Source of the DNA: Cololabis saira
Taxonomy: Eukaryota; Chordata; Actinopteri; Beloniformes; Belonidae
Direction of reading: 5' to 3'
Assembly: GCF_033807715.1 (NCBI RefSeq)
Contig: NC_084596.1
Coordinates: 40,503,958-40,567,957 of the forward strand
DNA: 64,000 nt
The position numbers and the translations under genes were made by a program. The notes beneath the pieces were generated by a model that was not told the origin of the DNA, made no database searches, and worked only from the letters and a program-made list of their open reading frames with translations. This document shows, piece after piece, positions 1-64,000 of the stretch. Position 1 is the first letter of the stretch. The number at the start of each line of letters is the position of its first letter.

Positions 1-131
1 AACCAGTACTTTTATACTTTTACTTGAGTAAAAAACTTGAGTTGATACTTCAACTTCTACAGGAGTATTTTTAAACTCTAGTATCTATACTTCTACCTGA
101 GTAATGAATGTGAATACTTGTGACACCTCTG
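1..131 (+). mobile_element. hAT-like element, right end only (cut by window edge)
   Basis: The sequence from the edge to CACCTCTG at 131 matches the right 130 bp of the elements ending at 2372, 17080 and 44447. The left part and its TSD partner lie outside the window. Confidence 0.75.
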
Positions 132-1077
132 GCTGCCATGTAGCAGTTAGTCGTGTTAGTGACGTAACATTTACCCCCCCCCTCGCTTTGCAAAACAATC
201 GCCAGTAGAGGCAGAACTCTGGGAGCCAAACATATGGAAATGTAATGTCTAAATAACTTCTTTTTTTATCTCTATATATATATATAAGCGTGACAGATAA
301 GCATGGAGGGCAGAGAGCAGGCTGAGGTGGGTGGGCTCAGGGTGCACGGAGTGTGTGTGAGTGCGTATGAGTGTGCGTGCGGTTTACCTCATGGTCAAAA
401 AAGCAAATATCCTCAGAACAAGCAGACCTTTCACAAGTGGGGGGGGGCTTTGTGGAGGAAAAAAAAGGTGAAATATTTGGAAACATACTTTGAGATAGCA
501 CTCCCACCCATACGTGCACGTTCCCTCTAGCAAATTGACTCAATTGATCAGAATATTTTCACAATCAAAGCGTCGTTTCTCCATCTGCTCACACACACAC
601 ACACACACACACACACTCCATGAATCTGCGAATAACGCCCAAGTAATGACAGTACAGCTAATGGTCTGCTTGTATCAATGCTGTAGGGCTCCGTCTGTTG
701 TTGTCAGGCCTCTTTCTCGCACACAAGCGGGTTTACCCCGTAAACATTTCTCAAACATCTCCGTCACATAGATCATGAAGACCCGGGAGAGCGGCGGCGC
801 GGGCAGCTCAGCAGACACTCCCTTCCCATTTTGCTTAGACTGGCACCTACACAGTGATGCCTCTGTTTGGCTTTAGAGGCCTGTGCAGGGCTGCAGGAAG
901 AGGGCCGGGGTGGGGGGGGGAAGGGACGGGCGCTGACCACTTAGCACTCCACTCTTCATGTCCTGCAAATATATAAAGAGGGAAAAAAATGGCATATGAA
1001 AGCATTTATTCTATCGCACTCACGTGCACAAACAGGAGAGCATCAGTGATGCCTGTGTGTTGCCTGTGTGTTTACAG

Positions 1078-21384
<20,307 letters not shown>

Positions 21385-21870
21385 CGGCTGCAATTAATGA
21401 ACTGTCTCCCTTGTTTCATCAAATCAGAGCCAACACCTTAGATGTTGACCTCTCCGTTAGTTCTCAGATGTCCCAATAGTGTTTTTGATAATGAAACTTA
21501 AGAAGAATTCTCCACACACTTGAAAAACACAAGCTGATGTTGTGCAGTTAGCACTAGTCACAACGTGCATTCACACGCCTCTGTGTATCTTTTACTCCCT
21601 TGATTTTCTTATGCCGTGTCTATTTATAGAGTGCGCCATGGTAATCCCAGGTAACGCAGTTGTGAATAGTTTTTAACCATGTATGTACATATAAGTCTTT
21701 TACTGCACTTGTGGCATTTTTTTCTAAATTTCTATTTATGCTTGTTATTTTCATGACCTTTTTTTCCTGAATGCCAGTGTCTTTTACTAGTCCAAAGTTT
21801 ATACTCATATTTTATTGATTCATTGTGATTTTTTTACTACTGTAGAAATAAAGTCATTGTATAAAGTTAA
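21385..21870 (+). terminator. ddr2: ddr2 3' UTR with poly(A) signal
   Basis: Non-coding sequence after the ddr2 stop. An AATAAA hexamer lies at 21847-21852; another AATAAA at 21919 could be an alternative signal. AT-rich, with no competing ORF. Confidence 0.7.
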
Positions 21871-21949
21871 ACAGTAGAGAAGAGCCAACATAAATACCTT
21901 AAAAACAGAAGGTCTCTGTTAATAAAGAATATTTAATTAATTTTTTTGA

Positions 21950-22455
21950 ATGTTTTTCTTCTTCTTTCTTCTCCGAGTGGAGTTATTATTGATGAAATCA
22001 TGTTAAAAATATTTTACCCTTCAGGGGGAGAAGAAAAGAAATAATGTGGGAATAATGATGGTGATATTAAGTACCGCCTTACTGCTTCCATAGTATTTAA
22101 GAGGCTAAGAAGCAGACGGGGGCTGTTTTTTTACCAGCAGGGGTGCAGACGTCTGTAAAAGCAGACAATTTGGTGTTTGCTGGACTGGATCGTTCATATG
22201 AATATGAAAAAATTGTTTTTGCACATCAGTCGGGGTCGTGCAAACCACTTTCAAACATCTTAGAGTTTGGGATTGAGATGGGATTGTCTTATGAGTTTGT
22301 TAGCAAGTTACTTAAAATTCACAGTGAAAGATCACGTCTGCATCTGTGGGATGTGTATAGTACAATATAGTCCTACATGCAAAAACCTTTCCATGAGAGG
22401 ACCACCCAGCAAATACACCCCATGGACAGACCCTGTAATGCTCAAATATTTAGTT
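21950..22455. other. Intergenic, nothing recognised
   Basis: AT-rich sequence between the ddr2 3' UTR and the first downstream repeat. No coding or structural signal seen. Confidence 0.5.
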
Positions 22456-22928
22456 CATTATTAGGGCCCGAGCACTTACAGTGCGAAGGCCCTATTGTAT
22501 CTGTAGGAATTTTCCTTGTTTTTTTTTTTTCCATCTTCCTAAACGTGCCCCAAAAGTCACCAAATTTTAGCAGGCAAGCCAGGCCTGGCGAAAAATGTGA
22601 TATTTAATGGTTTGCATTAATGGGCGTGGCCTAATGGCTCAACAGCGCCCCCTAGAAAACTTCATGCCTCAAGCCCCACAATACGGTTTGACGTACATGC
22701 ACGCAAATCAGTACACACCTGTATCATGTCGCAACTTAAAGAAAAGTCTCTTGGCGCCATGGCCGAAACCGAACAGGAAGTCGGCCATTTTGAATTAATC
22801 CTGTAATTTTGTCGCAATTTATGCCATTTCTTCGGCCGCTTCTACTTCTACATGCAAGTCATACAAGCTTCCACTGCAGCCTGAACGTGCACAAGGGTGC
22901 GAGGGCCCGTTCATCGCTGCTTGCAGCT
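22456..22928. repeat. Dispersed GGGCCCGAGCAC repeat
   Basis: Begins ATTATTAGGGCCCGAGCACT and ends CGAGGGCCCGTTCATCGCTG then CTTGCAGCTTTAA, with an internal TTTTTGAAT-type segment. A repeat abundant in fish genomes. It abuts the TTAA of the next element. Confidence 0.65.
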
Positions 22929-23589
22929 TTAAAGCAGCACAATGTAACTTTCAGCTTTTGTTGAGTTTGGCGGCTCCTTTGGACAAAAGCGGTGGTGCTT
23001 TACCAGAAAGAACACTACATTTCCCATGAGCACCGGCGCGTACTGCCGGAAAACTCTTGTCCCCGTCGCTTGCATTTGTTTTGATAGTGAATGAAAGAAG
23101 ACGGGGCGGACTTTCAAAACCATTTTTCTGTTTTCAGCGGTCGTTTTGCAGAATGGATAGCGAAGAGGAAATGTATCTATTTTTGGCTAAACAATATAAT
23201 ATGACGATGTTGAAAATCACAAATTTCAACTTGGTTTTATTAGTGAAGTCACCCCCGCCCCCCTGTCCTGTTTCAGCCAGATAATGCGCCCCAAACTACA
23301 AACTCATACGCTCTGGTTTTGTTCTACTGCACCTTTTCCCTGTCACGTTTTTTAGAGGGACTTTGTCATAAAGTAGTAGTCCAACATACTTACTGACAAA
23401 ATAAAAAAATACTTTATAACCTGTGCATAACTGAATGTTTTGCAGATCAGCCCTGCACAATTTTACAGTTCTCAGGAAAAATACTACAACCTAAGACGAA
23501 TCTCCTGTATGTGAAAACATTCTAATTTTGATTCTTATTGAACATAGAACTCTACATTTACATTTGTATCATAACAATTCTGTCTCTCT

Positions 23590-23776
23590 TGTCGGATATC
23601 CCTCCTCATCTTTCATCTCACGCCAGCGAGTGAACGCCGGGCCAATGTTTATTCTTGTCCGGGCTTTTTATTTATTTTTTGTCCGGGCATTTAGCTTGTT
23701 ACTCTCACGCTTTCTTTTTTTCGCCCTTCTCCGATAAAACTTTTATTTTCTTCGTTTTTTCCGCTGCCTCGGCCAT
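23590..23776 (-). pseudogene. Remnant of the RVNIGPAFTRW-type exon
   Basis: On the minus strand ATG at 23776 opens MAEAAEKT and continues into a diverged copy of exon 1 of the 63.6 kb gene; the stretch GCCAGCGAGTGAACGCCGGG is identical in both. Substitutions and an internal insertion break the frame. Confidence 0.6.
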
Positions 23777-23936
23777 GACACCAGCTTCTGCTGAGCTCTG
23801 CGCTCCACGCCCCGCCCAGCTTCCGTCTTGACTACGAATGGGGAAGGAGGGGGAAGTGACGTATGACGTAAAGCAGTCAAAGTCGTAAGAATGTGTAGTT
23901 TTTTAGTGTGGAAGGGTTCCTACCATGCTCCTCAAA

Positions 23937-24503
23937 TGGCGCTTTTGCACTAGTACCTACTCATCTCGGTTCTACCCGCCACGGCCCCGTCTTGCGCTTT
24001 TGCACTAAGGGCTGAGACGGGTAGAGCCGCTCCAAGCTGATACTTTTTCTGTAACCATTCTGGCGAGGTTCTATCCGGGCTGAGCAGGGACTATTTCTGA
24101 CGTCACCACCCTCCGTGCCACTGATTGGTCGGGGGGCCGTCAGACGTTTGAATCAGGAAGCGGAAGTCTGCGCGAGAGCGACTCGCGGCTCGCAGCGATT
24201 TTATTATAAAGCGCAAAAGTCTGTTTGGTGATCCAACTCTGAGGTGCAGATGTTCATAAACCTGGTGACTGAGGAGAGAATTAAAAAAGGGATGTAGACG
24301 GGCTGTTTTACTCTCAGCCGCTCGCGGCTCCAGCTGATTTCTGATCAGCGCCGACACGAACAAAGCGGTTGCACAATCGAGTACGTCACAGCCGCTTCAC
24401 CCCAACTCCCCCACTTCTCACCTGGCTGTGGAAAAACAAACGGGGACAAAACGGGTGGAGCCGCGCCGAGCCGAGCTGAGGAGGTACTAGTGCAAAAGCG
24501 CCA
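23937..24503. mobile_element. Harbinger-like MITE nested in the TTAA element
   Basis: Termini TGGCGCTTTTGCACTAGTAC and GGTACTAGTGCAAAAGCGCCA. The related element at 33615 keeps the empty site CTCAAAGTTACATAG (near 34774), while here CTCAAA and AAAGTTACATAG flank the insertion, giving a 3-bp AAA duplication. Same termini as 46305-48113. Confidence 0.85.
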
Positions 24504-24715
24504 AAAGTTACATAGTGCCAGTGAAGGCGATACAGACCCCTCAGACCATGACAGAGGTTCATTAAACCTGTTATAAGTTGATGTACCATCACAATGACTC
24601 TGGAAATATGATATTAAGGTGGAAAAGTTACATAGTGCTGCTTTAAGTAGCATTTGTAGCATTCCCAGGAAAAAGCCTTTGCTGTCGAAGAAGAACATGG
24701 AAGTACACGACAACC

Positions 24716-24860
24716 GATGGACAAATGAGACACACCTGGAGATGTTTGGCTCCAATCATCAGCACCTTGTTTGATGAAAACCCAAAGGCATCATTTCAAC
24801 AGAAACACCCCACAGCTACCGTCAAATACACCGGTGGACGGTGGCAGGACCTGGACCTGG
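24716..24860 (+). pseudogene. Tc1-like transposase remnant
   Basis: WTNETHLEMFGSNHQHLV, then stops and a frame change, then HPTATVKYTGGRW. These match the Tc1 blocks WxDExxxELFG and PTVKHGGGSVMVW. Frameshifted and truncated. Confidence 0.6.
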
Positions 24861-24865
24861 ACACC

Positions 24866-25970
24866 CTGCCGTCAGTGAGAGGACGTGAACTCCTCTGGAG
24901 ATGTGACTGGGTAATGAAACTGGACACTGATCTCAAGCACAGCAGCAAATATACAACACATCTCTAACCAGATAAAGGAACCAAGGTTGTGGAATGATAT
25001 TGTTAATGGTGATATATCTTTTTTTATGTTATATTTATGTAATAATTGCTCGGGGGTCATGTTCTGGATCTCTGGAAAGATCCTAGAGACAATTTAGTAT
25101 TCCCAGAACTTTTAGTCTCACCTTTGAGCACTGAAATTCATCCACATTTATAGCTATTTTAGTGATACTATCTTCTGCATTGGAGACATATGCAAATCCC
25201 TTTGAGGTTTGAAATTCTTTGAAGAACTCTTCAAAGAGCATTCAAAACCTTCAAATATATCATTTGTCTTAATCATTGCAATGATTTGACCAATCATTTA
25301 TTTACAAGATGTCTGTTCTTCTGAGCCTCAAAAACACCAGATCATCATTACCATTTTCTGTAGACATCACCTGCTTGAAATAAAAACTCTTTTCTTTCTT
25401 TCTTGCAATAAATTGCCTCAAACCCTTAATTTTTTTTTTTGGGTGGGGGGGGGGGGTTTGGCAAAAAAAAAGAAGCTGATGAGGAAAACAACGGGTTGAA
25501 ACATCTTGGTTTCATAGTATATGTGAAATAATCAAAGTAAAAGAACATTACATACATGTAAAAATAGAAATAAAAGTGCAGTATTTGCAGTTTTAATTAT
25601 GATTGATCTTAAAATAAATAAATAACTAAATAAATAAGAGGTGATCAGGGTCGGAGGTGTGTTTTATCCATAATTACAGTGCCCATGCCAAAGACAGCTA
25701 CTTCCAGCTGCTGGAGGGAAATGTAAAGTTAAATGTTTGATGACAGCTAATGTGTCCAACCACAAACTCACTCCATTATTTGCTGCTTCTACTGATAAGA
25801 AGTGTTACTCTGAGAGGCCAGCAGGATGGGACTGAAAAGTCAGACGGCCTCCAACTGCTCGGCCCCTCTTTGCATCAGTCCTCTCACCTGTGATGTCAGG
25901 TAACTGCCTGGCCCCAGCTGCCTCTCTCTACGTTGACTGTTAGAAAGTTCACTGCACTGCACAGTTATTG
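24866..25970. other. Intergenic, no gene seen
   Basis: AT-rich, with a T10 / G-rich tract near 25430-25457. No supported ORF or repeat boundary. Confidence 0.5.
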
Positions 25971-25975
25971 CATAC

Positions 25976-26547
25976 CAGAGGTGTCAAAAGTATTCACATT
26001 CATTACTCAGGTAGAAGTATAGATACTAGAGTTTAAAAATGAATGCATCTTAGTATAATGCAAACATATTAAAGAACCATATATGTGTACTATTGATTAA
26101 CATGTGTTTCAGAGAGCAGGAGATATGATGACTAGTTGCCTATAAGTATTGTAATGGTGCAAAAAGTCAAACTTCAGAGGCATGTTATCATTTATCCTAA
26201 CCTTTATTGGAATGTACATCCAAGTTTAGTTGCAGGAATCTGAGGGAACGGATGTAAGAACAAAACTGGACAAGAACATCTGAAACAACCACAACCAAAT
26301 TCACTCTATCCGGATGGAGCAATTTAACTGGATAGTTTTTTTTTAAAGGCCGAAATGAAATAGAGTAACGAGGCTGTTTTTAAAATGTAAGGAGTAAAAA
26401 GTACAGATAATTGCGTGAAAATGTAAGGAGTAAAAGTAAAAAGTCGTCTGAAAAATAATTACTCCAGTGAAGTATAGATAACTTCTATAGAAATTTCTAC
26501 TTAAGTAAGGTAATGAAGTATTTGTACTTCGTTACTTGACACCTCTG
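25976..26547 (-). mobile_element. hAT-like element, reverse orientation, internally deleted
   Basis: Same family as 1246-2372 but inverted. Perfect 8-bp TSD TTGCATAC (25968-25975, 26548-26555). About 570 bp; the right-terminal part is shortened compared with the 720-bp copies. Confidence 0.9.
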
Positions 26548-26555
26548 TTGCATAC

Positions 26556-28560
26556 TCGTCGCATCCTGGTAACAGCCCCAAGTTACATTATTGTTCTAGT
26601 TTTAGAGGAATGCATTTCTTTAAATGACAGCGGTTTGCAGGCTGCCAGGTCCGTCCGACCCCTGGCTTTCCATTCGGGGGACCGAGATCTGTTGCTTAAT
26701 AGTTTATAAATTCTGGGAAACATCAGGACGTGTTTCGCCGATGTTTTTCTTGAACAGAGGAATAACTTTTAACCAAGTTCACGAACATAAAAAGAAGTTG
26801 GATCCTCTGTAGCTCAACGATTAATGTCGCTATCTTGCAGAAAATGCTGTGGGCCGACTGTATCTACACATATTTTACTACTCCCCCTTCAGCCGGTGTT
26901 TATTCTGGCCTTGTTGAGTGGAGTTGTCCAGAATTTTAAGGGGAAATTCACTGGCGTGTATTTTGACAGAGTATGGGTAATTATTCTTTAGCCGGAGATC
27001 TTTATGACATTTCCTTAGAAATGTTAAAACTTCTAAATTTGTTTTTGGCCAAATCAACCATGAGAAACCAGGAAAACAAAGGTAAAGGTGAGGTGTTGAG
27101 TGAAAAACCATTGGAGCATGATATATGGGAAATAAACACAAGCAGATTTTAATGTACCTTTAAGGGGAAATGGTGTACTTTGAATAAGCAGTGTTTTCCA
27201 GTGGTAAATAGCAGACAGACATTAGAATACCTCCCATTATGATTGATGTAAAACCTCCTCTGCTCCCTTTTTTAATCCTAAAACAACCTTTTGGGGTATC
27301 CTGCTACCATCTAATGAATTAAACACATAATTGAAAGAAACATATCTTTCTTTTATCTAGAAATAACTCTGCTGATCCGGCCGGTACCTTTACGTGGCAT
27401 GAAAGTGTAAAAATAAAGATAGCTGGTTCTTTTCCTGGAAGTAACAGTAGAAGCTGATGCAGATAAGAAGAAAAGACTCAGTAGTACTAAATGTGCAGAG
27501 CTGCAAGTCCAGTTCATCGTTCCCCATAATTTCAATCCACCACCGCCAACTAAACCAGAGATTTATCTGCCGATTTGGAGAGCGATGGAAAAGGTTAACT
27601 GGAAAAAGCCAAGGCTGCCAATGTGAAACACACTACAGTTGGTAAATCTGTCAGGGCCTGGGTTTGTTACTTGCTTATTTTGTGCTTTTTCTTCGTCGTG
27701 AGTTCCTGCTGTCCTGTGGGCGTGGCGGCTGCTCGCTAATAGCTACTCACTTGTGGCGTGGTCTGGTGTGTCTGAGAAGTGTTTTTTCACAGATGTGACC
27801 CAAGGTTCACGCCAACCATTGGCTCAGTGTCCTGGCACCAAGTCTTACCTTTTTCTGCTGCGTTAGGAGACCCACAGCTTTGAAGTTTACAGGACAAGCA
27901 CTCACTTCCGTCAAAAGCGCCGGTCACACTGCACTGCCACTCCAGCCATTGGTTTAGACAGTCATGTCAAAGTTCAGTCAAAGATCCTCTATACAGAAGA
28001 TACCCCATTACCGTTACTGCCAATGGTATGAAATGGTATACACTTCCGGTCTCCTAAGTGGGCGTGGTTGCCCCTCTGACCTCACTTCCTGTCTCCTAAG
28101 TGGGCGTGGCCGCCCCTCTCCCCACATCGTTTTGGAACATACAACACTAGATACAGTACAACTTTCTTCCAAAAAGACTTAAATAATAACAATAACAGTA
28201 TTATTAAGCAAAGAATCAAGTTTTATTTTAGTTTTAAACTTAATTTTATCCAATGGGAAAACGATGAGAGCCAAATCTCGCGAGAGTGTGTTGCTCAGAC
28301 AGAGACAGGTCTCAAACAAAGTTCATTTTCTCCTAACCTGTCGGTATGAAAATTGCCATTCTGGTGTCAGAATGTTCAGAAGGTTTGTGACTTTTGAAAA
28401 ATGGGTCCCATATTTACTTAGGTTACTATGGGGCGAAGGAATTGGTAATAATCTGTGCTCACGTTCACTTTTCCCATAGGACTCAATAGACTCAGGACCT
28501 ACTTCCGGTCTCCTAAAGGGGCGGGGCAGTCACGTGACACAGATACAGGAAACACAACCG
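26556..28560. other. Intergenic, no gene seen
   Basis: No ORF with recognisable similarity. A short phrase CTTCCGGTCTCCTAAGTGGG recurs with variation at 28046, 28086 and 28500, suggesting a decayed repeat. Confidence 0.45.
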
Positions 28561-28564
28561 TAGT

Positions 28565-28770
28565 GGGCTGTCTTGTTTATTGAACGTCTCTGGTTCAGTC
28601 CAACAAATAACTGGTCAGAAAGCAGGTTCAACAAACTCTGAGTGTAAACCTGAACTCTGAGTTGACTTACCCTGAGATAGGAAACTCACAGTTGTTGGTT
28701 CCAGAACAGCGGACATGAGTTAGTTCAATCAACTCTGAGTTTGTTAACCTTGAGTTAAGCACGTCCATGA
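28565..28770. repeat. Dispersed AACTCTGAGTT repeat
   Basis: Carries repeated AACTCTGAGTT phrases in both orientations (28635, 28655, 28730), a pattern common to fish MITE termini. Ends not defined. Confidence 0.45.
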
Positions 28771-28821
28771 AGAAAATAAAAAGCCATCATCAATGGAGCC
28801 CTGATACAACGATTCACCATG

Positions 28822-29715
28822 TAAACCCTTCAGGAATCCGCGATTCCGTGATCGCGGAATTTTTCGCGGATTTCACGGCTGTCCGTGGATTTACAGACCT
28901 TCCGTGGATTTCAATGTCTGGTGCAGAAAAATCACTTTTACTGGGGTTAATATTGCATATGTCCGCGCTGAATATGCAAATTATGCGGGGCTCGCTTGAT
29001 TTCACCGCATCATCGCCGACATTTTCGCATAAAGTTTGGAAAAAGGGGGGAGTGTTGTGAGTGACATATCGGGACGCCCGGTCGCGACGTGCGGGACCCG
29101 CCCGGGGACCTCCGCACCGCTCGCAGAAACCGCCACCCCCCAAACAGCAGCTCTCACCCGCGGGGGTGAGAGGAAAAAGAGAGTCTCCCCGCTTGCGCGG
29201 TGGGCGCGGCTGCCGGTGGACTCAGGTCTCCGCGCTGACCGCGTACCACTGCGCCTGCGAGGGCCGGCAGAGGCGGACGCACGTTCCCATCCACTTGGGG
29301 GATAGTGGCGGCGGACGCGTGGGGGGGGTGACGGAGCTCTGTCTCGTCCCCCTCGTCGCGCCGGTGCGCCCGGCAATCACCCGAGCACCGAGCCGCGGGT
29401 GGAGAGGAGAGAGGCGGCCGGTCGCGTCTCTCCTCTCCACCCGCGCTCTCCTTTTTTTTCTCTTACGACCTCAGATCAGACGACCCGCTGAATTTAAGAG
29501 GGAAGAGCTCAGCGCCGAATCTGCAACTTCCTGCATATTTCGCATATTTTGCAACTTTCCGCCCTATTCCGCAACTTACAGCATATTCCGCAATTTCACC
29601 GCATAAAAGCACATAAAAAACCCGCACCCGCGGAATCAAGGATTTTAGTCCGCGGAATCAAAGATTTTAGTCCGCGGAATCAAGGATTTTTGCCCGCGTT
29701 TTTCTGGAGGGTCTA
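28822..29715. mobile_element. MITE that has captured ribosomal DNA
   Basis: Termini TAAACCCTTCAGGAATCCGC and, inverted, TAGACCCTCCAGAAAAACGC. Flanks ACCATG on both sides (28816-28821, 29716-29721), a 6-bp candidate TSD. Subterminal repeats of CCGCGGAATCAAGGATTTT. The middle holds ITS2-like and 28S sequence unlike the AT-rich ends. Confidence 0.7.
29070..29498 (+). rRNA. Captured ITS2 / 28S rRNA 5'-end fragment (non-functional)
   Basis: 29466-29498 reads CGACCTCAGATCAGACGACC then CGCTGAATTTAAG, the start of vertebrate 28S rRNA with a five-base deletion (one GACGA lost). The 400 bp before it are very GC-rich with CCGCGGGTGGAGAGG-type runs, as expected of ITS2. Only about 33 bp of 28S are present, so it is not a working gene. 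Confidence 0.78.
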
Positions 29716-29836
29716 ACCATGGCAACCGGCGACAGCAAAAGATCCACATACTTTTACTTTTCTTTTTTTTTACTTTATTTAACATTTACGGAGCCTGTGA
29801 AGGATCATGCAATATATTTTTAATGTTGACAGAATC

Positions 29837-30000
29837 GAGCGCACGTTAACTCGTTCGCGCGATTTAATAAAATGTGAGCACATTTAATTAACTCGTGTGC
29901 ACGTTTTATCAACTCGTGTGCACGTTCTATTAACTCGTGTGCACGTTTAATTAAATTGTGCGCACGAGTTAATATAACGTGCTCACGAGTTATTAAATCA
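29837..30000. repeat. Left array of ACTCGTGTGCACGTTT motifs
   Basis: At least six spaced copies of near-palindromes such as TCGTGTGCACG and TTGTGCGCACGAGTTAAT, alternating orientation, spaced roughly 20-30 bp. A mirror array lies at 30376-30570. Confidence 0.75.
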
Positions 30001-30336
30001 TGAACACAATTTAATCAATTTAATGTGTGGGTAGAGAGCAGGTGGGGGCGGGGTAAGCACGGGAGTTGTGAGTGTGCGCATGCGTGTGGCGGTTGGTCGG
30101 AGCTCGTTGGGAGGAGCGTCAGTTGAGCAGCTTCCTGGGCCTTGGAGTTGGCCCAAAATAAAATCAATGATGAGACCTAGATCATCATAATTCTGACGGC
30201 GGAGATTACTTGCTCTAAGCATTCTTTTTAAAGTGGCTAGACTGATCACTATACCATGTTGGGAGGCTAGGGTTGCCAGCATTTCTTTTTGTGCCATGCC
30301 TAACCCATGGTAAATTCTTAGGAGATCCAGGTTCAA
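29998..30336 (-). pseudogene. HTH fragment of an integrase-type transposon protein
   Basis: Reads MNLDLLRIYHGLGMAQKEML, ATLASQHGIVISLATLKRML, LRRQNYDDLGLIIDFILGQL. It matches the helix-turn-helix region preceding the rve integrase core in fish proteins; the core is absent and the frame continues into unrelated Pro/Thr-rich sequence. Confidence 0.6.
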
Positions 30337-30375
30337 AGGATCTTAATGCCTTATGGCTGATAAGGGACGCATTAC

Positions 30376-30570
30376 AGCACGATTGAATATAACGTGCGCA
30401 CGTTTATTAAATTTTGATCAAGGGTAAGTAAATCGTACTCATGATTTTATGATATATTGTGCGCACAATTTTCCAAAATGTGCGCACGCTTTGTTAATCG
30501 TACCCACGCTTTAATAAATTGTGCTCACGATGACACATCACGTGCTCTCGATTAACTTTAACGTGGCCAC
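30376..30570. repeat. Right array of GTGCGCAC motifs
   Basis: Copies of AACGTGCGCACGTTTATTAA, TTGTGCGCACAATTT and AATGTGCGCACGC at the other side of the HTH frame, consistent with subterminal protein-binding arrays. Confidence 0.75.
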
Positions 30571-30724
30571 GAAGTTACTTTTTTTTCTTCACTTGAGCTC
30601 TTACAGGCTCTGTAAACATTTCAATTTACAAAATCCCTTTGAGGAAACATTAGTCTGCATCTGAAGATCCACATATTTCACTCCACTGGAGTTAGAAGTG
30701 TTAATACGTACGTAGTATGAGAGC

Positions 30725-30800
30725 ATATTTCGGAAAGAAAACACAGCTGCAGCAGCAAAGGAGAGAATTGGCGTGGGAGAAAGTTGCTGCAGTCAATGTG
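30725..30800 (+). other. Possible short transposon-ORF exon
   Basis: ATG at about 30718 reads MRAYFGKKTQLQQQRRELAW then EKVAAVNV before GTAAGT, resembling the start of Myb/SANT-like domains in transposon genes. No partner exon was identified. Confidence 0.3.
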
Positions 30801-31046
30801 TAAGTTTGAATGCAGTATTCATTTAACATTTAAGCACACTGTCTTATAATATTACAGATGAAACCAGTGGTGGAATGGTATTGAATTAAATTTTATTGTC
30901 ATTTAGATCAGGGGCATCAATTGGTACGGCAGCTGCCACACCTCAGCTTCAGGGGAAAATGTAAATGTTTTTTTGGTTTTTTTTTTATACATTTATGAAA
31001 TTACTCTGTGTCTATTTGTATTGATTTATTCTATTACAGTACTTAA

Positions 31047-31424
31047 AGGGAAAGTTCGGTTTTTTACAACCTGGACCTTATTTCTGGCATTTTTTATGGT
31101 CGTCATGAGTTCAGAGGTCTTGTTTACAAACTGATTTATTTGTTACATGCACAGCCCCGGATGTAGACAACAGTTCCTGGAAGCAGATCTAGTGATTCAT
31201 AAAAGAAATGAACGAGTTTCGCTGCAATCATGTGTTATTTAGACGCTGCATCGTCTGTGTCCCGCTGTGCCCCCATTCACTACCGTTATATGGAGAAGCG
31301 GCTCGCACAAAACTCCTAATATCTTCCGAAGGACTCCAAATGACACCAAACACCTCTGGGTGAGTATACGACCATAAAAAATGCCAGAAATAAGGTCCAG
31401 GTTGTAAAAAACCGAACTTTCCCT
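31047..31424. mobile_element. TTAA-flanked palindromic MITE
   Basis: AGGGAAAGTTCGGTTTTTTA and inverse, flanked by TTAA (31043-31046, 31425-31428). Arms continue for about 60 bp (CAACCTGGACCTTATTTCTG), so the single strand can fold into a long hairpin. Confidence 0.85.
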
Positions 31425-31790
31425 TTAATACATATAAAATAACTACAAATGCATCTCAGACCAACATGATGGATTTCACTAGGTATTATCTTTCCCAACA
31501 CTTGTCACAATGCGTGAGCTGATTCTATTTATCACCTTACCATCACTTGAGTGATGTGTGCTTTTGACTAATGTATGTTACGCCTGCATAATAGCTACTG
31601 TGTAGTGAAAAGCCCAAGTATTGCTTTTTTTAATTCAAATGTTATTTTTGTAATAAACTATTTTCATGATTTATCTGCCTCCTGTCCTGGATATTCTGGA
31701 CATTACCTGCCTGCATATTAAACTAAATTGGGAGGTCTTAAGTACCTTAGTTGTGGATGCTAGTTCAATGACTACATTTATGACTATAAA

Positions 31791-32134
31791 TTATACATCA
31801 TTTCCCCTTCGTAGAGTCATTCTTGTTGAAGAGCCTTCATGACTTCTTTCTGAGGAGCTCTCATCTGAAGAATCGGGTTTAAAAGTTCTCACAAGTATGA
31901 AGGTCCTTCTCTTTTTTCTCCCCTTACTTTCTGGACAAGTGATTTCAGTAGGAGGAACGTCATTAGACGTGCTTGCTATTCCTGAGGCTGTTTCATCTTC
32001 TGTCTTTATTTTTGAAGAAGAGGAAATCTCTGTTATAGGAACATTAGACGTGCTTGCTATTGCTGCTGTTTCATCTTTTGTCATTTCAATCACTGAACAA
32101 GAGATCTCAGTAGTTGGAACATGCCCAGAACCGC

Positions 32135-32175
<41 letters not shown>

Positions 32176-33350
32176 CAAGTTGCCAAGTTCTTTTCCTCTT
32201 TCCTCTTTCCTCTTCGGAAAAAGAACTTGAGGTTCAAGCTCTTTTTCCGTGGGATACCCTGGATTCTGCGCCGAGAAATTAGACTGCGACGTATTTTTTG
32301 GCGAGAGCTTCCGTCACAAGTTCTAATTCTTTTTCGCGGTGGAATGGCCTTGCGGATCCTGTACGGCGCCATCTCCACGTCATCCTCCAGTTTTCTTTTC
32401 TCTCCTCTTTTTGTGCTGCTTGTACAGCTTGTCTTTGCTGGCAATAGCAAGCACTGGGGTGGCTCTTGACTGGTTTGTGAATTTGGGGAAATGCTGATGG
32501 CCATCAAACCATAGGAAGATTGTACATATGAACCGTCATGAAAAAGCCCCATCAGATGATCCATTGTAATAAAAGGATGCTGCAAAACCTGGCTGGGAGT
32601 GATTCTTTCAGCAGGATCGAGCTTTAACATCTGCTTGACCAGGTCCATAAAGTTCTCCAGATCTGCCTTTTCTGCCATGGCGTCTACTTCGGGCTGATGA
32701 CTGCTGACCATCAGCTGAAATACCATATTTTCCAGGGAACTAATCCTAAACATCATCAGTGAGTTGATCCCATACTCTTCTGGGGTCTTGAGTGTCCACT
32801 GGTTTGGACAGGTAGGAGGTGAGGTGAGGTAAAACTCAAGTGTTTTGGGAGCAGCCCTTAGGAGACGCTCAGGAAGATGACCAAGAGTTCTTGTTAGATT
32901 CCAGATCACTTCATAATCAAAACGCCCAGAGTTAAGTTCAAATCCCAGACACAGTTCCGCTGTAATGCAGCCCAGGGACCAAATGTTAGTTGTCCCTTCA
33001 CAGGGGAGACCCAGAATTGTCTCTGGAGCTCTGTACCCCCAGTTCCATGTCTGTGAGCTCAAATTTGGGCAAGCATAGTTGAAGTCCAAAAGCTCTGCCT
33101 TAAATGGATGGCGTACGTGATCCACCAGTTGAATACTCTTGGGTGCAACAGCAATATGAGCTATCCCTGAATTCTGAAGGACGCTCAGAGATGTTGCCAC
33201 GTGGTATAAAAGTGGCCGTATTTCTTTCAGCTGGAAGCAGGACGAGTTCCTGCTATCCATCAAGTCCTTTAAGCTGATTCTCATGTTTCTTCTGTATGTG
33301 ATGTTTGCACTGTCAGCACCAAACGTGATATGACTGTCTGAGAGTTCCAC
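31791..33350 (-). CDS. HIPK-like predicted pseudokinase, intronless, 5' end unclear
   Basis: About 519 codons open without interruption. Residues about 35-300 align with the C-lobe of homeodomain-interacting protein kinases (IRPLLYHVATSLSVLQ, YRAPETILGLPCEG, WSLGCITAELCLGFELNSG, LKLDPAERITPSQVLQHPFI). The catalytic loop HADLKPEN of HIPKs is HIAVAPKS here, losing the catalytic Asp, Lys and Asn, and DFG is DFN, so phosphotransfer is unlikely. The N-lobe (Gly loop, VAIK) is absent. The C-terminal half is basic, with 13 Gln (32135-32173) and Arg/Lys clusters resembling nuclear localisation signals. There is no ATG at the 5' limit: the first in-frame ATG is at 33284 and an in-frame TGA lies upstream near 33380. 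It is therefore a truncated retrogene, or the 3' exon of a gene whose first exon I did not find. The family is often expanded in fish. Confidence 0.72.
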
Positions 33351-33614
33351 AGCAGTATATATGAGAGCTGTATTGCATCATCAAGGGGACTCATTGACAT
33401 CATAACGGAACTCTTGGGTTGCCATGGTGACAAAGCATTAGCCAGAGTGATTCGAATCACATGGACAAATATAAATTATTTTATTATGTTGATTAAAAAA
33501 AAACATTTGTTGTTGATAACAACTTGATGACATTTAAATCCAAGCTTTAAAACTGACTGAGTCATTGATCTTGACTCAACAGGCAAAACAAATGAATCAG
33601 AAAAAAAGCATTAA

Positions 33615-34911
33615 AGCAGCACAACGGAACTTTCAGCTTTTGTTGAGTTTGGCGGCATCTTTTGGATAAAAGCGGTAGTGCTTTACCAGAAAGAACACCA
33701 AGTTTCCCATGAGCACCAGCGCGTACTGCCGGAAAGATCCTGTCCCGTCGCATGCATTTGTTTTGATTGTTTTGATGAACGGACTTTGAACGGACTTTTC
33801 TGTTTCACCAAGTGAACAGACGGAACGCAAAAAAAAAAAAAGTTAAACTGCTGGAAAGAAACTGGAATTTACCGGGATACCTTAAACAAGGAAGCCAGGG
33901 AGCGGTATATGGAGAAAATAATGATTATTAACGGTTTGGATCCATATGAAATCCCTACTAAAGAATGGAGCTCCTCGTCGGAGCTCCACTCTTTAGAAGG
34001 ATTTACTGCCGCAGTTCTGCACAACCACCGTCTTAGGCTACCTTGTTTAGGAGTGTTTGGCAGCTGCTTTGGTAAATGTTTGACTCGCCATGTGTTTCAA
34101 TAAATTAGTATAATAGTACAACATACAGTACATGTTTTGTATCCCTCTTACTTCTCTTTTCTCTTTTTTTTGACTGCTATATTATGTTAAAGAGACTCCG
34201 AGGCGTGAGCAATATTTTTGTTTTCCTCGTGAGATTATTTTTTTCCTCTGCAGCTACAAATGAGAGTTAATATCTTTTCCTCAACAAACTAGTTTTATCT
34301 GAAGATTGGGGTTAATTGCACCGCAGAGAGCTGGCCAGCAACTGTGTTTGGCTGGCGAAGTGGGAATAAAACCCGTGTTTTGATCCGACCCGGTCTGTGT
34401 GAGTGTTTGTGGTTTACTGTGTGGAAGGTTATGTTTGGTCGTTACAGCCGCGATCCAAGCGAGCCGACGACTCTTTCACTCTTTTACTCTGTTATATCAG
34501 ATACTTGGCCTCCGTGGTTCTGCCTCCGAGCAGGAAAGCGGTGAAAAGTTAAACCATTATTGATCTTTTCCCCACGTCTGTTGTGTGGAGCTGCTGCAGC
34601 CACAACACAGCAACGGGTTACCAGCTTCTGCGGAGCTCTGAGCTCCACGCTTCGCCCATTTTCGTCGCGGCTGCGATTCGGGAAGGAGGGGGAAGTGACG
34701 TATGCCGTAAAGCAGTCAAAGTCGTAAAGATTGGTAGTTTTTTAGTGTGGCAGGGTTCCTACCATGCTCCTCAAAGTTACATAGTGCCAGTGAAGGTGAT
34801 ACAGACCCCTCAGACCATGACAGAGGTTCATTAAACCTGTTGGAAGTTGATGTCCCATCACATTGACTCTGGAAATATGACATTAAGGTGGAAAAGTTAC
34901 ATAGTGCCGCT
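33615..34911. mobile_element. TTAA-flanked transposon, copy 2
   Basis: AGCAGCACAACGGAACTTTC to GAAAAGTTACATAGTGCCGC with TTAA at 33611-33614 and 34912-34915. Lacks the Harbinger insertion found in copy 1. Contains a YqaJ-protein remnant at about 33835-33975. It sits 265 bp upstream of the HIPK-like frame and could have supplied its promoter (inference). Confidence 0.8.
33835..33975 (+). pseudogene. Remnant of a YqaJ-family transposon protein
   Basis: The frame reads TLNKEARERYMEKIMIING then LDPYEIPTKEWSSS, matching the RYxEKLxLVxGxDPYEIxKxEW block that opens YqaJ-family proteins of fish transposons. A stop and frame change follow within 100 bp. Confidence 0.55.
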
Positions 34912-35227
34912 TTAAGACGTATTTTATGTTGTGACCTCGTGTTTTGTATTCCTTTACATTTATCATAAAACACTTCTAAATAGAAAATATTTGGCCAACT
35001 TCATGAAGTATAACACACTTAATGCTGAAGTAAATGTCCGATCCGTAGCTTTTGATTCAGCAGCGACCCTTTTGCCAACTGCTGAATTAGGAGTAAATAC
35101 ATTAAATTATTTGTATTTACATTGTCATTATGTGACAGGATGTACCTAGATGAAAGTAAGTATTAATGCAATTAGTGTTTAGGATGACACAGGTGTGAAC
35201 ATGTTCTAAACAAACTTCTTATTAACA

Positions 35228-35430
35228 CTGAAAAAGAATTCAATTCAATTCAATTCAATTTTATTTCTATAGCGTCTATTACAACAGAAGTTGTCTCTAG
35301 CATCTTTCCAGAGACCCAGAACATGACCCCTGATCAATTATGACAAAAACATAACATGAACAATGGAAGGTAAAAACTCCCCTAGTGGGAGAAAAATCTT
35401 AAACCAAACAGTGGCAAGAAAAACTCTTTT
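35228..35430 (-). repeat. Dispersed repeat, same family as 4725-5055
   Basis: AATTCAATTTTATTTCTATA, CTTTCCAGAGACCCAGAACA and AAACAGTGGCAAGAAAAACT are shared with 4725-5055. A fragment recurs at 36770-36810. Confidence 0.65.
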
Positions 35431-36770
35431 TTCAAGACAACTATAATGATTGATGGGAATTGTTTGGGGACACAGCAAAAAAAGCTTGATAGTCCCTTGC
35501 ATTGTGGGATAGAGTGACCAAGTGGGTACATATAAAGCCTGCCACAAATATAATAATCTATTAATGGTTGGTTACATCATCACACGTCCCTTTCTGGCAG
35601 TGGATTGAAACTGATGGCACTGTTAAAGGAATAATGGTATCATGTTTCTTTTATTGACATCAGTCAATGAAACAGGGTATCTGTGGGTTAAAACTGGGAT
35701 GAAACTTAACTTTTTGAATCTTTATGACAAGAATACGTAGCCCGTTCGGTGTGGAAAGTCAGATGTGCTCTATTGACGTTCTCATGGGCTCATTTCGTGT
35801 CTCTGCTGTCAGAAGTCTGGTTGTGTAATATTTGACTCCGCTCTTAAGTTTGATTATTTATTTATTAGTGCGAAGGTGAAATCAAGCTTTTTTCACCTAG
35901 AGGTTATTGCTCAGGTGCAGCCCTATCTCCCTGCAAAAGACCTGGAAAAAGTAATTCATGTATTTGTCACCTCTCATTTACTCTATTGCAATGTGCTGTA
36001 TGACGGTAGATCTTACATATGTTCAAATCACTGTTAATAACATATTTCTTCTCTTCAGCTTTCAATTGTAAGTAGAGTATGACAGATAAATATGCTATTT
36101 TGATTTCATTGTACCATTAATGCTCTTTATTATATGCTCATGTTTTTCAAATTATGATTTTCATTTGATTGTAAAGCACTTTGGTCTGTTTTGTTGTTTT
36201 TAAATGTACTAATACAAAAGTTTTCAAAACCGTTATTTTTGTCTCGTTTTCAGGTGACACATGGTTGGATTGTCTCACGTGTGGGAGTGCATCGGTGCAG
36301 AACTCTGCAGTACAGAAAACTTGGCATGTTTCTTTCTAAAACTATGACTCAAATAGCTCAGAAATTGCTTGCCAAAACTCAATCACTCGACTGTCCATGT
36401 TGCTTACAGGCGTTTTCACCGGACACTGCGGTGATCAACCTCAGTCCAAATAAAATTCACAAAGAGGACGATCAGTGATTTTAATATTCAGTATGTGTAA
36501 ATGTGAACCTTGTGGTGATACAAAGGGTTAATCGCTGGCTTTTGTTTTTTTTTTATCACTTTTTCCACTCATTATCTCACCCTTCACTTTAGAGCTCTGA
36601 TTTCCGGGGAGGCGAGTGTCCATGTCGCTTATGTGCATTTGACCTATAAAGATTTTTACAGCCCTGTTACACCTGAGATGCTGGTCATGATAATCACAGT
36701 GAGGTATTCTGGTCCCGGTTCCATCAATCTTGTTTCCATCACCAGCAAGCACGATTTTTTTTATATATTA
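35431..36770. other. Intergenic, no gene supported
   Basis: A 95-codon open stretch at 36191-36478 (QVTHGWIVSRVGVHRCRTLQ) follows an acceptor-like TTTTCAG but has no family I recognise and no partner exon. The rest is AT-rich. Confidence 0.4.
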
Positions 36771-36834
36771 TATGTTGTAATAGACGCTATATAAATAAAA
36801 TTGAATTGAATAGTCAACCTAGAAACTCAGCTCA

Positions 36835-36995
36835 TCTCATCTTCTCCCGCTTTATCCGTTACCGGGTCGCGGGGGCAGCAGCCTCAGCAGGGATGCCCAG
36901 ACTTCCCTCACCCCAGACACCTCCTCCAGCTCTTCCGGGGGGAGTCCGAGGCGTTCCCAGGCCAGCCGAGAGACATAGAACCTAGAACAACGGAA
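36835..36995 (-). repeat. Dispersed retroelement fragment
   Basis: CCGGGTCGCGGGGGCAGCAG, GGGATGCCCAGACTTCCCTC and CGAGGCGTTCCCAGGCCAGC form a phrase abundant in fish genomes, from a non-LTR retroelement. Truncated at both ends. Confidence 0.55.
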
Positions 36996-37009
36996 CCTAG
37001 AAACTGCAC

Positions 37010-37422
37010 TGCAAAAACTCAAAATCTTAACAAGAATATTTGTCTTATTTCTAGTTAAAATGTCTCATTTTTAGTCAAACAAATCTCATTACACTTAAAA
37101 CAAGTGTCATTACCAGAAAAATAATTTGTTATTTGACAATTTTCACCTGTTTCAAGTAGACTTTCACTTAAAATAAGTAGAAAAAATCTGCCAGGGGAAC
37201 AAGATTTTTTTGCTTGCAGTGAGAAGATAATTCTTGTTCCACTGGCAGATTTTTCTACTTATTTCAAGTGAAAATTTACTTGAAACAGGTGAAAATTGTC
37301 AAATAAGTTATTTTTCTGGTAATGACTTGTTGAGACTTGTTGAGATTTTTTGATTAAAAATGAGACATTTTAACTAGAAATAAGACAAATATTCTCGGTA
37401 AGATTTTGAGTTTTTGCAGTGT
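37010..37422. mobile_element. Foldback MITE, stand-alone copy
   Basis: CACTGCAAAAACTCAAAATC to GATTTTGAGTTTTTGCAGTG: nearly the whole 410 bp is an inverted repeat. The same foldback forms the core of the elements at 5230 and 14341. It ends about 120 bp before the hsd17b7 promoter boxes. Confidence 0.85.
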
Positions 37423-37545
37423 GTTCACAGCAAATGACACATAAATAAACACACTGCCCGTGCCCTAATATCCCTAATGACGTAAAGCGTTTCCTTTTTC
37501 CCTCTGGCTTGGCTTGGACCTCGTTGCGCCCCGTACTGAGCGCTG

Positions 37546-37592
37546 ATTGGTCGGCCGCTCGCGTCCGTCCCGTCACGCCACTGGGGGCGGGA
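37546..37592 (+). promoter_or_regulatory. hsd17b7: hsd17b7 promoter: NF-Y, SRE-like and GC boxes
   Basis: Upstream of the hsd17b7 ATG are ATTGG (inverted CCAAT, 37546-37550), TCACGCCAC (37573-37581, matching the SREBP half-consensus TCACNCCAC) and GGGGGCGGG (about 37583-37591). The order NF-Y, SRE, Sp1 with a 22-bp gap is the usual layout of SREBP2-driven cholesterol genes. The ATG is about 60 bp downstream, in a locally GC-rich stretch. The function is inferred from motif order alone. Confidence 0.6.
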
Positions 37593-37651
37593 TCGGACGA
37601 TGGGCCGCTGCTTAAAGCAGCTCCCTGACGGGGAGGCGGCCCGTCCGCACC

Positions 37652-37686
37652 ATGGAGAGAGTCGTCCTGGTCACCGGAGCCAACAG
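37652..37686 (+). CDS. hsd17b7: hsd17b7 exon 1
   Basis: A 35-bp coding part encoding [11 protein letters not shown] plus a split Ser; it begins the nucleotide-binding TGxxxGIG motif. Donor GTGAGC. The ATG context is GCACCATGG, close to the Kozak consensus. Confidence 0.93.
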
Positions 37687-40600
37687 GTGAGCTGAGCGGG
37701 CCGACCGTACGGTCAACCGAGTTGAGTGCAGCACTGAGATGCAGTAAGACCAGAAAAGACATTGAAGTGTTGCCACTAACCGTATTGGAGTGGATCTCAT
37801 CAAGGACCTTTGGTATAGCTGTCTCAGTGCTGGGATGTGGACAGAAACCTGACTGGAGAACATACGTTTTTGTTAAGGCTGATTTATGGTTCTGCGTTAA
37901 ATCGACGGCGTATGGTACGCGGCGACACGGACCGTAAGGTACGCGTCGCCCGTATCCTTCGCCGTAGGCTCTGCGTCGACTTAACGCAGAACCATAATTC
38001 AGGCTGTAGGAGGTTATACAGCTGTTGGAAAAAAAAAGCTTTTTCTATGATTTTATTAAGAAAGTGGAGGTTTGATACGGCCCTATAACTGTTCATAAGT
38101 GACCTGTATAGATGAATAAAGTGGTCTTTGTTTATACAGTACGTAAATTCTCACCAAGATGAATAAAATGATCCATCCATAATCTAGAACTCCATGATTT
38201 AAAGTTAATTTTGTCCATGGCTTTACAATTTATTTTTGCTCATTCTTTGTCAGACAAGACATTTTTAGGTTATTTAAATATCTGACATGTTTCAGCGATT
38301 CCTTTCACCTACATCAGTAACAACATGGTGTGTGTGACCCCTCATTTATCAGCTGGTGTTAAAGGAGGCGTGACTCACCTGTCAGATTTAGAATAGAGTA
38401 GAAGCTTTATTTGTCATTGTATTACATACAGTGTATCAACACAACAAAATTTAAAGTGCTACTCCAATCAGTGCTTTAAAATAAAATAAATAAAACTACT
38501 AATAAATACAACGTATGACGGACATCCCCCGGACAGACATACACACACTACTCACTCCCTTCAACCTCTCTCATCACCCCCACCCACACAACCATACATA
38601 CAGTATCTCCACGCTCACAGTACACAATGTGTAATATAGCAGGAAAAGCAGCAGCAATAGATAAAGTGATAGGTGCAACAGTCTGAGGTAGTGTTCATAA
38701 AGGCTGAAATATGCTTCTGCGTCACACACACGCAGAGCACACGGCGCAGTCGTGACGCCGTCACGAATCGTTCAGAGTTCTCCGTCTCTCCATTTGGTCG
38801 CGGTGCAGTACCCCCCGCGGCCACTAGTTAGCGATCTTTTTCTGAATGGTTTATCCGACTTTTTCCGGTCACAGTAAATCAAAGAAATAAGGACAACTAT
38901 TGTGCAAAAAACAAAAACAAAAGAAATCACACATAAACGAAGAAAAAAGCCCTGGAAGTTCACTACTGATTCAAACCGGAAACCGGAAATGCTTCGCTTT
39001 CAAACGAACCAATCACAGCCCTCTCGGTCTGCGTGTGGTCGGCGTCTCCTCGACGCGTAGTTACAATTTTCGGGAGGTGCACGTCACTGACGGCGCATGT
39101 GACGGCGTGTCCTCTGCGTGTACAAAAACCACACGCCGTAGGCACGGCGTCGTTTTGACGCAGAAGCATAATTCAGCCTTAAGGGGGGATATTCACCAGC
39201 TACACCGAGATCTAAACGTAAAGTTAGTGTTTTAACGAAGGGAGCAGTGTGCTGCCTGTTGGTAGACGGAATAAAAAGCTTATTTTTCTCTCTTAAACTG
39301 AATTAAACTCCTGTAAACGTGTTAACTTATGTAGTTATTACTAATGTTGTGGTTAATTAAGATGTCGACAAATGCATTCTATAACACAAGGTTTAAAATC
39401 ATGAATATTAAAGGGGACCTATTATGAAAAACACATTTTTTCTTGCTTTAACATATATAAAGTGGTCTCCCCTCAGCCAGAGAAGGAGGAAAGCAGCCAA
39501 ATTCTGCAGTGTCTGTACAGTCGCCCGGATGAGCCATCCAGTGTGATGTGGCTTCTACGAGCCAATAAGATTCTGCTCCCGTCGTTACGTAACGAAAATG
39601 CAATTTGCATCGGTTGGCTTCCGATGTGTGAAACCACTCCCACAACTAACTCCACCGGCCGGAGCTTCCGCCATTTTTTCGTAGCGGTGCATCGTGTCAT
39701 TCAGGCAGCCAATCAGCACAGAGCCTCATTATCATAGCCCCGCCCACTCAGAATCCTGCATAGATAATGAGGTTAGAGAATGGGAAGATAAAGACATGGC
39801 TCAGAGGCTGAATTTCTAATTTATTTAGCAAAAACAATCAAAAGCTTGTTTTTAAGACATTCAAGGCCTGTTTAAAATAGGTATTAGATGCCATAATAGG
39901 TCCCTTTTAAAGAGCATATTGCAGGTTAGAATTTTTTCAAAAATGATACCTGACCTTATGTGAAAATGACTATGTGAGAAGTTAATGTAGGATTTAATAT
40001 GTTTTACAAGACATAAGGGCACGTATTCAGAGGAAAAAGTGGCTGGTTTTAGCCAAGCTCCTACAAACGCTTTCTTTTTCGAACACCGCGTCATATGACG
40101 CAGCGGGAGGGAGACGTCTCCACAGCTCTGCCCCATCTGACTGCCCAGACCCCGTACACACGTAGCCGGGTATCTGCTAAACCAAAGATATTTTCCTACG
40201 TTTGGACCTGTCATCCACATGAAAACACAAATAAACGAATGTTTAAAAAAACTCCAGGCAAAGTGAAGATTTTTGAAAACTCTGTTTATGTAGATTCGTG
40301 TAGACCTGGTGTAGACAGAGACAGAGAGCAGTTCTGCGTTTTCCAATGTCACATTATGCTCCAAAACAACAACAAATCTGCTCTGAGTCTGACGTCTAAC
40401 GTGCGACCCAGAACTGCAGATGATCCACCATCTGTCCTCCAAGCTATTTATTAAATAAATGGTCTCTGCTCTTGACACCGTTACACCGACGCGGAGCCTA
40501 CGCCGTAGGGTACGCGGTGGCGCGCAGCAGGGCTGCAGCTGGGCTGCGTCGATTAACACGGCAGCTCCGCGGCGGACACCGGGGGACTCCAGCTCGTTAC

Positions 40601-43600
40601 CCGAGGAGGAGGCGCGGATCTCGGGGTAACTGCGCCGCAGAGGCGGCCCGGAGGCCGGAAGACCAGATGATCTACAGGTTAGAATAGCTTATGAATGTGG
40701 TCGAAAACGCAGATCTTCGTTTATGTGTGGAAGGTTTTTTTTTTTTTAACAAAGATGTAATGTGGATAAACGAACGGGGGGAAATACGGGGAAATATTCG
40801 GTTTTAAAAATACCCAGCTATTTCGGATGCTTTTAATCAGAAAAAAGAGAAGATAATAAGCCAGTTTTCTGTTTAGAAAGTACAAACGTAGACAGATTAC
40901 AAGTACTCACCCGTTTTTAAGGAGTTATTTTCGGAGTTTCTTTCAGGAGCACGGAGCAGGAGTGCTGCAGTGAATAAAGGCGGATTTATGGTTCCGCGTA
41001 AAATCGACGGCGTAGCCTACGGTGTAGGGTACGCGGCGCACGCAGCGTTCTGTGCGTCGCTGTGTAACCTACGCCGTAGGGTCTGCGTTGGTGTAACGCG
41101 GACACATAAATCAGCCTTTTAAAAAGCGAGTTTCAGCTGTCAATCAAAAGAACGTGGGGGGACTAACGGGTAACGTAATTATAAGGCTGTGGCCCGTCAT
41201 ATTGGTGTGAATACACATTCACAACCTCTTCAGTGTCACAACTAACATTAAGATCCATTATTTTTCCTATTGTTGAATTCACCGCGCTCCCTGGTGCCAC
41301 GTCACTTCCGGTTCAGCTTTTTCAGATGTGGAAGTAAAATACTCTCACAAAAACAACTCCGGAGGTCACTGTAGTATATATTTATGCGTATTTCAATGAA
41401 AATTCAGTTCCTACATTATTTTCCTACACATTGATTCACAGGGGTCTCCAACCTGCAATATGCTCTTTAAGTTAACTCGACGGAGGAAACAAGTAAATAA
41501 AATAAAATCTTACATTAAAAGTATTAAGTAGTATTACTGCCTCTTTTAATATCACCACTGTGTCACTTTAAATTCACTTAATTTACTGCTCACTGTTTTT
41601 AATATATATTTATAAAACTGTTTTACATACTGCACAAAAAAAATTTTTGCCTTTTGCAGTCAGGTCAGTTCCAGTAAATGTCTGTGTTGTGTTGTATTTA
41701 TTCATGTGAACTCTTTTTTAAATCTTTATCTTTTTTAAATCTTTATCTGTTTTGCCTGTGCCTGCGCACTTTATATGTTTCACCGAGGGAAGTGGGAAAC
41801 GTCCTCTCGATTCCTTGTATGTCTGACATGTGATGAATCGATAATAAAGCTACTTTGACTTTGACTTTGACTATTAAACATAAAGGCTTTACATGAGCCC
41901 TCATTACTTCCTCTCCAATAATAACTCTGAACTAGTCCTTCACAAACGGATTCCTTTAATCTGAGAAGATGACAGTGGATCATCTGTTTGTGTGTGTGTG
42001 TGTGTGTGTCCCTGTGTGTGTGTGTGTGTGTGCAGCGGCATCGGCCTGGCCCTGTGCGAGCGCTTGCTGACCCAGGACAGTCAGGTCCGGCTGTGTCTGG
42101 CCTGCAGGAACATGCAGAGGGCCCAGGCGGCCCGCGCCGCCCTGCTAGCGTCTCACGCCGGCGCCCGGGTCGACCTGCTCCGCCTGGACGTGGGCTGTGC
42201 CAGCTCGGTGATCAGCGCCGCCGAGGAGGTCAAGGCCAGGTGAGACGCCCTCATCGCCGCTGACCGTCCCGCCGTCCTGTTGCTCTCACACCCAGCTCTG
42301 CTTTGATTCATTGATTGATTGATTAGACAAACTTTAAAAAAAAAATACACGAATAACTGCATTGCAGTCTCACATACATTAATGATAAAAACTGTCACAC
42401 AATAAAGCCAACGGGTTTATTTCCATTGCGGTCCTCAATGTTTGTAAAAGCTGACGAAAAATGCAGGTGTCGACAAATATGATGTTTGTTTACTATTGGC
42501 TCCTCCATAAAAAAACAAGACAAAACACAACTAAAAACACAGAAACATTCAACACTACGACGGAGAATGAGGGCCAAACTAAGACAAAAAAAAAATTGAA
42601 ATTACGAAAATAAAGTCATAATATAATGAGAATAAAGTTGTAACATTACGAGAATATAGTCATAACATTACGAGAATAAAGTCGTAACATTACGAGAATA
42701 AAGTCGTAATAGAATAAAGTCGTAACATTATGAGAATAAAGTCGTAACATTACGAGAATAAAGTGGTAATTTATGAGAACTCTAACAGGAAGAGCATCTT
42801 CTCCCTGTGTTAAAATGGGGAATATCTTGTGAAGTTATATTTATATATTATATTATATATTACGACTCTATTCTTGTAATATTACGACTTTATTCCTACA
42901 ACACTATGACTTTATTCTGGTAATTCTACGACTTTATTTTCGTAATTTCCTTTTTTTTTGTCTTAGTTTGGCCCTAATACTCCGTCGTACAACACAGATC
43001 AAACCACAGAAAGATAAAACACAGATGTCAAGTGGACAGGTGTAATTTCAGGTGAAATTTAAAGCTCCTCTCATTTGAGATCAGTTTGAGGGAGGTGCGC
43101 AGCTCATTCCAGAGACATGTTGCCGTATGTGAAAAAGTGTTTTTACCGAAATTATTTTTAATGCTCAAAGGAACGAAATGTAACAGGCTGCGTCTAGTGT
43201 TGTGTGTGTGCACGGCTCTCACGGGGTTAAAAAGGTCAGCAAGTTCCCAGAGGCGCGGTTCTGTTTACTATTTTATGTGCAATGACCATTTTGGTCTGCA
43301 CCACCTTCTGTTTAATATTTAAGAAATTTACTCATTTAAAATGAGCGTTTTCCAAATGAGTACGAGGATGTAGTTTTAAAATGACTGACTAATTTATTTT
43401 GAGCGGTTTGCAACTTGTTTTTAAGACTCTGCGCCGAACTACTGTACCAGAAGGTGGCAGCATAATCACAGTGACATAAAACCAATGCTCCAGCCAGTGT
43501 TTTTAAAAGTAAAGGTGTCTAATAAATCGGCTTTCCTGGACAGGAACTTTACTCTGTTATTAATCTTGGTGAGTGCTTTGCTGGCCATGCCATCATCTGA

Positions 43601-46600
43601 CAGACTATTATCTAATACACATCCAAGGTAATTAACTGAAATTTTGGCTGAAATTAATGACTGTCCTACATTTACCACAAAATTGGAAGCACTTCTTTTA
43701 ATTTGGGTTTAGTCCCGAGATGCCTGCTGGTCCCCAGAGGTGTCGAGTAACGAAGTACAAATACTTCGTTACCTTACTTAAGTAGAAATTTTGGTTATCT
43801 ATACTTCACTGGAGTAATTATTTTTCAGACGACTTTTTACTTTTACTCCTTACATTTTCACGCAATTATCTGTACTTTTTACTCCTTACATTTTAAAAAC
43901 AGCCTCGTTACTTGTTATTTCATTTCGGCCTTTAAATAAAAACTATCCAGTTAAATTGCTCCATCCAGATAGAGTGAATTTGGTTGTGGTTGTTTCAGAT
44001 GTTCTTGTCCAGTTTTGTTCTTACATCCGTTCCCTCAGATTCCTGCAACTAAACTTGGATGTACGTTCCAATAAAGGTTAGGATAAATGATAACATGTCT
44101 CTGAAGTTTGACTTTTTGCACCATTACAATACTTATAGGCAACTAGTCATCATATCTGCTGCTCTCTGAAACACATGTTAATGCTCAATAGTACACATAT
44201 ATGGTTCTTTAAGATATTTGCATTATACTAAGATACATTCATTTTCAATGGCTTTTGTCCTTAATGGCTTTTTCCCCCTTACATTACTTTTACTTTTATA
44301 CTTTAAGTAGTTTTGAAAACAGTACTTTTATACTTTTACTTGAGTAAAAAACTTGAGTTGATACTTCAACTTCTACAGGAGTATTTTTAAGCTCTAGTAT
44401 CTATACTTCTACCTGAGTAATGAATGTGAATACTGAAGACACCTCTGCTGGTTCCTAACGCTCATGTGTGTCTCCACAGGTACGCCCAGATTGACTTCCT
44501 GTACCTGAACGCAGGGATTATGCCCAACCCATCAGTGGACATCGGGGCGTTTTTCAAAGGCCTTTTTTCCAGGTAACGCAAACTCATGACTCACTTTACC
44601 CTCATTTGTTTGGTGCTGCCTTCAAGTGAAATCTCCTTTTCCCTGGTCTGCGTCCCGCCACAGGAACGTTATCAACATGTTTGCCACAGCTGAGGGTATC
44701 TTAACTCAGGAGGACAGACTCAACTCGGACGGCCTGCAGGAAGTTTTTGCTACTAACCTTTTTGGTCATTTTCTCCTGGTACGACACAAACTGCACGCAG
44801 ACTCACTTAATTTAGCATAATAGAGTTTTCAGTGTTTTATTACAGCAGCCATGTGCAGCAGAGTTGTTTGCATCAAGTCGTAAAAGAAACAGGTTTTAGC
44901 TACAATATGGAAACTTCTGTTTCAGTGGTAATAATGCCCCAGTTTGCAGTGATTTCTCTAGTTCAGGGGTCGGCAACCCAAAATGTTGAAAGAGCCATAT
45001 TGGACCCAAAAAACAAATATGTCAGGAGCCGCAAAAAATGAAGACAACACATGCTGCATGTGAGAGAAAAAAGTCGAAATGTCAAGAAAAAAGTCGAAAT
45101 GTCGACAAAAAAGTCGAAATTTTGAGAAAAAAGTTGAAATGTCAAGATTAATGTTGAAGTACAATCTTGAGACAAAAGTCGAAATGTCGAGAAAAAAGTC
45201 GAAATGTCGAGAAAAAAGTCGAAATATTGAGAAAAAAGTAGAAATTTCGAGAAAAAAGTAGAAATATCAAGATTAATGTTGAAGTACAATCTTGAGACAA
45301 AAGTCGAAATGTTGAGAAAAAAGTCTAAATGTCGAGAAAAAAGTCAAAATGTCGAGAAAAAAAGTCAAAATGAGATTAAAAAGGAAAGGAAAAAGTAAGA
45401 AAAAAGAGGAAAAAAGAAGAAAAAAATTGGAAAAAAGAAGAAAGAAAAGGAAAAAAGAGGAAAAAAAAGGGAAAAAAGGTCAAACATTTTTTTTAAAGCT
45501 CCAGGAGCCACTAGGGCAGCGCTAAAGAGCCGCATGCGGCTCTGGAGCCGACCCCTGCTCTAGTTGAAACCAGTTAAATACAACACCAGTGTGGGCTCCA
45601 CCTGGATGTAACAACGCAAACATGTGCATATTGGACGGATACTGCAGTGGTCAGAGTATTAGTCTGAATTAAGGACACAAAACAACCAAGGAGATCACTG
45701 AAACCAGCTATTTTAGGTTCAGAACTGTACATCCAGAGAAGAGCGGTGAAGCAAAACCAAAAAGACAATCTGACTAATGATGGTTAGTCAGCGCTTGGTG
45801 AAACATTATAGTTTACAGGAATAGGTTTAATAGGATTAGTAAGAACTAACTAACATCTGGAGAGAGCACAACTTATGGTGACTAAAACAGCTGTGGAGCC
45901 TTAAAGAGGAGCATCAGTGATTGATTCTTTTCATTCTTTGTCTTCTTATTTCTGGCTGTTTGTAGTCACTTCCAACTCAAAAACAGATATAACACAATCC
46001 TGCCACCTAGCTCTGAGTGGTGTAGCTCTCACAGGTTTCAGTCTGGGAACAGTTAAGGTCTGCAGGGAACTATGACATCACAGACCCAGATCAGAGTCAA
46101 GTCATCCAGCCTCCCCATCTTTACGTCCACCTTAACGATATGCTATGTTTGCTGTATCCTGAAAGAGGGTAGTGCAAAGCTTTTACACCAGTTTCAAAAG
46201 AGGCGCTTACTCCCCATTTGCACTGGATTTAATGATCAGGGGAGTCCAAATATTGATCACATTGAGAAACTTTTGGATGTGATCATCACTGATACAAGAT
46301 CTTATGGCGTTTTTCCACTAGTACCTACTCAGCCCGACTCGCCTCACCTCGGTTTTGCATCTGTATCTGACATCATAACACTACAAGCCACCGATTGGTC
46401 GGGGGGTTGGAGTCAGACGTCTGAGTCAGGAGGAGGAAATCAGTGAAAGAGCGACTCGCGGCTTTTTGTTCATTTTATTCAACCGGCAATGGCAGCAAAA
46501 GTCTGTTTCATGATCCAACTCTGAGGTGCAGATGTTCATAAACCTGGTGCTGAGGAGAGAATTGAAAAGGGATCTAGACGGCGATAAGGAACGACCAGAT

Positions 46601-49600
46601 CTACCAGGAGCTCTGTCACTTCATATCTGCTCACGTCTCCAGCTGACTTTTCAGCAGCACCGAAACAAACAAAAATTTAAAAGCGTCTCCGCTTGAAGCT
46701 TCTCTCAAGCGTCTAATTTTTTTAACTTGATATCAAACACAAGCCACAGACCCAGCAGCACATACAGGACTGTCTCAGAAAATTAGAATATTGTGATAAA
46801 GTTCCTTATTTTCTGTAATGCAATTATTAAAAAAAAAAAAAAAATGTCATACATTCTGGATTCATTACAAATCAACTGAAATATTGCAAGCCTTTTTATT
46901 ATTTTAATATTGCTGATTATGGCTTAGGCCGCGTTCAGACTGCCAGCCAATATCCGATTTTTAGCCCATCCAGATTGAAACTGGATGACTCTTTTGAAGT
47001 CTGAACAGTCCCAAACCGCATGAGATCCCATTTTTGCAAACCAGATGGAAACCACCTCCGGGAGGTAGTTTCATATCCGATCCATATCGCATTTGGGCAG
47101 ATGCGTCTCAGTCTGAACAGCTCCAAACACTCAGATCGGATATGACTGTCCCAGACGCTCCAAACCACCCGCCCATTTCCAGTTGTGGAGCTACTCATCC
47201 TTTCACAGAGAGCATGTACAATCTCTGATGTCACGTCAAAAACTATTATTTGTAAGTGTTGCAAATTCACATTACAAATCATGTAATAGCAGAAAAAAAG
47301 ACTGTATTTCCACGTACGGTGCGGGTCGCCGCGTCCCCTACGCCGTAGGTCTGCGTTGGTGTAACGCGGAACCATAAATCAGCCTTCAGTCGCGCTGTGA
47401 GCCTGAACCTGCAGCTCGTCAGGGCGACGGCGGGAGGATTAGAGTGAGATGGGGCAGTCTCATACGATTAAAATATTGCAGTGTATGCCCAGCTTTACAG
47501 GTATGGAACAGCATGTGAGCTGGCTCCATATTGTTATTGTTTTTGATGTCGCAATTACATGACTTCACACAATACACGCGCTGGGTGACGACGTCGTTGC
47601 TACGGCAACCCGTCAGATCAGTCAATGATGTGGCCCAGTCTGAACAGAGCCAGATCCGATCTGGACACTTGCTAAAAACAGTGTGGACAGTAAGAAATCA
47701 GATATGAATCAGATTTGCCTGCAGTCTGAACGCGGCCTTACAGTTTAAGATTAAGATTCCCAGAATAATTTAATTTTTTGAGATAGGATATTTGAGTTGT
47801 CTTAAGCTGTAACCATGATCAGCAATATTAAAATAATAAAAGGCTTGCAATATTTCAGTTGATTTGTAATGAATCCAGAATGTATGACATTTTTTCATTA
47901 CAGAAAATAATGGACTTTATCACAATATTCTAATTTTCACAGACAGTCCTGTACATCTTTAGTGTTGTTGTCTTCTTCGTTTAGATACACAATCAAATAC
48001 GTCACAGCAGCTTCTCTCCAACCTCCTACTTCTGCTCCAGGTGCTGAATTGTTATGGAAAAGAAACCAGGCCAAGTTGAGTCGACCTGAGTAGGTACTAG
48101 TGGAAAAGCGCCATTAGCGAAAGATTAATGCAACTCTGGATACAAATGAATATGGAGACGTTGGTGAGGTGCCACAGCATGCATGTGTGCCTTGATCAAA
48201 GCCAAAGGTGGTCCAACACAGGATTACAGTGTGTAATTATTTATTTTCTCCCTTTTGTAAACCTGCTGTCCCCGTGTTGCCCCCGTTCCAGATCAGGGAG
48301 TTGGAGCCTCTTCTGTGTCGGCCGGGTCACACATCCAGAGTGGTGTGGACGTCTTCCAGTAACGCCCGCCGCTCTGCCTTCAGCATAGAGGACATGGAGC
48401 ACAGACGCGGGACGGAGCCCTACAGCTCTTCTAAGTACGCGTCGGACATGCTCAGTCTGGTGCTGAACAGACACAAGAACAGCCAGGTGTGTCCTGCAGA
48501 AACCACCAACTGTGCAAGTTTCCCCATTAGGGCTGGGCGATATTGACTAAAAGTCATATCTCGATATTTTCTAGCTGAATGGCGATACTTGATATATATC
48601 GATATTTTTTCTGTGCGCATAATTGAGGTTTCCCCCAAAGCATTATAGCATAGCATCTCTGTTAGCTTCATTTTTTTCTGAGGCAAACCCTTAAAAAAAC
48701 TGTCAGTTTTAATACAAAGCCTCGTGCCAAATGTCACACAGGTTCCTTTATTAACAGAGGTCTGCACAATATTAAAATGTATAAAAATAAACGGCCTGCA
48801 TATATAGAATAAAAATGCTTCTTGAATAAAATAAAACAAATATCCCTTTCCTGCATAACAATTAAATTAAAATACACTGTGCAATTAATACAATGTAGAC
48901 AGTAACAGGCAGACTTTTCCACTGAGGTTGATAGTTGTGCAAATAACAAAACATTTGTGCAAATCTCAAATAAAACATTCAAGTCAATTTGTCACAAAAT
49001 AAGCTATATCAAAATAATATATATTTTTTTTTAATCGATATAAACGATATTGTCTCGTACCATATCGCGTTTGAAAATATATCGATATATATTAAAATCT
49101 CGATATATCGCCCAGCCCTATTCCCCATCAAGAGATTCCAGTCCTTTTGCTTAATATTGTCCACGAAAACCAAAACATGATCTAAAACCTCTCCTTGTGA
49201 CAGGGTCTGTTTTCATCTGTGATATGTCCGGGACTGGTGATGACTAACCTGACCTACGGGATCCTCCCCTCCTTCTTCTGGACTCTCATCATGCCCGTCA
49301 TGTGGCTGGTGGGTTCTGCTGATTCGGTCATGTTGTGCATGTGTGTGTTCGAGCATTAGAATAAGGTCCGGGTCGTCTGGTGATATTCTGCGCTTCTCTT
49401 TCATCCCAAACAGATTAGGATTTTCACCAACACTTTCACTCTTACGCCATACAACGGGGCAGAGGCACTCGTATGTTATCAGCTTTACTCTTCCAAGTGA
49501 CTTTATTTCTTAATACTTACATGTCAACAGTGAATCCACTATAACCATGAACTCCTGCTTTGGCCGTTCACAGCACTGGCTGTTCCTTCAGACCCCAGAG

Positions 49601-50208
49601 TCTCTGGATCCCAGAGCCAAGTATCACAGTTTAACGTCAGGACTTGGAACAAACTACACCCAACCTCGACAGGTGAGTAGATACACACTAATCCGTGCAC
49701 ACAGATACTGCTCATTTCACTTATTTTTATGTAGAGGGACATCATACATTGATACACATTTTTAAATGTAAATACAGGACTGTCTCAGAAAATTTGAATA
49801 TTGTGATAAAGTCCTTTATTTTCTGTAATGCAAAAATGTCATACAGTCTGGATTCATCACAAATCAACTGAAATATTGCAAGCCTTTTATTATTTTAATA
49901 TTATATTATATATAATATATATATATAAGTTTAGAAAAACTCAAATATCCTATCTCAAAAAATTAGAATATTCTGGGAATCTTAATCTTAAACTGTAAGC
50001 CATAATCAGTAATATTAAAATAATAAAAGGCTTGCAATATATCAGTTGATTTGTAATGAATCCAGAATGTATGACATTTTTGTTTTTTTTAATTGCATTA
50101 CAGAAAATAAAGAACTTTCTCACAATATTCTAATTTTCTGAGACAGTCCTGTATATGCACTGATATAAATATACCCATTTATAAATTAATATATCAATAT
50201 ACGTGTAT

Positions 50209-50247
<39 letters not shown>

Positions 50248-52015
50248 ATAACCATATATATATATATATATATATAAACAAACAACGGCAGAGCCCCCCC
50301 TCCCCAAAAGCAACCAAAAACCCTCTCAAGCCCCCTCCTCCATGTATCTTGTAAAAATCATTTATTTGTTTTTAAACTGGTTGATGCTTGGACATTGTTT
50401 CAGGCCCCGTTTACACGGGGCAAAAACGGAGGCGTTTTCATGCGTTTTGACCGTTCGTTTACACGTAAACGCAGCTCAAAGCCCCCAAAAACGATCATTT
50501 CTGAAAACTCCGGCCAAAGTGGAGATTTTCAAAAACTCCGTTTTCACGTTTGCGTCTAAACGGAGGAAAACGGAGGAAAACAGAGATTTAGGCTTCAGAA
50601 CGTCACATTATGCACCAGAAACTCACCAGCGTCATGTGTGCGACCTGTGTTTACAATTAGTTTGGCCACCGTCAATATTTTCTTGTATTTTACCTGTTTT
50701 ATATTCTAAAGTCACACTTAAAAGTAACCCCCCCTTCCAGCCTCCTGCTCATTCAAGCCTGTGAGCGCGTCAGCCAGCAGCATGAAGCCTGAATTATGGT
50801 TCCGCGTTAAATCGACGGCGTAGGGTACGCGGCGACGCGCATCGTACGTGCGCGTCGCCGCGTACCTTACGCCGTAGGCTCTGCGTTGGTGTAACGCGGA
50901 ACCATAAATCAGCCTTAACTGGAAGTTACACACGTGTCATTTGTTGATGTTTTTCCAGGATTCTGATTGGCTGGCATGACGTTAACAGCGTTTTCATGCG
51001 GGTCCGTGTAAACGAGGATTTTTTTGAAAACGTAGAGGGGAAAATATCCGTTTTTGTAAATACCCGGCTACGTGTAAACGTGGCCTCAGATCCACACTCG
51101 GTCTGTTCCATAGCCATACTCCATTATTTGTTATGCAGAATCTTTTCATTGTAGTTTGATATTGCTGCATCTTGAAATGTAATGTTTACCTCGGGTTTAG
51201 GTTGTGGGGATCACTCCAAGGTGTCATTTATCTGAAAAACTTAGGTTACACATGGTTTTCTTTCGTTGTTTGGGTCTAAATCATTAGCGTTCAACCGTGA
51301 AGTTGTTTTTTTTTCAAATCCCTCTTTTACCTAAGGAGATCTAGTGGATATAGTTTCACTACTTTATGGTTTTTCACTGTCAAGTGATAGAATCTACTCA
51401 AAGTTGACTTTGGAGCATCTGACCGTGAGTTTGGAAAACGGCATTCACAATTTTTTTTTTGTGTGGCGACCTTTTTGCACATGAGGCCCCTGGTGGTCGG
51501 GGCCCTCTGTCCTACATGTTTTAGACGTTTCCCTGCTTCAGTACGCCCCATTCAGATGAGTGGATCGCCCCATGAACTTGTCGTCGAGGTCTGCTCAGGT
51601 CTGGACGAGCCATCAATCTGAGCCAGGCTGTGAAACATCTAAAACGTGCAGGACGGGAAAAAAACGACATATGCTCATTTATTCATTCCTTTATTTACAA
51701 CAGTCTGCATATATATACATAAAGGAATTGTTCGTGCCATATTAATGTAAAACCTTTTCAAGTCAGATGTATATGCATCTTGACCTTGCAGCAGATGTCA
51801 TGTTGACCCTACGGTCCAGTAAGACGGTTTATATCCATGTAACTGATCTGAGTCTTCTGTGTTTTGTGCTCATGTTTCAGATGGACATCGATGACGAGAT
51901 GTCCGAGGTCTTCTTTTCCAAACTTCTTCAACTTGAGAAAGCAGTCAGGAGGAAACTGAGCGAGAGAAACGCTGATGACAAAGCTTATCAGAAGTATGTC
52001 TATGAGATAGAGTAG
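37652..52015 (+). CDS. hsd17b7: hsd17b7, 3-keto-steroid reductase / 17-beta-HSD type 7
   Basis: NADPH-dependent short-chain dehydrogenase of the ER. It reduces the 3-keto group of sterol intermediates such as zymosterone in the C4-demethylation steps of cholesterol synthesis, and can convert oestrone to oestradiol. Nine coding exons (37652-37686, 42036-42239, 44480-44572, 44664-44778, 48292-48486, 49204-49308, 49414-49470, 49574-49672, 51881-52015) join in frame to 345 codons; human HSD17B7 has 341. Visible motifs: cofactor site [25 protein letters not shown] with the catalytic serine, YSSSKYA with the catalytic Tyr and Lys, and the hydrophobic segment [12 protein letters not shown] near the membrane region. 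Start chosen at [11 protein letters not shown], aligning with human MRKVVLITGAS. Several introns carry transposons, but every exon is intact. Confidence 0.96.
37874..38007. mobile_element. GC-rich hairpin MITE
   Basis: AGGCTGATTTATGGTTCTGC to GCAGAACCATAATTCAGGCT; palindromic with a CGACGGCGTA/TACGCC core. Other copies at 40976-41120 and 50784-50917 and a half copy at 47312-47387. Confidence 0.8.
38700..39181. mobile_element. MITE related to the GC-rich hairpin family
   Basis: Ends AAGGCTGAAATATGCTTCTG and CAGAAGCATAATTCAGCCTT. Subterminal GCGTCACAC / GACGCAG pieces echo the family at 37874, with a longer interior. Confidence 0.7.
39412..39906. mobile_element. TTAA-flanked MITE
   Basis: AGGGGACCTATTATGAAAAA at left, CATAATAGGTCCCT at right, TTAA at 39408-39411 and 39907-39910. 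No intact ORF. Confidence 0.85.
39911..41466. mobile_element. Second TTAA-flanked element, sharing a TTAA with its neighbour
   Basis: AGAGCATATTGCAGGTTAGA at left, AACCTGCAATATGCTCT at right, TTAA at 39907-39910 and 41467-41470. The interior contains a GTTTACACG-type segment (40150-40960) and a GC hairpin copy at 40976-41120. Confidence 0.82.
40976..41120. mobile_element. GC-rich hairpin MITE
   Basis: AAGGCGGATTTATGGTTCCG to ACACATAAATCAGCCTT with internal CCTACGCCGTAGG palindromes. Nested in the TTAA element. Confidence 0.75.
41690..41880 (+). repeat. LINE/SINE tail with (TTTGAC)n
   Basis: AATCGATAATAAAGCTACTT followed by TGACTTTGACTTTGACT, a typical microsatellite tail of a fish non-LTR element. 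Confidence 0.55.
41984..42033 (+). repeat. (TG)n tract abutting the hsd17b7 exon 2 acceptor
   Basis: Two (TG)n runs separated by CCC end one base before the CAG acceptor. They replace a normal polypyrimidine tract. Confidence 0.95.
42036..42239 (+). CDS. hsd17b7: hsd17b7 exon 2
   Basis: Encodes [53 protein letters not shown] and [10 protein letters not shown]. It completes the cofactor-binding Rossmann turn. The acceptor TGCAG is preceded by a (TG)n tract instead of a pyrimidine run. Strikingly GC-rich compared with the flanks. Confidence 0.95.
42556..42989. mobile_element. MITE with TACGACGGAG termini
   Basis: TACGACGGAGAATGAGGGCC at left, GGCCCTAATACTCCGTCGTA at right, flanked by CAACAC on both sides (42550-42555, 42990-42995). 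The interior is a degenerate repeat of AACATTACGAGAATAAAGTC. Confidence 0.83.
43020..43690 (-). pseudogene. Non-LTR retrotransposon RT C-terminal remnant
   Basis: Two frames in order on the minus strand: [40 protein letters not shown] (43466-43678), then [36 protein letters not shown] (43028-43222). Both match the C-terminal end of LINE reverse transcriptase ORFs. Frameshifts make it inactive. Confidence 0.7.
43735..44447 (+). mobile_element. hAT-like element (CAGAGGTGTC family)
   Basis: CAGAGGTGTCGAGTAACGAA to GAAGACACCTCTG; flanks CTGGTCCC and CTGGTTCC (8 bp, one mismatch). Ends 32 bp before hsd17b7 exon 3. Confidence 0.9.
44480..44572 (+). CDS. hsd17b7: hsd17b7 exon 3
   Basis: Encodes [20 protein letters not shown] then [10 protein letters not shown]. 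It contains the SDR NAG motif. Acceptor CTCCACAG lies just downstream of a hAT-type element that ends at 44447. Confidence 0.95.
44664..44778 (+). CDS. hsd17b7: hsd17b7 exon 4
   Basis: Encodes [38 protein letters not shown], aligning with human VIHMFSTAEGLLTQGDKIT and ETNVFGHFIL. Bordered by GCCACAG and GTACGA. Confidence 0.95.
44964..45557. mobile_element. hAT-like satellite-bearing MITE
   Basis: CAGGGGTCGGCAACCC at left and GGAGCCGACCCCTG at right; perfect TSD CTCTAGTT (44956-44963, 45558-45565). Same family as 6088-6932, with the GTCGAAATGTCGAGAAAAAA array. Confidence 0.9.
45566..46301. other. hsd17b7 intron stretch, nothing recognised
   Basis: Apart from short AT runs I see no repeat boundary or coding signal. 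Confidence 0.4.
46927..47737. mobile_element. Harbinger-like element, third layer
   Basis: GGCCGCGTTCAGACTGCCAG at left, CTGCAGTCTGAACGCGGCC at right, flanked by TTA (46924-46926, 47738-47740). The intact host copy at 49775-50151 reads CTTAAACTGTAAGCCATAAT across the empty site, confirming a TTA duplication. Confidence 0.88.
47312..47387. mobile_element. Half copy of GC-rich hairpin MITE, fourth layer
   Basis: CCTACGCCGTAGGTCTGCGT then AACGCGGAACCATAAATCAG, the right half of the 37874/50784 family, inside the third-layer element. Confidence 0.7.
48292..48486 (+). CDS. hsd17b7: hsd17b7 exon 5: catalytic exon
   Basis: Encodes [48 protein letters not shown] and RHKNSQ. It carries the catalytic Ser and the YxxxK pair (YSSSK). 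Bordered by GTTCCAG and GTGTGT. Confidence 0.96.
48528..49120 (+). mobile_element. hAT MITE (TAGGGCTGGGCGATAT family)
   Basis: TAGGGCTGGGCGATAT to ATATCGCCCAGCCCTA with perfect 8-bp TSD TTCCCCAT (48520-48527, 49121-49128). Lies in the hsd17b7 intron after the catalytic exon, 41 bp past its donor. Confidence 0.95.
49204..49308 (+). CDS. hsd17b7: hsd17b7 exon 6
   Basis: Encodes [19 protein letters not shown], then [16 protein letters not shown]. It includes the conserved PG loop after the active site and the hydrophobic segment. Bordered by GTGACAG and GTGGGT. Confidence 0.95.
49414..49470 (+). CDS. hsd17b7: hsd17b7 exon 7
   Basis: A 57-bp exon encoding [19 protein letters not shown], matching [19 protein letters not shown] of human HSD17B7. 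Bordered by AAACAG and GTATGT. Confidence 0.94.
49574..49672 (+). CDS. hsd17b7: hsd17b7 exon 8
   Basis: Encodes [33 protein letters not shown], matching human WLFHQKPESLNPLIKYLSA. Bordered by TTCACAG and GTGAGT. Confidence 0.95.
49775..50151. mobile_element. TA-flanked mariner-like MITE, intact copy
   Basis: CAGGACTGTCTCAGAAAATT and inverse, flanked by TA (49773-49774, 50152-50153). Same as the second layer at 46765. Long inverted arms, AT-rich centre. Confidence 0.88.
50205..50280. repeat. (TA)n microsatellite
   Basis: Two runs of TATATA separated by CAATATAACCA in an hsd17b7 intron. Confidence 0.9.
50401..51090. mobile_element. MITE with GTTTACACG termini, carrying a GC hairpin
   Basis: CAGGCCCCGTTTACACGGGG at left and CGTGTAAACGTGGCCTCAG at right; subterminal AAACGGAGG/GTTTTCATGCG repeats. 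A GC hairpin is nested at 50784-50917. TSD not clear. Confidence 0.65.
50784..50917. mobile_element. GC-rich hairpin MITE
   Basis: GAAGCCTGAATTATGGTTCC to GGAACCATAAATCAGCCTT, with CGACGGCGTAGGGTACGCGG and its inverse: a hairpin of about 130 bp. Confidence 0.85.
51475..51670. repeat. Dispersed repeat fragments
   Basis: CCTACATGTTTTAGACGTTT and AAACATCTAAAACGTGCAGG lie in inverted orientation about 130 bp apart; both belong to a phrase common in fish retroelement 3' ends. Confidence 0.45.
51881..52015 (+). CDS. hsd17b7: hsd17b7 exon 9 and stop
   Basis: Encodes [40 protein letters not shown] and YEIE, then TAG. Human HSD17B7 ends differently after LLELEKHIR, so the tail is lineage-specific. 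Acceptor GTTTCAG. Confidence 0.94.
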   Translation: MDIDDEMSEVFFSKLLQLEKAVRRKLSERNADDKAYQKYVYEIE

Positions 52016-52230
52016 CAGAGAGACTTTAAATGGAGACTATCACTGCTCTTATTCATTACATCTTTGCACAGTGGACTAATCAATATGATGTATTTCTTTG
52101 AAATGAAACAAATCTACTTCTTCTACCTCCGTTTGGTCTCAATTTTTGTTTTTTGAATGAATCCAGCTGATAACCACGTTTGTACATGAGCTTAGCACCT
52201 ACGGGAAACCTATTAAAAGTTGCAACTGTA
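52016..52230 (+). terminator. hsd17b7: hsd17b7 3' UTR with poly(A) signal candidate
   Basis: AT-rich sequence after the stop. The best signal seen is ATTAAA near 52212. No ORF of note. Confidence 0.5.
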
Positions 52231-52640
52231 AACCAAACAAGCTCTTGAAAAGGGTTTTATTTATTTCTACAGTTTCAGCACTGATGAAACAGCAAACAGT
52301 GATTTGATCTGAAGTCCAGTCCATACGAGGTGGCAGCACCAAATCATGAAAATAGCTTCTTTCATCCCAGTAAACGACCCCCGCCTGCTGCAGTGGCCAC
52401 AAAAATACATGAGAACTTAAGCTGAGCGCTGAGCTCACGTGCATAAGCCCAGTGAGAGGGATGCCTGTGTTCTGTGCGTTTGCAGAAGTGCAATGTGTAT
52501 GTGGTGTTTTCACTTCTCCACAGTAATCAGACTAGTCTGGATAAAGCTGACGTCAGTTTTTCACAGGTAACCCTACAAATCAAGTCTGCTGTTACGCAGA
52601 GTCGGTATCAACGATATATTTTGTGTAAATGTTCCCTTCA
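52231..52640. other. Downstream of hsd17b7, nothing recognised
   Basis: No ORF, repeat boundary or RNA gene seen between the hsd17b7 3' UTR and the LINE fragment. Confidence 0.45.
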
Positions 52641-52651
52641 AATATGAAGCG

Positions 52652-53768
52652 ATGTATTTGGGTCATATACAGTTTAATAACTGGAGTACAGATGATAAAA
52701 AAATGCTCTGTATACTGTTGGCAGCAAGTAAGAAATCTGTCACAAGAAGATGGTTAAAAGTAGAACCAGCCACTATTGAAGAATGGATTGATACTGTCCC
52801 AGAAATTTACATCATGGAAAAGTTGTCATTTTCCCCCAGAATACAAAAAGAAAAGTTCTATCTCGTTTGGTCTAAATCAGGGGTCGGCAACCCTTTTTTT
52901 TTTTCTCTCTCTCTTTTCCTTTTTTTCTTGTTTTTTTTTTTCTTTTTTTCCTTTTTTTTCTTTTTTTCCTTCCTTTTTCCTTTCCTTTTTAATCTCGACA
53001 TTTTGACTTTTTTCTCGTCATTTTGACTTTTTTCTCTACATTTTGACTTTTTTCCCAAAATTGTACTTCAACATTAATCTCGACATTTCGACTTTTTTTT
53101 CGACATTTCGACTTTTTTCTCGACATTTCGACTTTTTTCTCAAGATTGTACTTCAACATTAATCTCTATTTCAACTTTTTTTCTCAACATTGCGACTTTT
53201 TTTTCGACATTTCAATTTTTTCGCAACATTTCGACTTTTTTCTCGAAGTGCATAATGAAAAACAAAAATCTTCCCCCAGTTCTAACTAATATAGAAACAT
53301 GCAGCATGTGTTGCCTTCATTCTAAGGCTGATACAATAATTTTCATTTTTTGCGGCTCCAGACATATTTGTTTTTTGTGTTTTTGGTCCACTATGGCTCT
53401 TTCAACATTTTGGGTTGCCGACCCCTGGTCTAAATGGACGGAGTACATGAAGCATGTAAGATCTGACTTCATTTGAATCTGTGTTTTTTGTGATGACCTC
53501 TCTACACCTGATACCACTCTAATACTGTACTTTATTCCCTTTTCATCTTGTGAAGCTGTGACGATAACGAGAAAAGAGCTTCGTATTTAAAATCTTGGAA
53601 AAGCATCATGATCAAAGATCATGGACTTTTGATCCACCTTTCCCAATTTCATTGGGAACAGATGGTTGAACTTTGGAGAAAGACATTGCAATGGTCCAAG
53701 GAGTGAATGTAATACTGTATATGGAAACAATTGCTTTTTCAAATAAACAGAAAATTAAAAAAAATTGA
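52652..53768 (+). pseudogene. L1-type LINE 3' end, split by a hAT-like MITE
   Basis: Reads MYLGHIQFNNWSTDDKKMLC, ILLAASKKSVTRRWLKVEPA, TIEEWIDTVPEIYIMEKLSF, QKEKFYLVWSK, the C-terminal end of L1/Tx1-like ORF2. It resumes after the MITE with TEYMKHVRSDF. An A-rich tail ends at 53768. 5'-truncated. Confidence 0.75.
52878..53427. mobile_element. hAT-like satellite-bearing MITE inside the LINE
   Basis: CAGGGGTCGGCAACCC to GGGTTGCCGACCCCTG, perfect TSD GTCTAAAT (52870-52877, 53428-53435). Reverse orientation of 6088-6932, with TTTTTTCTCGACATTTCGAC repeats. Confidence 0.93.
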
Positions 53769-54522
53769 AAAATCAAGTTACACCCTAACTTTGATAAGCC
53801 ATCTCACACAGTCGTGTGTTGAAAGGATGACAACGTGCCAGCAGAGCAAGATTCTCTGTTGTGTGAGGAGAGGTGCGTCGGCTGGTCCGATGCGTTGCCC
53901 CTGGAGACCAGAGAGATGAGAATGAAACTGCTCTGCAGACAGAACAGGCGTGTTGGAAGAAGAGCCCGTGGCGGTGTGGCATCCCAGCTCAGCGTTGGTT
54001 AACATGGACAAGGTTTCATCAACTTATAATGTATTTAGGTTAATATAAAGCTATGGGAGGGTTTTTGTCATTGTTTTTCAACAAATACCCTCAAGGTTTG
54101 GTCCTGTGAGATTGATTTATTTCCAGTTTCTTATATTAATCTTCGTCTGGTCACTTTCATTTGCTTCACTGAATGTGAAGTCTAAAAGATTTGATTAAAA
54201 GTGCTATTTGGATTCTTTTTTTTTTTATTTATAAAAGCACTTTTTTCTGCTCCGATAGCTTCATTATTTTACTTTCAATGTGAAGTTCTTGGCTAATCAG
54301 TGACCAATCTTCCACAACCACCCAAGAACAGGCCGCTCCGCCCAGCTAAACATGTACTCAGGCCCCAAAAAAGTATTTAAAAAAACAGTGATTTTTTTTA
54401 AAGAAAATCTGAAGCCGATTTTAAACGAGTTGGTTAGTTTTAAGAAATCCAGTCAAGAAAAATGTTCTTGCCCCATTAGCAAAGATGTTTTTTCTCAAAA
54501 TTGACAAATTCAACTAGATTTA

Positions 54523-54594
<72 letters not shown>

Positions 54595-56585
54595 TAGAGG
54601 GGATGTTTTTGCAGTACAGCTATTAAAAACTGTACAATCTTACTCGCATCCTTTTTATACGAATGGAAAGCATGTGGCACCGTCAGTGAACCCATTCATA
54701 TTATATAATGAATATATTTATACTTTTATACTTTAACAAATGGAAACAGGTGAATGTTCTCGGCTGGTTTAGTTAAAGACTAATGAAGAGTTAGAAACAG
54801 TAAACAGGAAAATAATCCTTCATGTGGAGTTTCCACACCATAACGGAGCACATTATGAAGAAATATCAACTGCTGCCCAAAATAGCCTGCATTGCAACAA
54901 TATTTTATATATTTTCAATATTTTAATTGTTTGATATTTTGTAGCCAGCAAAATGTTTACAGAAAACCACCATCCTGCAGGATTTCGAGGCACTTCAGCT
55001 CAGAATTCCAAGACTCCCTCATGAATCTCGAGGCAGCGATCCCACTGAAAACAAGTTCTCCAAATAACAGTCATCCGTCGTTTCTCAGAATAGGCTATTC
55101 CCTGGAGATCTAAGAAGCAATCCAAGAATCTAGATAGCAACTATAGCAATGCTGGTTAAAGCAAACACTTCATTGCTGGAATGGCCTGGATCAAATCCCA
55201 GTTTGGGCCTTTCTGTGCCAGTATGTTCTCCGTGTGCCTGAGTAGGTTTTTCTCTGTCCTGCCTCCACCTCTCACATGTCTGATGTCACACTAAATTACA
55301 TATAATGCATAACAGACAAATTTCATGAACCTCGGGGAGAGATCAAAGCCTAAAGAAAATAGGAGCCTACGGTATCAATATACCAAGGGGATTGGATCAC
55401 CTTCAGAAAACCTGGGAATCACAGAAAGCTTGTGCCGTGAGTCTGACTAGTTGCTCTAACGAGTGAAGGATACTCATTAGGAAATTCCCATCACTCTCTG
55501 TGCTTGAAAGCCTCTTTCTAAACAGCAACAACATCTCTTGTGCCGCATCCATGAACGCTAGTTTACTATAAATACTTTACCAAGAGTCTGGCCAGGTTTT
55601 GTGTTCTTGTCTTTCTTTTTAAAGGAGAAATGTGAACAAAAAAATAAGAATATACCTATCACACTTTTTTCACATATAATTTAACGTTTGACAAAAAAAA
55701 AGAGATATCTTACATCACTGCATTCATGGACTCCATCTACTTATTCTAACAGATCAGAGTGCTTAATGGAAATGGATGCTGTTGTCATGGCAATATCTCT
55801 TTTGGAGGCAAAGGCTTTGCTTATTTCAGCAAGATAACACCAAACCACGCATTTTAGGGGGGTCTAATTTTTTTGTTCTGCCATACTCTTGTTTAGTCAC
55901 AGACCAAATTATATAGTAAGTTTAAATGGCAAAGGGACGAAAGCAAAATTAGCTACAACATGACTGAAACCACAAATATTGGAAAGGTGCGTATGAATCA
56001 TGGTCATTTTATCAGCTGATCATTTAAAGTATTGGGCAGCTTTATAGTACTACACCACACTGCAAGTGTGTTTATGACAAGAGGTTAAAGATGTTAAAGG
56101 TTTAACAGGTTTCTCAGCCTCTCCATAAAGATTTGTTTCTGCCTTTACCTGTCAAACGTGTTACCGAAGTTTTCCCCAGAGCAAACCCACTCTGCTTTGG
56201 ACAAACTGACAAATTCCACTTAAGCCTTTAGATACATTATATACTCTTGTAAAATTAGTTTGTTACTTTTTTTTTTAAAGTATTTTATTAAAACAAAAAA
56301 AAAACATTATTTGAATTACCTCATCATTTGGAGCCATCAACTTGGCAATATTTGCTTTTTAATCAATTATTTAAAACAGCAACAACCCATAATAAATTAA
56401 GAAAACAGTCTCCTGATTGCATTGCGTCATCATATTTCTTCTCTCACTCTGACTACGTGTGCTGAAAAGACTGAGACATAATATTTTATAAAAGTCTTAA
56501 ATATTGCAAAAAAAGTGTGGTAACACCAGTGACCAAAAAGCGGTTAATGTGATCTTTAGATGTACAAAAAAAATCATTAAGCTTT
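53769..56585. other. Long stretch without genes
   Basis: No ORF with recognisable similarity and few repeats. Contains a (TA)n tract at 54520-54588. This is the most repeat-poor part of the window. Confidence 0.5.
54520..54588. repeat. (TA)n microsatellite
   Basis: About 34 uninterrupted TA dinucleotides. Confidence 0.97.
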
Positions 56586-56781
56586 CATTTATGTACTCAT
56601 GATAGAATAGAATAGAAAGCCTTTATTGTCGTTATGATATTATGAGATTAGGCAACAGCTCCATAGAAGTGCACACATGTAAAGACTATGTAAAAAAAAA
56701 AAAAGAAAAAAAATAAGAAACCGATTTAAATATATAAACACTATGAAAATGAATGAATGAGAGAATATTGCACGTAAATGA

Positions 56782-56806
56782 GGGGGGGGGGGGGGGGGGG
56801 GGGGGG
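56782..56806 (+). repeat. Uninterrupted run of 25 G
   Basis: Homopolymer of 25 guanines followed by CGACAG, next to A-rich low-complexity sequence. Confidence 0.95.
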
Positions 56807-56875
56807 CGACAGTATAACTAAATACAGAAACATTAAACAAAAATCAATAAAAAAGATAAGATAGGGTACACCTGG

Positions 56876-57346
56876 TTAAGTTGGAAGACCGTATGGGAAG
56901 TATTTATTGTTTAAAAGAGTTGATTTTAGAGCTTTTTTTAATTGATTGGATGAGAATTGCCATAGGTATGAAGGTAATGAGTTCCATATTTTTGATCCTC
57001 TGAAACCAATATTAAACTGAGATTGTGATGTATGAGTCTTTGGGGGTCTGAGGTGATTAGAGCTGTGTGTTGGATAGGTATGTACTTGTGAGTTGTGATT
57101 AAAAATATTATGGAAGAAAGGGGGAAGGGTTTTCCCCAGTGAGCCATGAACAAACAGACCAATTTGGAGATGGTTCACCTGAAAAACACTGAGGACACCT
57201 ACACTAAATAAAGCCTGGGAAGAATGTCTAGGATGAACACAATGTATTGTTCTGACTGCTCGTTTCTGAAGACGGTATAAAGGCTCAAGTTTGGTATGAT
57301 GGGTACTATGCATCCCTGGCTGATTCAATTCAGTGCAGGTCATCAA
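56876..57346 (-). pseudogene. Non-LTR retrotransposon RT C-terminal fragment
   Basis: Reads LEPLYRLQKRAVRTIHCVHP, LPPFFHNIFNHNSQVHTYPT and GSKIWNSLPSYLWQFSSNQL, the usual end of jockey/CR1-like LINE ORFs (LQKRAVR, NxHxYxTR, WNxLP). Open for 156 codons but the catalytic part is absent. Confidence 0.72.
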
Positions 57347-57480
57347 AGTAAAGTCAGGTAATTACCAAAAATGTTCATAGTTAATTACGGTATGTTGTTT
57401 TGAAAGTGTGGGCACCCCTGTTTTAGGACATCCGTGCCTGCTGCATAAGCATGCGGCCGCAAACAAGTGTCAACACTTAA

Positions 57481-58615
57481 AGCGACACCATGTAACTTTC
57501 AGGTTTTGTTGAGTTTGGCGGCTCCTTTGGACAAAAGCGGTAGTGCTTTACCAGAAAGAACACTACATTTCCCATGAGCACCAGCACGTATTGTCGGAAA
57601 ACTCCTGTCCCTGTCACGTGCATTTGTTTTGATAGTAAATGAAAGAAGACGGGACAGACTTTTCTGTTTTCAGCGGTCGTTTGCAGGATGGATAGTGAAG
57701 AGGTAATGTATCTATTTTTGGCTAAACAATATAATATGACGATGTTGACAATCACTAAGTTCAACTTGGTTTTATTAGTGAAGTCACCCCCGCCCCCCCG
57801 TCCTGTTTCAGCCAGATAATGCGCCCCAAACTATAAACTATAAACGCTCTGGTTTTGTTCTACTGCACCTTTTTCCTGCCACGTTTTTTAGAGGGACTTC
57901 GTCATAAATTAGTAGTCCAACATACTTACTGACAAAATAAAAAAATACTTTATAACCTGTGAAAAACTGAATGTTTTGCAGATCAGCCCTGCACAATTTT
58001 ACAGTTCTCAGGAAAAATACTAGAAATGTTCTATACATTTTCTTTGCATTGCATTCTTTCCTCTAGTGCTGTTATTCAATTGTATTATTTTATAAATCTT
58101 CATTGCAAATTACACAATTTTATGATCACTATTATTATTCTGTCTGTTGTTGATATTGTAAGTAATTTTAGAATTACCAAAACCCAAGACGAATCCCCTG
58201 TATGTGAAAACATTCTAATTTTGATTCTTATTGATCATAGAACTCTACATTTACATTTGTATTACCGGTATAACAATTCTGTCTCTTGTTTTATCAGGAA
58301 TCTGCTGTTCTTGAGAACACCTCTACCTCTGCATCATCAGAGTTTGAACCCCCACAAAAACAGAACCGACACGCAGCATATATATCATATATATATGCAT
58401 ATATATACATATCGCCAGTTTGTGTTCTGGCAGCATGGTGTTTGGAAAATACGAGACACCTTTCCAGACCCAATGGGACAGTACAGTGGTTTCAGGGCTC
58501 GCCGTCTTCTGTAGAATGGAACCTTTATGAGGATTACTGCAAATATTTTGATATTGTTTGTTTTTTTTGTTCAATTTTTTCCTGTACAGTTGTTTTTGTG
58601 CGTGTTTAAAATAAA
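57481..58615 (+). mobile_element. TTAA-type element, third copy, with a two-exon ORF remnant
   Basis: It starts after TTAA (57477-57480) with AGCGACACCATGTAAC, related to the termini at 22933 and 33615, and stays alignable to 22933-23580 until about 58290. A small + strand frame can be spliced: ATG 57688 to 57702 (MDSEE, donor GTAATG), then 58298-58609 (ESAVLENTSTSASSEFEPPQ and on), with AATAAA at 58610. The second half runs through AT-rich repeats and looks degraded. No matching right terminus was found. Confidence 0.5.
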
Positions 58616-58619
58616 GACA

Positions 58620-59150
58620 TTTGTGCAAAACAAGACAGACTTTTATTTACACACCTTTCAGAAAATAGAAAATTCTTGAACTTTGTCATTTGCATAGTGA
58701 CAGCAGTTATCCCATACATTATTATACACAGTAAGTAATCTGTATCACAGTAGCAGTAATGAAAAACAACTGTATGACAGTTGTATAAGTTACTGTGAAT
58801 AAAGTAAAGAATGGAGTGTGATGTATTTAAAGTGTAAATAAAGTAGTAGAAAAATAAACTAAAAATAATGAACTGATAATAAAAACTGAACTATGAAATC
58901 GTGTAAGAAGTTACTGTAAAGAAATACAATGACTCCAGTAGCAGCAGACAGTATGGGTGGGGGTACAGGTAACGGTGTGATTGTGCGTAGTTAGCCAGTC
59001 AGAGTGAGATTATGTATTTACACACATGTCCATGTACAAACACACACAAGGCCTGATCCTCAGTGTTCACTTTGGGGAACACCTCATCACGTGTCACGTG
59101 TGTCCTCACTAGCTCCAGTGTTGGGGGGGCGATACTGGAGCCAGACGCCC
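58620..59150. other. Spacer between convergent transposon-derived frames
   Basis: AT-rich, no ORF of note. On the minus strand AAATAAAAG near 58641 could serve as poly(A) signal for the gene ending at 59173. Confidence 0.35.
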
Positions 59151-59172
59151 CAAGCGCCGGGGGTCGTCTGGC

Positions 59173-59511
59173 CTATGTATCCTTTCTCCTGGGAAGGCCA
59201 CCTCCACTTTGCAGCCTCTTCCTAAGAATGGCTCTCTGCAGTTCTGGAATGTAAGAGTAATCATTCTTCTCCTTTACTGTGTTCTGCCAGAATTCGTCAA
59301 CTGGTTCGATGCAGTAGGTATCCTTGACTTTGAAATATGTCGACTCTGCTACCATCCCCATCTGCATGCATTGGAACAGAAAAACCACTTTCCTGTAGTC
59401 GCTTCCTGATAATAAAATGTTTGTGGAGAGCATGAAGTCCCCTGCTTGCATCCCATACTTCAGAAGTGGCTGTGAATTCCACCTCCAGAGGCTGTGTCTA
59501 TAAGGGCATAG
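59173..59511 (-). CDS. Transposon-derived gene, last exon
   Basis: Acceptor TTGTAG. Encodes LCPYRHSLWRWNSQPLLKY, GMQAGDFMLSTNILLSGSDY, VVFLFQCMQMGMVAESTYF, KVKDTYCIEPVDEFWQNTVK and a non-conserved tail to a stop at 59173. The usual catalytic region does not follow. Confidence 0.6.
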   Translation of the reverse strand, partial: LCPYRHSLWRWNSQPLLKYGMQAGDFMLSTNILLSGSDYRKVVFLFQCMQMGMVAESTYFKVKDTYCIEPVDEFWQNTVKEKNDYSYIPELQRAILRKRLQSGGGLPRRKDT

Positions 59512-62500
59512 CTACAAGGAAAGGAAAAAGAAAAGTAATAAAGAAGTGCAATATAGTTACGATTCCAAACACTACTACAATGTTGACACGCTTACACCAA
59601 CTCATAATAACCAAGTTTTCAATTCTTCACCTTGAAAATGTTATTTTGTGTGTGAGAACACACACACGCGCACACACACGAACACACGCACGCACGCACG
59701 CACACACGCACGCACACACGCACGCACACACGCGCACGCACACCACACACTATGCTTACCCATTCCAAAACAACTCCAGTTCCCCGGGCACTTATTTCAA
59801 CCTTAAATGGTGCTTTTCCTGGGCATTTTAAACCAGTTTCTCTGTCCGAGTAGTTGCATGCTTTCAAAGGAAATTGCAGAAAAGAGGTCAGCATCTCCAA
59901 GTTGTCATGGTAAGAGATGCAGGCCCTCTTCTCCATCAGGTCATCTTCATGGACAACTTTCAGGTGGTCTGGCATATCTAACATTTCATCGTCTGTGGGG
60001 TCGGGGATGGTAACATTCTGCACACCCCCGTCCATATTTATTTCTTGAAACTGCTCGATGTTCGCAGCCAGTGATGTTACACCACCAACACTGCATAAAG
60101 AAGCAAAATAAGAAGGCAAAATAAGGAAATCTTACAGATTTTTTACTACTACTACTAATAATAATACACTTACTACTCCTAATACTAATACAAGACGATG
60201 AATGAGATGATTTCAACATACTGTAGTTGCAGAAACGGAGCATATTCCTCGTCCGACCTGTCCCCATCCTCACACAATCTCGGGTCTGTCCAGTTCTCAT
60301 CCATTTCAGTACTGCACATAAACACACATACGTAAGCAGGAAAGAAATATCAACAACACAACATGTAATACAATTCATTAGAAAGACTTACAAGTTGTTC
60401 CTTGGATCATTGACCTCATCCTCATCCGGATAGCCATGGCGCTCTTCTTCCTTCACAATACTCGGAGAATGAACGCTGCAGATAGAGTAGAATACAAGTA
60501 CACTTTCAGTAGACAATAACAGAAATACAAGTGTGAAAAAAGATACATTTGTATTCATTCAACATTAGTTCAAGTAATAAACATTAATTCACTGTCTTAG
60601 ACAAAGTAAGAAGGGACAGCAAGAGCAAAAACAGTGCTACACTGTTTGTGGCAGGAGTCACTCGCCTACTGTCCTGCACCACTCGTTATAATGTTTCATG
60701 ACAGTCCTGTGCAATGTGACTATGCCAGTGAGCAAACAGAACGGGACAGTAGGTGAATAGCACAAGACGGTACGTTGGAGTTGTGAAACAATAAGCAAGT
60801 GTTGCAGGAAAGTATGCAAGGGGCGCAAGTCAGAAGACCAGGGGCTTCACATAATCAACCACAAGTACTACAGACTTCAGCTAATGAAACTCACCTGGGG
60901 CCTCATTTATAAAGCTTGCGTGCGCACAAAACAGGGCTTGAAAGATGCGCACGCCCCTTCTACGCAAAGGTTGGGGTTAAAAAAAAAAACTAACAGAAAA
61001 ATGTGCGTATCTTTACGCAAGCCATGACCCTAGCGCACAAACATTTTGAAGATATGGGGAACTGGTGACGCAGGCGGTGAAATGAAGCCAGATTCATGTC
61101 ATCACATAGACTCATAGATCCATGTACACCCAAGCCGGCAGCGTTATAGATCTATGTGTTCCGTAAGTGAGCCATTACGCAGGTATTTGTAGTAGGTACT
61201 ACTAGGGCTGGGCGATATATCGAGATTTTAATATATATCAATATATTTTCAAACACGATATGGTACGAGACAATATCGTTTATATCGATTTAAAAAAAAA
61301 AAAAAAAATTTTACATTTTTTTTTTATGATTTTGATATAGCTTATTTTGTGACAAATTGACTTGAATGTTTTATTTGAGATTTGCACAAATGTTTTGTTA
61401 TTTGCACAACTGTCAACCTCAGTGGAAAGGTCTGCCTGTTACTGTCTACATTGTATTAATTGCACAGTGTATTTTAATTTAATTGTTATGCAGGAAAGGG
61501 ATATTTGTTTTATTTTATTCAAGAAGCATTTTTATTCTATATATTCAGGCAGTTTATTTTTATTTCATTTGTTTTATACATTTTGATATTGTGCAGACCT
61601 CTGTTAATAAAGGTACCTGTGTGACATTTGGCACAAGGCTTTGTATTAAAACTGACTGTTTTTTTAAGGGTTTGCCTCAGAAAAAAATGAAGCTAACAGA
61701 GATGCTATGCTATAATGCTTTGGGGGAAACCCCAATTAAGGCACAGAAAAAATATCGATATATATCGAGTATCGCCATTCAGCTAGAAAATATCGAGATA
61801 TGACTTTTGGTCCATATCGCCCAGCCCTAGGTACTACGTTCATATATCATACTTCCATCTTCAAATGGTATGGAGTGGTGAATAGCACCAGAATGATTAT
61901 TTATCGTGACAATGTGTGTAACAATCAGTCTAATTGCTGAGTAGTGAAATTCACCCTCGAGTGAAAACAGAAATTCAGACAATGATGAAAAAAATAAAAT
62001 AAACGTTATGCAAAACATAAAACTGCAGGCCCTGTAAAAAAAGTACCTATCACTGTCCGGCTCCTCTTTTATGCTGGAAACCATAGGCGGTACAGGGGGT
62101 TGTTGGGGGGGAGATGAAGTCCCTTCCTTCTTTTGATAGCTGTAGAGAAATAACATGTGTGAAACAGGGGGGGAGGGACACAAGAGAATCGCCTTTGTCT
62201 CTGTAACCTACAGTCAGCACAAGCAACTTGGTCAGGTACATACAAACTCGGATGATAATCCCGAAATGATTCAATATGATAGATCTTCCATCTTTGCTAT
62301 TTTCCACCGGAGGAAGCTACACATTACCTAAAACATTTGTATTTGTGGTTTGCAGTCATCGTTTACGATGCCAATACACGACTGATAATGCTAACATTAG
62401 TTTTTGAAAATTACCATGTTAGAAATGAATAGATACCAGCTTGATAATTTGGACCTCTATTGTATGGTGGCCGAGACCCGCCATTGCTGAAAATAAAAGT

Positions 62501-63856
62501 AACGCTGCAAACAGAAACAAACGCTGCTGCTGCAAATAAAATAAACACTTAGCAAATAAAATAAACGCTGCAAACAAATAGAAACGCTGTTGCAAATAAA
62601 AAAAACGCTGAAAATATAAAGAAACCCCGCTTCAAATAAAATAAAAAAACGACGCAAATAAAAAAGCCACAACGGAAGTGAATTTACTATCTGTAAATGT
62701 TTCTTTGCTCTTCTGTTGTTTCTTTGCTTTTCTATTCTCTTTTTGGTTTTCTGGAGGTTGGTAGCCACAAAAAGAAAGTTGGTACTATACTGTAGGATAG
62801 GCTTTTATACGCAGTTTGCTTCAGCCTATGCCTTTTCAGTCATTGTTCAACACATTTTTGGTTTTGTATGAAATGTTAATGCTGTGCAAAATGTTTTTAT
62901 TGGTGTTGTGTTTTGTGTTGTCATGACTGAATAAACTTCATTCATTCATTCATTCATTCATCAATTACCCGGGGCTGTTTTTGCTGATGCACCGGTGTTT
63001 TTATGTGAGAGGTTTTGTTGTTTTTGTTGTTTTTATCATTAATAATAATGCCAAGAATAATCTAAAGCGTGGGTAACTAGTTATTTGTATGAATGTGAAG
63101 TTGAAGCTGTGTGTGGTTCAAGGGACTTCTCCTCTCACGTAAAAACATCGGTGCATCAGCAAAAATAGTCCCCGGTAATTCACTTCCGTTGTGGCTTTTT
63201 TATTTGCGTCGTTTTTTTTATTTGCAGCGGCATTTGTTTCTGTTTCCAGCGTTACTTTTATTTTCAGCAGTGGCTGGTCTCGGCCACCGTACTACTGGGT
63301 AGTAGTTCTTGGTTTATGAACATAAACGGAGGACTCGATGGCCTCAGTGATAAGACAAGACACATTACAAACTCAAAACGACTGTATATACAGTAGATTG
63401 TACTTACTAGTCCAACAATAACATGGCTAGATCCCCATCGGTCGGACATCCCTCCTCGTCTTTCAGCTCCCGCCAGCGAGTGAACGCCGGGCCAATGTTT
63501 ACTCTGGTCCGGGCACTGAGCTTGTTACTCTCCCGCTTTCTTTTTTTCGTCTCCTCCGATAAATATTTTGTTTTCTTGGGGTTTTTCGCTGCTTCGGCCA
63601 TGATTCCAGCTCCACCAGCCTGAGCTTCTGCTTCTTCTTCTGCTTCTGCTTCTGCTTCTTCTTCTTCTTCTTCTTTGGGGTTTAACGGCAGCTTGCATCC
63701 AGTCTCTTCTTCTTCTTCTTCTTCTTCTATTTCTACTTCTACTTCTCCTCCTCCTTCTTCTTCTTCTTCTTTTTTAACGGCGGTTGGCATCCAGCTTTTA
63801 GGTGCATTACCGCCACCTTCTGTTCCGGAGTGTGGACCAGACCGTAGTTTCCCCAT
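59173..63856 (-). CDS. Six-exon gene derived from a transposon protein, catalytic half absent
   Basis: Exons on the minus strand: 63601-63408 (from MAEAAKNPKK; an in-frame upstream ATG is at 63856), 62139-62047, 60475-60392, 60311-60222, 60090-59760, 59511-59173. Every junction is GT-AG and phases match; from the 63601 start the total is 1131 bp (376 residues, stop included in the length), or 461 residues from 63856. Exon 1 holds a basic domain RVNIGPAFTRWRELKDEEG seen in fish transposon ORFs. Exons 2-4 are acidic and low in complexity. Exons 5-6 hold CNYSDRETGLKCPGKAPFKV, EISARGTGVVLEW, LCPYRHSLWRWNSQP and LLKYGMQAGDFMLSTNILLS, a conserved N-terminal region of a large fish transposase-like family. 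In that family a DARMDSPG-type catalytic block normally follows; here the frame ends at LQSGGGLPRRKDT. It could be a domesticated gene or a decaying element. Confidence 0.65.
59648..59752 (-). repeat. (CA)n/(CGCA)n microsatellite in an intron
   Basis: About 100 bp of alternating CA and CGCA units between the last two exons of the transposon-derived gene. Confidence 0.95.
59760..60090 (-). CDS. Transposon-derived gene, exon 5
   Basis: Acceptor TATGCAG, donor GTAAGC. Encodes VGGVTSLAANIEQFQEIN, TIPDPTDDEMLDMPDHLKVV, ACNYSDRETGLKCPGKAPFK and VEISARGTGVVLEW. The two cysteines and the GxGVVLEW strand are hallmarks of this family. Confidence 0.62.
60222..60311 (-). CDS. Transposon-derived gene, exon 4
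   Basis: Acceptor GTGCAG, donor GTATGT. Encodes TEMDENWTDPRLCEDGDRSD, EEYAPFLQL. In phase with exons 3 and 5. Confidence 0.55.
60392..60475 (-). CDS. Transposon-derived gene, exon 3
   Basis: Acceptor CTGCAG, donor GTAAGT. Encodes SVHSPSIVKEEERHGYPDED, EVNDPRNN. Acidic, no recognised domain. Confidence 0.55.
60898..61190. repeat. Dispersed GGGGCCTCATTTATAAA repeat
   Basis: The start TGGGGCCTCATTTATAAAGC followed by GCGTGCGCACAAAAC is a well-known MITE terminus in fish. The other terminus was not found before the hAT element at 61203. Confidence 0.5.
61203..61829 (-). mobile_element. hAT MITE (TAGGGCTGGGCGATAT family), inverse
   Basis: TAGGGCTGGGCGATAT to ATATCGCCCAGCCCTA; perfect 8-bp TSD GGTACTAC (61195-61202, 61830-61837). 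Third copy of the family, inverted, inside an intron of the transposon-derived gene. Confidence 0.95.
62047..62139 (-). CDS. Transposon-derived gene, exon 2
   Basis: Acceptor TCTACAG, donor GTACTT. Encodes YQKKEGTSSPPQQPPVPPM, then SSIKEEPDSD. The joined codon makes LLLDYYQKK, matching the LLLDSYQ continuation usual in the family. Confidence 0.6.
62463..63291. mobile_element. MITE with GGTGGCCGAGACC termini
   Basis: TATGGTGGCCGAGACC at left and GGTCTCGGCCACCGTA at right, with subterminal AAAATAAAAGTAACGCTG and inverse, plus many GCAAATAAAATAAACGCTG repeats. Includes a LINE tail at 62800-62965. TA at the borders is a possible TSD. Confidence 0.7.
62800..62965 (+). repeat. LINE 3' tail with (ATTC)n
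   Basis: TTGCTTCAGCCTATGCCTTT, CATGACTGAATAAACTTCAT and then (TTCA)n. Same type as 11735-11900, nested in the 62463 element. Confidence 0.6.
63408..63601 (-). CDS. Transposon-derived gene, exon 1 (basic domain)
   Basis: Encodes MAEAAKNPKKTKYLSEETKK then RKRESNKLSARTRVNIGPAF, TRWRELKDEEGCPTDGDLAM and LLLD. Donor GTAAGT at 63407. A diverged copy of this exon sits at 23590-23776 inside another element. The frame remains open upstream to 63856 with a Glu-rich segment from GAA/GAG repeats. Confidence 0.65.
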
Positions 63857-63859
63857 CAC

Positions 63860-63920
63860 CTGATAAGATAAGATAAGATAAGATAAACCTTTAATAGTCC
63901 CACAGAAAGGAAATTTGCAG
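63860..63920. repeat. (GATAA)n and retroelement tail at window edge
   Basis: GATAAGATAAGATAAGATAA followed by ACCTTTAATAGTCCCACAGA, the end of a dispersed fish retroelement. On the minus strand the TTATC run precedes an AG that could be an acceptor just 5' of the upstream ATG at 63856. Confidence 0.6.
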
Positions 63921-64000
63921 TTTACAGCAGCAAAGGGGATAGTGCAAAAACAAGAGGCATCAATAGAAAAGTAATAACACAGTAATAATAATAACACACT

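Follow-up and report, generated by a model that had tools for sequence, protein, structure and literature searches.

Ribosomal DNA from the ITS2/28S junction as cargo in several MITE families of Cololabis saira

The element in the window and the identity of its cargo

The stretch of DNA that we analyzed, referred to here as the window, comprises 64,000 nucleotides of Cololabis saira contig NC_084596.1 (positions 40,503,958 to 40,567,957, forward strand; assembly GCF_033807715.1). Window positions 28822-29715 are occupied by a MITE with TA..TA ends, which runs from TAAACCCTTCAG at 28822 to CTGGAGGGTCTA at 29715 and carries the 6-bp target site duplication (TSD) ACCATG on both sides. Its termini are TAAACCC...GGGTCTA, and its terminal inverted repeats (TIRs), aligned by eye, match at 16 of 21 positions. 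An earlier reading of the sequence alone had proposed a MITE with defined termini and 6-bp duplications, and this proposal is borne out. The features of the element, which we assign to a family termed A, are as follows (28S numbering follows that part of the family D consensus, described below, which derives from 28S).

28816..28821, no strand: left TSD ACCATG, 6 bp
28822..28842, plus strand: left TIR, beginning TAAACCCTTCAG (family A consensus TAGACCCTCCAGGAA)
28822..29067, plus strand: left transposon arm, non-rDNA; 28822-29061 is 98.75% like the family A consensus
29068..29465, plus strand: sequence of about 400 nt assigned to the 3' portion of ITS2; the left boundary is the start of similarity to the family B ITS2
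29394..29445, plus strand: ITS2 3'-terminal hairpin, with 26-nt arms that are 92% complementary and 0 nt between them
29466..29498, plus strand: 28S rRNA nt 1-38 minus 5 nt
29499..29521, plus strand: 28S rRNA nt 99-121, following a 60-nt deletion bridged at an AAG/AAG junction
29522..29715, plus strand: right transposon arm, with GCAACTT/CGCATA repeats
29628..29698, plus strand: right-arm tandem repeat with a 22-bp unit, whose copy number differs among family A copies
29695..29715, minus strand: right TIR, ending CTGGAGGGTCTA
29716..29721, no strand: right TSD ACCATG, 6 bp

The core of the element reaches a GC content of 0.745 (maximum over 200 bp) versus 0.405 for the whole window. The 28S start at 29466-29498 agrees with an rDNA contig (CAKZMA010001224.1, L002) and with the Rfam LSU consensus printed for that contig. 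It also agrees with the 28S start as it occurs in fish, given in PMC3637797 as a small RNA of stickleback listed under LSU rRNA. The earlier identification of the GC-rich part as ITS2 followed by 28S is supported, and its limits are revised: the rDNA extends over approximately 29068-29521 rather than 29060-29498. Rfam did not recognize the 28S piece of the window at the gathering score or at values up to E 10; the piece is short and contains deletions. The 27 permissive Rfam matches in the window were to miRNA models, nearly all of them on the ITS2 palindrome, and we judged them to be chance.

The consensus sequences of family A and of the three further families described below (B, C, and D) all match the 28S start of the reference contig (E values of 2e-8 for A, 1.5e-23 for B, 2e-15 for C, and 3e-31 for D). 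When 20 loci were tested with Rfam, LSU was recognized at the gathering score in 7, comprising all seven family D loci and none of the eight family B or five family C loci. Site 4a of the pre-rRNA is, we take it, located in ITS2. Family B and a further locus, L129, carry the motif AAGYGCAGAC immediately upstream of the point at which the ITS2 of family A begins, and a primer named "47S 4a" begins CTAAGCGCAGACC in the accessible part of PMC11084827; the likeness between the two ties the upstream part of the cargo to ITS2. On its contiguity with 28S and on the upstream motif in family B, we assign 29068-29465 to ITS2.

The reference contig, the sole match in a scan of genome contigs, is eukaryotic rDNA and served as a 28S reference only. 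It contains 18S, 5.8S, and the start of 28S by Rfam and is binned in a Coleofasciculus MAG; its presence in a cyanobacterial MAG is contamination of a public genome. Viral contigs scanned for the 28S stretch and for the terminus of the element gave 0 matches each. The sole viral match of an 18-base 28S-start pattern (L001) lies in coding-like sequence and was therefore attributed to chance.

Family A: copies, decay, and affinity

We searched the host assembly (1.146 Gb in 730 contigs) with the whole element. From 793 first-look candidates, 40 long copies were scored, and the 39 copies other than that in the window were fetched. ITS2-like sequence was found in all 40 copies read, and the 28S start in 37, the exceptions being L034, L045, and L049. 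The insert is thus a fixed part of the amplified family. As the query held the insert and 40 of the 793 candidates were scored, copies of family A that lack the insert may exist. The sequence-only reading had set the possibility of a native insert against its proposal of capture. This is half true, in that the insert belongs to every copy read; however, rDNA makes up the insert and not the arms, so that capture followed by amplification remains a valid reading.

Identical 6-bp TSDs flank 32 of the 35 copies for which both ends were found (three of these 32 lie in AT repeats and are little informative). The TSDs of L023 and L024 match only with a one-base shift and those of L040 do not match, and the right end could not be resolved in five of the 40 copies (L014, L037, L045, L046, and L048). 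The TSDs are varied in sequence and AT-rich. The consensus termini are TAGACCC..GGGTCTA versus TAAACCC..GGGTCTA in the window, and L021 starts TTGACCC. Copies diverge from the consensus by 1.3-5.2%, so the family looks young.

Among the 37 copies with a 28S start, 11 keep the 5 nt missing from it in the window, and the other 26 do not. A further family A copy, L097, retains the 28S stretch after nt 38 up to nt 121, less 7 nt; none of the 40 copies contains this stretch. The retention of the 5 nt in 11 copies and the longer stretch of L097 lead us to reconstruct a family A ancestor with contiguous ITS2 and the first ~121 nt of 28S, which subsequently decayed. The 1,208-bp copy L023 (G000:C9:46659416-46661023) has five additional matches to the right end of the query, where the 22-bp tandem lies.

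We compared the sequences of the 40 copies at non-CpG sites. Shared alleles were found at 3/197 sites of the left arm, 46/309 sites of ITS2 (including 11 arm bases), 2/45 sites of 28S, and 7/81 and 26/111 sites in two parts of the right arm. The contrast was smaller for singletons, at 0.50% per cell in the left arm and 0.83% in ITS2. All four allele combinations were present at 256 of 406 pairs of non-CpG sites in ITS2 and at 211 of 406 in the right arm, a pattern suggesting that alleles have been shuffled between family A copies, by exchange or partly by repeated mutation, and that this extends beyond the cargo. The high diversity of ITS2 led us to consider that MITE-borne ITS2 might exchange with the rDNA array, by analogy with the Pokey elements discussed below. 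Because the right arm is also diverse and shuffled and recurrent mutation is possible, the diversity of ITS2 is no proof of such exchange. The ITS2 hairpin of the family occurs as two haplotypes that differ on both arms together. In window-like copies the palindrome (29394-29445) is almost perfect, whereas in others it is imperfect, which resembles quasi-palindrome correction.

The termini and TSDs of family A resemble those of IS3EU/GingerRoot elements, whose marks are given as TA..TA termini and usually 6-bp TSDs in the excerpted text of PMC10045372. There are differences: neither a transposase nor an autonomous partner of family A was found; its consensus termini depart from the TAYGG..CCRTA ends of the fungal IS3EU set in the accessible part of PMC12730594; and those parts of PMC10045372 and PMC12730594 that were available make no mention of rDNA cargo. 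The sequence-only reading had suggested a speculative link with Dada transposons instead, and there are some likenesses, namely duplications of 6 or 7 bp (PMC8869645, in excerpt), a range that includes the TSD length of family A, occurrence in ray-finned fish, and contact with RNA genes. However, the same excerpt and that of PMC3706591 place Dada elements in small RNA genes (snRNA, tRNA, and 5S) and describe Dada-U6 and Dada-U1 as lacking TIRs, whereas family A has TIRs and TA..TA ends. RNA genes are the target of Dada, whereas in family A rDNA is the cargo. The varied, AT-rich TSDs of the copies and the absence of any Rfam match to an RNA gene in the window at the gathering score argue against insertion into small RNA genes. 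The Dada link is thus unsupported, and it is very hard to credit that the window contains a Dada-type element targeting RNA genes; judged by its ends and TSDs, family A would instead fit an IS3EU-like element.

Other MITE families that carry the same part of the rDNA

A 23-base pattern from the start of 28S (at most one mismatch) has 223 matches in the host genome, 96 forward and 127 reverse, and the reversed control pattern has 0. One hundred of the 223 places were listed, and 91 of these were read. By the similarity of their arms, 41 of the sites read belong to family C, 27 to B, 21 to D, and 1 to A, and one belongs to none of these; both arms of one family are present at 84 sites and one arm at 6. 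The only sequence that the four consensuses have in common is rDNA. As every family was found with a 28S-start query, every family contains the 28S start by construction.

The families differ in their TSDs. Identical 8-bp TSDs flank 18 of the 20 family B copies with both ends, and TIRs are present, so that we take this family to be hAT-like. Family C has identical 3-bp TSDs in 29 of 38 copies (many are TAA or TTA, and others occur), by which it is presumably PIF/Harbinger-like, with a TWA-like target. Family D has TTAA at both ends in 12 of 14 copies, and we regard it as a TTAA-type family, presumably piggyBac- or Kolobok-like. The one site without arms of families A to D, L129 (G000:C14:30411937-30413959), has arms that look hAT-like by eye (GATACCACTTTT.. 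and ..GGTATCAGACCGATG) and that enclose ITS2 sequence starting at the 4a-like motif and continuing into 28S, and it probably represents a fifth rDNA-carrying MITE family. Two family C copies 73 kb apart (L073 and L074, G000:C5:45047081 and 45119724) are 94% alike over ~1.5 kb that includes flanking sequence and look like one local duplication rather than two insertions.

In total, 130 MITE-borne copies were read, and the number would be ~260 if the unread sites are similar. Several MITE families thus contain rDNA cargo, and each has been amplified with it. The dispersal of copies with target duplications over many chromosomes led us to reject an assembly artefact.

The pieces carried by the families overlap and have different boundaries. 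On the left, as judged by eye, the rDNA of family B and of L129 begins just upstream of the 4a-like motif and that of family A directly after this motif; in families C and D, the base of the ITS2 terminal hairpin marks the start. On the 28S side, the cargo extends to nt 121 in family A, to nt 66 in the consensus of family B (with ~15-20 nt more in some copies), and to about nt 223 in family D; in family C it can be followed clearly to nt 49, after which it is degenerate. A long hairpin is present at the 3' end of ITS2 in all four consensuses and is shortest in D. That the boundaries differ by family speaks for several captures, and, as C and D begin at nearly the same point in ITS2, the captures in these two may not be independent.

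We also searched the host genome, again with at most one mismatch, with one pattern from 5.8S and one from the interior of 28S, and these found 0 matches versus 223 for the 28S start. Neither pattern reveals an rDNA unit in the assembly either; the assembly may be incomplete, and the control is therefore suggestive rather than decisive. An Rfam search for 5.8S (RF00002) also returned 0 matches in the host genome; as 39 of 30,047 candidates were scored, this result carries no weight, and the pattern search was used in its place. As far as these two other points of the rDNA go, the results suggest that dispersal is limited to the ITS2/28S junction.

Precedents and explanations for the capture

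Pack-type MITEs and transduplicates are non-autonomous elements that amplify captured host sequence. They differ from the present case in that the captured sequence here is multicopy rDNA and is common to several families. For rDNA as cargo, the closest precedent appears to be Pokey, a Daphnia element of the piggyBac superfamily, which was the only rDNA-carrying DNA transposon that we recognized in the literature covered (most subscription papers and Repbase lie outside that scope). According to the excerpted text of PMC3849761, Pokey carries 200-bp IGS repeats and a ~48-bp piece of ITS2, also when it lies outside the rDNA, and its IGS pieces seem to undergo concerted evolution with the rDNA; it has a TTAA target and inserts in 28S genes, and its MITEs (mPok) are without rDNA repeats. 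Pokey and the present elements are alike in being DNA transposons with pieces of rDNA spacer as cargo. Unlike Pokey, which on that description is a single superfamily, the carriers in the saury belong to four or five MITE families, with ITS2 and the start of 28S as cargo. Family A has 6-bp TSDs rather than TTAA. Pokey can be seen inserted in 28S genes, whereas the saury assembly shows no rDNA unit to inspect.

The data show the anatomy of the window element, the amplification of its family together with the cargo, and the presence of overlapping, differently bounded pieces in families B, C, and D. We consider it likely that the element is a copy of an amplified, non-autonomous IS3EU-like TIR family with the end of ITS2 and the start of 28S as its cargo, and that the pieces in the several families reflect repeated capture of one spot of the rDNA. 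As a mechanism, we tentatively propose template switching in gap repair, favored by the ITS2 palindrome. During the repair of excision gaps, a broken element would be filled in when synthesis switched template to the rDNA, which is very abundant, with a preference for the palindrome at the 3' end of ITS2, beside the poly-T and the start of 28S. The rDNA-filled deletion derivative, having kept its ends, would then be mobilized in trans by a transposase belonging to its superfamily, and gene conversion may subsequently have exchanged alleles among the cargo copies. It is conceivable, if on the doubtful side, that the 3'-terminal palindrome of ITS2 together with the 5' end of 28S is a hotspot for capture by DNA transposons, or is favored by selection as their cargo, and that four or five unrelated MITE families took it independently and scattered it while the 5.8S and interior-28S patterns remained undispersed. 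If so, left breakpoints near the presumed site-4a motif or the base of the hairpin would even be compatible with fragments from pre-rRNA processing having served as template. Any reason for a preference for this spot is our inference.

The preference itself would disappear if capture were random, with any part of the rDNA, the most abundant nuclear template, being taken and ITS2/28S being seen merely because it was the query. The design of the census, which began from the 28S start, leaves room for this, as do the restriction of the controls to two other rDNA points and an assembly in which rRNA-like stretches, like the rDNA unit itself, may be missing. The lack of matches to the 5.8S and 28S-interior patterns points the other way, as do the 28S stretches of at least 80 nt that are readable in family D, and we regard random capture as rather unlikely. 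An improbable alternative is that the rDNA was captured once and then passed between MITE families by recombination or by nested insertion of an rDNA-derived mobile unit. Families A and B share ITS2/28S sequence (90.7% over 439 nt of A), and the nearly equal starting points of C and D could be read in the same way. However, the outer boundaries differ on both sides, with B reaching further upstream in ITS2 and all four families ending at different points in 28S, the families share only rDNA at the junctions, and no nested insertion with its own target duplication or tail around the rDNA was noticed there by eye.

Selection on the cargo, by which the ITS2 hairpin or 28S start would aid the MITE (through small RNAs or piRNAs from the 28S 5' end, nucleolar location, or processing of hairpin RNA) and would have become fixed in several families, would account for the presence of this piece in several superfamilies. 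The stickleback 28S 5'-end small RNA, with medians of 74-171 reads per million, has a weak zebrafish piRNA match (E 0.0056) in the accessible part of PMC3637797, and shared non-CpG alleles are fewer per site in the 28S part of family A than in its ITS2. On the other hand, the 28S part decays in family A through the 60-nt and 5-nt deletions, and the left arm is equally uniform; selection of this kind seems to us quite unlikely.

If repeated capture of one spot is correct, the occurrence of the same piece of rDNA in several unrelated MITE families would provide a testable rule on which host sequences transposons take, and the rule would ask whether uptake is governed by fragility, RNA templating, or selection. 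In such fish, ITS2 barcoding and FISH mapping with rDNA probes could also be misled by the dispersed ITS2/28S copies, as could the assignment of small RNAs or piRNAs to the 28S 5' end.

Elsewhere in the window, an open reading frame on the minus strand at 20203-20691 resembles, from its translation, the start of a BED-finger/hAT transposase. A 528-aa open frame at 31791-33377, also on the minus strand, resembles a HIPK-like kinase and contains a poly-Q stretch; it may be a retrocopy or belong to a gene that has expanded in fish. Long tandem arrays rich in GA/CT lie at 2760-4110 and 17519-18302; the two have an 83-bp unit among their periods, are opposite in orientation, and look related.
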